From: Methylotenera sp. | GTDB taxonomy: Bacteria > Pseudomonadota > Gammaproteobacteria > Burkholderiales > Methylophilaceae | Direction of reading: 5' to 3' | DNA: 64,000 bases | Assembly: GCF_029946165.1 (NCBI RefSeq) | Contig: NZ_JAQSDZ010000005.1 | Coordinates: 248,001 to 312,000 of the forward strand | Part shown: in pieces, positions 1 to 64,000 of the stretch | Position numbering within the stretch: position 1 is the first letter of the stretch | Layout: each line of letters opens with the position of its first letter | Program-made: the position numbers and the translations under genes | Notes under the pieces: generated by a model | Seen by the model: only the letters and a program-made list of their open reading frames with translations | The model's database searches: none | What the model was told of the DNA's origin: nothing

Positions 1-1737
1 GTACATGTAAAAGACAATAAAGTCATGCGTGTATTGCCTCGTGAAAAAGAAAGTATTAACGAGTGTTGGTTGTCAGATCGTGATCGTTTCTCTTACGAGG
101 GTTTGAATAGCCCAGACCGCCTCAAAGTGCCGATGATTAAACATAATGGCAACTGGGTGGAAACCGACTGGAAGACCGCGCTAGAGTTTGCTGCAGGTCA
201 GATCAAAGACATTACCAATGAACATGGTGCAGAATCATTAGGTGTGCTTGTTTCGCCTAATAGCACTATGGAAGAGGGATATCTAGCTAAAAAACTGGCT
301 GATGGCTTATGTTGTGGCAATGTAGATTACCGTTTGCGTCAAACTGACTTTAGGTTAGATGGCAAACGTTTAGGAACGCCATGGATGGGCTGCAATATTC
401 AAGAGATTGAAGAGCTAGATCGTATTTTGGTCATAGGTTCAAACCTGCGTAATGAACATCCATTATTAGCTCAACGTTTCCGCAAAGCTGTAGCTAATGG
501 CGCTGAACTTTCAGTGATAAGTCCACTGGATAATAATCCTCTAATGGATATCGCGCATAAAGTGATTGTGCGTCCAAATGATATGGTTAACGTGCTTGGC
601 CAAGTGTTAAAAGCAATGTCTGGCTTGCAAAAGTTATCTTTATGCTTGCCGCCAACGCTTACCCAATTGCTGTCTGATATTAAAGTGCGTCCTAATACCC
701 AAGCGATTGCTGAAAGCATGGCTGGGCATGGTGAAACTTATGATTTGATTTCACCTAAAGTCGGTATTTTCCTAGGCAACATGGCATTAAGCGACCCTAG
801 ATTTACTGAAATGTATAGTATGGCTGAAGCGATAGGTGGTATTTCAGGAGCTAAAGGCGGTATTTTGCCAGCGGCTGCCAATAGCACTGGTATGCATATG
901 TTAGGGGTTATGCCTAACAGCACAGGCATGCATGCGCGTGCGATGTTGGAAGTGCCTCGCAAGGCTTATTTGCTTGTGAATATTGAGCCTGAACTTGATT
1001 GCCAGCATGCAGCTTTAGCTAAAGCTGCCATGGAAAAAGCTGAATGCGTTGTAGCCTTAACAGCGTTTAAATCAAAAGCTTTAGAAAATGCCGATGTATT
1101 GTTGCCAATTGCACCGTTTACCGAGACTTCAGGTACATTTATGAGCATGGAAGGTCGAGTACAAAGCTTTGTTGCCGCGACTAGACCATTAGGCGAATGT
1201 CGTCCAGCTTGGAAAGTATTGCGTGTTTTAGCCAATACTTTAGGTTTGCAGGGCTTTGATTATGAGACTAGTGAACAAGTTAAACAGGCTGCATTTGGCG
1301 GTGAGAAGCCATCTACAGTTGTTTGGCGTAGTTTGAACAATAACTTGAAAGAGTTAGTTGAAATTCAAATTAACATTAAAAAAGATGGTTTGCAGCGTAT
1401 CGGTGAAGTGCCACAGTATGAGTCTGATCCGATTGTGCGCCGTTCAGAACCGTTGCAAAAAACCAAATACAACATTAAACCAATGGCACGTATGTGTGCA
1501 AGTCAATTAGCTGAGTTGGGCTTGATGGATGGTGACTTTGTTTCAGTTAAGCAAGATAAAGGCAGCGCTGTACTTACGGTGAAGCTGGATGAACACGTAG
1601 CTAAAGGTTGTGTGCGCGTAGCTGCGGCCCATGAAGATACCATTGGCTTAGGTGACTTGATGGGTGATATTACTGTTGAGAAATTATCACCTGAGCTACT
1701 CAAAGGTGATGCAATTGTTGCGGAGGCGCGAGCATGA
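1..1737 (+). CDS. nuoG: NADH-quinone oxidoreductase subunit G, partial (3' part)
   Basis: This is the peripheral-arm subunit of respiratory complex I. The reading frame is open from base 1, so the first in-frame ATG (base 25) is internal and the start lies outside the window. The visible 578 residues are the molybdopterin-oxidoreductase-like domain. It begins just after the cluster-binding region, with [20 protein letters not shown] near its start, and ends in a small C-terminal beta domain. The family carries N-terminal ferredoxin-type Fe-S clusters, which are upstream and not seen here. The stop codon overlaps the nuoH start (ATGA), which indicates translational coupling. The identification rests on both the protein sequence and the complete nuoH-N order that follows. 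Confidence 0.95.
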
Positions 1738-2777
1738 TTGCGTCATTTTTAGCACTATGCTCCAGTTTATTTGGTAGCTATTGGCCAGCAGTGCAATTGA
1801 CTGTTTGGACTTTGATTAAAATCGTTGCAATTGTTGCGTCTTTAATGGCTGCCGTAGCCTATTTAACTTTGGCTGAACGTAAAGTTATTGGCTATATGCA
1901 AGTACGAATCGGACCCAATCGTGTGGGTTATTTTGGTTTACTACAACCGCTTGCAGATGGTTTAAAACTATTATTTAAAGAAATTGTTGTTCCTACAGCT
2001 TCTAATAAGACTTTGTTTTTACTAGGACCAGTATTAGCCATTGCGCCAGCCTTTGCGGCATGGGCGGTTGTGCCATTTGATGCTACTTTAGTTTTAGCTA
2101 ATGTGGATGCTGGTTTGCTTTATATTTTAGCGATGACATCTGTGGCGGTTTATGGGGTGATTATCGCTGGTTGGGCGTCAAACTCTAAATATGCGTTTTT
2201 AGGTGCGCTGCGTTCTGCAGCGCAAATTGTTTCATACGAAATTGCCATGGGTTTTGCTTTGGTGGGCGTATTAATGTGTGCAAACACATTGAACCTAGGC
2301 AAAATCGTAATGGGTCAAGAGGGGGGGGGTTGGCATTGGTATTTCTTACCCTTATTTCCGTTATTCATCGTATATTTTATTAGTGCTGTCGCTGAAACTA
2401 ATCGTGCGCCTTTCGATGTGGCTGAAGGCGAGTCAGAAATCGTTGCGGGTTTCCATGTGGAGTACTCAGGCATGGCATTTGCAGTGTTTTTCTTAGCCGA
2501 ATATGCCAATATGATTTTGGTATCTATGCTCGCTGCCATCATGTTCTTAGGCGGATGGTTATCACCTGTACCATTTATTCCAGATAGTTTCTTATGGCTT
2601 TTAGCTAAAGTGGGCTTCTTGTTATTCCTATTCTTATGGTTTAGAGCAACTTTCCCTAGATATAGATACGATCAGATTATGCGCCTGGGTTGGAAAGTGT
2701 TTATTCCAATTACTATTGTCTGGATTGTGTTTGTAGGCGGTATGATGCAGACGCCATACGCATACTTATTCCACTAA
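1734..2777 (+). CDS. nuoH: NADH-quinone oxidoreductase subunit H
   Basis: NuoH is the membrane subunit of complex I that links the hydrophilic arm to the proton channels and forms the quinone entry site. The protein has 347 residues, a normal length, with about eight hydrophobic helices. Family signatures visible are [19 protein letters not shown] near residue 47, the charged quinone-site loop [17 protein letters not shown] near residue 230, and [14 protein letters not shown] near residue 303. It overlaps nuoG by 4 bp. A run of nine G residues near 2322-2330 lies inside the gene but keeps the frame. Confidence 0.97.
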
Positions 2778-2814
2778 TTTGATTTAACTTACTTGATATT
2801 GACTTAAAAAATTT

Positions 2815-3306
2815 ATGATCGCAAAAATTAAATCAACGCTTTCTAGCTTAATGCTGGTTGAGCTATTAAAAGGGATGGCATTAACAGGCCGCTACTTTTT
2901 TGCGCCTAAAATCACGGTGCAATATCCTGAAGAAGTAACGCCGCAATCCAACCGTTTCCGTGGCTTGCATGCCTTACGTCGCTATCCCAATGGTGAAGAG
3001 CGTTGCATTGCTTGTAAATTATGCGAAGCGGTATGTCCAGCATTAGCAATTACGATTGAATCGGAACAGCGTGAAGATAATACGCGCCGCACTACGCGTT
3101 ACGATATTGATTTAACTAAGTGTATTTTTTGCGGTATGTGCGAAGAATCATGCCCAGTGGATTCTATTGTTGAAACGCGTATTTTTGATTATCACGGTGA
3201 ACAACGCGGCGACTTACTCTACACAAAAGAGATGTTGTTAGCGGTGGGCGATAAACACGAGAAGCAAATTGCTGCTGACCGCGCGCTTGATAAATCATTT
3301 AGATAA
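2815..3306 (+). CDS. nuoI: NADH-quinone oxidoreductase subunit I
   Basis: NuoI is the ferredoxin-like subunit that carries clusters N6a and N6b and passes electrons toward N2 and quinone. The protein has 163 residues with an amphipathic N-terminal segment. Two classic 4Fe-4S motifs are visible, [12 protein letters not shown] near residue 64 and [12 protein letters not shown] near residue 103. It lies 37 bp after nuoH in the same operon. All eight cluster cysteines are present, so it should be functional. Confidence 0.97.
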
Positions 3307-3349
3307 AGAATTAAGATAAATATAAGAATTTAGGTAGAACCGAATCGAT

Positions 3350-4003
3350 ATGACCATTTTTGGCTTACATTTTCAAGACATTGTTTTTTATACGTTAGCA
3401 GCTGTATTGCTGTACGCGGCTATCAGCGTGATTACTACCCGCAACCCTGTATACGCTGCCTTGTACTTAGTATTGGCATTCTTCACAGCGGCTGGAATTT
3501 GGTTGCTATTGGAAGCAGAATTTTTAGCAATCGCACTGGTATTAGTCTACGTAGGTGCGGTGATGGTGCTGTTTTTATTCGTAGTGATGATGCTAGATAT
3601 TAATTTAGATAAGTTACGCGAAGGGTTCTGGAACGCACTACCTGTGGCTTTGCCTGTTGGCGGTTTAATGGCAATAGAAATGGTAATGATTGTTGGCGTG
3701 CGTAACTTTGGCGCTGATAAAGTGGTTGCACCGCCAGCGCATGCCGCCGATTATAGCAATACTGCAGAGTTAGGTCGTGTCCTCTACACCGATTATTTAC
3801 TACCATTTGAGCTTGCCTCAGTGGTGTTGTTAGTAGCGATTGTTGCGGCAATTGCACTGACATTGAGAGACAGAAAAGAAAGTAAATCAGTAGACCCGTC
3901 TCAACAAGTGCTAGTTAAAAAAGCCGATAGACTTCGCATCTTGAAAATGGATGCAGTAGTTGAAAAAGCTGAAGATGCAACTGTTACGCAGGAGGCTAAA
4001 TAA
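3350..4003 (+). CDS. nuoJ: NADH-quinone oxidoreductase subunit J
   Basis: NuoJ is a membrane subunit of complex I in the E-channel region. The protein has 217 residues and about five transmembrane helices. The conserved helix-3 stretch [21 protein letters not shown] is visible around residues 57-77. A polar, charged tail of about 45 residues follows the last helix, as is usual in proteobacterial NuoJ. Its TAA stop shares one base with the nuoK ATG (TAATG), which indicates coupled translation. Confidence 0.96.
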
Positions 4004-4320
4004 TGACAAATTTGACTGTAGGCTTATCTCATTACCTAATTTTAGGTGCGCTATTGTTTGCTATTAGCGTGATTGGCATATTTTTAAATCGCAAAAATGT
4101 GATTATTTTATTGATGGCGATTGAGCTAATGCTGCTCGCGGTAAATTTGAATTTTATTGCGTTCTCACATTATTTGCACGATATTGCAGGTCAAGTATTC
4201 GTGTTTTTTATCCTCACAGTCGCGGCGGCAGAATCTGCGATTGGCTTGGCGATATTGGTAGTGTTGTTCAGAAATCTACGCACAATTAACGTAGATGATT
4301 TAGATAGTCTAAAAGGGTAG
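4003..4320 (+). CDS. nuoK: NADH-quinone oxidoreductase subunit K
   Basis: NuoK is a small antiporter-like membrane subunit of complex I with three transmembrane helices (105 residues). It carries the family's two buried glutamates, in [14 protein letters not shown] near residue 39 and in [13 protein letters not shown] near residue 74, which take part in proton transfer. The start overlaps the nuoJ stop, and nuoL follows after 8 bp. Confidence 0.96.
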
Positions 4321-4328
4321 CGAAAAGA

Positions 4329-6356
4329 ATGACAATGCAACAAATTTATCTCGCTATTCCTCTATTGCCATTATTGGCGGCAATCATAGTCGGCTTGTTC
4401 GGTAAGCAATTGCCACGAGCCGCTGCGCATGTCGTCACAATATTAGGTGTAGGCGCTTCATTTGCTTTATCGGTTTACGTACTTAATGATGCGATGACCA
4501 GCGCGCCTTATAATGAAACAGTCTACTCTTGGTTAAAAAGTGGTAACTTCACTTTCGAGATTGGCTTCTTAATCGACAGACTTTCAGCCATGATGATGGT
4601 CGTTGTGACCTTTGTTTCGCTTATGGTTCATATCTACACGATAGGCTATATGCATGAAGATAAAGGCTATGCCCGCTTCTTTAGCTACATTTCATTATTT
4701 ACTTTCTCAATGCTGATGCTAGTCATGAGCAACAACTTTATGCAGTTGTTCTTTGGCTGGGAAGCGGTTGGTTTGGTTTCTTACCTATTGATTGGTTTCT
4801 GGTACACACGCCCAACGGCTATTTACGCGAACTTAAAAGCTTTCTTGGTGAACCGTGTTGGTGACTTTGGTTTCTTACTTGGAATTGGCTTGGTATTGTT
4901 CCATTTCGGTAGTTTGGATTACGCAGCAGTATTTTCAGTCGCACCACAAATGGCGGATGTACAAATCAATCTTATAGGTAACGCACAGTGGTCATTAATG
5001 ACTGTGACTTGTATCTTATTATTTATAGGTGCAATGGGTAAATCAGCACAAGTGCCTTTACATGTATGGTTGCCTGATTCTATGGAAGGTCCAACCCCAA
5101 TTTCAGCATTGATTCATGCGGCAACCATGGTGACAGCTGGTATTTTTATGGTGGCACGTATGTCACCGTTATTTGAATTGTCTTCAACAGCACTTTCTTT
5201 CGTGATGATTATTGGTAGCATCACCGCACTATTTATGGGTTTCTTGGGTATTATCCAAAATGACATCAAGCGTGTGGTTGCTTACTCAACTTTATCTCAA
5301 CTCGGTTACATGACCGTCGCGCTAGGTGCTTCTGCTTATTCAGTGGCGATATTTCACTTAATGACGCATGCCTTCTTTAAAGCTTTATTATTTTTAGGCG
5401 CAGGCTCTGTCATTATGGGCATGCACCACGACCAAGATATTCGCAACATGGGTAACTTGAAGAAATACATGCCTGTGACTTGGATTACCTCGTTAATTGG
5501 TTCATTGGCTTTAATAGGTACGCCATTTTTATCAGGCTTCTATTCAAAAGATAGCATTATTGAAGCGGCTAAAGCTTCTACTATCACTGGGAGCAGTTTC
5601 GCATATTTCGCAGTATTAGCTGGCGTGTTTGTGACAGCATTTTATAGCTTCCGACTATATTTCTTGGTGTTCCACGGAGCTGAAAAATGGCGTGCTGTCA
5701 AACATGACGTTCACCACGATGATGAACATGCTGCGCATGATCACCATCATGGTCTGGCACCAACAGATGATCCACATGAGCCAGGTTGGGTGATTAAATT
5801 GCCTTTAATTTTATTGGCAATACCATCATTAGCAATTGGCTATTTCGCTATTGAGCCTATGCTCTACGGTAATTTCTTCAAAGACATCATCTTTGTTGAT
5901 TCTGCCGCGCATCCAGCTATGCATGAGCTGACACTCGAATGGCATGAAGTGATGCACAACGCTGCTGGCATGGCTTTGCATAGCTTTATGTCGTTGCCAT
6001 TGTTGCTTGCGGCTTTAGGCGTTGCGGTAGCTTGGTTTTTCTATATGAAGCGACCAGATATTCCAGCAGCTATCCAAACTAAATTCTCTACTATTAATAA
6101 AATACTTGAGAATAAATATGGCTTCGACAGCTTTAATGAACGCGTATTTGCAGCAGGTTCGGTGTTTATTGGCAATAAACTTTGGCAAATTGGTGATGTA
6201 AAAATTATCGATGGAGCTATGGTCAATGGCACTGCTAAATTAATCGGCAAACTTTCAGGCATCGTTCGGAAGTTACAAACAGGTCTTATTTATCACTATG
6301 CATTTGCCATGATTATTGGCGTGTTTTTAATGCTTACATTCTTTAATAAAGTATAA
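4329..6356 (+). CDS. nuoL: NADH-quinone oxidoreductase subunit L
   Basis: NuoL is the distal proton-pumping antiporter-like subunit of complex I. The protein has 675 residues with about 15-16 transmembrane helices and the C-terminal lateral helix region. The proton-translocation core is visible, for example FFGWEAVGLVSYLLIGFWY near residue 140 and GPTPISALIHAATMVTAGI near residue 255. A histidine- and aspartate-rich insert lies at about residues 458-487 in a loop between helices; such loops occur in other proteobacterial NuoL but vary. It sits 8 bp after nuoK and 3 bp before nuoM. Confidence 0.97.
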   Translation: MTMQQIYLAIPLLPLLAAIIVGLFGKQLPRAAAHVVTILGVGASFALSVYVLNDAMTSAPYNETVYSWLKSGNFTFEIGFLIDRLSAMMMVVVTFVSLMVHIYTIGYMHEDKGYARFFSYISLFTFSMLMLVMSNNFMQLFFGWEAVGLVSYLLIGFWYTRPTAIYANLKAFLVNRVGDFGFLLGIGLVLFHFGSLDYAAVFSVAPQMADVQINLIGNAQWSLMTVTCILLFIGAMGKSAQVPLHVWLPDSMEGPTPISALIHAATMVTAGIFMVARMSPLFELSSTALSFVMIIGSITALFMGFLGIIQNDIKRVVAYSTLSQLGYMTVALGASAYSVAIFHLMTHAFFKALLFLGAGSVIMGMHHDQDIRNMGNLKKYMPVTWITSLIGSLALIGTPFLSGFYSKDSIIEAAKASTITGSSFAYFAVLAGVFVTAFYSFRLYFLVFHGAEKWRAVKHDVHHDDEHAAHDHHHGLAPTDDPHEPGWVIKLPLILLAIPSLAIGYFAIEPMLYGNFFKDIIFVDSAAHPAMHELTLEWHEVMHNAAGMALHSFMSLPLLLAALGVAVAWFFYMKRPDIPAAIQTKFSTINKILENKYGFDSFNERVFAAGSVFIGNKLWQIGDVKIIDGAMVNGTAKLIGKLSGIVRKLQTGLIYHYAFAMIIGVFLMLTFFNKV

Positions 6357-6359
6357 AAA

Positions 6360-7886
6360 ATGTTGAATTACTTTAGCTCGGACTATTTTTTTAGTCATAT
6401 CCTAAGCTACTCTATTTGGGTGCCCGTGTTGGCAGGTATCGCTGTATTGTTTACCGCTAACGATAACAAGCCAGACACCACTCGCTGGGTTGCGCTTATC
6501 GGTGGTCTTGCAGCCTTTTTGGTTACGATTCCACTTTACACCCACTTTAATTTCGCCGATGGTGGCTTTCAGTTCCAAGAGGGTTTTAGCTGGATTCCAG
6601 CGTTTCATATTAACTATCATCTAGGTGCGGATGGTATTGCAATTCCATTGATTATGCTCACAAGTTTTACCACAGTGATTGTTATCATATCGGCATGGCA
6701 AGTGATTGAGAAACGTGTTGCCCAATACATGGCAAGCTTCCTCATAATGAGCGGATTGATGATTGGCGTATTCAGTGCATTAGATGCTATTTTGTACTAT
6801 GTATTCTGGGAAGCGATGTTAATACCAATGTTCTTAGTCATTGGTATATGGGGCGGTCCAAACCGTGTATATGCCACGATTAAGTTCTTCTTATACACAT
6901 TATTAGGTTCATTATTAATGTTAGTGGCGTTCATCTACTTATATATGAATACCAACAGCTTTGAAATTGTCGATTTTTACAATTATCAAATGCCGCTAAA
7001 TGTGCAAATATTGATTTTCTTGGCTTTTTTTGCAGCTTTTGCCGTAAAAATTCCAATGTGGCCAGTGCATACATGGTTGCCAGATGCTCACGTGGAAGCC
7101 CCAACAGGTGGTTCTGTAGTATTGGCTGCAATTGCACTTAAGCTCGGCGGATATAGTTTTTTACGTTTTGCCATGCCAATCGCGCCTGATGCGGCGCATT
7201 ATTTATCTGGCTTCATGATTATCTTGTCATTAATCGCCATTGTTTATATCGCATTGGTTGCATTAGTGCAAAAGGATATGAAGAAACTCATTGCTTACTC
7301 ATCTATTTCACACATGGGTTTTGTTACGCTGGGTTTTTTCATATTCAACAACCTCGGTCTTGAGGGTGCAATAGTTCAAATGGTCTCGCACGGTTTTATC
7401 TCTGCGGCTATGTTCTTGTGCGTGGGCGTTCTGTATGACCGCGTACACAGTCGTGAAATTAAGTCTTATGGAGGCGTAGCGAATACCATGCCCACTTTCG
7501 CGGCATTTGCAGTATTGTTTGCCATGGCGAATAGTGGTTTGCCTGGTACATCTGGCTTCGTAGGCGAGTTTATGGTGATTCTAGGCGCTATTCAAGAGAA
7601 CTTCTGGTATGCATTCTTAGCTTCATTCACCTTGATTTTTGGTGCGGCTTACACCTTATGGATGGTGAAGCGCGTATTTTATGGTGAAATTGCTAACGCT
7701 AAAGTGGCTGCGCTTAAAGATTTAAACCAACGCGAATTCTTAATTTTAGCGATATTAGCCGTCATGGTATTAGCTTTAGGTATTTACCCACAGCCGCTCA
7801 CTGATATGACAAATGCATCAGTGACACAACTTCTTTCTCATTTAATGCAAAGTAAGCTACCTGTAGGTATGCCGTCAGGTCTATAA
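6360..7886 (+). CDS. nuoM: NADH-quinone oxidoreductase subunit M
   Basis: NuoM is the second antiporter-like proton-pumping subunit of complex I (508 residues, about 14 transmembrane helices). The channel glutamate and lysine motifs are visible: YYVFWEAMLIPMFLVIGIWGG near residue 143 and KIPMWPVHTWLPDAHVEAPT near residue 230. It is packed tightly between nuoL and nuoN, with 3 bp on each side. Confidence 0.97.
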   Translation: MLNYFSSDYFFSHILSYSIWVPVLAGIAVLFTANDNKPDTTRWVALIGGLAAFLVTIPLYTHFNFADGGFQFQEGFSWIPAFHINYHLGADGIAIPLIMLTSFTTVIVIISAWQVIEKRVAQYMASFLIMSGLMIGVFSALDAILYYVFWEAMLIPMFLVIGIWGGPNRVYATIKFFLYTLLGSLLMLVAFIYLYMNTNSFEIVDFYNYQMPLNVQILIFLAFFAAFAVKIPMWPVHTWLPDAHVEAPTGGSVVLAAIALKLGGYSFLRFAMPIAPDAAHYLSGFMIILSLIAIVYIALVALVQKDMKKLIAYSSISHMGFVTLGFFIFNNLGLEGAIVQMVSHGFISAAMFLCVGVLYDRVHSREIKSYGGVANTMPTFAAFAVLFAMANSGLPGTSGFVGEFMVILGAIQENFWYAFLASFTLIFGAAYTLWMVKRVFYGEIANAKVAALKDLNQREFLILAILAVMVLALGIYPQPLTDMTNASVTQLLSHLMQSKLPVGMPSGL

Positions 7887-7889
7887 GTC

Positions 7890-9338
7890 ATGGAAAATAT
7901 TAGTTACGACCTTATCACAGCTTTACCTGAAATCGTCATCGTATGTATGGCGATGTTTATTTTGCTAACAGATTTGTTTCTAAAGCCTGCTAATCGCATA
8001 GCGATTTACTTGCTGGCCCAAGTTACCTTATTGGTTGCGGCTTACATCACTTTCACTACTCACGTACCAAGCGTTAGCTATGCATTTACTAATACTTTCG
8101 TAGACGATGCAATGGCGGATGTATTGAAGCTGATGATTTATTTAGGGACTTCATTAATCTTTATTTATAGCCGCCAATATCTACAGCAACGCGATATGTT
8201 TCGCGGTGAGTTTTATGCCTTAACCCTATTTTCGGTCGTCGGTATGATGATTATGGTGTCAGGCCAAAGCATGCTAACGCTATATATAGGTCTAGAGTTG
8301 TTATCATTAAGCCTATATGCATTAGTCGCGCTTGACCGTGATAACGCCAAGGCAACCGAAGCGGCAATGAAGTATTTTGTTCTAGGCGCATTAGCGTCAG
8401 GTATGTTGCTGTACGGCATGAGTATGATTTATGGCATGACAGGTAGTCTGAATATTGCCGAAATAAGTAATGCATTAATTGGCGCTAATCAATTGCATTC
8501 TGTATTGATTTTAGGTTTGGTGTTTATCGTCTCAGGTCTCGCTTTCAAGCTAGGTGCAGTGCCATTCCAAATGTGGGTACCCGATGTTTATGAGGGTTCA
8601 CCAACTGCAATGACCATGTTGATTAGCTCAGTGCCTAAGCTGGCGGCATTTGCATTCGTAATTCGTTTATTAGTACAAGCATTGCCATCATTAGCCATCG
8701 ACTGGCAGCAAATGCTCGTGTTCATGGCGGTGTTGTCCATTATTATTGGTAATGTCACAGCAATCGCACAAACCAACTTAAAGCGTATGTTGGCGTACTC
8801 AACCATTTCACATGTTGGCTTTATGATGTATGGCTTGATGAGCGCTAGTACAAATGGTTTTGTATATGCCATGTTTTACATTGTTAGTTATGTACTCATG
8901 ACGCTAGCTGGTTTTGGCATGATACTTTTACTCTCACGCAAAGGTTTTGAAGCCGATAAAATAGAAGATTTGAAAGGCTTAAACCAACGCAGCCCATGGC
9001 ATGCATTTTTAATGCTTATCGTGATGTTTAGTATGGCCGGTATACCACCAACTTTAGGTTTTTATGCGAAATTTACGGTGTTACAAGCGGCGTTACAAGC
9101 TGGCTACTTATGGCTAGTTGTGTTTGCCGTATTAATGGCCGTTATTGGTGCATTTTACTATTTACGTATTATTAAAATGATGTATTTCGATGATCCTGTA
9201 GATCACAATCCAATCGCAGCGCCTATAGATATGCGCATTGTGTTGGGAATCAACTCAATGGCATTATTAATAATTGGTTTGATGCCTGAAAAATTGATGG
9301 AGCTTTGTATTTACGCCATCACCAGAAGTTTAAGTTAA
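7890..9338 (+). CDS. nuoN: NADH-quinone oxidoreductase subunit N
   Basis: NuoN is the third antiporter-like proton-pumping subunit of complex I and the last gene of the operon. The protein has 482 residues and about 14 transmembrane helices. Conserved segments are YIGLELLSLSLYALVALDRD near residue 132 and FKLGAVPFQMWVPDVYEGSP near residue 217. The next gene starts almost 200 bp downstream, after two strong inverted repeats, which marks the operon end. Confidence 0.97.
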   Translation: MENISYDLITALPEIVIVCMAMFILLTDLFLKPANRIAIYLLAQVTLLVAAYITFTTHVPSVSYAFTNTFVDDAMADVLKLMIYLGTSLIFIYSRQYLQQRDMFRGEFYALTLFSVVGMMIMVSGQSMLTLYIGLELLSLSLYALVALDRDNAKATEAAMKYFVLGALASGMLLYGMSMIYGMTGSLNIAEISNALIGANQLHSVLILGLVFIVSGLAFKLGAVPFQMWVPDVYEGSPTAMTMLISSVPKLAAFAFVIRLLVQALPSLAIDWQQMLVFMAVLSIIIGNVTAIAQTNLKRMLAYSTISHVGFMMYGLMSASTNGFVYAMFYIVSYVLMTLAGFGMILLLSRKGFEADKIEDLKGLNQRSPWHAFLMLIVMFSMAGIPPTLGFYAKFTVLQAALQAGYLWLVVFAVLMAVIGAFYYLRIIKMMYFDDPVDHNPIAAPIDMRIVLGINSMALLIIGLMPEKLMELCIYAITRSLS

Positions 9339-9404
9339 TTTTAATACCGTTAAACTTTCACTAGTTGTTTGCCTTTCCTCTTAAACAATCAAAATAAATT
9401 TCAA

Positions 9405-9434
9405 GCTAGCTTAACCGATTAAGCTGGCGTTCTT
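9405..9434 (+). terminator. Candidate terminator of the nuo operon
   Basis: A 10-bp stem is formed by GCTAGCTTAA (9405-9414) and TTAAGCTGGC (9419-9428), with one G-U wobble and a CCGA loop. It is followed by a short T-rich stretch (GTTCTTAAT). The stem is good but the T-run is imperfect, so termination efficiency is uncertain. Confidence 0.5.
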
Positions 9435-9437
9435 AAT

Positions 9438-9474
9438 AGCAAAAATATACAAAAAGTACTTGTATATTTTTGCT
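9438..9474. repeat. Perfect 15-bp inverted repeat after nuoN
   Basis: AGCAAAAATATACAA (9438-9452) is the exact reverse complement of TTGTATATTTTTGCT (9460-9474), separated by 7 bases. It lies between the nuo operon and the metallopeptidase gene. It may be a second terminator acting in either direction, or an operator for the next gene. It is too AT-rich to be a typical strong terminator. Confidence 0.7.
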
Positions 9475-9534
9475 TGTCATTCAAAATAGAAACAGGGTAA
9501 ACCCAATTTATACATAGTATTTAAAGGTTTCTAT

Positions 9535-10392
9535 ATGCGCTTAGATGACAAACGTGAAAGTAGTAACGTTGAAGATAGACGTGGCAGTGGTGGTGGCTTG
9601 CCTATTGGCGGTAAAAGCATAGGGCTAGGCACAATCGCAATTGCCTTAGTCGCCATGTATTTCGGCGTTGATCCTTCGGTTATACTAAATATGGGGCAAG
9701 GCCTGCAACAACAAGCGCCAATAGAAGCTAAACCCATTCCAGCCGATGACCCAATGGCGAAATTCGTAGCTAAAGTTCTTGCTAGCACCGAAGACACGTG
9801 GGGGAAGATTTTTGAAGCCTCTGGTCAACAATATCCTGCACCAAAATTAGTCTTGTTCAATGGTCAAACCTCAACTGCTTGTGGCTCCGGCCAAGCTGCA
9901 ATGGGCCCTTTTTATTGCCCGGGTGATCAAAAAGTCTATATTGATCTAGCCTTCTATAATGAAATGAAAACGCGCTTTCATGCCCCAGGTGATTTTGCTC
10001 AAGCTTATGTAATTGCGCATGAAGTTGGTCATCACATTCAAAACATCACTGGTATTTCAGATAAAGTCCAACAAGCGCGTCAGAGTGCGCGTAGCGAGGC
10101 ACAATCGAATCAATACTCCATCAGGTTGGAGCTACAAGCAGATTGTTTTGCTGGCGTTTGGGCTAATCGTGCAGATGGCGCAGACCGCATTTTAGAAGCT
10201 GGTGATGTGGAGGAGGCGATGACGGCTGCAGCTGCGATTGGTGATGATGCCTTGCAAAAACAAGCACAAGGTTATGCCGTACCAGATAGCTTTACACACG
10301 GCACATCGGCACAACGTACACGTTGGTTTAATGAAGGTTTAAGCAACGGTGATGTTAAAAAGTGCGATACTTTTAGCGCCTCGTCTATTTAG
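9535..10392 (+). CDS. ypfJ: Neutral zinc metallopeptidase, YpfJ family
   Basis: This is a putative membrane-anchored zinc metalloprotease of the YpfJ/KPN_02809 family, 285 residues. A polar, glycine-rich N-terminus (RLDDKRESSNVEDRRGSGGG) precedes one transmembrane segment at about residues 31-48. The zinc site HEVGHH is at about residue 162. The sequence CGSGQAAMGPFYCPGDQKVY near residue 117 and the later LQADCFAGVWA near residue 202 are typical of the family. The substrate is unknown. It is a single gene between the nuo operon and the Nudix gene. Confidence 0.9.
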   Translation: MRLDDKRESSNVEDRRGSGGGLPIGGKSIGLGTIAIALVAMYFGVDPSVILNMGQGLQQQAPIEAKPIPADDPMAKFVAKVLASTEDTWGKIFEASGQQYPAPKLVLFNGQTSTACGSGQAAMGPFYCPGDQKVYIDLAFYNEMKTRFHAPGDFAQAYVIAHEVGHHIQNITGISDKVQQARQSARSEAQSNQYSIRLELQADCFAGVWANRADGADRILEAGDVEEAMTAAAAIGDDALQKQAQGYAVPDSFTHGTSAQRTRWFNEGLSNGDVKKCDTFSASSI

Positions 10393-10434
10393 CAACTATT
10401 AATTTAACTTCGGTAATTTAATCCAAAATATTTT

Positions 10435-11010
10435 ATGCAAACGCTAGACCATGATTTAACAGAACACTGTATTGATTCGCAGACCATTGCTTCAGGGGGC
10501 ATGCTCACGGTTAAACGTGATCAAGTACGTTTGCCAAATGGCCATACTAGTCAACGCGAATATGTAACGCATCCCGGCGCAGTATTGGTTATTCCCATTC
10601 TGCCTAATGGCAATATAGTGTTAGAAAAACAGTTTCGCTACCCCTTACATCAGGTCTTTATTGAGTTGCCCGCAGGTAAAATCGACGCGGGTGAAAATCC
10701 CTTAAATACTGGCAAGCGTGAGCTTGAAGAAGAAACAGGCTATACAGCAAGCCATTGGGTGAGCTTAGGCTGCCAGCATCCTTGTATTGGGTACTCCAAC
10801 GAAGTGATTCATACTTACTTAGCACATGGATTGATTGCTGGTGAGCATCTTCGCGATGATGATGAGTCTTTAATTGTTTATGAAGATACTTTAGTCAACT
10901 GTTTGAACATGATACATACGGGTGAAATCACCGATGGGAAAACCATTATTGCCCTGTTTCTGGCAGAGAAATATTTGGCGCTTAACCCTAATTTAATCCA
11001 GCCTGAATAG
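10435..11010 (+). CDS. Nudix hydrolase (ADP-ribose pyrophosphatase type)
   Basis: This Nudix-family enzyme probably hydrolyses ADP-ribose or a related nucleotide sugar to AMP plus a sugar phosphate. The protein has 191 residues. The Nudix box is complete, starting at GKIDAGENPLNTGKRELEEE near residue 80, and contains the metal-binding REXXEE core. The N-terminal strand region resembles ADP-ribose pyrophosphatases (NudF/YjhB-like). It lies 42 bp after ypfJ and 8 bp before the next gene, so it is likely cotranscribed. The exact substrate cannot be decided from sequence. Confidence 0.85.
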   Translation: MQTLDHDLTEHCIDSQTIASGGMLTVKRDQVRLPNGHTSQREYVTHPGAVLVIPILPNGNIVLEKQFRYPLHQVFIELPAGKIDAGENPLNTGKRELEEETGYTASHWVSLGCQHPCIGYSNEVIHTYLAHGLIAGEHLRDDDESLIVYEDTLVNCLNMIHTGEITDGKTIIALFLAEKYLALNPNLIQPE

Positions 11011-11018
11011 AAAAATCC

Positions 11019-11876
11019 ATGGCAAAAGTATTGATTGTTGGTTGTGGTGATTTAGGCGGTACGGTTGCTAAGCAGTTAGCGGCTATTGGCAATGAAGTAA
11101 CGGGCGTTAGACGGAGTAAAGTGGCCATTAGTGGCGTGAATATTATTCAGGCTGATATTACCGACGCTCATACTTTAGAGGTTCTTAATCCAATAAAGCC
11201 AGATATTCTTATCTATTGTGTGGCGGCAAATGGCCAATCAGATGAACAATATAAAGCACATTATGTCGATGGACTTCGTCATGTATTAGCTACGCAAGCT
11301 GAAAACAAAAACCTTAAACACGTATTTTTTGTTTCTAGCACGCGCGTATACGGGCAAAGAGCCGATGCACTTTTAGACGAGTCCATACCTGCGATAGCCG
11401 CAGACTTTGGTGGTGAGCGCTTGCTAGAAGCAGAGGCATTGTTAGATACGCTCCCTTGTAGTTCTACGGTCTTAAGGTTATCTGGTATTTATGGTGCGGG
11501 ACGTTTGCGTATGATTAACTTAGCGAAATCCCCACAAAATTGGCCCGCACAAAATAGTTGGACTAACCGAATTCACAAAGATGATGCGGCAGCATTTATG
11601 GTGTTTTTGGTACAAAATGTGTTGGCAAACAAGCATATTGCAACTTGCTATATCGTGGCTGATTCAAAACCTACTAGTCAATATGAAGTGTTAAGTTGGA
11701 TTGCAAATCAGATGCAAGCGAGAAATAACGTTACAGCGCCGACAATAGAAGGTGGTAAACGTTTGAGTAATCATTTAATGTTAAGCACTGGTTTTCAATT
11801 GCAATATCCCAATTATATGGCGGGTTATCAGGCTCTTTTGGTTGCGACTCACAATACGGGTTCTGATTTAGCATGA
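11019..11876 (+). CDS. NAD-dependent epimerase/dehydratase-like protein (YeeZ type)
   Basis: This is an atypical extended short-chain dehydrogenase/reductase of 285 residues. It begins with a dinucleotide-binding Rossmann motif, VLIVGCGDLGGTVAKQL. SSTRVYG at about residue 107 matches the active-site region of YeeZ-like epimerases, but the usual catalytic YxxxK lysine is not apparent, so activity is uncertain. Its stop overlaps the start of the lytic transglycosylase gene by 4 bp. The function is unknown beyond the family. Confidence 0.75.
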   Translation: MAKVLIVGCGDLGGTVAKQLAAIGNEVTGVRRSKVAISGVNIIQADITDAHTLEVLNPIKPDILIYCVAANGQSDEQYKAHYVDGLRHVLATQAENKNLKHVFFVSSTRVYGQRADALLDESIPAIAADFGGERLLEAEALLDTLPCSSTVLRLSGIYGAGRLRMINLAKSPQNWPAQNSWTNRIHKDDAAAFMVFLVQNVLANKHIATCYIVADSKPTSQYEVLSWIANQMQARNNVTAPTIEGGKRLSNHLMLSTGFQLQYPNYMAGYQALLVATHNTGSDLA

Positions 11877-13219
11877 GATTCTTAGCTATTTTTAATTTAT
11901 TTTTCTATGGTTTGTTTACAAGCCCAGCTTTTGCTCAAGAAGATTTCAATGTTTGGCTTAATGACTTGACACAGGAGGCTTTAAGCGTAGGCGTGACTGA
12001 AAAAACTGTTAGCGATGCCGTTAATCATATCGAAATATTACCCAATATTATTCAGCTTGATCGCGATCAGCCAGAGTTTGTTAGCCCGTTTCTTGATTAT
12101 TATCAGCGTCGTGTAAATGCATTAAAGATTAATGAAGGTCGCAAACTCCTTGTTCAACATGCCGATCTGCTGGATAGGGTCGAACAGCAATACGGCGTAC
12201 CAAAGGCCTTATTAGTAGCGTTTTGGGGAATGGAAAGTAATTATGGCCGCTATCAAGGCAATATTGATACCTTATCCGCCTTGGCTACCTTAGCATACGA
12301 TGGGCGACGCGCCAGTTTCTTTCGCAATCAACTCATCGATGCAATGCGTATGGTAGATGCTGGTAATGCTAATGTGGAGCAATTTATAGGTTCATGGGCC
12401 GGCGCTTTCGGCAATATGCAGTTTATGCCTACTACTTTTATTACTTATGCGGTTGATGGGGACGGTGATAAAAAAATAGATGTCGTCAACTCTTATGCTG
12501 ATGCGTTTGCATCAGCAGCCAATTATTTATCTCAAGTTGGTTGGAAAAATGGTCAACCTGCAATGCTAGAAGTGCAATTACCTGCAGATTTTGAATGGCA
12601 AAAGGCTCAATACACGTTAAGAAAACCTATAAGTGAGTGGCTTAAGTTAGGCGTAACTACTATGCAAGCAGGCAACCTATCTGCTGCAGGTGGATTGACA
12701 CAGGCTAGGAGTGCAAACATAAAAATAAAAACCAAAAAATATCAATCAAACATACATCAGATTAACTTTAAATCAAAAAAAACTACAGCCTCTATCGTTA
12801 GGGATCAGCCTGTTCGTGCGATAAAATCTACACTGCCTAATGTGTCAGGGCAGGCCGCTATTATCTTACCTCAAGGTTGGCGCGGCCCAGCTTTTATGGT
12901 GTTTGATAATTTTGATGCAGTCATGGATTGGAATCGCTCAATCAATTATGCGCTATCGGTTGTGCAATTAGCTAAACGCCTCAATGGTGAGCCGCATATA
13001 TTAGGCGGTCAATTTGCCGAGCTTGGCGCCTTATCATTTCAGCAAATGAAAGCATTGCAAGTTGAGCTAAATAATCATGGATTTGATGCTGGAGAGCCAG
13101 ATGGCTTTCCTGGGGTTCGTACGCAAGAAGCCGTGAGAGCTTTTCAGCTAACACAGCGCTTACCTGCAGATGGTTATGCCAGCCCAAATATTTTTAATTA
13201 TCTAAAGGCGGCGCAGTGA
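11873..13219 (+). CDS. Lytic murein transglycosylase (MltB family) with peptidoglycan-binding domain
   Basis: This enzyme cleaves peptidoglycan glycan strands in the periplasm, forming 1,6-anhydro-muramyl ends. The protein has 448 residues with a signal peptide of about 21 residues ending SPAFA-QE. The SLT/MltB-like catalytic domain has GMESNYGRYQG near residue 118 (catalytic Glu) and GAFGNMQFMPTTF near residue 182. A basic, Lys/Ser/Thr-rich segment at about residues 275-320 interrupts the domain. The C-terminal peptidoglycan-binding domain (about residues 385-445) has DGFPGVRTQEAVRAFQ. No lipobox is seen, so it is probably soluble. Confidence 0.9.
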   Translation: MRFLAIFNLFFYGLFTSPAFAQEDFNVWLNDLTQEALSVGVTEKTVSDAVNHIEILPNIIQLDRDQPEFVSPFLDYYQRRVNALKINEGRKLLVQHADLLDRVEQQYGVPKALLVAFWGMESNYGRYQGNIDTLSALATLAYDGRRASFFRNQLIDAMRMVDAGNANVEQFIGSWAGAFGNMQFMPTTFITYAVDGDGDKKIDVVNSYADAFASAANYLSQVGWKNGQPAMLEVQLPADFEWQKAQYTLRKPISEWLKLGVTTMQAGNLSAAGGLTQARSANIKIKTKKYQSNIHQINFKSKKTTASIVRDQPVRAIKSTLPNVSGQAAIILPQGWRGPAFMVFDNFDAVMDWNRSINYALSVVQLAKRLNGEPHILGGQFAELGALSFQQMKALQVELNNHGFDAGEPDGFPGVRTQEAVRAFQLTQRLPADGYASPNIFNYLKAAQ

Positions 13220-13300
13220 TAATATTAATCTAGAATTAAATGCATATTACCTATGATTTGTTATTTGCGCCAAAGTCCACAATCAGCTAAAATCGCGCTC

Positions 13301-13331
13301 TGTTTGAAATTACACAAAATGTGTTCAAACA
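13301..13331. repeat. Inverted repeat upstream of tRNA-Val
   Basis: TGTTTGAA (13301-13308) and TTCAAACA (13324-13331) form an 8-bp inverted repeat, with a smaller ACAC/GTGT pair inside. It lies between the transglycosylase gene and tRNA-Val and could be a weak terminator or processing hairpin. No T-run follows. Confidence 0.4.
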
Positions 13332-13346
13332 GATTGTTAAAATAAT

Positions 13347-13423
13347 AGGCGGTTAGCTCAGTTGGTTAGAGCGCTTGGTCGACATCCAAGAGGTCACCAG
13401 TTCGAATCTGGTACTGCCTACCA
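13347..13423 (+). tRNA. tRNA-Val(GAC)
   Basis: A complete 77-nt cloverleaf is seen. The acceptor stem is AGGCGGT/ACTGCCT with one wobble, and the D arm is GCTC/GAGC. The anticodon stem CTTGG/CCAAG encloses the loop TCGACAT, the T arm is ACCAG/CTGGT with loop TTCGAAT, and CCA is encoded. The anticodon is GAC (Val). The base at position 33 is C rather than the nearly universal U. Confidence 0.95.
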
Positions 13424-13430
13424 AATTTAA

Positions 13431-13458
13431 AGCCACTTCATGTTGAAGTGGCTTTTTT
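13431..13458 (+). terminator. Rho-independent terminator of tRNA-Val
   Basis: A perfect 10-bp stem AGCCACTTCA/TGAAGTGGCT with loop TGT is followed by six T residues. It begins 7 bp after the encoded CCA. Confidence 0.9.
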
Positions 13459-13563
13459 ATTTCTATCTTTCACTCACAATAGTTATCTCAATGCATGCGT
13501 TTTAATTCACGCAGATCATTAAGTTCTACTCTTATTAAGTCTATATAGCAATATCTAAAAAGT

Positions 13564-13626
13564 TGGTTGATATGACACGTGATGTGGTTGATATGGCACA
13601 CATAGTGGTTGTTAACAATCAATGCC
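13564..13626. repeat. Three 21-bp direct repeat units (TGGTTG iterons)
   Basis: Units start at 13564, 13585 and 13606. The first two share TGGTTGATATG(A/G)CAC. The third keeps TGGTTG and continues into the near-palindrome GGTTGTTAACAATC. The period of 21 bp is two helical turns, which suits cooperative binding of a regulator on one DNA face. The regulator is unknown. Confidence 0.75.
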
Positions 13627-13730
13627 TATCGGTAATCTATTGATTAGTTGTTGTTAATCATTATAAATAAACAAATTAAATCAATTGGTTGTAACTTATT
13701 GTGGTGGGTTAGGCTAATTTGGAACGCACA

Positions 13731-13766
13731 TTGCTAATAAATGAGGCTAAAAGTTTATAAACTTTT
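13731..13766 (+). promoter_or_regulatory. Candidate sigma-70 promoter with palindromic operator for the TonB receptor
   Basis: The -35 is TTGCTA (13731-13736) and the -10 is TTATAA (13755-13760), with an 18-bp spacer. The -10 lies inside a perfect 18-bp palindrome, AAAAGTTTATAAACTTTT (13749-13766), which could be an operator. The predicted start fits the ribosome-binding site at 13783. Confidence 0.45.
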
Positions 13767-13795
13767 TTCTAGTCATGATATTGGAGTGTATTTTA

Positions 13796-16009
13796 ATGAT
13801 AAAAAATCTTAATCGAAAAAAAAGCGCGATTGCAGTCGTAGTCGCATGTTCTGTGATGACCACATTTTCTTATGCAGAAGAGTCAATCATATTAGACAAA
13901 GTGGAAGTTACAGGTATTTTGCCTGAGAAGTTGGAAGCTGTACCTGGTTCATTTGATGTTGTTACAGAAAAGGAGTTAGAAGCTCGTCGTCCATTTTCTA
14001 TTACTGAGGCTTTAAATAATGTGCCTGGTATAAACGTTGTCGGCGAAGATACATTCGGTCTTGGTTTAAACATCGGTATCCGAGGTATGGATCCTCGTCG
14101 CACGTCACGTACGCTGTTGCTTGAAGATGGCATGCCATTGTTCTTAGCACCTTATGGTGACCCCTCTGCGCATTATTCAACACCATTAGATCGTGTTAGC
14201 CGCATTGAAGTGGTTAAAGGTTCAGGCCAAGTACTTTATGGCCCACAAACCGTCGGCGGTATGATTAACTTTGTCACTAAACCAGTGCCTAAAGATGGTT
14301 TTGCAGGTAGCGTATCCGCAGTGGGTGGTAATAACGACTTTTATGGCTTACATGCCAATGTCGGTTATGGCACAGAGCTAGGCGGCATCATGATGGATGC
14401 GATTAAAAAACAAGGTGATGGTATTCGTAACAATCATGAGTTTGATGTAGAAGAATACACATTGAAGGGGCAGTTGAATATCACTGATCGACAAACCCTA
14501 ATTGCGAAAGTTGGCTACTACAAAGAGGAGTCTCATGTTTCTGAAACCGGCTTAGGTGAGGTGGACTATGCAAGAGATAAATTCCAAGCACCATCAGGCA
14601 AGAATGACTTCTTCTCACATGAGCGTAAATCAGCACAGCTACAACATATTTTCCAAATTGATGACAAAATGAAGTTATCAACGCAAGCCTACTACGCAGA
14701 CTCATACCGTAGTTCGTTTCGCCAGACCGATGCGCCTGGTGGCTATGACGATGACGAAGCAGGCGAATCTACTGGTGTGACCGTGATGGATAGATGTAGT
14801 GGCTTAACGCTGACAGAAACAACAGCAGAACAGTGTGGTGGTCGTCATCGCCCAAGAAGCTACAATTATTGGGGGATCGAACCACGATTAGACGTAAGCC
14901 ATAATTTATTTGGGGTCGATAGTGATGCTGTACTTGGCTTCCGTTACCATGAAGAAGACATTAGAAGAAGACAGTTCCGTGGTGCTGACCCAAGATTTCA
15001 AAGTCTACCTTATGCGCAAGCCAACTCTTTATCACGTGAGGATATCGGCATCAAGGTTGAGGCTAAATCTTACTACGCACAAAACACGTTTCATGTGAAC
15101 GACTGGGCGATTACCCCTGGCGTGCGTGTTGAAGATATTCAGATTAAGACCGATGTGCGTCGCGCCGATGGGCAAGTACAAAATAATCCTGAATCAAAAC
15201 TAACCAACAATCAAACAGAAGTGTTACCAGGTTTTGGTGTGGCTTGGAATGGCATTGCTAATACCACGTTCTTTGGCGGTGTGCATAAAGGCTTTGCACC
15301 GCCACGCCCTGATCGTGACTTGCGTGCTGATGGTGCGAATACAGCTGTTGTAGATAAAACCAAACCAGAAACCAGCACTAACTGGGAAATTGGTGTGCGT
15401 TCAAGCTTCTTCAAAGGCGTAAACTTCTCCTCAACTTTGTTCCATACCAAATTTGATGACATTGTGGTGAATAACGGCTCAGGTGAGTTTGTGAATGGTG
15501 GCGAGTCTGAGATGTCTGGCCTAGAGTTTGGTGGACGTGTAAATTTCGGTACGATTTACAATACAGCGCATAATATTTATGTGTTGGGTTCTTACACCAA
15601 TACATTCACTGCAAAGTTTAAGAAAGATGGTCCTGATGTTGACAGTGGCATTATCAGTGGTGATCGTTTACCTTACGCGCCACGTCATTTAGCATCGATT
15701 AGCGTAGGTTACCAACACCCAGTAGGGTTAGACGCACGTATCGGTGCTACTTATATCAGCAAACAAGAAGTAGATGCTTTTGCAAGAGTGCTTGATCCAG
15801 TGGATGCTGCATTGTCTGGTTTGGCTGGTGATGTTCCATCTTACACATTGTTTAATGCTTCTGCGAATTTCAAACCAGTGGGGTCTAAAGCGACTTACTT
15901 CGTTAGTGGTTACAACTTAACTGATCGTGAATACTTAGCAAGCCGTGTAGATGGCATGTCTGTTGGTCGTGGTCGTCAGGTGTTTGGGGGTATTCGCTAT
16001 GACTTCTAA
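13796..16009 (+). CDS. TonB-dependent outer-membrane receptor (FecA-like siderophore type)
   Basis: This gated outer-membrane barrel imports a ferric chelate or similar ligand using TonB-ExbBD energy. I choose the ATG at 13796 (737 residues) over one 21 bp upstream because GGAG at 13783-13786 is well placed. A signal peptide ends near SYA-EES. The plug domain runs over about residues 35-150, with RPFSITEALNNVPGINV and RIEVVKGSGQVLYGPQTVGG. A 22-strand barrel ends in the typical terminal Phe (GIRYDF). The sequence resembles ferric-citrate receptors but lacks the N-terminal signalling (STN) domain, and no FecIR pair is next to it. The ligand is unknown. Confidence 0.88.
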   Translation: MIKNLNRKKSAIAVVVACSVMTTFSYAEESIILDKVEVTGILPEKLEAVPGSFDVVTEKELEARRPFSITEALNNVPGINVVGEDTFGLGLNIGIRGMDPRRTSRTLLLEDGMPLFLAPYGDPSAHYSTPLDRVSRIEVVKGSGQVLYGPQTVGGMINFVTKPVPKDGFAGSVSAVGGNNDFYGLHANVGYGTELGGIMMDAIKKQGDGIRNNHEFDVEEYTLKGQLNITDRQTLIAKVGYYKEESHVSETGLGEVDYARDKFQAPSGKNDFFSHERKSAQLQHIFQIDDKMKLSTQAYYADSYRSSFRQTDAPGGYDDDEAGESTGVTVMDRCSGLTLTETTAEQCGGRHRPRSYNYWGIEPRLDVSHNLFGVDSDAVLGFRYHEEDIRRRQFRGADPRFQSLPYAQANSLSREDIGIKVEAKSYYAQNTFHVNDWAITPGVRVEDIQIKTDVRRADGQVQNNPESKLTNNQTEVLPGFGVAWNGIANTTFFGGVHKGFAPPRPDRDLRADGANTAVVDKTKPETSTNWEIGVRSSFFKGVNFSSTLFHTKFDDIVVNNGSGEFVNGGESEMSGLEFGGRVNFGTIYNTAHNIYVLGSYTNTFTAKFKKDGPDVDSGIISGDRLPYAPRHLASISVGYQHPVGLDARIGATYISKQEVDAFARVLDPVDAALSGLAGDVPSYTLFNASANFKPVGSKATYFVSGYNLTDREYLASRVDGMSVGRGRQVFGGIRYDF

Positions 16010-16060
16010 CTAAGTTTTTGCTTACTTTTCAGTAATGTAAGGTAATCAAGTGGTTAATTT

Positions 16061-16096
16061 AAACGAGCTTTATCTGCAAGGATGGGCTCGTTTTTA
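16061..16096 (+). terminator. Rho-independent terminator after the TonB receptor
   Basis: The stem AAACGAGC (16061-16068) / GCTCGTTT (16086-16093) with a 17-nt loop is followed by a T-run. It is located about 50 bp after the receptor stop codon. Confidence 0.75.
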
Positions 16097-16164
16097 TTTG
16101 GTATCAGTATTCATATGCATAAATATTAAACAAGTTTTAGCTTATTAATACAGTGTACGATAAA

Positions 16165-16194
16165 TTGCAGTCTTTTATGTTGCTGTGCGATAAT
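16165..16194 (+). promoter_or_regulatory. Candidate promoter of thrS
   Basis: The -35 is TTGCAG (16165-16170) and the -10 is GATAAT (16189-16194), with an 18-bp spacer and a TG extended -10 (TGCGATAAT). Transcription would start near 16201, giving a leader of about 60 nt that contains the hairpin at 16221-16240. Confidence 0.55.
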
Positions 16195-16220
16195 TCTAAT
16201 CTTTGTACCTTATGTCACTC

Positions 16221-16240
16221 AAAAGCCGCTTGCGGCTTTT
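16221..16240 (+). promoter_or_regulatory. Leader hairpin immediately upstream of thrS (possible attenuator/operator)
   Basis: AAAAGCCGC (16221-16229) and GCGGCTTTT (16232-16240) form a perfect 9-bp inverted repeat. The run of T is short and the thrS ATG lies only 20 bp downstream. It is inside the presumed thrS leader RNA, so it may attenuate transcription or control translation. Confidence 0.55.
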
Positions 16241-16259
16241 ATGTTTTAGAGAGAATTGT

Positions 16260-18167
16260 ATGCCAGTCATTCGCCTGCCCGATGGGTCGCAACGTAGTTT
16301 TGATCAGCCAGTTACTGTGGCTGAGGTCGCCATGAATATCGGTGCTGGTTTAGCCAAAGCCGCATTGGCAGGTAAAGTGAACGATAAGCTCGTGGATACC
16401 AGCTATTTGATCGAGGTTGATAGTGACTTAGCTATTATTACCGACAAAAATCCAGAAGGCTTGGATGTGATTCGTCACTCAGCCGCACATTTGTTGGCAT
16501 ATGCTGTTAAAGAGCTGTTTCCTGATGCGCAAGTGACGATAGGGCCTGTGATTGACAATGGTTTTTATTATGATTTTTCATACAAACGCCCATTTGCGCC
16601 AGAGGATTTAATTGCCATTGAAAAGAAAATGGCTGAACTTGCGAAAAAAGATGAGCCTGTTACAAGGAAAGTGCTGCCTCGCGATGAAGCCGTGGCTTAT
16701 TTCAAAAGCATAGGTGAACAATATAAAGCTGAGTTGATTGAATCTATTCCTGCTGGTGAGGATGTTTCACTCTATACAGAAGGAAGTTTTACCGATTTAT
16801 GTCGTGGTCCGCATGTGCCAAGCACAGGTAAGATTAAATCATTCAAGCTAATGAAACTGGCTGGTGCTTACTGGCGAGGTGACAGCAATAACGAGATGTT
16901 GCAGCGCATTTACGGTACGGCTTGGCGTAATAAAGAAGAGCTTGAAGCGTACTTGTTCCAACTGGAAGAAGCTGAAAAGCGAGACCATCGCAAATTAGGC
17001 AAACAACTTGATTACTTCCACATGCAGGATGATGCACCAGGAATGGTGTTCTGGCATCCGCGTGGTTGGAGCATTTGGCAAGAAGTTGAGCAATATATGC
17101 GCAAAATGTTCCGCGATTACAACTATCAAGAAGTGCGCACGCCTACCATTATGGATAGGACTTTGTGGGAGAAGTCGGGACATTGGCAGAATTACCGCGA
17201 AGGTATGTTTGTCACTTCGTCTGAAAGCCGTGATTACGCAGTTAAGCCTATGAATTGCCCGGGACACGTGCAGATTTTCAATAGCAGTTTACATAGCTAT
17301 CGCGATTTACCATTACGTTTGGCTGAGTTTGGCTCATGTCATCGTAATGAACCATCAGGATCGCTACACGGCTTGATGCGAGTACGTGGCTTTACGCAAG
17401 ATGATGCACATATATTCTGTACTGAAGAGCAGGTTGAGGCAGAAGTTGCTGATTTTATTAAGATGTTATACAAAGCTTATGGTGACTTTGGTTTTAATGA
17501 CGTATTAGTGAAATTATCTACTCGCCCTGAAAAACGCATCGGTACAGATGCTGATTGGGATAAAGCAGAAACGTCGCTTGCAAATGCGCTTAAATTAAAC
17601 AACCTAGATTTTGAATATCAGCCAGGAGAGGGCGCATTTTATGGCCCTAAGATTGAATTCACCCTTAAGGATTCATTAGGTCGTTTGTGGCAATGCGGTA
17701 CGATTCAGTTGGACCCTAATTTGCCGGAGCGCTTGGGGGCTGAATATGTTGCCGAAGATAATAGCCGTAAACATCCTGTGATGTTGCATCGCGCTATCGT
17801 TGGCTCTATGGAGCGTTTCATTGGTATTCTGATTGAAAACTATGCAGGCGCAATGCCACTTTGGTTAGCACCTATACAAGTGATGGTGCTCAATATCTCT
17901 GAAAATCAAGCGGATTATGTGCGTCAAGTAGTTGAAATGCTAAAGAAAAATGGCATTAGATGCGAATTTGACTTGAGAAATGAGAAGATAACCTATAAAA
18001 TACGCGAACATTCGATGCAGAAAATGCCTTACTTGCTAGTTGCAGGTGAGCGTGAGATGCAAACGGGACATGTAGCCGTGCGTACCAGAAAAGGCGAAGA
18101 CTTAGGTTCTATGCCGATTGAAGCGCTTATTGAGCGCTTAAAAGCAGAGATTGAAGCTAAGGCTTAA
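16260..18167 (+). CDS. thrS: Threonyl-tRNA synthetase
   Basis: ThrS charges tRNA-Thr and edits misacylated Ser-tRNA. The start [11 protein letters not shown] at 16260 matches the family; an upstream in-frame ATG at 16203 would add 19 residues reading through the leader hairpin and is rejected. The protein has 635 residues. The order is TGS domain (1-60), editing domain with [11 protein letters not shown] near residue 73, the class II catalytic core with the zinc-ligand region MNCPGH near residue 331, and the C-terminal anticodon-binding domain. It is the first gene of the thrS-infC-rpmI-rplT-pheST-ihfA cluster, an order conserved in many proteobacteria. Confidence 0.97.
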
Positions 18168-18244
18168 GCCTACTGAAAGCAATTTAAAATTCGCTTTCAG
18201 TTGATTTCTGAAAATGCGCGGCTTAACTATTTGGAGAATTTGAT

Positions 18245-18769
18245 ATAGCACAGGACAAAGAAACACGAATTAATGGCGATATTACAGGGTCGCAAGTTCG
18301 TTTGGTGGGCATTGAAGGCGAGCCTTTGGGTATAGTAACGTTAGCTGAGGCTTTTGCAAAAGCTGAAGAGGCTGATATTGACCTAGTGGAAATTGCACCC
18401 AATGCGGTGCCACCAGTGTGCAGGTTGATGGATTACGGCAAATTTAGATATGCCGAAAGCAAGAAGCAGCACGAAGTTAAGCTTAAACAAAAGCAAGTGC
18501 AAGTAAAAGAAATTAAGTTTCGCCCTGGTACAGATGATGGCGATTATGCAATTAAAGTGCGTAATATTATTCGTTTTATTGAAGATGGTGATAAAGCGAA
18601 AATTACCCTGCGTTTTAGAGGTCGTGAGATTACCCACCAAGAGTTCGGTCTAGCCTTACTTAGACGTGTAGAAGCAGATACAAAAGAAGTGGCGCTAGTT
18701 GAGCAGTTTCCAAAAATGGAAGGTCGCCAAATGGTGATGGTATTGGGCCCACATAAAAAAATTAAGTAG
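18245..18769 (+). CDS. infC: Translation initiation factor IF-3, apparent ATA start
   Basis: IF-3 binds the 30S subunit, prevents premature joining and rejects non-canonical start codons. No ATG, GTG or TTG precedes the conserved N-terminus. The frame is open only back to 18227, and GGAG at 18233-18236 lies 8 nt before ATA at 18245, giving (M)[19 protein letters not shown]. That yields 174 residues, matching the family length. An in-frame TTG at 18302 would delete the conserved N-terminus and has no ribosome-binding site. In E. coli infC begins with AUU and IF-3 represses its own synthesis through that codon; ATA would allow the same logic. The N domain, linker and C domain are all present. 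Confidence 0.93.
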
Positions 18770-18792
18770 TAAAAAAGATGTAGTAAACCCTG

Positions 18793-18826
18793 GAGTGATA
18801 CGGCTTAACGGCATGCCTAAGCACTC
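18793..18826 (+). promoter_or_regulatory. Structured infC-rpmI intergenic leader (candidate L20 operator)
   Basis: Nested arms GAGTG (18793-18797)/CACTC (18822-18826), CTTA (18804-18807)/TAAG (18818-18821) and GG/CC can fold into one stem in the 82-bp gap before rpmI. In E. coli, L20 represses rpmI-rplT translation by binding structured RNA near this position. The match here is positional and structural, not proven. Confidence 0.35.
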
Positions 18827-18851
18827 ATAACTTAAGTTCAAGGAGAACAAA

Positions 18852-19049
18852 ATGCCAAAAATGAAAACCAAGAGCGGTGCTAAAAAGCGCTTCAAATTCT
18901 TGGGTAACGGTAAAGTGAAACGTACTCATTCTCACCTACGCCATATCCTTACAAAAAAGACCACCAAGCAAAAGCGTAAACTACGCGGCACGGCGATCAT
19001 CTCACCAACAGACGTCAAACGCGTTCGCGCAATGATGCCAACACGATAA
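18852..19049 (+). CDS. rpmI: 50S ribosomal protein L35
   Basis: L35 is a small basic protein of the large ribosomal subunit, 65 residues. It begins [15 protein letters not shown], the family signature, and contains many Lys and Arg residues throughout. AGGAG lies 7 bp before the ATG. It sits between infC and rplT with an 82-bp structured upstream gap, consistent with the conserved IF3-L35-L20 operon. Confidence 0.98.
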
Positions 19050-19059
19050 GGAGACCGAT

Positions 19060-19419
19060 ATGCCTAGAGTAAAACGTGGTGTCATCGCTCGCGCAAGACA
19101 CAAAAAAGTATTAAAAGCCGCTAAGGGTTATCGCGGTCGTCGTAAAAACGTTTACCGCGTTGCTAAGCAAGCGGTAATGAAAGCTGGTCAATATGCTTAC
19201 CGTGACCGTCGTCAGAAAAAACGTCAATTCCGCACATTGTGGATTGCGCGTATTAATGCTGGTGCTCGTGAATTAGGCTTAACTTACAGCCGTTTCATGA
19301 ACGGTTTGAAAATTGCATCAGTTGAAGTAGATCGTAAAGTACTTGCTGACTTAGCAGTATTTGATAAAGCAGCATTTGCCAAATTTGTTGAAATGGCAAA
19401 AACAGCTTTGGCTGCTTAA
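19060..19419 (+). CDS. rplT: 50S ribosomal protein L20
   Basis: L20 is an early 23S rRNA-binding assembly protein and, in E. coli, a translational repressor of its own operon. The protein has 119 residues. The long basic N-terminal helix begins [20 protein letters not shown], followed by the globular domain with [19 protein letters not shown]. It follows rpmI after 10 bp and has a GGAG ribosome-binding site. Confidence 0.98.
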
Positions 19420-19425
19420 GTTGTA

Positions 19426-19461
19426 AAGTTTGAAATTTCAAACTTAAATTATCAAGTTTGA
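19426..19461 (+). promoter_or_regulatory. Alternating complementary segments before the rplT-pheS terminator
   Basis: Three segments lie in a row: AAGTTTGA (19426-19433), TCAAACTT (19438-19445) and AAGTTTGA (19454-19461). The middle one can pair with either neighbour, and the third ends 2 bp before the terminator stem. This resembles an attenuator layout. No Phe-rich leader peptide was found. Confidence 0.35.
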
Positions 19462-19463
19462 GT

Positions 19464-19491
19464 AAAAAAGAGGCCTCGGCCTCTTTTTTTT
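19464..19491 (+). terminator. Intrinsic terminator between rplT and pheS
   Basis: GAGGC/GCCTC with a CTCG loop is flanked by A6 before and T8 after, so the stem extends through A-T pairs. It may end the ribosomal transcript or act as a read-through attenuator for pheST. Confidence 0.85.
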
Positions 19492-19544
19492 ACTGTAAAA
19501 TCAATGCATTGTAAAAATTTAGCTCTAATCAGAAGTTCATTTAA

Positions 19545-20558
<1,014 letters not shown>

Positions 20559-20601
20559 TATACCTACTAACAAACCTAAAATTTAAGGTCACAAAAGCAT
20601 T

Positions 20602-22956
20602 ATGCAGTTTTCAGAAAATTGGCTACGCAGCCTTGTAAATACTGATTTAGATAGTCAAGCTCTGAGTCACGCGCTGACTATGGCTGGGCTTGAGGTTGAG
20701 GACATGCAGCCAGTTGCTGCGGCCTTTAGTAAAGTGGTTGTAGCTAAAATACTTTCAGCTGAAAAGCATCCAGATGCAGACCGGTTGCAGGTATGTAAAG
20801 TTGATGTAGGTTTAGCCGAACCTTTACAAATCGTATGCGGTGCTGCCAATGCACGCGCTGGCTTGCTGGCTCCTTGTGCTATGGTAGGTGCTGAGTTACC
20901 TGGCATCTCGATTAAACAGGCTAAAGTACGCGGTGTAGAGTCTTTCGGCATGATGTGCTCATCTAAAGAACTGGGTATTAGTGCTGAAGCGACAGGTTTG
21001 CTGGAGTTGGATGATAGAGCAGTCGTGGGTCAAAGTATTCGTGAGCATTTAGATTTGGATGACACTTTACTTACCTTAAAGTTAACTCCCAACCGCAGTG
21101 ATTGCTTAAGTCTTAAAGGTATTGCACGTGATGTTGCAGCCATAACAGGCGCGGCAACTCATTTTGAAGCTATTGAAGCTGTACCCGCGACTATTAGAGT
21201 AACTAAAAATGTCATAGTGAGTGAACAAGCGGTTTGTCCAAGCTATTGTGGTCGATTGATTAGTGGTGTCAATGCCAAAGCAAATACACCTGATTGGATG
21301 ATTAAACGTATCGAGCGTAGCGGCCTGCGTAGCATTAGCGCATTGGTTGATGTGACTAATTATGTGTTGCTTGAATTGGGTCAACCCATGCATGCGTTTG
21401 ATGCGGCTAAGCTCAATGGCGATATTACGGTGCGCTTTGCCAATGCCAATGAGTCATTAAGCTTACTTAACGACCAGACTGTAGAGTTGAAATCGGATGA
21501 TTTAGTCATTGCTGATGCAAATGGTGCCGTAGCCCTTGCAGGTATTATGGGCGGTAAACCGACCTCTGTAGATGATACAACAACTGAAGTTTTCTTAGAA
21601 AGTGCTTTTTTCACACCTTCAGTGATTGCTGGTAAGGCTCGTAGATTGGGCTTAAGTACAGACTCCTCTTACCGTTTTGAGCGTGGTGTGGATTTTGGAA
21701 ATACGAAACATGCACTGGAATATGCCACTAAGCTAATCATGCAAATTTGTGGCGGTCAAGCGGCTGAGGTGACTGAGGTTGTTAGCAGCTTGCCAGTACG
21801 CCAACCAGTCAAATTAAGAATGGCGCGCTTGGTATCAGTATTAGGTATTCCATTTGAAGCGGCTAAAGTTGCACAACTGCTGACACAGCTTGGTTTTGAC
21901 TTTACAGAGGCGAACAGCATATTTACTGTCGTGCCACCAAGTTATCGATTTGATATTAGTATTGAAGAAGACTTAATCGAAGAAATTGCTCGTTTGCATG
22001 GCTATGATCATATTCCTGCAATCGCGCCCTTGGCTAACCTACTCATGCTTTCAGCGCCAGAGGCTAGATTACATCAAAACAAACTACGCGATAGTTTAGT
22101 GGCGGTCGGTTATCAAGAGGTGGTGAACTACAGTTTTGTGGATGAAAGCTGGGAGCGAGATTTGTTAGGTAATCCCACGCCAATCAAGCTTCAGAACCCG
22201 ATTGCAAGCAACTTAAGCGTGATGCGCACTAGTTTATGGGGCGGCTTGCTTGATACCTTAACTTATAACTTGAACCGCAAGCAAGATAGAGCATTCTTGT
22301 TTGAAATTGGTGCAGTTTATTTTAAACAGGCCAATAGCTTTGTAGAAACAACACGCGTTTCAGGCCTCGCGTACGGCAGCGCAAAGCCTGAGCAATGGAG
22401 TTCTGATAGCGCTGATGTGGACTTTTTTGAAGTGAAAGCGCATGTTGATAGGCTGGTAGGCGCAAAAGCTATATATGAAAAGGCTGAACACAATGCCTTG
22501 CATCCTGGGCAAACAGCACGAATTATAATTGATGGTAAAGCAATTGGCTGGTTAGGTAATTTGCATCCAAAATGGCAGCAACAATATAGCTTAACTAAAG
22601 CTACCTATTTATTTGAATTGGATATGGAAGCAATATCTAGCCATCAAATACCAGCTTACCAAGAAGTATCCAAATTGCTCCCAATTCGTCGTGATTTGGC
22701 AGTAGTATTGGATGAAAATATTGCAGTTGGTGATGTGTTAAGTGCGATTATAAAAACCGAAATTCCATTGGTAATTGACGTGGCATTATTTGATTTATAC
22801 CAAGGTCAAGGTGTGGCTGAAAATAAAAAAAGCCTTGCATTATCAGTACTTATGCACGATACTCAAAAAACATTAACGGATAGTGATGCCGACACAACCA
22901 TTACTATTCTGCTACAATTATTACAAGATAAATTTGCAGCTACACTTAGAAATTAG
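20602..22956 (+). CDS. pheT: Phenylalanyl-tRNA synthetase beta subunit
   Basis: PheT is the beta subunit of phenylalanyl-tRNA synthetase and provides tRNA binding and editing. The protein has 784 residues, a normal length. The order is an EMAP-like tRNA-binding domain (about residues 40-150), B3/B4 editing domain (about 210-385), B5 domain (about 400-470), a catalytic-like core with YQEVVNYSF near residue 508, and the C-terminal FDX-ACB domain that starts near KLLPIRRDLAVVLDE (about residue 692). The next gene, ihfA, follows as in many proteobacteria. Confidence 0.97.
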   Translation: MQFSENWLRSLVNTDLDSQALSHALTMAGLEVEDMQPVAAAFSKVVVAKILSAEKHPDADRLQVCKVDVGLAEPLQIVCGAANARAGLLAPCAMVGAELPGISIKQAKVRGVESFGMMCSSKELGISAEATGLLELDDRAVVGQSIREHLDLDDTLLTLKLTPNRSDCLSLKGIARDVAAITGAATHFEAIEAVPATIRVTKNVIVSEQAVCPSYCGRLISGVNAKANTPDWMIKRIERSGLRSISALVDVTNYVLLELGQPMHAFDAAKLNGDITVRFANANESLSLLNDQTVELKSDDLVIADANGAVALAGIMGGKPTSVDDTTTEVFLESAFFTPSVIAGKARRLGLSTDSSYRFERGVDFGNTKHALEYATKLIMQICGGQAAEVTEVVSSLPVRQPVKLRMARLVSVLGIPFEAAKVAQLLTQLGFDFTEANSIFTVVPPSYRFDISIEEDLIEEIARLHGYDHIPAIAPLANLLMLSAPEARLHQNKLRDSLVAVGYQEVVNYSFVDESWERDLLGNPTPIKLQNPIASNLSVMRTSLWGGLLDTLTYNLNRKQDRAFLFEIGAVYFKQANSFVETTRVSGLAYGSAKPEQWSSDSADVDFFEVKAHVDRLVGAKAIYEKAEHNALHPGQTARIIIDGKAIGWLGNLHPKWQQQYSLTKATYLFELDMEAISSHQIPAYQEVSKLLPIRRDLAVVLDENIAVGDVLSAIIKTEIPLVIDVALFDLYQGQGVAENKKSLALSVLMHDTQKTLTDSDADTTITILLQLLQDKFAATLRN

Positions 22957-23087
22957 ATCACAAAACTATGTGGCTTGATTTTAAATGTGATTGAATTTTA
23001 ATAAATGGTTATGTAGATTTAAATTATTAGAATAATAATCTGTACATTAAAAAAAGCTCAAAAGCTAGAAATGAAATGGGAGTGGGT

Positions 23088-23381
23088 ATGACATTAACAA
23101 AAGCTGAACTTGCTGATTTACTCTATGAGCAAGTTGGGTTAAATAAGCGTGAAGCCAAAGATATGGTTGAAGCATTTTTCGAAGAGGTGCGCATTGCGTT
23201 AGAAGCGGGTGATAGTGTGAAGTTATCTGGATTCGGTAATTTTGAATTACGGAAAAAATCTGAGCGTCCAGGCCGTAACCCTAAAACTGGTGAAGAAATA
23301 CCAATTACCGCTCGTCGTGTAGTAACTTTTCATGCCAGTCAAAAACTAAAAAGTAAAGTGGAAGCCAATTATCTTAACTAA
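23088..23381 (+). CDS. ihfA: Integration host factor alpha subunit
   Basis: IhfA pairs with IhfB and bends DNA at specific sites, helping promoter control, recombination and replication. I choose the ATG at 23088 (97 residues, [20 protein letters not shown]) because it matches the family and follows GGGAG. An ATG 12 bp upstream overlaps that ribosome-binding site. The beta-arm sequence [20 protein letters not shown] is intact, including the proline that intercalates into DNA. The gene sits directly after pheT, as usual. Confidence 0.95.
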
Positions 23382-23402
23382 TTGAATGGTCAACCTATAA
23401 GT

Positions 23403-23834
23403 ATGAGTGAACACAATATAAAAGTGCAATTACCGCCAATACCTGCAAAGCGTTACTTTACCATAGGTGAAGTTAGTGAGCTTTGTGGTGTAAAGCCGCA
23501 TGTACTCAGATATTGGGAGCAGGAGTTTACTCAACTTAAACCAGTTAAGCGTCGAGGTAATCGTCGCTATTACCAGCATCACGAAGTACTACTCATTCGC
23601 CGTATTCGTGAACTGCTATATGAACAAGGTTTCACTATTAGCGGTGCTCGTAACCGTCTTGATGGTCCCAACGAAGTTGAGGCTAAAGTGGATCTAGGGC
23701 AACCCGCGATACAATCAGATTTGAACTTAAATCATTCCTCATCAGCAAGTAATAAAGAGTTTGACTTCACTTCAATTAAAGCTGAGTTGGTAGAGATTCT
23801 CCGTTTGCTTAATCCAGTGTTTGCCGCCAAATAA
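23403..23834 (+). CDS. MerR-family transcriptional regulator
   Basis: This is a DNA-binding protein of the MerR family. It has 143 residues if the ATG at 23403 is used; an in-frame TTG directly at the ihfA stop is an alternative, and neither has a strong ribosome-binding site. The winged-helix domain spans about residues 18-90, with YFTIGEVSELCGVKPHVLRY followed by a WEQEF segment, then RGNRRYYQHHEVLLIRRIRE. The C-terminal part is short and Cys-free, so no metal or thiol sensing is apparent. A MerR gene next to ihfA is a conserved arrangement, but its target is not known. Confidence 0.85.
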   Translation: MSEHNIKVQLPPIPAKRYFTIGEVSELCGVKPHVLRYWEQEFTQLKPVKRRGNRRYYQHHEVLLIRRIRELLYEQGFTISGARNRLDGPNEVEAKVDLGQPAIQSDLNLNHSSSASNKEFDFTSIKAELVEILRLLNPVFAAK

Positions 23835-23927
23835 TACACTGATTTATTTCGGAGCGCCTTTTATCTCCTGACGCCTTATTGCGTTATAATATCACTCTTG
23901 TTTGTAAGCTTTATTACAACATCGGTT

Positions 23928-24004
23928 CGGGGCATAGCGCAGCCTGGTAGCGTACATGCCTGGGGGGCATGGGGTCGCAAGTTCGAATCTTGCTGTCCCG
24001 ACCA
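23928..24004 (+). tRNA. tRNA-Pro(GGG)
   Basis: A 77-nt cloverleaf has the acceptor stem CGGGGCA/TGTCCCG with one wobble and D arm GCGC with a CAGCCTGGTA loop. The anticodon stem CATGC/GCATG encloses the loop CTGGGGG, and the T arm GCAAG/CTTGC has loop TTCGAAT. CCA is encoded. The anticodon is GGG. A TATAAT at 23885-23890 is a plausible -10. Confidence 0.96.
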
Positions 24005-24022
24005 ATAAATCAATGCAAAGAC

Positions 24023-24046
24023 AAGCCGCTGATAAGTGGCTTTTTT
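24023..24046 (+). terminator. Terminator of tRNA-Pro
   Basis: AAGCCGCT (24023-24030) pairs with AGTGGCTT (24035-24042), with one G-U wobble and a GATA loop, followed by a six-base T-run. Confidence 0.85.
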
Positions 24047-24169
24047 GATTTTGACTGGCGCTATTATTTTAGCACCAGTCGGTAATGCACGAATGGGGGT
24101 TCATACCCAAATAGTTAGCAATTAATTCTGAGTAAAAAAGAGAGTTTTTACATACACGCATTAATTAGG

Positions 24170-24322
24170 CTAGTTATGTTCACTCGCCTCATCTTTAATT
24201 GCCTTGCCACCTTGCTCAATATCTTTTCCAGCGCCTTCCATAGTATTGCAACCAGACAATGCCCCTAGGGTTCCGGCAAGAAATAAAGTAGTGAATAGTA
24301 ATGCAAAAGTTCTTTTAAACAT
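24170..24322 (-). CDS. Entericidin A/B-family small lipoprotein
   Basis: This is a 50-residue membrane lipoprotein of the entericidin family. I use the start MFKRTFALLF at 24322, which follows AGGAG, rather than an upstream in-frame start. The signal peptide ends in the lipobox LSGC. The mature part begins CNTMEGAGKDIEQGGKAI, matching the family pattern CNTxxGxGxDIxxGGxAI. In E. coli entericidins form a toxin/antidote-like pair, but many proteobacteria have a single copy with unknown role, as here. Confidence 0.85.
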   Translation of the reverse strand: MFKRTFALLFTTLFLAGTLGALSGCNTMEGAGKDIEQGGKAIKDEASEHN

Positions 24323-24414
24323 GATAAATCTCCTGGATATAGAACTAGTACAAAATAATTTAGCAAACATTAAACTTCACAAACTATTGCGCACTAGCGA
24401 TTGGTGAACTGAAG

Positions 24415-24930
24415 TTACTCTTTCTTAATTAACAAGCTATTTTCAACTGATTTAACACCTTCGATTTCAGAGGCAATTAGTCCAGCTTGTCTAATTTGAT
24501 CTTCTGTTTCAACAAACCCGCTGAGCAAAACCACGCCTTGATTGGTTTTTACGCTAACATTCAAGCTTTTCAAACCCTCATCTTTTAATAAACTGCCTTT
24601 TACTTTTGAAGTGATCACACTATCTTTTACAACACGTTTTACTTCTTTTTGCTCAGATTTAGATTTGTAGTTCGTATACTCTTGCTCATCAAGAGTACCG
24701 TCGTTATCTATATCAGCAGCTTTAAAGTGTTTTGCAAAAAGTTTTTCCTTATTTGCTTCTGTTTTAGTTAATGTAGTGTTGTTATCTACATCTAAAGCTT
24801 TGAATGATGTGCTATAAGCAGATTGATTGGCTTCACTTAAATCTTCTGCTGCGAAAGCCTGTAGACTTAAGGTGCTGCTAGCCAAAGCCATTGCTAGTAA
24901 AGTAGATTTGAAATGAGAATTATTTTTCAT
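24415..24930 (-). CDS. Periplasmic protein with EF-hand and BON domains
   Basis: This secreted protein has 171 residues and a signal peptide of about 27 residues ending LQAFA-AED. Two EF-hand-like loops follow: DVDNNTTLTKTE near residue 47, and DIDNDGTLDEQE near residue 73, the latter a canonical calcium-binding loop. The C-terminal BON domain (about residues 100-170) has GVVLLSGFVETEDQI, typical of OsmY-like envelope stress proteins. The EF-hand plus BON combination suggests calcium-dependent envelope binding, which is inference. The next gene downstream on this strand is the entericidin gene. Confidence 0.8.
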   Translation of the reverse strand: MKNNSHFKSTLLAMALASSTLSLQAFAAEDLSEANQSAYSTSFKALDVDNNTTLTKTEANKEKLFAKHFKAADIDNDGTLDEQEYTNYKSKSEQKEVKRVVKDSVITSKVKGSLLKDEGLKSLNVSVKTNQGVVLLSGFVETEDQIRQAGLIASEIEGVKSVENSLLIKKE

Positions 24931-25286
24931 GTTGATTTCCTATAAGTAATATAAAAGAATTACAATGCAGAGTAAGCGCATGAGCTATTTAGGTCTGTAC
25001 GCTAGCCAACATAGATAATTTGTTTGTTTTTTTACTTAGAATTAACTTTTGAGATTAAAGGTGGACTACTTACCCCTTAATTTAAAGTTAAAGTAATGGA
25101 CAATATTAAGACTTCTTATTGTTGACGATTGGGCGTAAATTTGAATAGAATCTCGCTACAAATGGCACGCTTGGCTTTAAAAAATGTAAATTGATGCACT
25201 TATGGTGATAAAACAATTGACAGTTAAATTAAATGCCAGCAAAGTAACGGTGCTTTTACACAACACTTATCATGGGAACCAAATAT
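24931..25286. other. Divergent promoter region between the BON-domain gene and the HU gene
   Basis: No gene is seen in this AT-rich region. A candidate promoter for the HU gene is TTGACG (25122-25127) with TAGAAT (25146-25151), spacer 18 bp, giving a leader of about 130 nt. A TTGACA at about 25217 has no matching -10. The minus-strand promoter for the BON gene must lie near 24931-25080 but I cannot fix it. Confidence 0.4.
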
Positions 25287-25559
25287 ATGAATAAATCTGA
25301 ATTGATTGATGCTATTGCAGCAAGCGCTGGTCTTACTAAAGCTGATGCAGGTCGTGCTATTGATGCAACCACAGCAGCTATCACAGCAGCACTTAAAAGT
25401 GGTGATGCAGTTACGCTTGTAGGTTTTGGTACATTTAAAGTAACACAACGTGCTGCTCGTACAGGTCGTAACCCACGTACAGGCGCTGAGTTGAAAATTG
25501 CTGCACGCAAAGCGCCAGCTTTCACTGCAGGTAAAACATTAAAAGATTCAGTTAATTAA
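25287..25559 (+). CDS. hupB: DNA-binding protein HU
   Basis: HU is a small nucleoid protein that bends DNA non-specifically. The protein has 90 residues from [20 protein letters not shown]; an in-frame ATG 15 bp upstream would add GTKY and is less likely. The beta-arm sequence [20 protein letters not shown] is intact with the conserved proline. A strong terminator follows. It is a stand-alone gene and not linked to lon as in E. coli. Confidence 0.95.
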
Positions 25560-25580
25560 TTCTGATTCTTGGTTAATGAT

Positions 25581-25608
25581 AAAAAAGGAGCTATATGCTC
25601 CTTTTTTT
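25581..25608 (+). terminator. Terminator of the HU gene
   Basis: AAAAAAGGAGC (25581-25591), loop TATAT, then GCTCC followed by seven T residues. This is a textbook rho-independent terminator. Confidence 0.92.
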
Positions 25609-25803
25609 GTCATATAGCTTGCATGGGTAAAGTTTTTTGTCTAAAAATCTCATTTGTAATCTTGCGATTTAGCATAGCGTATTGCCGTTGAAGTATATTA
25701 AATTTGCGTCGAATTTTCATAATGGAACTAAGACCCGTTAAATTAATCCTAATTATTCAACCATTCAAGAATCGTTAAGATTTCATAAAGAAAGCAAGCT
25801 GAT

Positions 25804-26214
25804 TTGAAAATAATAATGTCGATAATTGTTTTTGTTAGTTTGTTAGCTTGGTTTTTTCTAATAAACACGCAAAATCAAGCTCCATCTAACCATGAAGTCA
25901 CAAAACTTGAACGTATGGGTGATGAGTGTGTTGGCATTTCAGAGAAAGCAATTATAGGAATGACGCCAGTAGTTGAGTTTCAAAAGTTAGAGTTAATAAG
26001 TCGCAAAGCGAACGTGTTAAAGAACTGTATGGCGGATAGAGGTTTTCGTGAAGACCCCGCTTGGCGGAAATATGCGGAGCCCTTAGCTAATGTAATCGCT
26101 TCAGAACAAAATATCTCTTTCGATGAGGCCATCGAAACTATGAGAAAAGCCGATATGTTGCTTTTTAAAAAGCAAAATCAACGTCCTTTATATTGGATTT
26201 CAAATATAAATTAG
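25804..26214 (+). CDS. Hypothetical membrane-anchored protein
   Basis: I do not recognise this family. The protein has 136 residues from a TTG start at 25804, or 132 from ATG at 25816; neither has a clear ribosome-binding site. One hydrophobic segment at about residues 3-19 would serve as a signal anchor. The rest is soluble, charged and mostly helical, with two cysteines (near residues 40 and 76). It lies 41 bp before the serine protease gene on the same strand and may be cotranscribed with it. Confidence 0.55.
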   Translation: MKIIMSIIVFVSLLAWFFLINTQNQAPSNHEVTKLERMGDECVGISEKAIIGMTPVVEFQKLELISRKANVLKNCMADRGFREDPAWRKYAEPLANVIASEQNISFDEAIETMRKADMLLFKKQNQRPLYWISNIN

Positions 26215-26255
26215 AATTTTCTAAGGCTAACAAAAGCGCCAAATGAGGAAAGAAT

Positions 26256-27302
26256 ATGCTTAATAAGCTGATTGTGTTTACGGTAATTAATGCACATTTT
26301 TCCTTAGTTCACGCTCAACCAAGTATTGGTGAAATATTAGTATTAAGCGATTCTTTAGTGCAAGTGGCTGTTGAGCTACCTAATGGCATTACGGGAAATG
26401 GGTCTGGGGTGGTGGTGAGTAAAGAATATGTAGCAACCAATTGCCATGTATTAGCCAATGCCAAGGGCGCCAACATCATTAAATATCGAGATGCCTATCG
26501 ACCAATCGGTTTGAAAGCTGATTGGAAGCATGATTTATGTTTGCTTAAGTTTGACAGCTTGCCATTTAAAGTCGCAAAAATGCGAGATAGCCGCACAGTG
26601 AAGTACGAGGAAGTAATCTTCAGTCTGGGTTATCCCATTGGTAATAATGTGCCACAGCCTTCTTATGGTAGTGTTAAGGGCGCATACCCGTTAGACGACA
26701 GCGTTGTGATACGCACCAGTGCTGCTTTCGCCATGGGCTCAAGTGGAGGTGCTTTGTTTGACCAAAATTTTAATCTTATCGGAATCACCAGTTTCAAAAG
26801 CCCAGGCTCGCAAGGCTTTTTTTATAATCTACCGGTTGAGTGGATAAAAGCGTTGTTTGACTCGCCAGATATTCTGTCTTTAAACACGAATGATGTACCG
26901 TTTTGGGCGTTACCTTTAGATCAAAGACCTTATTTTATGCAGGTCGTCATTCCTTATCAAAACAAGGATTGGTTGGCTTTAAAGAAAATTGCGAAAGCTT
27001 GGACGGTGCAAGAACCTAAATCATCTGATGCGTGGTATTTTTTAGGTTTAGCTGAAGAGGGCGTCAATCAAACAGTATCAGCCAAAGAAGATTTTAAAAA
27101 AGCACACACCTTGAATAGTCGTCACTTGGATGCAATGCTCGCTTTAACTCACATTGCCTATTTGCAAAAAGATTTACCCGCCCTTGAAACATTCAAAGCT
27201 AAAATTGACTTTCTTGATCAAGAACAAGGTGCATTGATTGCCCAGAAGATATTTGAATTAAAAGCTAAACAACTTAAAACTACAGAACTTAAAAGTCACT
27301 AA
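26256..27302 (+). CDS. Secreted trypsin-like serine protease with TPR-like C-terminus
   Basis: This is a periplasmic S1C-type protease of 348 residues. The signal peptide ends near VHA-QPS. The catalytic triad is recognisable: His in VATNCHVLAN (near residue 63), Asp in WKHDLCLLKF (near residue 92), and Ser in MGSSGGALFD (near residue 162). No PDZ domain is present, unlike DegP or DegS. Residues about 240-330 carry TPR-like helical repeats, for example SDAWYFLGLAEEGVNQTVSA. AGGAAAG lies before the ATG. The substrate is unknown. Confidence 0.8.
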   Translation: MLNKLIVFTVINAHFSLVHAQPSIGEILVLSDSLVQVAVELPNGITGNGSGVVVSKEYVATNCHVLANAKGANIIKYRDAYRPIGLKADWKHDLCLLKFDSLPFKVAKMRDSRTVKYEEVIFSLGYPIGNNVPQPSYGSVKGAYPLDDSVVIRTSAAFAMGSSGGALFDQNFNLIGITSFKSPGSQGFFYNLPVEWIKALFDSPDILSLNTNDVPFWALPLDQRPYFMQVVIPYQNKDWLALKKIAKAWTVQEPKSSDAWYFLGLAEEGVNQTVSAKEDFKKAHTLNSRHLDAMLALTHIAYLQKDLPALETFKAKIDFLDQEQGALIAQKIFELKAKQLKTTELKSH

Positions 27303-27608
27303 CTTCCATTACTAGTTATATCTAAAACTCTTAGTGCTCTTAGCTAGAGTATTCTCGCCATAAGTAGGCTGTTCTGGTAAGCGCTGATTTGGCCTGCTTT
27401 CCCTGCTTTATTAGCCTCTTTGTAATAAGTCATTGTTAAATATCATAGTGGGCGGTATTTATTTATATTTTTTAAAGAATAATTTTCTATTTTGAATTTA
27501 ATCGTTATACAGATTATTAACGCTCTGTAATCTAATCATGGCGTTGTTCTACAGAACATTTGTGAATATGAACTGATATAAAAACCCATGAGATATTTAG
27601 CATGATCC

Positions 27609-27635
27609 TAAAGTTTTGAAAACCCAGACCGATAC
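27609..27635 (+). promoter_or_regulatory. Sigma-28 (FliA)-like promoter, distal, upstream of fliC
   Basis: TAAA (27609-27612), a 15-bp spacer and ACCGATAC (27628-27635) match the sigma-28 pattern TAAA-N15-GCCGATAA at 10 of 12 positions with exact spacing. Confidence 0.55.
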
Positions 27636-27673
27636 TCTTTACATCAGCATTGCTTAATCGGCAAAAACGATAA

Positions 27674-27705
27674 AAGAAAATTTAAGCCTTACCCTAAATT
27701 TTCTT
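27674..27705. repeat. 11-bp inverted repeat overlapping the proximal fliC promoter
   Basis: AAGAAAATTTA (27674-27684) is the exact reverse complement of TAAATTTTCTT (27695-27705), with a 10-base loop. The right arm starts with the TAAA -35 element of the proximal promoter. It may be an operator, or a hairpin in transcripts from the distal promoter. Confidence 0.6.
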
Positions 27706-27721
27706 AAAAGCTTACCGATAA
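27695..27721 (+). promoter_or_regulatory. Sigma-28 (FliA)-like promoter of fliC
   Basis: TAAA (27695-27698), a 15-bp spacer and ACCGATAA (27714-27721) match TAAA-N15-GCCGATAA at 11 of 12 positions. The position about 105 bp before the flagellin gene is typical for class III flagellar control. Confidence 0.75.
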
Positions 27722-27826
27722 CAGTTACAACAGCAGCGCAAATCACAACGAGTTACAAAAAGTGAGATGCCGAGCTAACAGTAATAAAGATGTAATTGAA
27801 TTTAATTTAACTTTAGGAGAATTATC

Positions 27827-28630
27827 ATGGCTTCAGTAATCAATACCAACATTAGCTCATTAAACACACAGCGTAATCTTTCAACTTCACAAAGCTCATT
27901 GAATACATCATTACAACGCTTATCTTCAGGTTTGCGTATTAATAGCTCTAAAGATGATGCTGCTGGTTTAGCGATTGCAACAAAAATGGACTCACAAATT
28001 CGTGGTCAGCAAGTGGCTATTCGTAACTCAAACGACGCGATTTCATTCGCACAAACCGCAGAAGGTGGCTTGGCTAAACAAACAGACGCTATCCAACGTA
28101 TGCGTGAATTAGCGGTTCAATCTGCCAACGCGACAAACAGTAGCAGTGACCGTGCCAATCTAGATGCTGAGTTTACGGAGTTAGAAGCTGAAGTAACACG
28201 TTTGAATACTTCAACTAAGTTCAATGGCTCAACTGTGTTCGGTACTGCGGCAAAAGTATACCAAGTTGGTGCTGATACTACGGACACGATTAGCGTGAGC
28301 GGTGTTGCTTCAATGACTACAGCAACAGGTTCAATTACCTCAGTAACAGGTGCTACAGCAGCGATTACCGCGCTAGATACAGCTTTGACTACATTAAGTA
28401 CTAATCGCGCTAAATTGGGTGCTATTCAAAACCGTTTTGAATCAGTGGTAAGTAGCTTACAAGTTTCTGTAGAAAACCAATCTGCCTCTAAATCTCGCAT
28501 CATGGATGCTGACTTTGCAGCAGAAACAGCAAACTTGACACGTGGACAAATCTTGCAACAAGCAGGTACTGCAATGTTGGCTCAGGCGAACTCCCTACCT
28601 AATGGTGTATTAGCACTATTAAGAGGCTAA
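27827..28630 (+). CDS. fliC: Flagellin
   Basis: FliC is the filament subunit, exported through the flagellar type III apparatus and polymerised under the FliD cap. It is short, 267 residues. The conserved N-terminal D0/D1 (NTNISSLNTQRNLSTSQSSL, LRINSSKDDAAGLAIA) and C-terminal D1/D0 (RIMDADFAAETANLTRGQIL, NGVLALLRG) are present. Only about 60 Ser/Thr/Ala/Gly-rich residues lie between them, so the surface domains D2/D3 are essentially missing. It is the first gene of the fliC-flaG-fliD-fliS-fliT group. Confidence 0.96.
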   Translation: MASVINTNISSLNTQRNLSTSQSSLNTSLQRLSSGLRINSSKDDAAGLAIATKMDSQIRGQQVAIRNSNDAISFAQTAEGGLAKQTDAIQRMRELAVQSANATNSSSDRANLDAEFTELEAEVTRLNTSTKFNGSTVFGTAAKVYQVGADTTDTISVSGVASMTTATGSITSVTGATAAITALDTALTTLSTNRAKLGAIQNRFESVVSSLQVSVENQSASKSRIMDADFAAETANLTRGQILQQAGTAMLAQANSLPNGVLALLRG

Positions 28631-28657
28631 ACGAAATTTAAAATATAAACCTTATCA

Positions 28658-28687
28658 CCCACAGGACTGATCATCCTGTGGGGTTTT
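28658..28687 (+). terminator. Terminator of fliC
   Basis: CCCACAGGA (28658-28666) pairs perfectly with TCCTGTGGG (28674-28682), loop of 7, followed by GTTTT. It likely limits read-through from the highly expressed flagellin gene into flaG. Confidence 0.85.
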
Positions 28688-28702
28688 GCAAAGGAGTAAA
28701 TC

Positions 28703-29095
28703 ATGTTCAACTCATCATTAGATGGTTATGGGTCCATTAGAAAGCTGGCTGCCGTGCAAAATACTGCCGGCAGCCAAATTGCCATTGATAGAACAACAAC
28801 GAGCCCAACAGGGCTTAAACCCGTTATAAAGCCTGAATCTAATAAAGTAGATGTAAGACCTGTAGCGGTAGATAAAGGTGAGTTAGTCACTGCTGTCAAG
28901 AAGCTTAATGACCTTGTGGCACCAGCGTTACAAACCGTGCAATTTTCCTTGGACGATCAGTCTGAACGTATGGTCGTTAAGGTGGTTGATACAGCCTCTA
29001 AACAAGTATTGAGACAGATTCCAAATGAAGAAGTGTTGGCCATGTCGAAAACACTTGATAAATTGCAAGGGTTAGTGATTAGGCAAACAGCTTAA
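28703..29095 (+). CDS. flaG: FlaG family flagellar protein
   Basis: FlaG influences filament length and flagellin secretion in several polar flagellates. The protein has 130 residues. The disordered N-terminal half is rich in Thr, Pro and Lys. The C-terminal FlaG domain (about residues 68-128) has LQFS-like VQFSLDDQSERMVVKVVDT and RQIPNEEVLAMSK. It lies between fliC and fliD, the standard position, with a good ribosome-binding site (AAGGAG). Confidence 0.9.
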   Translation: MFNSSLDGYGSIRKLAAVQNTAGSQIAIDRTTTSPTGLKPVIKPESNKVDVRPVAVDKGELVTAVKKLNDLVAPALQTVQFSLDDQSERMVVKVVDTASKQVLRQIPNEEVLAMSKTLDKLQGLVIRQTA

Positions 29096-29145
29096 TTACC
29101 TTACCTAGTTAGTTTTAAATGTTGTGAGCGTGAGTGGAGGTTGGC

Positions 29146-29172
29146 TAAAGTTTTTGTGGTTTAAGCCGATGA
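29146..29172 (+). promoter_or_regulatory. Sigma-28 (FliA)-like promoter of fliD
   Basis: TAAA (29146-29149), a 15-bp spacer and GCCGATGA (29165-29172) match the sigma-28 consensus at 11 of 12 positions. It lies 32 bp before the fliD start. Confidence 0.75.
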
Positions 29173-29203
29173 TATTAGTAACTGTTTTGAAAAGGATATT
29201 CAC

Positions 29204-30880
29204 ATGGGAATTACAACTACAGGTATTGGTTCTGGCCTAGATGTGGAATCTATTGTTAGTAGCTTAATGAATGTTGAAAGGAAGCCATTAACTGCAGTAG
29301 CAACAGAAAAAACGGCTTATCAATCTCAGATCTCCGCTTATGGCACGTTAAAAAGTGCGCTCTCTACTTTTCAAACCGCTTTGAGCGCACTTTCAACGGC
29401 AGCAAAGTTTAATGCTCAAACAGTGAGCTCTGGTAATACCAGCATTTTTACTGCCACGGCAAATGGTACCGCTTCTCTTGGTGATTATGCGGTCACAGTG
29501 AACCAACTTGCTAAATCGCAAAAACTATCATCAGCGGGCTTTACCAATACTACAGACACGGTAGGTACAGGCACGCTAACGATAGGTTTTGGCACTTATA
29601 ACGCCACTGGTAATACCTTTACCGCTAATGCAGCAAAGAGTGATGTCACCATTACTATCGATAGCTCAAATAACACTTTAGCTGGTGTGCGCGATGCAAT
29701 TAATGCAGCTAACTCAAGTGTGAGCGCCACCATTGTGAATGATGGGTCGACCAATCGTTTGGTAATTACTTCAAAAGATACTGGCGAGGTCAATAGCTTA
29801 AAAATTAGCGTGGCTGATAGTGGCGATGCCAACAATACAGATGCTGTAGGATTATCAAGTTTAGCATTTGACCCAACGGCTAGCGCTGGTAGTGGTAAAA
29901 ATATGACGCAGATGCAAGCTGCAAAAAATGCCTTATTTGAAATTGATGGTATTTCTATAGTTAAAGCCAGCAACACCGTGACTGATGCGATTAGCGGTGT
30001 CACGCTTAACTTACTCGCAACTAGTGCCAGCAGTGCTAATCTCGGCGTGACTAGCAATACAGAGTCCGTCAAAACATCCGTGACTGCCTTTGTGGATGCC
30101 TATAATAAGTTAGATACAACATTGCGTAGTCTAACCAAATACGACGAAACCGGTAAAGCCTCGGGGATATTGCTTGGAGATGCCACCGCCCGCTCAGTGA
30201 TTAATCAAGTCAAGGCAGTGATGACTAAAGCCATTTCTTCGGGCAATACGATTAACTCTTTAAGTCAGATTGGCGTGGCATTTCAACGCGATGGTAAGTT
30301 AGCCCTAGATTCCACCAAGTTAACTACTGCGATGAGCAGTAACTTCGCAGAGATAGCCGCGGTATTCGCCACATCAGGAAAGTCAACTAATCCACTCGTT
30401 AGCTATTCTAGTGGCACTAGCAAAACGCAAGCTGGTAGCTATGCAGTGACTTTTACCATGACTGGTGGAGTCCTTCAAGGCACGATTAACGGCGTTGCTG
30501 CAACTGCTAGTGGCAATAACCTCACTGGAGCGACCGGTAATGCGAGTGCAGGCTTAAATATAAGTTACAAAGGCCCTACACTTTCTGAAGGAAGCTCCGT
30601 TACCAGTACTGTGAACTACAGTATTGGTTATGCTACCCAATTTGATAGCTTGATTACCAGCTTGATGAGTGAGACTGGAATTGTAGCGTCAAGAACAGAG
30701 GGCATAAACAGCTCCATATCACGTTTAGATAAACAGTCTGCATCGATTACAGTACGGTTAGCTGCAATTGAAACGAGATATCGTAACCAGTTCACAAAAC
30801 TAGATACGCTGATGGCAAGTATGTCCTCAACAAGTTCATATTTAACTCAGCAGATTGCCGCGATTAACGCTAACAATTAA
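29204..30880 (+). CDS. fliD: Flagellar filament cap protein FliD (hook-associated protein 2)
   Basis: FliD forms the pentameric cap at the filament tip and folds incoming flagellin. The protein has 558 residues. The N-terminal FliD_N domain begins ITTTGIGSGLDVESIVSSLM. The centre is rich in Ser, Thr, Asn and Gly, as is usual for exposed domains. The C-terminal domain (about residues 290-555) ends in the heptad-like SRLDKQSASITVRLAAIETR. A sigma-28 promoter precedes it, and fliS and fliT, the chaperone genes, follow closely. Confidence 0.95.
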   Translation: MGITTTGIGSGLDVESIVSSLMNVERKPLTAVATEKTAYQSQISAYGTLKSALSTFQTALSALSTAAKFNAQTVSSGNTSIFTATANGTASLGDYAVTVNQLAKSQKLSSAGFTNTTDTVGTGTLTIGFGTYNATGNTFTANAAKSDVTITIDSSNNTLAGVRDAINAANSSVSATIVNDGSTNRLVITSKDTGEVNSLKISVADSGDANNTDAVGLSSLAFDPTASAGSGKNMTQMQAAKNALFEIDGISIVKASNTVTDAISGVTLNLLATSASSANLGVTSNTESVKTSVTAFVDAYNKLDTTLRSLTKYDETGKASGILLGDATARSVINQVKAVMTKAISSGNTINSLSQIGVAFQRDGKLALDSTKLTTAMSSNFAEIAAVFATSGKSTNPLVSYSSGTSKTQAGSYAVTFTMTGGVLQGTINGVAATASGNNLTGATGNASAGLNISYKGPTLSEGSSVTSTVNYSIGYATQFDSLITSLMSETGIVASRTEGINSSISRLDKQSASITVRLAAIETRYRNQFTKLDTLMASMSSTSSYLTQQIAAINANN

Positions 30881-30901
30881 GAACAAGCGAAGGATATAAA
30901 A

Positions 30902-31381
30902 ATGTTTGGACTCAATCAAAAAGGTGTGAATGCTTATGCCAAAGTTGGTATGGAAACTGGAGTGTTAGCAGCTAGCCCAAATAAATTAATCATTATGCTA
31001 TATGAAGGCGCTATTGCAGCATGCCGAAGTGCAGACTCCCATATGCAGAGCAAAGATATAGCGAATAAAGGCCTTATGATCTCGAAAGCAATTTCTATCA
31101 TTGAGTCAGGGTTAAGACTTAGCTTAGATAAAAAAGCTGGCGGCGAGATTGCTATAAGCTTAGATGCGCTTTACGCCTATATGAGTAAACAATTAATGAC
31201 TGCAAATATTCACAATAAGCCAGAATTAATACATGAAGTTATTAAATTGCTGACTGAATTAAAGGGTGCGTGGGAGGCCATTGATAACGTTAAAATGCCA
31301 ACTAAAGACATGGCAATGGCGATCCCGAGCCAAACGGCAATTAAGGTTAATCACAATATTGCTAATTACGCAAAAGCCTAG
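30902..31381 (+). CDS. fliS: Flagellin chaperone FliS
   Basis: FliS binds the flagellin C-terminus in the cytoplasm and prevents early polymerisation. The protein has 159 residues, slightly longer than E. coli FliS. It contains the family helices, for example SPNKLIIMLYEGAIAACRSA near residue 25 and ISIIESGLRLSLDKKAGGEI near residue 62. It lies 21 bp after fliD and 26 bp before fliT. Confidence 0.95.
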   Translation: MFGLNQKGVNAYAKVGMETGVLAASPNKLIIMLYEGAIAACRSADSHMQSKDIANKGLMISKAISIIESGLRLSLDKKAGGEIAISLDALYAYMSKQLMTANIHNKPELIHEVIKLLTELKGAWEAIDNVKMPTKDMAMAIPSQTAIKVNHNIANYAKA

Positions 31382-31407
31382 ATAACTTACAATAATAGAG
31401 AACTACA

Positions 31408-31731
31408 ATGGAACCTCAAGACACAATTATGATTTATGAAGCTGTTGCTGAGATCACCAAAAAAATGTTGATTGCTGCCAAACTACAGGATTGGGATACA
31501 TTGGCTGAACTGGAAACAAATTGTGCTCAGCAGATAGCCAAATTAAAACTTATTGAAAATGCACCGCCGCTACCTAGCGATGCGCGCGCGCGCAAATTGG
31601 CAAGTATAAAAAGTATACTTGCTGATGACCGTGAGATTCGCAACATTGTTTCACCTTGGATGGTGAGATTGAATTCATTAATGAGTAGTTTACATATGGA
31701 GAATAAACTGACGCGCTCTTACAATCAGTAG
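31408..31731 (+). CDS. fliT: FliT-like flagellar export chaperone
   Basis: This is a small helical protein (107 residues) in the position of FliT, which is the FliD chaperone and, in enterics, an FlhDC inhibitor. The sequence MIYEAVAEITKKMLIAAKLQ and the pattern of short helices fit the weakly conserved FliT family. The assignment relies mainly on position directly after fliS. A short CG dinucleotide run (gcgcgcgcgc) lies inside at about 31583-31592. Confidence 0.8.
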   Translation: MEPQDTIMIYEAVAEITKKMLIAAKLQDWDTLAELETNCAQQIAKLKLIENAPPLPSDARARKLASIKSILADDREIRNIVSPWMVRLNSLMSSLHMENKLTRSYNQ

Positions 31732-31748
31732 TCCGCGTCATTATCAAG

Positions 31749-32711
31749 ATGCTCAAACAAGCTGACATCGCAAGCATAGGCCCTGTAGCTAGAATTTTAC
31801 CAATACTCGCGGTAGAGAATATTGGCAACATCAGGCAGGAGCTTGCTGATCGAGCCACACAGTTTGTGAAGGGGCAGGATTACTTTGCTCATGTGTTATC
31901 AAAAGTGGGCGACACTGCCTACAACGTCAAGGTTGAGAGTGGCAGTCTTAAGGGAACGCTCCTTAAAATGGATTTAGGATTAGCGGCCAAAGCAGGCCAG
32001 TTGATTACCTTGCGTTATATGCACGATAGTCCTGTGCCAACATTTTTACTCACAGCTACACCCTCTAATGTTGCTGGTAGTAAAACAGAATTAAGTACTG
32101 CAGCTAATCTCATTGGGCACTACTTGAAACAAGCTGAAAGCGAGGGCGTAACAAGTCGTTTTCAAGCCACAGCTGTCGTAACAAATAACCCAGGTAAGCC
32201 ACAGGTTCTGGCGCATGATTTAAAAAACGCCGTGAGTAAAAGCGGACTGTTTTATGAGTCGCACTTAAGTGACTTGGCACAAAGTAATCAGTCGCTTGCT
32301 GCTCTTAAACAAGAGCCGCAAAACCAAGCCAATTCGCCCATTGCCAATTTAATGTCTCAGCAATTGGCAATTCTCGAGCACCAGCGCATGAGTTGGCAGG
32401 GGGAAGTATGGCCTGGACAGAAAATGGATTGGGACATCTATCAACAGAGTAGTGACGATGGAAATCAATCAGCTAATGACTCCGAATCAGATCAAAAGCA
32501 ATCTATTTCTAGCGAGATGACTTTGCATTTTCCACATTTAGGTAAAGTTTCCGCGAGAATCAGCCTGGTTGATGGACGTATGCGTGTCAATATTTTGGCA
32601 GATCAGCCTGAAACATTAGAAATGTTAAAAGCAAAGCGATTAAGTTTGGCTGAATCAATCAGTAAGAATGGCCAGCAATTAGATGCTTTGACGGTTGAGC
32701 GAGATGAATAA
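31749..32711 (+). CDS. FliK-like flagellar hook-length control family protein (second copy)
   Basis: This protein of 320 residues has a FliK C-terminal (Flg_hook) type domain near residues 245-310. MTLHFPHLGKVSARISLVDG there resembles the PxLGxVxVxIxxxxGxxxV core. The long N-terminal part is variable. It is distinct from the main fliK at 39262 and sits directly before the FlhB-tail gene, overlapping it by 8 bp. FliK and FlhB interact during the export substrate switch, so the pair probably works together, which is inference. Confidence 0.7.
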   Translation: MLKQADIASIGPVARILPILAVENIGNIRQELADRATQFVKGQDYFAHVLSKVGDTAYNVKVESGSLKGTLLKMDLGLAAKAGQLITLRYMHDSPVPTFLLTATPSNVAGSKTELSTAANLIGHYLKQAESEGVTSRFQATAVVTNNPGKPQVLAHDLKNAVSKSGLFYESHLSDLAQSNQSLAALKQEPQNQANSPIANLMSQQLAILEHQRMSWQGEVWPGQKMDWDIYQQSSDDGNQSANDSESDQKQSISSEMTLHFPHLGKVSARISLVDGRMRVNILADQPETLEMLKAKRLSLAESISKNGQQLDALTVERDE

Positions 32712-33063
32712 ACTTCAATTCAACACACATCAACCCCACACTATTGAACATAGTAGTTCAGACTTCAATCTTAATGGTGCTGTAAACCCTAATCAGCAAG
32801 CTATTGCTTTGGCTTATGCTGAGGGCTCATATGCACCAAAAGTTGTGGCTAAAGGTCGAGGTGTTATCGCGGAGCAGATTATCGCCAGAGCGAAAGAGCA
32901 TGGTGTGTTTGTGCATGAGTCTAAAGATTTGGTTGCGTTGTTAATGCAAGTTGATTTGGATGATCATATTCCGCCAGCTTTGTATCAGGCAATAGCCGAG
33001 ATTTTGGCTTGGTTATATAAGCTAGAGCAGGGTAATGATGATGAAGACACGCCTGCATTTTAA
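32704..33063 (+). CDS. Stand-alone FlhB cytoplasmic-domain homologue (FlhX-like)
   Basis: A 119-residue protein that matches only the cytoplasmic C-terminal domain of the export-gate protein FlhB, with no membrane helices. The core YAPKVVAKGRGVIAEQIIAR and HIPPALYQAIAEILAWLY are clear. At the FlhB self-cleavage site (NPTH) it has NPNQ, so autocleavage is unlikely. Similar proteins (FlhX/FhlX) can partly replace the FlhB tail in other bacteria. I use ATG at 32704; a TTG nine bases upstream is an alternative. The start overlaps the FliK-like gene. Confidence 0.82.
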   Translation: MNKLQFNTHQPHTIEHSSSDFNLNGAVNPNQQAIALAYAEGSYAPKVVAKGRGVIAEQIIARAKEHGVFVHESKDLVALLMQVDLDDHIPPALYQAIAEILAWLYKLEQGNDDEDTPAF

Positions 33064-33143
33064 ATGCAAGTATTTAGCTACCAATTATTTAATTACCAAT
33101 AATCTAATACCAATATTTCAAATAAGCTTTAAGTGATTAATAG

Positions 33144-33518
33144 TTAAACCTGCATATTCATAATGTCATGGTAAGCTGAGACTAGCTTATTGCGAACTTG
33201 CACCGTTGCTTGAAACGAAATGTTGGCCTTTTGCCCAGCAATCATCACATCAGAAAGACTGACGCTATCATCACCCATCGCGAAGCTCTTACCTAATTGT
33301 TCTGCTTGAACTTGTATTTTGTTAACTTGATTGAGAGAAGCTTTTAGCGCATCAGCGAAGTTAACTTTAGAAGTGCTTGGGCTTGCTCCTTGCATTCCTG
33401 AAAGACCAGCCGCAGAAGCTAATCCAGATGCCGCATCGGCATGCGGGCGCTGTGCAGCCGTTTTTAACTGCGCAAGCATAGATTCTATTCTACTTGCATC
33501 AATTCCACCTGTTTTCAT
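33144..33518 (-). CDS. fliE: Flagellar hook-basal body complex protein FliE
   Basis: FliE links the MS ring to the rod. The protein has 124 residues. The C-terminal domain (about residues 50-124) has NFADALKASLNQVNKIQVQA and SLSDVMIAGQKANISFQATV, which define the family. GGGAGG lies 5-6 bp before the start. It is transcribed opposite to fliF, with 279 bp between the two starts, so the early basal-body genes are under divergent promoters here. Confidence 0.95.
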   Translation of the reverse strand: MKTGGIDASRIESMLAQLKTAAQRPHADAASGLASAAGLSGMQGASPSTSKVNFADALKASLNQVNKIQVQAEQLGKSFAMGDDSVSLSDVMIAGQKANISFQATVQVRNKLVSAYHDIMNMQV

Positions 33519-33797
33519 GGTTTACCTCCCGCTTAAATTCGTATGTGTATTAACAATCTTCTTACTTAAATTAAGATGGTTAATTCATTGCCATTTCTGA
33601 CAGTTACTAATTTAACACTCTGCGGTAATAGCGAGAGTCTAAATAGGTCGAGGAAAATTGCTCTATTCCTAAATTTGAAAATCCTAGTCATTGGCATAAT
33701 GGTATCCAATAGCTTATAGAAGTAACTCTTTTATCAATGCTAAACAGAAAAACGCAAAAAGTTAAGTATTTGAAGAACAGTAAATTGGAGAAATACA

Positions 33798-35453
33798 ATG
33801 GCGACAGAGAATAGCGCTGCGCTTATTAATCAAGGCGTTAATGAAGGTGGAACTGTTTTGAACTCACAGTTAGGTAACAAGTTAATTTTGGTAGTCGCAG
33901 CCGCTGCAGTCATCGCAGTGATGGTGGTATTTTGGCTATGGAGTCAGCAACCAGATTATCGCGTGTTGTTTTCTAACTACTCTGACAAAGATGGTGGTGC
34001 AATTGTTGCGGCACTCGAAAAAATGAACGTACCTTACAAGTTCTCTGATAGCGGTACTGCGATTCTTGTCCCAGCCTCACAAGTGCATCAAGCACGTTTA
34101 AAATTAGCTACAGATGGATTACCTAAAGGTGGCAACATCGGTTTTGAGATTTTAGAAAATCAAAAATTTGGCGTTTCTCAATTTGTAGAGCAAGTCAATT
34201 TCCAACGCGCATTAGAAGGCGAGCTTGAGCGTAGCATTCAATCAATAGGCGCAGTTGAAGTCGCACGAATCCATTTAGCTATTCCTAAAGCCTCAGTATT
34301 TGTAAGAGATCAACAGCATCCAACCGCTTCAGTGTTATTGAATTTGCGCGCGGGTCGTAGTTTAGATGCGCAGCAAGTGGGCGCAGTGGTGCATTTGGTT
34401 GCAAGTAGTGTACCGAATTTGCCAGCTACCAACGTAACCGTGGTGGATCAAAATGGTAACCTACTCTCCGATACTTCTAAAAAGATGGGCGCTAATAACT
34501 TAGACCCAACGCAACTCAAATATATTGACGATATTCAACAAAGCATCACTAAACGCGTTGAATCCATCATCTCACCGATTGTAGGCGCTAAAAATGTACG
34601 TGCTGAAGCGAGTGCAGAGATTGATTTCTCCAGCTTAGAGCAAGCAGCAGAAATCTACAAACCTAATCAAAAGCCTGATGATGTTGCAATACGCAGTTTG
34701 CAAAGTAATGAATCATTAACCAGCAATGGTGGTTCTGCTACTGGGGTTCCGGGTGCTTTATCCAATCAACCACCAGAAAATGCTACTGCGCCAATTACAA
34801 CGCCTGATGGAAGTGGATCTGGTGCAACAGCCGCAGGTACTCCTGTGAATAATCAAAAAAATACCACAACTAACTTTGAGGTAGATAAAACCATACGCTA
34901 TTCACAACAAGGTATGGGTGGTATTAAGCGTTTAAATGTGGCTGTAGTCGTCAACAATATGCCTGTAGTTGGTAAAAATGGCAAAGTGACTTACAGACCA
35001 CTTACCACTGCAGAGAAAACACAAATCAATGATTTAGCTATGCAGGCCATGGGTTTTAATAAAGAACGCGGTGATGCATTAACAGTGGTAAATAGTTCAT
35101 TTGCAGGTGAGCCTGAAGAAATTATTCCTGAAGTAGCAATGTGGAAGAATCCAGAAGTTATTGAGTACGGCAAAGATGCATTGCGTTTTATTGTTGGTAT
35201 TGTGGTGTTGGTGTTAATTTATAAACGTGCCTTAAGTCCAATGTTGCGTAAGTTAACAGCACCAGCGCCAAAATTATTAAATGCACCTAGTGATGAAGAT
35301 GCTGTAGTGAATTTAAGTGGTGAGCAAGACCAGACTCAAATAGCTGCTGGTGCAAACAGTATTAGTAATTTAGCAGCCGCCAAGCAGCTTGCCAAAGACA
35401 ACCCAAGAATGGTGGCTAGTGTTGTAGCTAATTGGACAAGTGGAAATGAGTAG
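33798..35453 (+). CDS. fliF: Flagellar M-ring protein FliF
   Basis: FliF forms the MS ring in the inner membrane, on which the motor and export gate assemble. The protein has 551 residues. The N-terminal helix (about residues 31-49) and C-terminal helix (about residues 459-475) bracket the periplasmic ring-building domains, with RALEGELERSIQSIGAVEVA near residue 137. A low-complexity Gly/Thr/Pro-rich loop lies at about residues 310-355. The C-terminal tail binds FliG. It is first in fliFGHIJK. Confidence 0.97.
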   Translation: MATENSAALINQGVNEGGTVLNSQLGNKLILVVAAAAVIAVMVVFWLWSQQPDYRVLFSNYSDKDGGAIVAALEKMNVPYKFSDSGTAILVPASQVHQARLKLATDGLPKGGNIGFEILENQKFGVSQFVEQVNFQRALEGELERSIQSIGAVEVARIHLAIPKASVFVRDQQHPTASVLLNLRAGRSLDAQQVGAVVHLVASSVPNLPATNVTVVDQNGNLLSDTSKKMGANNLDPTQLKYIDDIQQSITKRVESIISPIVGAKNVRAEASAEIDFSSLEQAAEIYKPNQKPDDVAIRSLQSNESLTSNGGSATGVPGALSNQPPENATAPITTPDGSGSGATAAGTPVNNQKNTTTNFEVDKTIRYSQQGMGGIKRLNVAVVVNNMPVVGKNGKVTYRPLTTAEKTQINDLAMQAMGFNKERGDALTVVNSSFAGEPEEIIPEVAMWKNPEVIEYGKDALRFIVGIVVLVLIYKRALSPMLRKLTAPAPKLLNAPSDEDAVVNLSGEQDQTQIAAGANSISNLAAAKQLAKDNPRMVASVVANWTSGNE

Positions 35454-35458
35454 CGAAA

Positions 35459-36457
35459 ATGAGTGATGCAGGTGTGGTGAGAAGCGCAATCTTAATGCTT
35501 GCGCTAGGTGAAGATGAAGCTGCGGAAGTGATGAAGTTTCTTAGCCCTAAAGAAGTGCAGAAGCTTGGTACGGCTATGTCAACATTGAAATCTGTTGGCC
35601 GTGAGCAAGTAGAAACCACTGTTGCAGCTTTTATGACTGAGGTAGAGCAAAGTAGTGATTTTGGCTTAGATTCCGATGAGTATATTCGTTCAGTGCTGAA
35701 TAAAGCCTTAGGTGAGGACAAAGCTTCAGGATTGTTAAATCGTATTTTGCAATCTCGCGATGCAAGTGGTATTGAAAGCCTCAAGTGGATGGATGCGCCT
35801 ACCGTGGCGGAGTTTATTAAGAATGAGCACCCACAGATTATTGCCACCATACTTGTGCACTTAGATGCAGATCAAGCTTCTGACATTATTGGTCACTTCG
35901 CAGAGCGCTTACGCCAAGACGTCATGCTACGGATTGCAACGCTTGATGGCGTAAAGCCTATTGCTTTACGTGAGTTGAATGACGTGATGACTAAGTTGCT
36001 AACAGGTAATGAGAACCTTAAAAAACAAACAATGGGTGGTATTAAAGTGGCCGCCGAAATTATGAATTTTATGAGCGGCGACAATGAAGCCATCATTATG
36101 GAAGGCCTTAAAAATTACGATGATGACATGGCACAACGGATTATGGATGAGATGTTTGTGTTCGATAATATTATCGATATTGATGACAAGGGCATTCAAG
36201 TCATGTTGAGAGAAGTGCAATCTGAAACACTGATCATTGCACTTAAAGGTACCACTGAAGAAATGCGCGAGAAAATATTCAAAAATATGTCTTCTCGTGC
36301 TGCAGAAATGATGAAAGAAGATTTAGAATCTAAAGGGCCTGTGAAACTTTCAGAGGTTGAAGCGCAGCAAAAACAAATCTTGCAAATTGTGCGCAGGTTG
36401 TCCGATGAAGGTCAGATTCAACTCGCTGGTAAAGGCGGAGATGATCAATATGTCTAA
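35459..36457 (+). CDS. fliG: Flagellar motor switch protein FliG
   Basis: FliG is the rotor protein that contacts the stator and sets torque direction. The protein has 332 residues. The N-terminal FliF-binding domain, the middle domain with EHPQIIATILVHLDADQASD near residue 122, and the C-terminal torque helix region with SRAAEMMKEDLESKGPVKLS near residue 281 are all present. It starts 5 bp after the fliF stop. Confidence 0.97.
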   Translation: MSDAGVVRSAILMLALGEDEAAEVMKFLSPKEVQKLGTAMSTLKSVGREQVETTVAAFMTEVEQSSDFGLDSDEYIRSVLNKALGEDKASGLLNRILQSRDASGIESLKWMDAPTVAEFIKNEHPQIIATILVHLDADQASDIIGHFAERLRQDVMLRIATLDGVKPIALRELNDVMTKLLTGNENLKKQTMGGIKVAAEIMNFMSGDNEAIIMEGLKNYDDDMAQRIMDEMFVFDNIIDIDDKGIQVMLREVQSETLIIALKGTTEEMREKIFKNMSSRAAEMMKEDLESKGPVKLSEVEAQQKQILQIVRRLSDEGQIQLAGKGGDDQYV

Positions 36458-36516
36458 AGGCAGTATTTTTAACTGCGATTATTCTAATTTTATTATGCAG
36501 TATGCATAGGAGTGCT

Positions 36517-37164
36517 ATGAATATTCCCAAAGAACAGCAAACTGCCTATGAACGTTGGGAGATGTCTTCTTTTTCTGATGGTAATTCCAGTATTAGTACT
36601 AGTAAGCCTAAGAAAAAAGAAGACACTGTCGCTTCAGAAAAAATCACACAAATCTTTGAAGTCGCACGCAAAGAGGCTTACACCAAAGGCATGCAAGAAG
36701 GTTTTGCAGTAGGCATGGAAAAAGCACGTGAATATGCTCAAGAAGAAAAAAATAACTTTTTAAAGTTGATGAACTCTTTCAGTGATGCCTTGGAAAAATC
36801 TGATGAGCAAATTGCGGATGATGCACTGTCATTAGCATTGGAAATAGCAAAAGCCATGTTGAAAGTTAAACTTAATATTGACCCTACAGTAGTGCTACCT
36901 GTTGTTATGGATGCGATTCATTATTTGCCTTATGTGCAAAAGCCAGCAAGAATATTAGTCCATCATGATGATGCGCAAATGTTGCGTGAATATCTTGCTG
37001 AAGAAATTGCCAGCCAGCATTGGCAGATACAAGAAGATATTAATGTTGAGCGTGGTGGTTGCATTGTAGAAACAGGCGCTAATCAAATTGATGCAAGTAA
37101 TGAAGTGCGCTGGAAACGTATTAGTGATGCTTTATCACAAAAAAGTGACTGGTTGCTAGCATGA
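36517..37164 (+). CDS. fliH: Flagellar assembly protein FliH
   Basis: FliH is the regulator of the FliI ATPase and ties it to the motor. The ATG at 36517 gives 215 residues ([20 protein letters not shown]) and follows AGGAG at 36508. An ATG at 36502 lies in the same frame but overlaps the ribosome-binding site. The centre is helical and charged, with a glycine-containing stretch ([19 protein letters not shown]) like the GxxxG repeats of FliH. The C-terminal domain has [20 protein letters not shown], which matches FliH/V-ATPase E-like proteins. It overlaps fliI by 4 bp. Confidence 0.93.
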
Positions 37165-38687
37165 ACTCCGCAGAACTCGATTCGCAGGTGTTAGTTCAGC
37201 AGACTCCTGGGTCGAATAACGACCTAGCTGAGGTTGAGCAATTAAGCGAAACTGTTCCTCAATCAATTAAGCCAAAAGTTGACATGCAAAATATACATAG
37301 TCAACGCTGGCATGATCATATTCGTGATTGCAAAGAAATTTTGCGTATTGTCGAGCCCTTAGAAATTGCTGGGCGTATTACTAAGTTAACGGGCTTAGTT
37401 ATGGAAGCAGCTGGCATTAAATTACCAATTGGCAGTGCTTGTTATGTGCCACTTGCTGAAGGTAGGCGTGTAGAGGCAGAAGTGGTGGGTTTTGACGGCG
37501 AGCGTATGTTATTAATGCCACAAAGTAGTGTAGACGGTGTAATGCCAGGCGCAAAAGTTTTCGCCTTAGAAGTTGCAGAAGCTTTGCCTAAACCTCACCA
37601 CAGTAACCCGCCTCGCCGACGCGTAACAGACCGTGCACGTCATCTTCCTGTTGGCAATGAGTTGTTAGGACGTGTGGTAGATGGCGCAGGCAATCCTTTA
37701 GATGCCCTTGGGAAAATATCCGCTGCTCAAAGCTCACCGCTTAATGCACGTCCTATGAATCCATTAATGCGAGCACCCATTGAAGAGATTTTAGATGTAG
37801 GCGTGCGCGCAATTAACAGCATGCTCACTGTGGGACGTGGTCAACGAATGGGTTTGTTTGCGGGTTCTGGTGTTGGTAAAAGTGTGTTACTAGGCATGAT
37901 GGCGCGCTATACCACTGCTGATGTGATTGTGGTGGGTTTAATCGGAGAGCGGGGACGTGAAGTCCAGGAGTTTATTGAACAAATATTAGGCCCCGTTGGT
38001 TTAGCTCGCTCGGTAGTAGTAGCCGCACCAGCCGATGCGCCAGCTTTAATGCGTCTTCAAGGGGCAAACTATGCAACCACCATCGCTGAAAATTTTCGCG
38101 ATCAAGGTAAAAACGTATTGTTGATTATGGACTCATTAACCCGTTATGCCATGGCGCAACGTGAAATTGCATTAGCGATAGGCGAACCACCAGCGACTAA
38201 AGGTTATCCACCGTCAGTATTCGCTAAATTACCTGCATTGGTTGAGCGTACAGGTAATGGTAAACGTGGTGAGGGTTCAATTACAGCTTTCTATACGGTG
38301 CTAACAGAAGGTGATGATCAACAAGACCCAATTGCCGATGCAGCGCGTGCCATTTTAGATGGGCATATTGTATTAAGCCGTAGCTTGGCTGAAAGCGGAC
38401 ATTATCCAGCGATTGACGTAGAACAGTCTATCAGCCGAGCAATGCACAATATTACTAGCCCAGAACACCAAAAGCTTGCACGTAAATTAAAGCAGCTTAA
38501 CTCGCGCTATATGCGTAGTGTTGATTTAATTAACGTAGGGGCTTATGAGGCAGGGAGCGACGCCATACTAGATCAGGCGATTGCTAGGCATGAAAAGATA
38601 GATGCATTTTTGCAGCAAGGAATTTCTGAGAGATCAGGGGTTGAAGAGAGTGTTGGCCAGCTAGCGTATGTTTTAGATGGTTTGTAA
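37161..38687 (+). CDS. fliI: Flagellum-specific ATPase FliI
   Basis: FliI is the ATPase of the flagellar type III export apparatus, related to F1 beta. The protein has 508 residues, about 50 longer than E. coli FliI because of an acidic N-terminal extension. The Walker A motif GSGVGKS is at about residues 235-241. Walker [18 protein letters not shown] is near residue 320. [20 protein letters not shown] [20 protein letters not shown] precedes it. The start overlaps fliH. Confidence 0.97.
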
Positions 38688-38715
38688 ATTAAACGTAAAC
38701 ATAGATTGAGAAAGT

Positions 38716-39165
38716 ATGGCAACGCAATCAAGCAATGTATTAACAATGTTACAAGACCTAGCCTCAAAAGAGGTGGATGAGGCTGCATTGGCTTTGGCTA
38801 AGGCAATGAAACTGGCTCATGAGGCGCTCGTTAAGCAAGAAATGCTAAATGAATATAGGCTAGATTATGTGAGAAATCTGAATAAGCTTTTAGAGACTGG
38901 GATGGGCGCTGAGTCTTATCAAAATTTTCAGAATTTTTTTGGTAAGTTAGATCAAGCAATCGCTGGGCAGCAACAAGTGGTTGAGATGGCGAATCAGCAA
39001 GTAAAAGTTCACAAGCAATTATGGCAAGAAAGTCAGCGTAAAAAACTTTCTTATGAAGTGCTAACAAATCGATCTGAAAAACGCATGCTTAAAGTAGAGC
39101 AAAAAAAAGACCAGAAGCTTATGGATGAGTTTGCGATGCGTATTACTAGAACTAAGCATCAGTAA
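38716..39165 (+). CDS. fliJ: Flagellar export protein FliJ
   Basis: FliJ is a coiled-coil protein that contacts FliI and FlhA in the export apparatus. The protein has 149 residues and is almost entirely alpha-helical with high Lys, Glu and Gln content. QKKDQKLMDEFAMRI-like KKDQKLMDEFAMRITRTKHQ ends it. Direct sequence identity to characterised FliJ is low; the position after fliI supports the call. Confidence 0.9.
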   Translation: MATQSSNVLTMLQDLASKEVDEAALALAKAMKLAHEALVKQEMLNEYRLDYVRNLNKLLETGMGAESYQNFQNFFGKLDQAIAGQQQVVEMANQQVKVHKQLWQESQRKKLSYEVLTNRSEKRMLKVEQKKDQKLMDEFAMRITRTKHQ

Positions 39166-39261
39166 CTTAACCATCATTAACTAATTATTATTTTATTAAT
39201 TGAAGAATTAATTGAAACTTAGGCTAACAATAAACGACTTTAGTTTTAGGGATTAAATAAC

Positions 39262-40548
39262 ATGAAGAATTTATCATTACAAATGACCGAGACATCATTA
39301 AAAAAACCATTAGATGCAGTTAACAAAAACACTCCAGTATCTAGCGCATCTAATACTGAAAATAACGCTTCATTCCAAATGATGTTAAACAAGCAAGTGC
39401 AAGCCAAACATGCTTCAGCCAGAGAAATTGAGAGTAAACAAAACCAAACGAAACAAACTCAAAAAAATGCTCAAAATGGAAGCGCTTTACCACAAGTGAA
39501 GACTGCGACCAATCATACCAAAGCTATCAAGGATGCGGAAAAAGTTGACCCCATGCAACTGGCCTCTAAAGAAATAATGGCGCTTGATACAAAGTCTGCC
39601 TTACTCAAAGGGGGTGATGAATCTCAAGTTGAAAATGATGGTGCAATTCTGAAGGATGTCAATTTATCAGATAAAACGCCCATCACAGATATCTCTGGCC
39701 TGCAGATGTTTTCCTCTATGATGTCTGAAGTTAAACAGACAGCATTAGCAAAAACTGCGGTAGCGGGGAATGGCTCGGAAATGACTGCCGATAAACAACT
39801 CAGTTTAGGCGCCGAAAAAGGCTCTATATTAAAAGATTCGGTGTTAAGCAATGCCTTGTCTCAAGGTAAAAATAGCGCTGATGCTAAAGATTTAGCCGTT
39901 ATTGATGATAAACAGTCTGGTCGTGAGTGGATAGATACTGTGTTGCCAAATGCTAAGTCTGCAAATGGTGATGATGCTGCTAAATTGATGCTAAAGGCTG
40001 AAAAAGACTCCTTAAATAAAGAAATGGCGATGCCTGCTAACTACCAAACAACCAGTCTACCAAGCATTCAAGCTAAAGCCGCAGAAGCCATGCAGCAGTT
40101 AGGCAGTAGCAATACCCTCAATGTCTATCCAGGAAAAGCAGGTTGGGATCAAGCCATTAGTCAAAAGGTCGTATGGATGCTAGGTGCTCAAGAGCAATCC
40201 GCCACGTTAACACTTAACCCTCCAGACCTAGGGCCATTACAAATCGTGATTCGTGTACACAATGATCAAGCCGATACGACGTTTATTTCGGATAATGCTG
40301 AAGTAAGACAGGCGCTGCAAGATGGTATGGATAACCTACGTGGAAAAATGAATGAGTCCGGTATTCAACTGGGTCAGGCAAACGTGAATTCTGGCGGGCA
40401 AATGCAACAACAGTTTCAGCAAGCTGCCCAGCAATCAAGAGCAGAAGCATCAGTTAAAGATTCAACTATATCTTCCACTGAACAGGTTAACAGCTCTAAT
40501 AAAACCTTAGTGCATACCTCCAATGGTTTAGTCGATACCTTTGTATAA
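39262..40548 (+). CDS. fliK: Flagellar hook-length control protein FliK
   Basis: FliK is the secreted ruler that sets hook length and triggers the export switch through FlhB. The protein has 428 residues. The N-terminal two thirds are low complexity (Lys, Gln, Asn, Ser, Ala). The C-terminal Flg_hook domain (about residues 290-390) has SATLTLNPPDLGPLQIVIRV and MDNLRGKMNESGIQLGQANV. A Gln-rich tail follows. It closes the fliFGHIJK group; a second FliK-like gene lies at 31749. Confidence 0.93.
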   Translation: MKNLSLQMTETSLKKPLDAVNKNTPVSSASNTENNASFQMMLNKQVQAKHASAREIESKQNQTKQTQKNAQNGSALPQVKTATNHTKAIKDAEKVDPMQLASKEIMALDTKSALLKGGDESQVENDGAILKDVNLSDKTPITDISGLQMFSSMMSEVKQTALAKTAVAGNGSEMTADKQLSLGAEKGSILKDSVLSNALSQGKNSADAKDLAVIDDKQSGREWIDTVLPNAKSANGDDAAKLMLKAEKDSLNKEMAMPANYQTTSLPSIQAKAAEAMQQLGSSNTLNVYPGKAGWDQAISQKVVWMLGAQEQSATLTLNPPDLGPLQIVIRVHNDQADTTFISDNAEVRQALQDGMDNLRGKMNESGIQLGQANVNSGGQMQQQFQQAAQQSRAEASVKDSTISSTEQVNSSNKTLVHTSNGLVDTFV

Positions 40549-40615
40549 GTGAAAGTCAGCATGGTTCTTTTCGATTAATTTTGTAAGCATAAAAAATGCT
40601 AGGCATTCATATTTT

Positions 40616-40639
40616 ACAATCACAATCACAATCACAATC
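40616..40639. repeat. Short tandem repeat (ACAATC) x4
   Basis: Four perfect copies of a six-base unit lie in the 225-bp gap between fliK and fliL. They are not within a coding region or an obvious promoter. Confidence 0.8.
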
Positions 40640-40773
40640 TTCAATTTAACACCTTTTTCCCTCTCTTATCTAAGCATGTTACTAAGCTGTTTTTTTCCAT
40701 AATGTAAGCATCAATAACACCAGTGACTGCCAAACAGGCAGTACAGGTTTAATACATATGGAAAGGCAATAAA

Positions 40774-41274
40774 ATGGCAGCAGATCCCAAACCAAAAGGC
40801 GCTGAAGAACCAGCAGAAACAGCGCCAAAATCCAAAAAGAAATTGATTGTTATGATTGCCGTAGCTGTATTGTTGGCTGGTGGCGCTGGCGCAGGTTGGT
40901 TTTTAACACACCAAAAGTCAGATCATAAAAAAGAAGTTAAGCATGAAGAGCCAGCGCAGGTGCCAGTATTTGTATCGCTTGATGTCTTTACGGTTAACCT
41001 TCAACCTGATCCTGACGATAAATTCTTGCAAACGGAGATTTCATTACAAGTGGCTAATGCTGAACAGGCTGAGCTATTGAAGGCGCAAATGCCCGCAGTT
41101 AGAAGCCGTCTATTGATGTTGTTGACTAGCAAAACCGCGTCTGATATTTCAACCTCTGAAGGTAAACAGAAATTGAGTGATGAGATTGTCGCTGAGATTG
41201 TTAAGCCATTTTCTAAAAATGCTAAACCTCAAGAAGTGTTAGGTGTCTTTTTTACATCCTTCGTCATTCAATAA
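40774..41274 (+). CDS. fliL: Flagellar basal body-associated protein FliL
   Basis: FliL is a single-pass inner membrane protein that supports stator function. The protein has 166 residues. The transmembrane segment is at about residues 23-44 (KLIVMIAVAVLLAGGAGAGW). The periplasmic FliL domain follows, with VFVSLDVFTVNLQPD near residue 66. A small GGCAGT/ACTGCC hairpin lies upstream at 40726-40742. It is first in fliLMNOPQR. Confidence 0.95.
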   Translation: MAADPKPKGAEEPAETAPKSKKKLIVMIAVAVLLAGGAGAGWFLTHQKSDHKKEVKHEEPAQVPVFVSLDVFTVNLQPDPDDKFLQTEISLQVANAEQAELLKAQMPAVRSRLLMLLTSKTASDISTSEGKQKLSDEIVAEIVKPFSKNAKPQEVLGVFFTSFVIQ

Positions 41275-41292
41275 TGCGTTCGATACTAAGCC

Positions 41293-42297
41293 ATGGCCGA
41301 TAAATTTTTATCACAAGACGAAGTTGATGCCTTATTAAAAGGTGTCGACGGCGATCAAGACGACGAACAACCTGCTGCAAATGCGGGAGATGTGCGAGAT
41401 TACAATCTTGCCACGCAAGAGCGCATCGTTCGTGGGCGGATGCCTACGCTTGAGATCATTAATGAGAGATTTGCTCGCTTGGTGCGTATTGAATTGTTTA
41501 ACTTTTTACGTCGTACCGTGGAAGTATCAGTTGGGCCTGTGCGCATTACTAAATACAGTGATTTTGTGCGTAACTTAGTGGTTCCCACCAATTTAAACCT
41601 AATACAAATGAAGCCATTACGTGGCACAGCACTCATGGTGTTCGACCCTACATTGGTGTTTTTGGTGGTTGATAATATGTTTGGCGGCGATGGCCGTTTT
41701 CATACACGGGTAGAAGGTCGTGACTTTACTCAGACTGAACAACGCATTATTCAGCGCATTCTCAATATTGTATTTGAAACTTACGCAAAATCATGGGAAC
41801 CAGTTTACCCCGTTCAATTTGAATATATGCGTTCTGAAATGAATACTCAGTTTGCCAATATCGCTACGCCGAATGAAGTGGTGATCGCAGTTACGTTTAA
41901 TGTTGAATTAGGCCCAGCTAGTGGCGAGATTCATTTTTGTTTCCCATACTCTATGTTAGAGCCGCTTCGTGACATGCTCAGTTCACCATTGCAAGGTGAG
42001 GTGTTAGGCACTGATAAACGTTGGGTAAAACTCATGACTCAACAGGTGCAAGCGGCTGAAGTTGAGATAGTGGCTGACCTTGCCAAAACCAATATGATGA
42101 TTGGCCAAGTGCTTAATATGAAGGTCGGTGATGTGATACCACTTAATATTGAAGAGTCTATTGAAGCGCAGGTAGATGGTGTACCTGTGATGCTTTGCAA
42201 ATATGGGATGTTTAATGGTCAATACGCGCTACGTGTAGAAAAATTATTGAGATCCAATTCCACCGAATATATAAAAGGAGAACCTTATGGCGAATGA
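41293..42297 (+). CDS. fliM: Flagellar motor switch protein FliM
   Basis: FliM is the C-ring protein that binds CheY-P and changes motor direction. The protein has 334 residues. The N-terminal CheY-binding segment FLSQDEVDALLKGVDGD is present at residues 4-20. The middle domain has RPTLEIINERFARLVR-like MPTLEIINERFARLVRIELF near residue 50. The SpoA-type C-terminal domain is complete. Its end overlaps the fliN start by 11 bp. Confidence 0.97.
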   Translation: MADKFLSQDEVDALLKGVDGDQDDEQPAANAGDVRDYNLATQERIVRGRMPTLEIINERFARLVRIELFNFLRRTVEVSVGPVRITKYSDFVRNLVVPTNLNLIQMKPLRGTALMVFDPTLVFLVVDNMFGGDGRFHTRVEGRDFTQTEQRIIQRILNIVFETYAKSWEPVYPVQFEYMRSEMNTQFANIATPNEVVIAVTFNVELGPASGEIHFCFPYSMLEPLRDMLSSPLQGEVLGTDKRWVKLMTQQVQAAEVEIVADLAKTNMMIGQVLNMKVGDVIPLNIEESIEAQVDGVPVMLCKYGMFNGQYALRVEKLLRSNSTEYIKGEPYGE

Positions 42298-42760
42298 TGC
42301 TATAGATGATACTGCCGTTGCGGAAGATGATTGGGGTGCCGCGATGGCAGAACAAAGTACAGCCGAAGCCGCAGATGATTGGGGCGCGGCGATGGCCGAG
42401 CAAGAGGCTACAGATGCTTCAGTTTTACAAGCCAAGAATGTTGAGCAAACTCAAGTGTTTACAGAATTTACCGCTAAAAATAAATTACAAGATACGCAAA
42501 ATGATATTGATTTCATTTTGGATATTCCAGTACAGCTTACTGTTGAACTTGGCCGCACTAAAATTGCGATTAAAAACTTACTACAACTAGCACAAGGTTC
42601 AGTGGTTGAGCTTGATGGCATGGCTGGTGAGCCGATGGATGTATTGGTTAATGGCTGCTTGATTGCACAAGGTGAAGTGGTGGTGGTGAATGATAAGTTT
42701 GGTATTCGTTTAACGGACATTATTACGCCTGCTGAGCGCATACGTAAAATCAATCGCTAA
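42287..42760 (+). CDS. fliN: Flagellar motor switch protein FliN
   Basis: FliN forms the lower C-ring with FliM and also localises FliH-FliI. The protein has 157 residues. The C-terminal SpoA domain (about residues 80-155) has IPVQLTVELGRTKIAIKNLL and GIRLTDIITPAERI. The N-terminal 45 residues hold two copies of DDWGAAMAEQ separated by six residues, an internal duplication. GGAG lies 5 bp before the ATG, inside the fliM end. Confidence 0.96.
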   Translation: MANDAIDDTAVAEDDWGAAMAEQSTAEAADDWGAAMAEQEATDASVLQAKNVEQTQVFTEFTAKNKLQDTQNDIDFILDIPVQLTVELGRTKIAIKNLLQLAQGSVVELDGMAGEPMDVLVNGCLIAQGEVVVVNDKFGIRLTDIITPAERIRKINR

Positions 42761-42772
42761 AAAGTGCTTGCT

Positions 42773-43270
42773 ATGACAAAACATCATAAACATTTCGCTC
42801 TGAATATTTTAGCAATACTTAGCTTTGCACCAAGTTTAGCATTTTCTGCAGAAGCGGTTGCTGTATCGCCCACAGGTGGCGTGTTAAAAATGGTGATTGG
42901 TCTTGCTGTGGTATTAGCTGTGATGGCGCTGATAACTTGGGTTTTGAAACGTATGGTGCCAGGTGTAGGCAACAAGCAATCAGTGATTCGCATTGTTGGT
43001 GGCGTAAGTGTAGGTTCTCGCGAGCGTGTGGTGGTGTTAGAAGTTGCGGGTCGCTGGATTGTGGTTGGCGTCGCTTCAGGACAAGTCAGCAGTCTTGCGA
43101 ATTTAGAAAGTGGTACTAACAACCTTGCTGAAAGTATGCCGATGGGTGGAAGTATGACCGATTCAGGCAACGATGGCTTTAGTAATACCTTTGCATCATG
43201 GTTACTAAAATCAACAGGTAAGATTTTAGAAAAAAAAGATACAGATAGTAAAACAGACAATTCAATTTAA
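42773..43270 (+). CDS. fliO: Flagellar biosynthesis protein FliO
   Basis: FliO assists assembly of the FliP-FliQ-FliR export gate. The ATG at 42773 gives 165 residues ([20 protein letters not shown]); an in-frame GTG nine bases upstream is an alternative. A hydrophobic N-terminal segment resembling a signal peptide (ending AFSA-EA) is followed by one transmembrane helix at about residues 39-60. The SpoIIIJ/FliO-like region has [20 protein letters not shown]. The position between fliN and fliP confirms the call. Confidence 0.9.
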
Positions 43271-43277
43271 GTTAGCC

Positions 43278-44054
43278 ATGACTACATCATTACTAAAATC
43301 TATACTCAATAAAACCGTTGCATTCGCTGCACTGATTTTAGCCAGCATGCTGATATTGCCTGGCATGGCATTCGCTGAAAATGGTATGCCTTTAGTGAAT
43401 GCATTGCCGGCAGCGGGCGGTGGTCAGAATTACACCTTGAGCTTGCAAACGCTCATTTTACTGACTTCACTTACCTTCTTACCAGCCGCTTTATTAATGA
43501 TGACAGGTTTTACACGCATCATTATCGTGTTGTCATTGTTGCGCCAAGCCTTAGGCACACAATCTGCACCACCAAATCAGGTGATGGTTGGTTTGGCGCT
43601 GTTTCTAACATTTTTCGTTATGAGCCCTGTGCTAGATAAAATTTATGTAGATGCTTATCAACCGCTTTCAGAAAATAAAATCACTATGCAAGAGGCTATG
43701 GAGAAGGGCGCAGCTCCACTTAAAGCATTTATGATGAAGCAAACGCGTGAAGGTGATTTGGCACTATTTGTGAATATGGCAAAAATGGAAAAAATTGACA
43801 CCCCAGATCAAGTACCTTTATTAGTGTTGGTCCCCGCGTTTATGACAAGTGAATTAAAAACTGCGTTTCAAATTGGTTTTGCCATTTTCATTCCATTTTT
43901 GATTATTGATATGGTGGTTGCGAGTGTGTTGATGGCGATGGGGATGATGATGGTCTCGCCTGCTATTGTGTCATTACCATTCAAATTGATGTTGTTTGTA
44001 CTAGTCGATGGTTGGCAATTATTGCTAGGTTCGCTGGTGCAAAGTTTTTACTAA
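43278..44054 (+). CDS. fliP: Flagellar biosynthetic protein FliP
   Basis: FliP is a core component of the export gate, five copies per gate. The protein has 258 residues. A cleavable-type signal sequence ends near MAFA-ENG, as in E. coli. Family motifs are [20 protein letters not shown] near residue 77 and [20 protein letters not shown] near residue 197. It lies 7 bp after fliO. Confidence 0.97.
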
Positions 44055-44099
44055 CACTCCATCTATTTCTAAGACGATATTTTCTAAAGGAAACCTACA

Positions 44100-44369
44100 A
44101 TGACCCCAGAAAGCGTGATGACATTAGGTCGAGATGCAATGGAAATCACTTTGCTAGTTGCCGCGCCTATTCTACTGGTCGTGCTTACAATTGGTCTTTT
44201 GGTCAGTATTTTTCAAGCGGCAACCCAAATAAACGAGGCTACTTTATCTTTTATTCCTAAACTGGTCGGCGTATTTGGCACTTTGATGTTTGCAGGTCAA
44301 TGGATGTTAACTACATTGGTCGATTATATGCATTTAGTCTTTACGAGTATTCCCGCTATGGCTAACTAA
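44100..44369 (+). CDS. fliQ: Flagellar biosynthetic protein FliQ
   Basis: FliQ is a small export-gate subunit (89 residues, two transmembrane helices, about 17-40 and 50-75). MTPESVMTLGRDAMEITLLV and the QAATQINEATLSFIPK segment are typical. AAAGGA lies before the ATG. The order fliP-fliQ-fliR is preserved. Confidence 0.97.
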   Translation: MTPESVMTLGRDAMEITLLVAAPILLVVLTIGLLVSIFQAATQINEATLSFIPKLVGVFGTLMFAGQWMLTTLVDYMHLVFTSIPAMAN

Positions 44370-44429
44370 GCTATAGTTAACTCGGTAGATTAACAAGCTT
44401 AAGCCAACGTAAAGTCGTCAGGTTATACA

Positions 44430-45227
44430 ATGATTTCAATCAGCAGCGATCTTCTACAAACTTGGATTGTGAACCTGCTTTGGCCGTTGACACGAATATT
44501 AGGCGTGATAGCGGCAGCACCTATATTTAACCATACAGCCATTCCCAATCAAGTCAAACTTGGCCTAGGCATCATGCTGACTTTAATCATAGTGCCAACT
44601 TTGCCAGCGATGCCACAGTTCGAGATATTTTCATTTCAAGGTTTACTGATTCTAGTGCAACAGTTGGTCATTGGCTTGGCCATTGGGTTTAGTATGCGCA
44701 TGGTTTTTTCTGCGGTTGAGCTAGCAGGGCAATTAATTGGTATGTCGATGGGCCTTGGTTTTGCTAGTTTCTTCGATCCACAAACTCAAGGACAAAGTAC
44801 GGCAATTAATCAATTTTTGGTGCTACTAGCGATGCTTATTTTCTTAAGTTTAGATGGCCATCTATTAATAATAACAGCCGTAGCTAATAGCTTTGTGACC
44901 ATGCCAATTGCACTCGGAGGTAGTGGTATCGAGCCCTTAAAAATCGCTATGTGGGGCGAAGCCATATTTAGTGTAGGTTTATTATTAGCATTGCCTGCGG
45001 TGGCAGCTTTGTTGATCACTAACATGGCATTGGGCATACTCACAAAAACGGCTCCACAACTCAATTTGTTTGGTATTGGCTTCCCTGTTACATTAAGTCT
45101 TGGGCTGGTTGTTATAGCGCTTTCATTACCAGGAATGCTAAAACCGATTGAGAATTTTATAGAGAAAGGTGTTAGCAATATGATGCAGGTAGCAGTGCCC
45201 ACAAACAAATCAAATTTAAACAACTAA
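44430..45227 (+). CDS. fliR: Flagellar biosynthetic protein FliR
   Basis: FliR is the single-copy export-gate subunit next to FlhB (265 residues, about six transmembrane helices). Motifs include FSAVELAGQLIGMSMGLGFA near residue 95 and the following DPQTQGQS. It is the last gene of fliLMNOPQR; flhB and flhA are not in the window. Confidence 0.96.
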   Translation: MISISSDLLQTWIVNLLWPLTRILGVIAAAPIFNHTAIPNQVKLGLGIMLTLIIVPTLPAMPQFEIFSFQGLLILVQQLVIGLAIGFSMRMVFSAVELAGQLIGMSMGLGFASFFDPQTQGQSTAINQFLVLLAMLIFLSLDGHLLIITAVANSFVTMPIALGGSGIEPLKIAMWGEAIFSVGLLLALPAVAALLITNMALGILTKTAPQLNLFGIGFPVTLSLGLVVIALSLPGMLKPIENFIEKGVSNMMQVAVPTNKSNLNN

Positions 45228-45311
45228 TTTAAATTAGCTGTATTCACACGGAAAATGCAGTGATTAATTATTTGTAGTTAATATTGACAGTAGAAAGTTT
45301 ATAGGAAGATC

Positions 45312-46064
45312 ATGGAAGACGTTACACATGCATATGATGAAGAGCAGTTTATTGTTCAAAATCAAAAAGAAATCATTCAGATATTAAACGAACTGGCTAA
45401 GCATCACGAGATGATTAAAATATCATTCAGTCATGACACCTGTCTGACTAATGTGATTTCTGTCGATGCCCATAATAATGTGGTTTATCTTGATATTGGT
45501 ATTGACGATGCATTTAACAATCGATTATTGGCAAGCCATCATGTGGTTTTTTCTAAAGAAGATGGTGTTAGAATTAAATGGATAAGTGATCAACTCACTT
45601 TAGCAACACTGAAAGACGGTAAGGCCATTAAGATTGCTTTGCCTCATAAGTTAATGCGTTTACAACGTAGAGAATTTTTTCGATTAACTACCCCTATTGT
45701 TAACCCAGTACCATGCATTATTCCCATTCCAGATGCAGAAAGTCCTGATGCAAATCGAGTGCTTGAGTTAACATTGGTCGATGTTAGTTTAGGTGGCATT
45801 GGCGTGATAGTAGCTAATCCGTTAAATGAAGTATTTGTCATTGGTGCTAATTTCGATCAATGTAGAATCAACTTCCCCGAGATAGGGGAGACTAATCTTA
45901 CGTTACAAGTGCGTAATATCAGGCCAATTACCATGAAAGATGGCACAGTCAAACACAGAGTAGGGCTACAGTTTATATCACCATCACGCGGTAACGAAGG
46001 TTTAATCAATCGATATACCTTTAATTTAGAACGCCAAGCGATGGCGCTGGCAAGTAAGTTGTAA
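45312..46064 (+). CDS. ycgR: Flagellar brake protein YcgR (PilZ domain)
   Basis: YcgR binds cyclic di-GMP and slows or biases the flagellar motor. The protein has 250 residues. The N-terminal YcgR domain covers about residues 1-115. The PilZ domain begins with the ligand motif RLQRREFFRL (near residue 117), and DVSLGGIG near residue 157 supplies the (D/N)xSxxG motif. Both c-di-GMP-binding motifs are intact. It follows fliR by 84 bp, linking c-di-GMP signalling to the flagellar block. Confidence 0.93.
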   Translation: MEDVTHAYDEEQFIVQNQKEIIQILNELAKHHEMIKISFSHDTCLTNVISVDAHNNVVYLDIGIDDAFNNRLLASHHVVFSKEDGVRIKWISDQLTLATLKDGKAIKIALPHKLMRLQRREFFRLTTPIVNPVPCIIPIPDAESPDANRVLELTLVDVSLGGIGVIVANPLNEVFVIGANFDQCRINFPEIGETNLTLQVRNIRPITMKDGTVKHRVGLQFISPSRGNEGLINRYTFNLERQAMALASKL

Positions 46065-46178
46065 TGTATTAGAATAGTGTTCAGTAAAAAAATTATACAA
46101 AGCGGCTTTTTTTAAAACCTAGCCTATTCTTTTGTAAGGAATAAATAGTCCTTATATAAAACATCGCTTAATCATAAA

Positions 46179-46213
46179 AAAAGCCCCAATCAATAAAAAT
46201 GACTGGGGCTTTT
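46179..46213. terminator. Bidirectional terminator between ycgR and the EAL-HDOD gene
   Basis: AGCCCCA (46182-46188) pairs with TGGGGCT (46204-46210), with A-runs before and T-runs after, so it can stop transcription from both converging genes. Confidence 0.85.
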
Positions 46214-46228
46214 GTATAATAATTTGAC

Positions 46229-47443
46229 CTAAATTCCTAGTGTTTCAACCCAAGCCAGTGCGGCAATATGGCATTCATTCACTTTAGAGGCGTCATACTG
46301 CAACAATTCGGCGATTTCCAGAATGCGCTTATCGTCAGAGTCTTCGCATGCTTCTGTCAATTGCAAGAAAGGACCATAAATTCCTGTGCGTGTGAGAAGT
46401 GCTTCACTGACAGTTTCTGGCAGTTGAATTTTCTCCAGCACTGTTTCCATCGGCATTTTTAGAATGGCGTCTAATAAGGAGAAAACACCAACGATGAATA
46501 GATTATCGCGGTCATGTTTCTCAAAGTAGCTTTCACCTAATAGTTCGGTCAGTCGTCCGCGGGTGATAGATGTTTTCATTAAAGCTGGTGGCGTAGAGTT
46601 TTCACCCGCCGTCACCATTAATAAGGTTAACCAACGGTAAAGTTGCTTTCTGCCTAGAATAGTTAACGCGTGATTGATGGATTGTATTTCGCATGAAAGC
46701 CCAAATCCAACAGAGTTAATATAGCGCAATAGCTTGAATGATAAAGCAGTATCTTTTTTAAACCCTGCTTCAATTTCACTATTTTCACCATCTTTACTGA
46801 CTGTATTGAGAATATTCAATACACTGTCAAATGAAGCATTAATGACTTTAGAGGTAAATGTCTCAGGGCGTGCAAAATGAAACCCTTGAAATAAACGGAA
46901 ACCAATTCTTTTACACTCATCAAACTGCGCATCGGTTTCAACTTTTTCAGCAATCATTTTTACTGAAGATCCGTGGAGTTGATTGTAAGCGTTTTGCAAT
47001 TCTGCAGAACTAAGAAGTTGAATATCTATTTTAATATAATTGGCAAATGGCAATAAGGGAGATTTTTCCGTGTTTAAATTGGGATTATCTAATGCAATTT
47101 TAAAGCCTTGTTCGCTTAGACTTTTGCAACGCTCCGTCGTTTCTGCACTGTGTGATACTGTACGTAAAATCTCAAGCACAGTACGTTTTGGTGGCATTAA
47201 CTCCAAAAACTCGCTGTTAAGCATTTCTTCATTCACGTTTATAAATGCGAGTTTGTCACCTAACAGCCACTGCATATCAATGCCTCCTATGGTGTTCATT
47301 AGCACGCTGGAATAGGCTTTAAATTCATCTTCAAATATGGCGCTATCTGCCTCTGCACTATGCCTAAAGAAAAGCTCATAGCCAATGATTTGTTGCTTCT
47401 CATCCATAATGGGCTGACGCCCGATAAATGCTTGATCTTCCAT
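46229..47443 (-). CDS. EAL-HDOD domain signalling protein with degenerate EAL
   Basis: This is a YuxH/CdgJ-like protein of 404 residues from the ATG at 47443 (MEDQAFIGRQPIMDEKQQII). An in-frame TTG 33 bp upstream is possible. The N-terminal EAL-like domain retains YELFFR, KIDI and AEKVET. The DDFG-type loop reads ALDNPN, so the second metal-binding Asp is Asn and c-di-GMP hydrolysis is doubtful. The C-terminal HDOD domain (about residues 190-400) has LRYINSVGFGLSCEIQSINH. Relatives affect motility, and the position next to ycgR fits. Confidence 0.88.
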   Translation of the reverse strand: MEDQAFIGRQPIMDEKQQIIGYELFFRHSAEADSAIFEDEFKAYSSVLMNTIGGIDMQWLLGDKLAFINVNEEMLNSEFLELMPPKRTVLEILRTVSHSAETTERCKSLSEQGFKIALDNPNLNTEKSPLLPFANYIKIDIQLLSSAELQNAYNQLHGSSVKMIAEKVETDAQFDECKRIGFRLFQGFHFARPETFTSKVINASFDSVLNILNTVSKDGENSEIEAGFKKDTALSFKLLRYINSVGFGLSCEIQSINHALTILGRKQLYRWLTLLMVTAGENSTPPALMKTSITRGRLTELLGESYFEKHDRDNLFIVGVFSLLDAILKMPMETVLEKIQLPETVSEALLTRTGIYGPFLQLTEACEDSDDKRILEIAELLQYDASKVNECHIAALAWVETLGI

Positions 47444-47665
47444 ATCTTCGACTCTCAAATTCAAACTATTAAACAATGTTCTAACTTAGGTAAATAAATA
47501 ACTAATTCTTATACAAATTTTACCTCAAAACTGAGGTGGATTACTAAGTTTCTAAAGCATTTCACTACTTTCTCTGCGCTTTTCAAGGGCTATCAAATTC
47601 AAAATAAATGTTATCCTACTTGCACCTTAAAACATTACCTCCATTAGAATAAAACAATCATTACG

Positions 47666-48625
47666 ATGGCTAGCTCCGATCTCCCAAAAACAGGCTTGCA
47701 CCCGCGAAATAATCATCGAGGCCGATACGATTTCGATCAGCTAATTCAAATCAATGCTACATTAGCGCCGTTTGTTAAATTAAATGAATATGGCGAAGCT
47801 TCCATTGATTTTTCTAACGCACAAGCCGTTAAGGCATTGAATCAGGCGCTACTCAAGCAATTTTATGCAGTTGCTACTTGGGATATTCCCAAGCAATACC
47901 TTTGTCCACCTATCCCTGGGAGAGCAGATTATCTGCACTACATGGCAGATTTACTTAGCTCGGTGAATGGCGGGGTCATACCCCAAGGTGAATTTATAAG
48001 GGGTTTAGATATTGGCGTAGGTGCAAATGCCATTTACCCGCTGATTGGTAATTACGAATACGGCTGGCATTTTGTAGGGGCAGATATTGATGGTAATGCC
48101 TTAAAAAATGCACAGCATATTGTCGATGCGAATATGCTGTCGAGCATGATTGAGTTGCGCCTGCAAACTTCACCTAAGACTATTTTTAAAGGCATTATTA
48201 AGCAGGGCGAAGGCTTAAGTGAAACCTTTGATTTTACAATGTGCAATCCACCTTTTCACGCCTCATTAGCTGATGCGCAAGCAGGTACACAGCGCAAATG
48301 GCGCGGCTTAGGTAAAGCAAAGAAGAACCCCCAATGTTCATTGCTGAATTTTGGAGGTCAAGCCACTGAATTATATTGTGAAGGTGGCGAAGAGGCTTTT
48401 GTCACTGGCATGATTAATGAAAGCAAACAGTTTGCAACGCAATGCCTTTGGTTTAGTACGCTCATCTCAAAAGCAGCAAACTTGCCTAGTGTTTACCGTG
48501 CGCTTAAAAATGCAAATGCTTTAGAAGTGAAAACCATAGAAATGACGCAAGGGCAAAAACAAAGCCGTATTGTTGCTTGGACATTTTTGAATGCTAAGCA
48601 GCAACGAGCTTGGTATTCTTCTTAG
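47666..48625 (+). CDS. rlmF: 23S rRNA (adenine(1618)-N(6))-methyltransferase
   Basis: RlmF methylates A1618 of 23S rRNA using S-adenosylmethionine. The protein has 319 residues. Family marks are GLHPRNNHRGRYDFDQLI near the start, PPIPGRADYLHYMADLL near residue 81, the SAM-binding GLDIGVGANAIYPLIG near residue 113, and the catalytic NPPFHAS near residue 195. It is a single gene. A weak hairpin ACCTC/GAGGT at 48669-48687, followed by a T-run, may end it. Confidence 0.95.
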   Translation: MASSDLPKTGLHPRNNHRGRYDFDQLIQINATLAPFVKLNEYGEASIDFSNAQAVKALNQALLKQFYAVATWDIPKQYLCPPIPGRADYLHYMADLLSSVNGGVIPQGEFIRGLDIGVGANAIYPLIGNYEYGWHFVGADIDGNALKNAQHIVDANMLSSMIELRLQTSPKTIFKGIIKQGEGLSETFDFTMCNPPFHASLADAQAGTQRKWRGLGKAKKNPQCSLLNFGGQATELYCEGGEEAFVTGMINESKQFATQCLWFSTLISKAANLPSVYRALKNANALEVKTIEMTQGQKQSRIVAWTFLNAKQQRAWYSS

Positions 48626-49366
48626 GTTAATCAAGCCCCAGCATTGCTATTAGCTTCCTTAATTAAGTACCTCATTTTTAAGGAGGTCATTTTTTTAGAT
48701 GAATTGACGCGTATTAATTCATCGTCGCATGACAAATTCAGCCCCCGTACTTTTAACAGCAGAAGCCCAGTGAGAGGGTGTAGTTTTCAAGCATGTATTA
48801 AGAACGTATGCCTTCAGTGCCGTAGATAAAGTGATCCTCAAATAATGATCGTTTCCAGCCGCCAAAGCTATCAAAAGTAATTGGTACAGGAGTCGCGACA
48901 TTCACGCCGATTATCCCCGCTTGAACACGGGCAGTGAATTCACGCGCAACTTCGCCATCACGCGTGAAAAAGGCTGTGCCATTATCAAATTCGTGGTCGT
49001 TGACTAGTTTTAGTGCTTCTTCAAATGTTTCCGCACGTACTACACATAATACAGGGCCAAAAATTTCCTCTTTAATGGGATAATGTGCCTATGGAGGTTT
49101 CTTCGGAACATTGAGGACTGAATGTTTACATCCTTACAAAATTTAAAACTAGAGATAAAGCTAAGCGCCTGACGTTTGAATATATATTGAGGTGTTTTAC
49201 AACGCATTTGCAGACATGCAAAAATTAGGAATAAAATTCCGACTGATTTGCCAAAACTTACATACAAAATACAGAGAAAATTGCTACATAATTATCAAAC
49301 TTGCCCTGCTAAGAAATCGGGTCAAACTTACTTTGAAGTTGCTTTAATATTGGCTAGGGATTTTAA
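48626..49366. other. Gap between rlmF and tpiA holding a gene remnant
   Basis: The left part has a weak terminator-like hairpin (48669-48697). The middle is the decayed mmsA fragment (48719-49083, minus). The right part, about 280 bp, shows no gene or clear homology and must contain the tpiA promoter, which I could not place. Confidence 0.6.
48719..49083 (-). pseudogene. mmsA: Remnant of methylmalonate-semialdehyde dehydrogenase (3' end, frameshifted)
   Basis: Read on the minus strand, the frame PIKEEIFGPVLCVVRAETFE continues through EEALKLVNDHEFDNGTAFFT, RDGEVAREFTARVQAGIIGV, NVATPVPITFDSFGGWKRSL and FEDHFIYGTEGIR to a stop at 48798. These are the conserved last ~115 residues of CoA-acylating methylmalonate-semialdehyde dehydrogenase (valine/propanoate catabolism). 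A one-base insertion after GIR shifts the frame; in the next frame TCLKTTPSHWASAVKSTGAE gives the usual C-terminus. Upstream of about 49083 the homology ends at a stop. The N-terminal ~75 percent, including the catalytic Cys, is missing. Confidence 0.88.
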
Positions 49367-50134
49367 ATGAGACGTAAGCTAGTGGTTGCAAACCGAAAAA
49401 TGAACGGCTCTTTATCCAGCAACAAAGCTTTTTTAGAGGGCTTGTTAATAGGCACTCAAGATTTTCCAAATGCAGATTACTCGGTCTGTATGCCGCATCC
49501 GTATTTGTTTCAAGCTGAAGCTATATTAAAGAATAGCCCAATTACTTGGGGCGGACAGAATATGAGTCGCTATGAATCTGGTGCTTATACGGGCTCGGTT
49601 TCGCCTGGCATGATAAAAGAGTTTGGCTGCGAATATGTCATTATCGGCCATTCTGAGCGTCGTCAGCGAGGTCACGATACCGACCACGCGATAGGCGAGC
49701 GGTTTGAAGTGGCAATAAAAGCAGGCTTGAAGCCTATTTTCTGCATGGGCGAAACCTTAGAAGAATATGAAGACGGCATTACCGATGTGGTGACGATACG
49801 GCAACTTAATGCGGTAATTGAAGAGATTGGTGTCAAAGGTTTAGCTGGTGGAGTACTCGCTTATGAGCCTGTATGGGCAATTGGCACTGGGAAAGCCGCT
49901 TCGCCAGAGCATGCGCAAAATATTCTAAGTTTTTTACGTGGGCATATCGAGTTATTAGATGCTGATATAGCTGAAAATATTCGCATTCTGTATGGTGGAA
50001 GCGTGAAAGCCGATAATGCCGCCAAGCTTTTCTCAATGCCTGATATCGATGGTGGTTTGGTGGGCGGCGCCTCGCTTAATACCGATGAGTTTGTTGCTAT
50101 ATGCCAAGCTGCCAGCAATGTTTATGAGAGTTAA
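49367..50134 (+). CDS. tpiA: Triosephosphate isomerase
   Basis: TpiA interconverts dihydroxyacetone phosphate and glyceraldehyde 3-phosphate. The protein has 255 residues. Catalytic residues are present: the Lys in RKMNGS, His in IGHSERR, and Glu in AYEPVWAIGTGKAAS; the phosphate-binding GGSVKADN is near residue 210. The N-terminal motif reads ANRKMNG instead of the common GNWKMNG, a Trp-to-Arg change. In many betaproteobacteria tpiA-secG lies just before the nuo operon, so this may be a second copy; that region is outside the window. Confidence 0.93.
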   Translation: MRRKLVVANRKMNGSLSSNKAFLEGLLIGTQDFPNADYSVCMPHPYLFQAEAILKNSPITWGGQNMSRYESGAYTGSVSPGMIKEFGCEYVIIGHSERRQRGHDTDHAIGERFEVAIKAGLKPIFCMGETLEEYEDGITDVVTIRQLNAVIEEIGVKGLAGGVLAYEPVWAIGTGKAASPEHAQNILSFLRGHIELLDADIAENIRILYGGSVKADNAAKLFSMPDIDGGLVGGASLNTDEFVAICQAASNVYES

Positions 50135-50214
50135 TACTTAGGGTTTAATCATCATAGTTTTTTAAGCATTTTGTTGGCGAGTTGGCTTTCTTATAGCTTT
50201 ATCTTTCTATTAAG

Positions 50215-50712
50215 TTAATCTTTGTTTTCCAGTAACGGCAAAGCTAAGCCTTCTTTAACTTCTTCCATCACAATATAACTTCTAGACTCTTGTGCGCCCG
50301 GCAGCGTGAGTAATATGTCGCCTAGTAAGGTTCGGTAATCTGCCATTTGCGCGATTCGTGCTTTGATTAAATAATCAAAATCACCAGACACTAAGTGGCA
50401 TTCCAGCACGCTGGGCAGCTTGAGAATTTCTTGTTTGAACTTGCCGAATATGGCGCCAGACTTTGTTGAAAGTTTTAGTTCAACAAAGACTAATAAACCC
50501 AAACCTAGTGAGTGCGGGTCGAGGCGGGCGTGATAACCTAAAATCACACCTTCTTTTTCTAAAGTCTTAACTCGCTCTCCGCATGGTGTCACCGAAAGCC
50601 CAACGCGTTCGGCAAGTTCTGTAATAGGAATGCGGGCACTTTCTTGCAACACGGATAGAATTTTTAAGTCTATACGGTCAAGCTCACGAACAGCATGGGT
50701 ACGAATTCTCAT
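50215..50712 (-). CDS. Lrp/AsnC-family transcriptional regulator
   Basis: This is a feast/famine regulator of 165 residues. The N-terminal winged helix has LDRIDLKILSVLQESARIPI and LAERVGLSVTPCGERVKTLE. The C-terminal RAM effector domain follows. It is divergent from dadA with 195 bp between the starts, so it very probably controls the D-alanine catabolism genes in response to alanine or a similar amino acid, as Lrp-type DadR-like regulators do elsewhere (inference). The alternative is global Lrp. Confidence 0.88.
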   Translation of the reverse strand: MRIRTHAVRELDRIDLKILSVLQESARIPITELAERVGLSVTPCGERVKTLEKEGVILGYHARLDPHSLGLGLLVFVELKLSTKSGAIFGKFKQEILKLPSVLECHLVSGDFDYLIKARIAQMADYRTLLGDILLTLPGAQESRSYIVMEEVKEGLALPLLENKD

Positions 50713-50907
50713 GATGCAATCCTTAATTAATTCAGGTAAAAACTATCATAAGTCAGAAATTTGGAGATTAATATCAATTTAATGATGATATTAAGCATAC
50801 TTATCTAAATAATTTGTAATAATTAGTTAACTGTTATCTATGTAACTTAATAAACTAACATAGAATAAATTCTGAATGCCGTGTGAATGATTTAGTGGAG
50901 AGTCATG

Positions 50908-52230
50908 ATGCGAGTGCTGGTATTGGGTTCTGGTGTAGTAGGTGTAACAAGCGCTTATTATTTGGCAAAAAAGGGATTTGATGTCACTGTGATAGATCGG
51001 CAACCAGCGGTAGGTTTAGAAACCAGTTATGCCAATGCTGGACAAATATCACCGGGTTACTCTGCACCTTGGGCGGCGCCAGGCGTACCAATGAAGGCGC
51101 TTAAGTGGATATTTCAGCGTCATTCACCACTTGCATTAAAACCAGATTGGTCATTATGGCAGCTTCAATGGACGCTTAAGTTATTGCAAAACTGCAATGC
51201 TAAAAGTTACGACCTTAACAAGGAGCGCATGATACGTTTAGCTGAATATAGCCGAGATTGCTTAGGTGAACTTCGTGTGAATGCTGGCATTGCATATGAG
51301 GCGCGTACCCAAGGGACTTTGCAGGTATTTCGCACGCAAAAACAATTAGATGCCGAAGCAAAAGACATCGCTGTACTAAAACGCATGGGCGTGCCGTTTG
51401 AACATTTAGACCCAGCAGCTTGCGTCAAAGTTGAGCCGGGGTTGGCCTCGGTAAAAGATAATTTATTAGGTGGATTACGTCTGATACACGATGAAACTGG
51501 AGATTGCCAGATGTTTACTATTAATTTGGCGAAAGAAGCGCAAAAACTAGGGGTAAAATTTAGGCAAGATGTCACTATTAATCGCTTGCTAACTGCTCAG
51601 GGAAAGCTGACTGGTGTGGAAATTAGCACTCAAAGTGGCAGTGAAATATTAGATGCAGATCAATATGTAGTTGCGCTAGGCAGTTATTCGCGGCAATTAA
51701 TGCAAGGTTTGGGCTTAGATATTCCAGTTTACCCGGTAAAAGGATATTCACTTACCGTGCCCATCATTAATAGTGATGCCGCACCTATTTCTACCGTGAT
51801 GGATGAAACTTACAAAGTTGCTATTACCCGCTTTGATAATCGCATTCGCGTGGGTGGCATGGCAGAGTTAGCTGGGTTTGATTTAAGCTTAAATCCACGC
51901 CGACGTGAAACCTTAGAGATGGTGTTAAATGGGTTATTTCCTAATGCTGGTGATACTTCGCAAGCGCTGTTTTGGACAGGGTTACGTCCAATGACGCCAG
52001 ATGGCACACCTATCATAGGCAAAGCATCTGCTTTACATAGCAATGTTTGGCTCAACACTGGTCACGGCACGCTGGGTTGGACAATGGCGTGTGGTTCTGG
52101 GCAAGTGCTCGCAGATTTAATTGCCAATCTTCAACCAACTATTCTTACAGATGATTTGTCGCTTGGTCGATATGCTGGAAGTCGCTACAATAAATACGCA
52201 CAAATAAGCCTTGCAATGAATAATATTTAG
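50908..52230 (+). CDS. dadA: D-amino acid dehydrogenase
   Basis: DadA is an FAD-dependent, membrane-associated enzyme that oxidises D-alanine to pyruvate and ammonia and feeds electrons to the respiratory chain. The ATG at 50908 gives 440 residues beginning [20 protein letters not shown], as in the family, and has better spacing (7 bp) to GGAG than the ATG 3 bp before it. The FAD-binding GxGxxG motif is at residues 7-12. The C-terminal [20 protein letters not shown] is conserved. Next comes an alanine racemase gene. Confidence 0.95.
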
Positions 52231-52336
52231 GTTTAAATAATCTCTAGGTTTAAATAATTTAAAGTTCAATAGTGGTGCTTAATAGCAATCGATAATCCCA
52301 AATAAATTAACTTAACTCAAAGCAAAATTAATAGTC

Positions 52337-53431
52337 ATGTCACGCCCAATAATCGCTCATATTCGTTTAGATGCATTTAGGCATAATTACCGTGTTGCCA
52401 AACAATCGCATGGTGGTAAAGCCTTGGCCGTGATTAAAGCCAATGCTTATGGGCATGGTGCTGTGCATTGTGCTAAAGCCATTGAAGGTGAAGCTGATGG
52501 CTTTGCTGTTGCCTGTTTAGAAGAGGCCTTGCAACTTCGGGAAGCAGGTCTACCTGAGCCGATTCTGTTACTAGAAGGCTTTTTTGAGGCGATAGAACTG
52601 CCAGAAATAGTCGCGAATGATTTGTGGATTGTAGTGCATGCTCAATGGCAAATAGAAATTTTGTTAGCGGCTAAACTCGCCAAACCTTTGCATGTGTGGC
52701 TGAAAATGGATAGCGGCATGCATCGAGTTGGTTTATCGCCAAGTGAATATGGTCAAGCTTATGAGCGTTTAAAAAACCATAAAAACGTGGCAAATATAGT
52801 AATGATGACGCATTTTGCCAATGCGGATAATCTTAGTTCGAACCATACCTTGCAGCAAATCGAGATTTTTCACAACGCTACTCACGGATTGGGCTCAGAA
52901 ACTAGCTTGGAGAACTCAGCCGCAATTTTAGGTTGGAAGAAGGCTATATGCATAGGTGATACAAAAAACCAGTGGACGCGACCCGGCATCATGTTATACG
53001 GCGCAGATCCATTAATGAATACGGACACCAAGCTGAAACCTGTGATGCAGCTTAATTCGCAAATCATCTCGATTCGGACTATTAAGCAGGGTGAGCCTAT
53101 AGGCTACGGCAGCATATTCACCGCCGAACGTGACACAGTGGTGGGCGTGGTTGCATGCGGTTATGCTGATGGTTATCCACGATCAGCTGTGACTGGAACG
53201 CCTATGGCAGTTGAAGGTAAAATGACACGCTTAATCGGTCGCGTTTCTATGGATATGCTATTTGTCGATTTAACTGACATTCCTAATGCAAGTATTGGTA
53301 GTTCTGTAGAGTTATGGGGTAATAACGTGTCTGCCAATGCAGTAGCTATAAGCGCTGGCACCATTGCTTATGAGCTGTTTTGCAATGTAAAACGCGCACA
53401 TTTTCAATATTTTGATGCGGCTAATATATAA
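52337..53431 (+). CDS. dadX: Alanine racemase (probably catabolic)
   Basis: This PLP enzyme interconverts L- and D-alanine. The protein has 364 residues. The PLP lysine is in AVIKANAYGHG (residue 34 region), and the second catalytic Tyr region is GYGSIF near residue 256. RVSMDMLFVDLTDIP near residue 300 is typical. It lies 106 bp after dadA, so it likely supplies D-alanine to DadA. It may also be the only alanine racemase for cell-wall synthesis, in which case alr would be the right name. Confidence 0.9.
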   Translation: MSRPIIAHIRLDAFRHNYRVAKQSHGGKALAVIKANAYGHGAVHCAKAIEGEADGFAVACLEEALQLREAGLPEPILLLEGFFEAIELPEIVANDLWIVVHAQWQIEILLAAKLAKPLHVWLKMDSGMHRVGLSPSEYGQAYERLKNHKNVANIVMMTHFANADNLSSNHTLQQIEIFHNATHGLGSETSLENSAAILGWKKAICIGDTKNQWTRPGIMLYGADPLMNTDTKLKPVMQLNSQIISIRTIKQGEPIGYGSIFTAERDTVVGVVACGYADGYPRSAVTGTPMAVEGKMTRLIGRVSMDMLFVDLTDIPNASIGSSVELWGNNVSANAVAISAGTIAYELFCNVKRAHFQYFDAANI

Positions 53432-53519
53432 GCGCGTTATCTCTAGCATAACTTCCTACACTTCATATCACGCTATATTATAATCTCGCTACATTAACTT
53501 TTTCAAAAAAGGACTTCAT

Positions 53520-53894
53520 ATGCACGTTATCCAAACACCAAACGCACCAGCCGCAATCGGCCCATATTCACAAGCTATGGTAGTAGGCGACTTATTATTT
53601 ACGTCAGGGCAAATTCCATTACGTGCGGATGGTACTTTGCATGAAGGCGATATTACGGTGCAAACCACGCAAGTCTTGGCTAATTTAAAAGCTGTGATTG
53701 AAGCGGCTGGATCAAGTTTAGATAAAGTAGTTAAAACGACTGTATTTTTAAAGAATCTTGATGATTTTGTCGCCATGAATAAAGTGTATGCCGAAGCTTT
53801 TGGCACCCACACTCCAGCACGCTCAACAGTGCAAGTAGCTAAATTGCCGCGTGATGTATTAGTAGAAATTGAAGCGATTGTTTCTTTGGCTTGA
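53520..53894 (+). CDS. ridA: RidA-family enamine/imine deaminase
   Basis: RidA hydrolyses reactive enamine/imine intermediates such as 2-aminoacrylate or iminopropionate to keto acids. The protein has 124 residues. It contains PYSQAMVVGDLLFTSGQIPL near residue 18, the catalytic Arg in the CxxxR-like PARSTVQVAKLPRDVLVEIE region near residue 100, and the trimer-forming fold. TATAAT at 53479-53484 may be a -10 of its own promoter. The position after dadA and the racemase fits quenching of the imine made by DadA. Confidence 0.93.
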   Translation: MHVIQTPNAPAAIGPYSQAMVVGDLLFTSGQIPLRADGTLHEGDITVQTTQVLANLKAVIEAAGSSLDKVVKTTVFLKNLDDFVAMNKVYAEAFGTHTPARSTVQVAKLPRDVLVEIEAIVSLA

Positions 53895-53904
53895 GTAAGA
53901 CTTA

Positions 53905-54486
53905 ATGGAAAAGAACCGTCTAGAAGCTTTTAGCGATGGCGTGCTTGCCATTGTCATTACGATTATGGTGCTGGAGATGAAAGTGCCGCATGGTAATGAT
54001 TTTGCGTCAATCAAACCATTGGTTCCTGTATTTCTAAGCTATGTGTTGAGCTTTATATACGTGGGCATTTACTGGATCAATCACCACCATATGTTGCAGA
54101 CAGTGGAGAAGGTGAACGGAAGCATATTGTGGGCTAATTTACACTTATTGTTTTGGCTATCACTATTCCCGTTTGTGTCTGGCTGGGTGGGGGAGAATCA
54201 CTTCACCGCCATTCCATCTGCACTTTATGGGCTTGTATTGTTAATGGCCGCGTTTGCTTATGCAATATTGCAACACACTATTATTGTTAGCCAAGGTGAA
54301 AATTCCTTATTAGCCAAAGTAGTTGGGCGAGATATCAAAGGTAAGTTAACTTCCTTTCTATATGTTGTGGGTATCGTAGCTGCATTCTTCTGGCCTATAA
54401 TCTCTGGTTTGATTTATGCAGTAGTGGCTTGTATCTGGCTGGTACCAGATAAACGCATAGAACGCTTAAAAAGTAGAAGTTTTTAA
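53905..54486 (+). CDS. TMEM175-family (DUF1211) membrane protein, putative K+ channel
   Basis: A membrane protein of 193 residues with about six hydrophobic helices. It begins with the family signature RLEAFSDGVLAIVITIMVLE, where the FSDG segment lines the pore in bacterial TMEM175 potassium channels. Only one such repeat is present, as in prokaryotic relatives, which form tetramers. It follows ridA by 10 bp, so cotranscription is likely, but no functional link to alanine metabolism is obvious. Confidence 0.85.
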   Translation: MEKNRLEAFSDGVLAIVITIMVLEMKVPHGNDFASIKPLVPVFLSYVLSFIYVGIYWINHHHMLQTVEKVNGSILWANLHLLFWLSLFPFVSGWVGENHFTAIPSALYGLVLLMAAFAYAILQHTIIVSQGENSLLAKVVGRDIKGKLTSFLYVVGIVAAFFWPIISGLIYAVVACIWLVPDKRIERLKSRSF

Positions 54487-54682
54487 GTTCAGCCTATATG
54501 CCTCACTAGAAACTGCATTATTAGAACTTAACCGAGTATAAATGGGTTAAGAGCTCGTTAAATACTCGTACTAATTTTGCAGTTTTTGCTTCAGTGATGG
54601 CAGGTCAGGCTTAACAGGCTGGCACGGTTGTTAATCAAGAATGATAATTTATAGCAACAGCCTGAATATTTACCCTGACGGT

Positions 54683-54702
54683 ATACCAGCTTTCGCTGGT
54701 AT
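54683..54702. repeat. REP-like hairpin between TMEM175 gene and nrdB
   Basis: ATACCAGC (54683-54690), TTTC, GCTGGTAT (54695-54702) is a perfect stem-loop of a kind often dispersed in proteobacterial genomes. It lies between converging genes and may also end transcription. Only one copy is visible here. Confidence 0.5.
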
Positions 54703-54749
54703 GACGAATTATTTAATTAGTAAACTGCTCATTAATGATTTGTTTTAAG

Positions 54750-55898
54750 CTAATCCCAGCTTAAAGCACCGCCAGTTTGATACTCGGTCACGCGGGTTTC
54801 AAAGAAGTTTTTCTCTTTCTTTAAATCCATCATTTCACTCATCCATGGGAATGGATTTGTCGCCCCAGGATAAAGAATGTCTAAGCCAATCTGCGTGCAA
54901 CGACGATTGGCAATAAAACGTAAATATTCTTTAAACATCGTGGCATTTAGCCCTAGTACGCCGCGCGGCATAGTCGATTCTGCGTAACGATATTCTAGTT
55001 CTACACCTTGCTGCATCAAGCTTTTGATTTCTTCGCGGAATTCAGCTGTCCATAAATGCGGGTTCTCAAGTTTTATCGTGTTAATTACATCTATGCCAAA
55101 ATTACAGTGCATTGATTCATCACGTAAAATGTATTGGTATTGCTCAGCGGCCCCTTGCATTTTATTTTGACGACCGAGTGCAAGAATCTGCACAAAGCCT
55201 ACATAGAAAAATAAGCCTTCCATAATGCAAGCAAACACAATTAATGAGCGAAGCAGCTTTTGATCCGCCTCGGGCGTACCAGTTTTAAATGTAGGGTCAG
55301 TTAAAATGTTGATGAACGGAATTAAAAAATCATCTTTATCTTTGATACTCGCCACTTCTTGGTAGGCGTTAAAAACCTCTGACTCGTCTAAACCCAAACT
55401 TTCTACGATATATTGATAAGCATGCGTGTGAATTGCCTCCTCAAAACCTTGACGTAGCAAGTATTGGCGACATTCAGGCGCGGTAATATGGCGGTAAGTA
55501 CCGAGCACGATATTGTTCGCTGCGAGTGAGTCAGCGGTAGTAAAAAAGCCTAAATTACGTTTAACGATTAAGCGCTCGTCATCCGTGAGAGCGGTGCTAT
55601 CTTTCCATTGTGCAATGTCTCGGCTCATACTCACCTCTTGCGGCATCCAATGGTTAGCACAGCCCGCTAAATACTTGTCCCATGCCCAATGGTATTTAAA
55701 CGGCACGAGTTGGTTAACGTCAGTTTGGCCGTTAATCATGCGTTTATCAGAGGCGTTAACACGGCCGCTGAATGCGGGTTGATTGGCGGCGACTGGTGCG
55801 GCTAATTGTGAAGTTAAAGCATTATTTTTCACTACTTTTAATGCTGGCGTTGTTATTGGTGTTTCTTCGAGTACCACATCATCTTCAAATGAAAGCAT
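54750..55898 (-). CDS. nrdB: Ribonucleoside-diphosphate reductase class Ia, beta subunit
   Basis: NrdB carries the di-iron centre and stable tyrosyl radical that starts ribonucleotide reduction. The protein has 382 residues. Metal ligands are recognisable in [21 protein letters not shown] and [10 protein letters not shown]. The Tyr four residues after the ligand His in EAIHTHAY matches the radical Tyr122 of E. coli, so this is a Tyr-radical (class Ia) rather than a class Ic enzyme. It follows nrdA on the same strand, separated by a REP-like repeat. Confidence 0.96.
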
Positions 55899-55924
55899 GA
55901 TTTTTCCTTAATTTTTGTTGGTTG

Positions 55925-56012
55925 TTTTTGTAGGAGCGACTTGTAGTCGCGAAAGCAATTGACTCCTCGCTCAGAATTGCTATTCGGGGCTACAAGCCCC
56001 TCCTACAAAAAA
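55925..56012. repeat. Paired REP-like palindromes between nrdA and nrdB
   Basis: Outer arms TTTTTGTAGGAG (55925-55936) and CTCCTACAAAAA (56000-56011) are exact complements. Inside each end is a smaller stem, CGACT-TGT-AGTCG on the left and GGGGCT-ACA-AGCCCC on the right. The GTAGGAGCGACTTGTAGTCGCGA-type sequence resembles dispersed REP doublets (BIMEs) of beta- and gammaproteobacteria, which are mobilised by RAYT transposases. It ends right at the nrdA stop and could stabilise or divide the nrdA-nrdB mRNA. Confidence 0.75.
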
Positions 56013-56013
56013 A

Positions 56014-58812
56014 TTATTGGCAAGATTCACATTCTGGATTGTCTATCGAACACAACTTCGGGGCTTCTTCTACGCCCGCCGAAACTGCATTCAACTCGCC
56101 ACCCGAGCCTGTCGATTTCTCCGCCGCTGTTGCACCTAATGACCGTAAGTAGTAAGTAGTTTTCAAACCGCGTTGCCATGCCAACAAGTAGGTGTCATTC
56201 AGTTTTTTGCCAGATGGCACAGCAAAATACAAATTGAGTGATTGCGCTTGGTCAATCCATTTTTGGCGACGCGCTGCGGCTTCAATTAACCAAGTTGGAT
56301 CAACATCAAACGCAGTTGCGTATAGCTGTTTTAAATCAGCTGGTACGCGGTCTATTTTTTGTAATGAGCCATCAAAGTATTTTAAATCAGACACCATGAC
56401 GGCATCCCAAAGTCCACGCGCTTTTAGGTCAATCACCAACTGCTCATTCACAATAGTGAATTCGCCAGATAAGTTAGATTTAACGTATAGGTTTTGGTAT
56501 TCAGGCTCAATGCTCGCAGAAACACCAACAATGTTAGAAATGGTTGCCGTGGGTGCAATGGCCACGCAGTTAGAGTTGCGCATACCAACCTTTTGAATGC
56601 GGGTGCGCAAAGCATCCCAATCTAGCGTTTTGCTTCTATCAACTTCTACATTGCCGCCACGTTCATTAAGTAATAAATCTAATGTGTCTAGCGGCAAAAT
56701 ACCTTGATCCCACAAGCTGCCTTTAAAACTTGAATAGGCGCCACGCTCTTCTGCTAACACGGTTGAAGCGTAATAAGCGTTGTAGCACACCATTTCCATT
56801 GCATGGTCAGCAAATCCCACAGCTTCCATACTGGCGTAAGGAATCCGCATAGCATGCAAGCAATTTTGAAAGCCCATAATGCCCATGCCTACTGGTCTGT
56901 GACGGGTATTGGCATTTCTGGCTTTACCAACTGGGTAAAAATTAATGTCCACCACGTTGTCTAACATGCGCATGCCAATTTTAATAGTGGCTTGTAATTT
57001 TTCGGTATCAAGCACTAACTTGCCTTTAACTTCGGTTAAATGTTGCAATAAATTCACAGAACCCAAATTACACACGGCAATTTCAGTTTCTGATGTGTTT
57101 AGCGTGATCTCTGTACACAGGTTTGAGCTATGCACCACGCCCACATGTTGCTGTGGTGAACGAATATTGCATGGATCTTTGAATGTAATCCAAGGATGGC
57201 CTGTTTCAAATAACATAGAAAGCATCTTGCGCCACATTTGCAGAGCAGGAATTTTCTTAAACAGTTTGATTTCACCATTTTCAGCACGGCGCTCATATTC
57301 CACATAAGCGGTTTCAAAGGCTTTGCCGTATTTATCATGTAAATCTGGCACATCAGAAGGTGAGAATAATGTCCAATCACCAGCTTCAGTCACACGGCGC
57401 ATGAATAAATCGGGAATCCAATGCGCGGTATTCATGTCATGCGTGCGGCGACGGTCATCGCCTGTGTTTTTGCGTAAATCTAAAAACTCTTCAATGTCTA
57501 AGTGCCAAGTTTCCAAATATCCACAGACTGCACCTTTGCGTTTGCCGCCTTGATTCACGGCAACAGCCGTATCATTTACGACTTTTAAAAATGGAATTAC
57601 ACCTTGACTCTTGCCGTTTGTACCTTTAATGCGCGCGCCCAAAGAACGCACTGGCGTCCAGTCATTGCCTAAGCCGCCTGCGTATTTTTGCAGCATGGCA
57701 TTCTCTTTAATGCCTTGATAAATTCCGTCTAAATCATCACTGACGGTCGTTAAGTAGCAAGAAGAAAGCTGAGAGTGAAGGGTGCCAGCGTTAAATAAAG
57801 TAGGGGTCGAGCTCATAAAATCGAACTTACTCAAAACATTGTAGAACTCTATTGCACGGCTTTCGCGGTCTATCTCATTAATCGCTAAACCCATCGCTAC
57901 GCGCATAAAGAAAATTTGCGGTAACTCAATTCGGCGTTCTTCAATATGTAAAAAGTAACGGTCATATAAGGTTTGTATGCCTAAATAACCAAATTGAAAA
58001 TCACGTTCTTTGATCAAAGCAGCCGCTAGTTTAGTTAAGTCAAATTGGGCTAATCTTGAATCTAGCAATTCTGCAGCTATGCCTAATTTGATATAACGAG
58101 GAAAATACTCCGCGTAATGAGCATCCATTTCAGCATGGCTCACACGTTCGCCGAGCACTTCAGCTCGTACTAAATCTAATTGCAAACGGGCGGTCACGTA
58201 ATTGTAGGCCGGCTCAGTTTCAATCAGGCTACGAGCAGACAGAATCAGCGCTTTATAGACTTCTGTAAATGGAATGCCGTTGTACAAATCGCGAACTGCT
58301 TGCTCTACCACTAGGCTTGGTTGAACGCTTTCTAAGTTTAAGCAAGCCTCACTCACCATTTCATTGAGTTGATTAATATCCAGAGGAATCAGTTTTCCAT
58401 CCATATTCACACTAAGCAAATGCATAGGCTCTGTAGATGTATGGGTCGCTTTTTCTGCAGCGCGTTCAGCATTGCGTTTTTCACGGTAAAGAACATAGGC
58501 ACGTGCCACATCGTGGTTGCCACTGCGCATGAGTGCTAATTCAACTTGGTCTTGAATATCTTCAATATGGATCGAACCGCCAGTAGGCAAGCGACGCATT
58601 AAAGCATGGTTAACTAATTGACTTAATGTGGCGACTTGATCGCGCACACGTTGCGAGGCGCCGCTTTGGTTACCTTCAACCGCTAAAAATGCTTTGGTGA
58701 TTGCGATAGTAATTTTATCGAGTGTAAATTGAACTGCAGCGCCGTTGCGACGAATGACTTGCATTGTGGGTAAAGATAAATCTGAGTTAACAGAAGGTCT
58801 GACATCATCCAT
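56014..58812 (-). CDS. nrdA: Ribonucleoside-diphosphate reductase class Ia, alpha subunit
   Basis: NrdA is the catalytic subunit that reduces ribonucleoside diphosphates. I use the ATG at 58812 (932 residues, MDDVRPSVNSDLSLPTMQVI), which follows AGGGA. The longer frame to 58935 is leader sequence. An ATP-cone (about residues 15-107, VIRRNGAAVQFTLDKITIAI) is followed by a second ATP-cone-like region (about 120-210), as in Pseudomonas NrdA. Active-site residues are in SSCYLTTV, SSNLCTEI (thiyl Cys) and AVCNLGSVNLL. The tail DNPECESC has the redox cysteines. Control is by a cobalamin riboswitch and probable NrdR boxes. Confidence 0.96.
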   Translation of the reverse strand: MDDVRPSVNSDLSLPTMQVIRRNGAAVQFTLDKITIAITKAFLAVEGNQSGASQRVRDQVATLSQLVNHALMRRLPTGGSIHIEDIQDQVELALMRSGNHDVARAYVLYREKRNAERAAEKATHTSTEPMHLLSVNMDGKLIPLDINQLNEMVSEACLNLESVQPSLVVEQAVRDLYNGIPFTEVYKALILSARSLIETEPAYNYVTARLQLDLVRAEVLGERVSHAEMDAHYAEYFPRYIKLGIAAELLDSRLAQFDLTKLAAALIKERDFQFGYLGIQTLYDRYFLHIEERRIELPQIFFMRVAMGLAINEIDRESRAIEFYNVLSKFDFMSSTPTLFNAGTLHSQLSSCYLTTVSDDLDGIYQGIKENAMLQKYAGGLGNDWTPVRSLGARIKGTNGKSQGVIPFLKVVNDTAVAVNQGGKRKGAVCGYLETWHLDIEEFLDLRKNTGDDRRRTHDMNTAHWIPDLFMRRVTEAGDWTLFSPSDVPDLHDKYGKAFETAYVEYERRAENGEIKLFKKIPALQMWRKMLSMLFETGHPWITFKDPCNIRSPQQHVGVVHSSNLCTEITLNTSETEIAVCNLGSVNLLQHLTEVKGKLVLDTEKLQATIKIGMRMLDNVVDINFYPVGKARNANTRHRPVGMGIMGFQNCLHAMRIPYASMEAVGFADHAMEMVCYNAYYASTVLAEERGAYSSFKGSLWDQGILPLDTLDLLLNERGGNVEVDRSKTLDWDALRTRIQKVGMRNSNCVAIAPTATISNIVGVSASIEPEYQNLYVKSNLSGEFTIVNEQLVIDLKARGLWDAVMVSDLKYFDGSLQKIDRVPADLKQLYATAFDVDPTWLIEAAARRQKWIDQAQSLNLYFAVPSGKKLNDTYLLAWQRGLKTTYYLRSLGATAAEKSTGSGGELNAVSAGVEEAPKLCSIDNPECESCQ

Positions 58813-58821
58813 TTGGATATT

Positions 58822-58838
58822 CCCTTTTTCAAAAAGGG
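58822..58838 (-). promoter_or_regulatory. Hairpin covering the nrdA ribosome-binding site
   Basis: On the transcribed strand CCCTTTTT and AAAAAGGG form a complementary pair 9-10 bp before the nrdA start. The AGGGA ribosome-binding site lies in the right arm, so folding would block initiation. This fits a translational expression platform for the upstream riboswitch, though the stem has only three G-C pairs. Confidence 0.5.
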
Positions 58839-58906
58839 CAGGTAGCTTTAAAATTGGCGCGACTAGCTGACATGGAGTCTGCGCAAATATTAAAAACAGC
58901 ATGGCG

Positions 58907-58935
58907 AATAGTGAATGCACCAATAGTGAATGCAC
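58907..58935. repeat. Tandem 14-bp direct repeat in the nrdA leader
   Basis: AATAGTGAATGCAC occurs at 58907-58920 and 58922-58935, exact copies with a period of 15 bp. It lies between the riboswitch and the nrdA start; the second copy also includes an out-of-use ATG. The role is unknown. Confidence 0.7.
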
Positions 58936-58980
58936 TAGTCATCTGCCGAGGACACCCCGCCTCAAACGTTATAAAAATAT

Positions 58981-59022
58981 TTTTGCGCATTCCAACCATG
59001 ATTAAATTTAATCATCGCAAAA
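58981..59022 (-). promoter_or_regulatory. Nested hairpins downstream of the riboswitch (possible terminator platform)
   Basis: On the minus strand an outer pair TTTTGCG/CGCAAAA (59016-59022 and 58981-58987) encloses an 18-bp perfect palindrome ATGATTAAATTTAATCAT (58998-59015). A T-containing stretch (ATATTTTTAT) follows. It lies just after the aptamer and could be a terminator or antiterminator element. Confidence 0.45.
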
Positions 59023-59033
59023 TACACAAAAAC

Positions 59034-59253
59034 GCACACGGCAGGTCTCCTGGCTTTCAGGTCATCATGATTTGTTGGCCTTCCCAAATTGACAATCCAA
59101 TTCAGTGGCAAGTGCTTTTAACTAAGCGTAACAAATTACTCGCTGATTACAGTTGCGGGGGCAGCTAGGGCATAAGTGTTTGAAAATATGACTCAAACAT
59201 CGCACCGTATTCCCTTTTATCTTAGGTTTTGACTAAAACTTAAGAACCGTGTG
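59034..59253 (-). ncRNA. Cobalamin (adenosylcobalamin) riboswitch upstream of nrdA
   Basis: Read on the minus strand, the core elements of the cobalamin aptamer appear in order and spacing. They are GGGAATACGGTG (near 59202-59213), GCTGCCCCCGCAACTGTAA (59146-59164), and the B12-box AAGCCAGGAGACCTGCC (59041-59057). Flanking CACACGG (near 59253) and CCGTGTG (near 59035-59041) close the P1 stem. The aptamer begins within a few bases of the predicted transcription start. In known cases cobalamin binding represses the downstream gene, here nrdA and probably nrdB. Confidence 0.95.
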
Positions 59254-59259
59254 ATAAGA

Positions 59260-59288
59260 CTATAACGCAATATAGCGGAAAGTTACAA
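59260..59288 (-). promoter_or_regulatory. Predicted nrdA promoter
   Basis: On the minus strand the -35 is TTGTAA (59283-59288) and the -10 is TTATAG (59260-59265), with a 17-bp spacer. Transcription would start at about 59253-59254, exactly at the riboswitch P1 stem. Confidence 0.6.
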
Positions 59289-59311
59289 TATAAAATCACT
59301 ATATGTTGATT
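59265..59311. promoter_or_regulatory. Paired NrdR-like boxes at the nrdA promoter
   Basis: Two 16-bp sequences resemble the NrdR consensus ACACWATATATWGTGT. Box A is ACGCAATATAGCGGAA (59265-59280, about 10 of 16, core CAATATA). Box B is TCACTATATGTTGATT (59296-59311, about 12 of 16). Their centres are exactly 31 bp apart, the three-turn spacing known for NrdR box pairs. Box A covers the promoter spacer and box B lies just upstream of -35, so NrdR binding would repress. Confidence 0.6.
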
Positions 59312-59571
59312 AAATTTTAGAAGGTTATTTAATGCGATTGAATAAATAATGGAATTTTAGCTTAACTAAAATGCGCACTAGCAATATTGCGTAAAAGCAA
59401 TTGTTTAATAGCAAGCTTTCATCCAGTGTGGGCTTGTTGGGGTATGAGTTCGAGATAAACTGGTTTATCTGTTTGTAGACAAGTACACCATTATTGAAAT
59501 TTTTAACGAACTATCTTCTAATGACACTTATTGACTTCATCTTAGAGTTTTTTGCTTCACGAAACTAAAGG

Positions 59572-61515
59572 TTATTGTTGATACTTACAGACCCGATTGC
59601 GTCCATCGCCCTTGGCTTTATAAAGCGCTTGGTCGGCTCGATTCAACAGCATATCCACAGTGTCATTTTTTTCCTCAAGTGTCACCACGCCAAATGAAGC
59701 CGTGAAATGCAGTGACAATCCGTTGTCTAGTTGCACTGCTGTAGAAGAAAGCGCAATTCGCAAGCGTTCAGCAGTTTCCATGGCGGTTTCTATCGATGTT
59801 TCTGGCAGTAAAATAGCAAATTCTTCGCCACCAATTCGTCCGATAATATCAATGGCGCGTAGCGAGGCAAGGCAGATTTCCGCCAATTTTTTTAAGACTA
59901 CGTCGCCTGCCTCGTGGCCGTAGTTATCGTTAACCTGTTTAAAATGATCTATGTCCAGCATCAAAATAGACAATTTTTTACTATAACGCAGGGCGCGTGC
60001 CAATTCATTTTCTGCTTTTTCAAAAAAGTAGCGGCGGTTGGCCAGGCCCGTCAAATAGTCTGTATATGCACGGCGTTCCAACTCTTCCAGCGCATAGCGG
60101 TTTTCAATAGCAATAGCAGAAAGATTTGCAGCGTAGCCTATGCGTTCAATATCCCAAGGTTTTGGAATTTTTGGCTCGGTATGATAAATAGCAAATGTTC
60201 CCAGCACTTTGTCGCGAGAAGAAATAATAGGTTCCGACCAACATGCACGCAATCCAGCCTTTTGCGCTAAATGAGCGTACGGCTTCCAAAGCTCATTTGT
60301 CTGAATATCTTCAGCAATTACGCGCTGACCAAGATAGGCTGCTGTACCACAGCAACCCACATTTGGGCCGATTTCTACTCCCTCGAGGGCATTGTTGTAG
60401 GATTCTGGCAGACTGGGCGCGGCGCCAGTATGAAGGCACTTTCCTTCAAAATCTAATAGCATAATGCTACAAAGGGCGGTTTTATCCTCCCGCTCAATCT
60501 CTTGAACGATAGCAATAAGAATGTCATTTAATTTAGCTCCTCTGGCCACCATTCCCAGCATTGCATCATGCGCCTGCTCGCGTTGCTCGCTTTTCCAATG
60601 TTCAGTAATGTCGGTAAAATTGACCAGTCGGCGCTGCGCGACCCGTGATGCTCTAATGATAACACGTCGGACACTACCATCTTTGCAGACAATATCGGCT
60701 TCCAAGCCACTTTGGTGTGAACGCGCTACATCCCTTAACCATGGACGGATAACACTCTCTCGATAGTTCTCGTCTGGGTAGGCTAGACGGTACCATGTTT
60801 CTAAATTAGGCAAGTCACTGAGTTCATACCCAAACAATTGGGTGAATTGAAGGTTGATGTATTCTATCCGCCCATCGTCATCAGACCAGCCGATTGCAAT
60901 TGGAGAAAAATTTAGAATATCCTCAAGCTGGATTCGTTTTTCGGTGTTAACACTAATCTCATGCTCCAGCGTAGCTTGCCTGAGCCTAGCGAGTCCGCTT
61001 GCAGCGAGCGTTTGAGCCATTCCCACCATGACGGTCATGAGAGCTTCAGCGTGAGACTTATCAATGATCGGAACAGACTCAATTGATTTCATATATTCTA
61101 TTTCGTCAAACCCGAACTTCTCTGCCTGATTTCTAAAGAACTCCAAATCAGGTGCTGTGTGCAGAACCTGTCCCAAAAACAAGGTGGCTAGTTGCTGGCC
61201 TTCTACTACCACTGGCGTGGCATAATCCATCAATCCGTTGTGGCATAGGCTGTTAGCAACGTGGCCGTCACGCAAGTCATGCATGATAGCTAAATTGCTT
61301 TCGCGACAACGCTGGGCAGTTTCTGGGTGGGCGCGATGATAGCGCGTACAGGCATTTTCCCAGCCAGCCTGACTAAGCAACTCGCCATTTACATCCACCA
61401 GCCCATTGGAAATGCCAGTTGCCTTAGCGAAGCTTTCCAGCATGCTTGCAAATGCTGAAAGATCAACTAAGTCAGCGAAGCGATATTGGGTTTTATCGGT
61501 AACGTTGCGAGCCAT
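59572..61515 (-). CDS. Diguanylate cyclase with PocR, PAS and GAF sensor domains
   Basis: This 647-residue signalling protein makes cyclic di-GMP. The order is a PocR ligand-sensing domain (about residues 12-175) with conserved cysteines in ENACTRYHR, AQRCRES and NSLCHNGLMDYA; a PAS domain (about 200-310, ILNFSPIAIGWSDDDGRIEY); a GAF domain (about 325-475) with VGCCGTAAYLGQ; and a GGDEF domain (about 485-645). The active site is GGEEF and the inhibitory RxxD site (RAID) is five residues before it, so it should be active and product-inhibited. It lies upstream of nrdA on the same strand. Confidence 0.93.
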   Translation of the reverse strand: MARNVTDKTQYRFADLVDLSAFASMLESFAKATGISNGLVDVNGELLSQAGWENACTRYHRAHPETAQRCRESNLAIMHDLRDGHVANSLCHNGLMDYATPVVVEGQQLATLFLGQVLHTAPDLEFFRNQAEKFGFDEIEYMKSIESVPIIDKSHAEALMTVMVGMAQTLAASGLARLRQATLEHEISVNTEKRIQLEDILNFSPIAIGWSDDDGRIEYINLQFTQLFGYELSDLPNLETWYRLAYPDENYRESVIRPWLRDVARSHQSGLEADIVCKDGSVRRVIIRASRVAQRRLVNFTDITEHWKSEQREQAHDAMLGMVARGAKLNDILIAIVQEIEREDKTALCSIMLLDFEGKCLHTGAAPSLPESYNNALEGVEIGPNVGCCGTAAYLGQRVIAEDIQTNELWKPYAHLAQKAGLRACWSEPIISSRDKVLGTFAIYHTEPKIPKPWDIERIGYAANLSAIAIENRYALEELERRAYTDYLTGLANRRYFFEKAENELARALRYSKKLSILMLDIDHFKQVNDNYGHEAGDVVLKKLAEICLASLRAIDIIGRIGGEEFAILLPETSIETAMETAERLRIALSSTAVQLDNGLSLHFTASFGVVTLEEKNDTVDMLLNRADQALYKAKGDGRNRVCKYQQ

Positions 61516-61970
61516 AGGTGTTTATGTTTCATAATGGTTGTAGTCTACATTTTAGCATATTGACTACTTGTTAAGTAACACAACGGGCGCTTAAGCATGG
61601 CCTGATGCATTGATTTTAAAGATAAAACTGCTAGAAAGCTTTCAATCGGGCAATGATTTATATTCAAGATATTTAGATGATATTTTTAGTCGATGTAATT
61701 GGTTTGCTGTAGGTATAAAAAACATCATGGTACACCCGGCCTAATGACTCATATAGTGATTGAGCTGACTTATGTAGATTTCGCTTGTTGCTAACTTAAG
61801 AACCTAGTCGCGAACTTACTCCAATTTAGCCTATCTGTCATAGTTAATAAGGTTTTACCCAGATTTACACGGATTTACTATTCAGCCTATTCTATTTTTT
61901 CTGCATGTCGTCATAATAGATTCAACGTTTTTAACGAGTTTTAAAGCTAAACTATGAATGTTTTAACCCT
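61516..61970. other. Divergent gap between the diguanylate cyclase and efflux genes (no gene)
   Basis: No gene or RNA is recognised in these 455 bp. A short palindrome GAAAGCTTTC is at 61634-61643. CTATGAATGT occurs twice near the efflux start (61952 and 61969). The first ATG opens a six-codon frame (61954-61974) whose stop overlaps the efflux gene start. Promoters could not be fixed. Confidence 0.5.
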
Positions 61971-63482
61971 ATGAATGTACTATTAGGTGATCTCAAAAAT
62001 CCTTACCAAAAAAGTCACTCAGGCAATCATCAAGTTAAAAGTAATTATCAAAATAATTACAGTTTAAACTTAATAAGTTTAATCAGCTTGCTACTGACAC
62101 TCAATGGCTGTGCGCTGATTAACCCCAGCCATCCTGAATCCGAAAAAATTGAGGTGTCAGCGAAGTGGTCAGTGGATGAAGCGGTGGCGATTTCAAGTTC
62201 AAGCTCGCTCAATCATTGGTGGCAGCGGTTTAATGATCCGCTTTTGGTGAACCTTGTACAGCAGTCTTTGCAAAGTAATACCAACATCAATAGCGCAAAG
62301 TCAGCACTGCAAGAGGCGCGAGCCTTGCGCGATGTTGCCGCGGCTACCTTGTTGCCAACGCTTGATACTTCAGCATCGGCTGGACGAAATAAATCGGGTC
62401 AAAAAAGTGCAGTGAATAACTTTTCAGCACGTTTGGATGCAAGCTGGGAGTTGGATATTTTCGGCGCTAATCGAAGCGGACTCAACGCAATTGAAGCCAC
62501 TGCTCAGGCAAGTGAGGCTAATTTAGGTGATGTTCAGGTGTCAATTGCAGCTGAAGTCGCGCTGGCTTATATTTCTCTACGCAATGCACAGGCTCGCTTG
62601 GTGATTGCTAATAGCAACTTAACTAGCCAGCTAGAAACCTTGCAAATTACCGGGTGGCGTACTCAAGCAGGGCTAGTTTCCGCTTTAGATGCTGAACAAG
62701 CGAGGGTTTCAGCCGAGCAAACACGCGCTATTATTCCTCCATTACAGACCTCCATTGCACAGATGAGCCATGCGCTTGCGGTACTCACTGGTCAGCCACC
62801 AGCCGCTTTGTTGCAGCAATTGTCAGTAGCCAACCCAGTGCCCCAAGCAGCGAATGACTTGGCTTTGAATTTTCCTGCTGAAACTTTGCGTCAACGTGCC
62901 GATGTGCGTGCTGCCGAGTATCGGGTGACGGCTGATTTAGCCAAGTTGGCGCAAGCGGATGCGGCGCGATTGCCCAATTTTTCTTTGAGTGGCTCGCTTG
63001 GTTTAAGTGCGCTTACTTTGGGCTCTTTAACTAGCGGTTCTTCTGTGGTGAGTTCATTACTGGCGAACGTGGCTATGCCATTATTCGATGGAGGCTCTAG
63101 GCGGGCTAAAGTGCGCGCTCAAGAAGCGGTATTGGCGCAAACACATTTAACTTATAAAGCTACTGTGCTCACTGCGCTGCAAGAAGTTGAGGATGCTTTG
63201 GTTGCCTTGCGTGGGGATATTCAGCGTGTATCTCGTCTGAACTTAGCCTCTGAAGCAGCTAGCAATGCCGCGATTATGGCGCGTCAACGCTACGATAGTG
63301 GGCTAGTTGATTTTCAAACGGTGCTTGAAACGCAACGTTCATTATTAAGTACGCAAGACAGCGTAGCTAGTGCAAATGCCGCTGTAAGCTCAGACCATGT
63401 GCGCCTGTATAAGGCGTTAGGCGGTGGCTGGCAGGCAAGCGAAGCTGAAAAAACAACATCAATTACTGAAAAATCGAAATGA
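61971..63482 (+). CDS. NodT-family (RND-type) outer-membrane efflux lipoprotein
   Basis: This TolC-like outer-membrane channel serves a tripartite efflux pump. The protein has 503 residues. A lipobox LNGC is at about residues 45-48, preceded by an unusually long polar stretch of about 33 residues (NPYQKSHSGNHQVKSNYQNN) before the hydrophobic core. No later ATG, GTG or TTG fits a normal signal peptide. The two OEP repeats (about residues 75-275 and 290-480) have ASWELDIFGANRSGLNAIEA and QRYDSGLVDFQTVLETQRSL, which define the family. A membrane-fusion gene follows after 10 bp. Confidence 0.9.
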   Translation: MNVLLGDLKNPYQKSHSGNHQVKSNYQNNYSLNLISLISLLLTLNGCALINPSHPESEKIEVSAKWSVDEAVAISSSSSLNHWWQRFNDPLLVNLVQQSLQSNTNINSAKSALQEARALRDVAAATLLPTLDTSASAGRNKSGQKSAVNNFSARLDASWELDIFGANRSGLNAIEATAQASEANLGDVQVSIAAEVALAYISLRNAQARLVIANSNLTSQLETLQITGWRTQAGLVSALDAEQARVSAEQTRAIIPPLQTSIAQMSHALAVLTGQPPAALLQQLSVANPVPQAANDLALNFPAETLRQRADVRAAEYRVTADLAKLAQADAARLPNFSLSGSLGLSALTLGSLTSGSSVVSSLLANVAMPLFDGGSRRAKVRAQEAVLAQTHLTYKATVLTALQEVEDALVALRGDIQRVSRLNLASEAASNAAIMARQRYDSGLVDFQTVLETQRSLLSTQDSVASANAAVSSDHVRLYKALGGGWQASEAEKTTSITEKSK

Positions 63483-63492
63483 ATTTCCCTTT

Positions 63493-64000
63493 ATGAACAC
63501 CAATAAAGCTTCAACTGAAACTATGACCTCTAAAGACGCAGCCATTGATATTGCGACCTTACTAGATGAGCCCGCAAAAGCTGCTTGGTATCGCCGCTCG
63601 ACTTTGTGGGGTGGATTGGTGTTGCTTATTATCATTGTTGCGGCTTACTTATACTGGCAGGCGGAACGTGCGAAAGAAGCATTACCTAAATATACAACGC
63701 AAGAAGTGACGCGTGGTGATTTGACTCTAACCGTGACGGCCAACGGCACCATTCAGCCGACACGTTCTATCAATATTGGTAGTGAACTTTCAGGTACTGT
63801 ACGCAAGGTGAATGTTGATGTGAATGATGTGATTAAAAAGGGTCAGGTGTTGGTGGAGCTTGATACTTCAAAATTAAGTGATCAGGTGTTGCGTTCAAAA
63901 GCATCTTTGGCTGCCGCGATTGCTAAGGTTGCACAGACCGAAGCGACCATCAAAGAAACTTCCGCTTCTTTGCAAAGACTCGAAGAAGTGTCGCGTTTAT
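63493..64000 (+). CDS. Periplasmic membrane-fusion (MacA/HlyD-like) efflux protein, partial
   Basis: The frame starts at ATG 63493 and is open to the end of the window (169 full codons). After a cytoplasmic N-terminus of about 35 residues there is one transmembrane helix (LWGGLVLLIIIVAAYLYW). YTTQEVTRGDLTLTVTANGT and the lipoyl/barrel segment GSELSGTVRKVNVDVNDVIK follow, then a helical hairpin start. This pattern matches MacA-type adaptors that pair with MacB ABC transporters. The rest lies outside the window, so MacA versus RND-type HlyD cannot be settled. Confidence 0.85.
   Translation, partial: MNTNKASTETMTSKDAAIDIATLLDEPAKAAWYRRSTLWGGLVLLIIIVAAYLYWQAERAKEALPKYTTQEVTRGDLTLTVTANGTIQPTRSINIGSELSGTVRKVNVDVNDVIKKGQVLVELDTSKLSDQVLRSKASLAAAIAKVAQTEATIKETSASLQRLEEVSRL

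Follow-up and report, generated by a model that had tools for sequence, protein, structure and literature searches.

A cobalamin riboswitch before class Ia ribonucleotide reductase genes in Methylotenera and other Methylophilaceae

The nrdAB locus and its leader

The window analysed here, a 64,000-nucleotide stretch of a Methylotenera sp. genome (G000:C5:248001-312000; genome G000 comprises 2.94 Mb in 27 contigs), carries on its minus strand a cobalamin riboswitch directly followed by the genes for both subunits of a class Ia ribonucleotide reductase (Table 1). The nrdA product contains the Pfam domains ATP-cone, Ribonuc_red_lgN and Ribonuc_red_lgC, and nrdB lies behind nrdA on the same strand, in agreement with an earlier note on this DNA that had named nrdA, with nrdB behind it, as the target of the switch. 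The start of nrdA is likely the ATG at 58812 and not the GTG at 58935, where the mechanical frame begins, because this ATG and its context are common to relatives.

Table 1 Features of the nrdAB locus and its leader, in window coordinates.
Feature	Position	Strand	Evidence
Possible NrdR box pair (lead only)	59265..59311 (59311-59296 and 59280-59265, 31 bases apart)	-	
Cobalamin riboswitch aptamer, RF00174	59023..59266	-	cmscan 98.1 bits, E 2.8e-23
Presumed conserved core with loop L5	59165-59147	-	motif position
Presumed B12 box	59056-59040	-	motif position
Conserved platform AACGTTTGAGGCGGGGTGTCCTC, P13 hairpin	58948..58970	-	position; conservation in leaders
Ribosome-binding-site hairpin of nrdA: C-rich strand CCTGCCCTTTTT and Shine-Dalgarno strand AAAAAGGGA	58821..58842	-	position; fold
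nrdA, class Ia ribonucleotide reductase large subunit (PRK07207 type)	56014..58812	-	NF005544 1684.6 bits, cut-off 965
nrdB, class Ia small subunit (PRK07209 type)	54750..55898	-	NF005550 685.5 bits, cut-off 309; PF00268 301.5 bits

The riboswitch was recovered at full length by cmscan of the 64 kb window, with a match that spans the whole RF00174 model (1–189; gathering score 31.5). The covariance model thus bears out the cobalamin aptamer proposed earlier upstream of nrdA, with the extent originally given, 59034-59253, giving way to that of the model match. Both of the motifs quoted at that time are present, at the positions that we take to be the conserved core with loop L5 and the B12 box. 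Downstream of the aptamer, the loop of the P13 hairpin (GCGGGG) is complementary, by eye, to aptamer loop L5 (CCCCGC), and the platform that contains it may act as the P13 partner of L5; an L5-L13 kissing loop of cobalamin riboswitches is described in the available part of PMC9600662. The platform differs by 0–2 mismatches in 53 of 54 family leaders and by four in the decayed leader of genome G043. In the minimum-energy fold of the window's Shine-Dalgarno hairpin (−6.8 kcal/mol), four of the five Shine-Dalgarno bases are paired.

The NrdR-like boxes of the window were equalled in score by 17 of 200 shuffles, and in 43 of the 53 leaders tested (G095, too short, was left out) box pairs were equalled by no more than 10 of 200; these figures are optimistic because the consensus, which we took from general knowledge to be that of NrdR boxes, was loosened on the same data. 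The stretch upstream of the switch encodes a PocR-PAS-GAF-GGDEF protein (59572-61515, minus strand) at the position that metE occupies in several relatives, and no metE match was found in the window's own genome.

Elsewhere in this genome, the sole other RF00174 match (G000:C3:7568-7850) precedes a gene for a TonB-dependent receptor, whose 447 N-terminal residues, all that the locus contains, score 364 bits against the B12 receptor model TIGR01779, with a cut-off of 599.7 meant for the whole protein. The genome also encodes NrdJ, the B12-dependent class II reductase (G000:C8:5540-7702; TIGR02504, 565.8 bits, cut-off 399.95), as had been predicted from the window. A 234-residue protein encoded 3' of NrdJ aligns with the C-terminal portion of a B12-dependent reductase model at 50.5 bits, far under that model's whole-protein cut-off, and the pair looks like the split NrdJa/NrdJb arrangement. 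A split NrdJ, as seems likely for the window's genome, is also present in Pseudomonas aeruginosa. According to the available part of PMC4465626, nrdJaJb is known in Azotobacter.

Distribution of the switch within and outside Methylophilaceae

The family sample comprised 150 genomes, assigned to Methylophilaceae by named members; NCBI places Methylobacillus and Methylophilus in this family. RF00174 matches were present in 141 of these genomes and NrdJ matches (E ≤ 1e-100) in 142, with a class I small subunit in 53 and missing from 97. Small-subunit scores divided the class I genes into the window's kind (31 genomes) and an E. coli-like kind (22 genomes). An nrdA of the window's kind was likewise found in 31 of the 150 at E ≤ 1e-200, the small subunit of G064 being a fragment only, and the E. 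coli-like kind was typed in one genome, G115, as PRK09103 (large subunit, 1506.5 bits) and PRK09101 (small subunit, 731.3 bits).

A switch precedes nrdA in 52 of the 53 class-I-bearing genomes, all 52 of which have NrdJ. It is present in 31/31 genomes with the window's kind, where it was placed by coordinates in 27 and by a separate check in G007, G017, G035 and G047, and in 21/22 with the E. coli-like kind. The coupling of switch and NrdJ in this family is near-perfect, and the arrangement predicts which of its methylotrophs depend on B12 for DNA precursors and which do not. Methylophilus methylotrophus and Methylobacillus flagellatus are examples of cultured species that have it. Among individual genomes, G149, of the same genus as the window, has two nrdAB copies, each with its own switch (L123, L307). 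In G071 (L300, L317), the nrdA frame is shortened and two open frames make up a broken nrdB, by decay or sequencing error. In G014, rated 99% complete, no PF02867 match (the ribonucleotide reductase barrel domain) was found at all.

Outside the family, the coupling does not hold. Among 160 genomes of the order, 135 have nrdA and 30 have NrdJ; a switch precedes nrdA in only 2 of 20 genomes with both enzymes, 18 being without one, and in 1 of 113 in which nrdA but not NrdJ was found. Rfam was applied here to the 20 NrdJ-positive leaders and to 16 loci flagged by a sequence pattern (two shared), the other NrdJ-negative leaders being screened by pattern alone; two NrdJ-negative leaders were shortened by contig ends (L183 to 354 bases, L188 to 846). 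This pattern, which allows up to 220 bases between core and B12 box, recovered 36/36 and 30/30 known switches; a similar one failed to detect L293 (61.3 bits), a genuine switch that carries a long insert. The two switch-bearing genomes with NrdJ belong to one genus, and their NrdJ is of the family's type, 81% identical to that of the window's genome. One locus outside the family, L260 (G247), has a switch of 86.5 bits before nrdA in a genome where NrdJ was not found at E ≤ 1e-60. Of 80 named nrdA loci, six have a switch before nrdA, including those of Methylovulum and Azospira; the other 74 were judged by pattern alone, a few with little upstream DNA (L045 153 bases, L049 351). A general rule by which the switch follows NrdJ across the order was considered and is not supported by the 2/20 and 1/113 counts; given these and the six named loci, the arrangement is best seen as peculiar to certain lineages.

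Two kinds of nrdAB, the metE island and a decayed switch

Both kinds of nrdAB stand in similar surroundings. B12-independent MetE was found in 50 of the 150 family genomes at E ≤ 1e-20 (47 over cut-off), and these include 49 of the 53 class I genomes; the other 97 genomes contributed one weak partial match of 87 bits. Of the 21 loci examined for neighbours, 11 are of the window's kind and 10 are E. coli-like; six of each have metE directly upstream of nrdA, with at most two frames between them, one of these 12 copies being truncated (G043) and one broken (G071). A LysR-type gene lies beyond metE on the opposite strand in all 12, and the one that was typed is MetR-like (212 bits, cut-off 382). 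In one locus, G002, metE lies downstream instead. A YfaE-like ferredoxin gene follows nrdB in 10/10 E. coli-like loci (one typed, 103.1 bits, cut-off 75). The B12 that these genomes use is probably taken up from outside, because CobM/CbiF exceeded its cut-off in 0/150 family genomes, compared with 5/14 control genomes; matches under the cut-off, present in 144/150, are probably related methyltransferases.

The aptamers before the two kinds of nrdAB group together in the aptamer tree, apart from 16 of 22 other switches examined; L144 (a duplicate), L293, L296 and the 14 loci already represented by other rows were left out of this tree, which does contain chance matches to the pattern (some of the 'ext' rows and one T2 row). 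The remaining six non-nrd switches, five from genus g10 (L085, L086, L088, L089, L090) and one from g19 (L101), fall among the nrd aptamers and are without the nrd platform. In a tree of 52 leaders (without G010 and G043), the E. coli-like leaders occupy three places, two of which adjoin leaders of the window's kind, on long branches, and a single clade of E. coli-like leaders was rejected at p 0.03 by an AU test run after the aptamer tree was known.

These patterns can be read in two ways: either one enzyme took the place of another behind a leader that stayed in position, or transfer moved or copied the leader along with its genes. Replacement appears slightly more likely: metE stands directly upstream in loci of either kind of nrdAB, and some E. 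coli-like leaders lie next to those of the window's kind. Joint transfer nevertheless retains an appreciable chance, if one short of even: the downstream neighbours of the two kinds differ, even inside genus g19, the leader tree is long-branched and rejects a single E. coli-like clade only at p 0.03, and the platform is shared by Methylovulum and a MAG named Methylomicrobium. The near-identity of the nrdA leader platform in these last two (L005, Methylovulum miyakonense, and L007) suggests transfer among methylotrophs. If two enzymes do stand behind one leader through replacement, a riboswitch can outlast the gene under its control.

The only exception to the coupling within the family is G043, identified as Methylobacillus rhizosphaerae by an identical NrdA. 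It is the sole genome without an NrdJ match among the 53 with class I genes: NrdJ was not found at E ≤ 1e-40, and its single PF02867 match is its NrdA. Loss of NrdJ in an assembly gap is possible but unlikely, because the assembly has 20 contigs and 99% completeness. The G043 leader can be aligned to those of sister species but has lost the aptamer core and the B12 box, with no RF00174 match even at E ≤ 10. Its P13 loop has changed from GG to AA, yet P13 can still pair with the C-rich strand that precedes the ribosome-binding site (−16.4 kcal/mol, z −3.86, the lowest z among 53 leaders). A truncated metE lies beside this decayed leader (L296, L314), and a full-length metE is present elsewhere in the genome. 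That loss of NrdJ goes with loss of the switch is seen in this one genome, and G043, an isolate with a decayed switch and no NrdJ match, is a natural experiment on what maintains switches of this type.

The same observations bear on whether the riboswitch has any function in these genomes. It might be inherited baggage of little effect, with nrdAB governed mainly by NrdR and the need for dNTPs, as would be allowed by the NrdR-like box pairs upstream in many leaders and by the fact that, outside the family, most sampled genomes of the order run nrdAB without a switch. We consider this very improbable given that the switch is kept before two different nrdAB kinds in all but one of the class I family genomes, that its platform string is near-invariant, and that it has decayed only where NrdJ was not found.

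Taken as a whole, the Methylophilaceae switch may be a resident socket into which different class Ia enzymes have been plugged, within an island of genes for B12-independent isozymes (in the order metR-like gene, metE, switch, nrdA, nrdB). The switch would be kept only while NrdJ is kept, and loss of NrdJ would let the aptamer decay with preservation of the pairing that keeps nrdA translation on. We put this model forward tentatively, at close to an even chance.

Proposed control of nrdAB and comparison with known systems

Computation shows the presence of the aptamer and of both enzymes, and how closely switch and NrdJ are coupled across the family. Because the family also has B12-dependent NrdJ, the spare class Ia enzyme is probably made only when B12 is short. 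We think it highly probable that in the presence of B12 the riboswitch silences the B12-independent class Ia enzyme and NrdJ works in its place, and that nrdAB is made when B12 is scarce; the direction of this control, with B12 as the repressing signal, and its mechanism at nrdA are what we infer. The sequence evidence in this way supports the interpretation of the earlier note, in which cobalamin supply chooses between the two reductases.

B12 probably blocks translation of nrdA, because a hairpin covers the nrdA ribosome-binding site and a search of 58780-59560 gave no terminator-like site. Binding of B12 would let the P13 loop engage loop L5 of the aptamer and leave the ribosome-binding site enclosed in its hairpin; with B12 absent, the G-rich P13 strand would pair with the C-rich strand of the hairpin and so free the ribosome-binding site. 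Folding supports this scheme in part. When the 40 bases that precede the start codon are folded to minimum energy, 52 of 53 leaders have at least three of the five Shine-Dalgarno bases in pairs (L300, in which no start was found, was left out of these folds and of the pairing z-scores). The freeing pairing is weak relative to shuffles: z averages −0.62 over the 32 leaders of the window's kind and −1.05 over the 21 E. coli-like leaders. Breaking P13 in folding raised Shine-Dalgarno accessibility by more than 0.1 in 21 of 52 leaders and lowered it in none, with no clear change in the other 31, including that of the window (0.19 to 0.26); the accessibility averages also leave out G043. Since the freeing pairing is mostly no better than in shuffles and a clear rise was seen in only 21 of 52 leaders, translational control, in which the L5-L13 contact would form the OFF state, is proposed here as the most likely reading.

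Control of transcription within the leader, by Rho-dependent or intrinsic termination, is the alternative. The Streptomyces nrdABS cobalamin riboswitch reportedly acts on transcription, to judge by the title of Borovok 2006. In Propionibacterium acnes, nrdAB transcripts appear to end largely before the first gene, according to the available part of PMC3848588. Such a mechanism is unlikely here, if still worth considering, given the lack of a terminator-like site in the searched interval and the inclusion of the Shine-Dalgarno sequence in a hairpin in nearly all leaders.

Precedents exist outside this lineage for an nrdAB that is under B12 control where NrdJ can take over. Such control is known from Streptomyces, reportedly and by title, and the likeness is close: a B12 riboswitch stands before class Ia nrdAB, and NrdJ is encoded in the same genome. 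The differences lie in the host, an actinomycete compared with a methylotrophic betaproteobacterium, and in the level of control, which is transcription by title in Streptomyces, whereas the layout of the window points to translation. For P. acnes, the available part of PMC3848588 describes a cobalamin riboswitch on nrdAB (and not on nrdRJ) with an NrdR box at the nrdAB promoter, and proposes, from the nrdAB and nrdDG leaders, the same choice of reductase as is suggested for the window. According to that part of the paper, genes for B12 synthesis are expressed in P. acnes, and transcription of nrdAB there seems to stop within the leader (PMC3848588), whereas in Methylophilaceae CobM/CbiF is not over cut-off and one leader type serves two nrdAB kinds.

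Among the literature matches listed, we found no report of a cobalamin riboswitch before nrdAB in Methylophilaceae, nor, in print, of the Methylophilaceae lineage of this arrangement, of two enzymes behind one leader or of the decay case; the enzyme swap and the decay case are the parts that a specialist might not expect. The sole switch of the family mentioned in the available part of PMC9004378 is the btuB cobalamin riboswitch of OM43 strain H5P1, which the window's genome resembles in also having one before a btuB-like gene. Unlike that switch, the one described here has nrdA as its target, and 16 of the 22 non-nrd switches of the family form a clade of their own. P. aeruginosa resembles the window's genome in encoding class Ia NrdAB and class II NrdJ together (PMC5962746, available part). 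Isozymes of B12-dependent enzymes, for example metE, are recognised targets of cobalamin riboswitches according to the available parts of PMC2211319 and PMC3766115, and the window's switch follows the same logic, with a B12-independent isozyme under B12 control where a B12-dependent one exists. Unlike metE-type switches, it faces nrdA, and metE, where it is nearby in the family, lies upstream of the switch, or downstream in G002.
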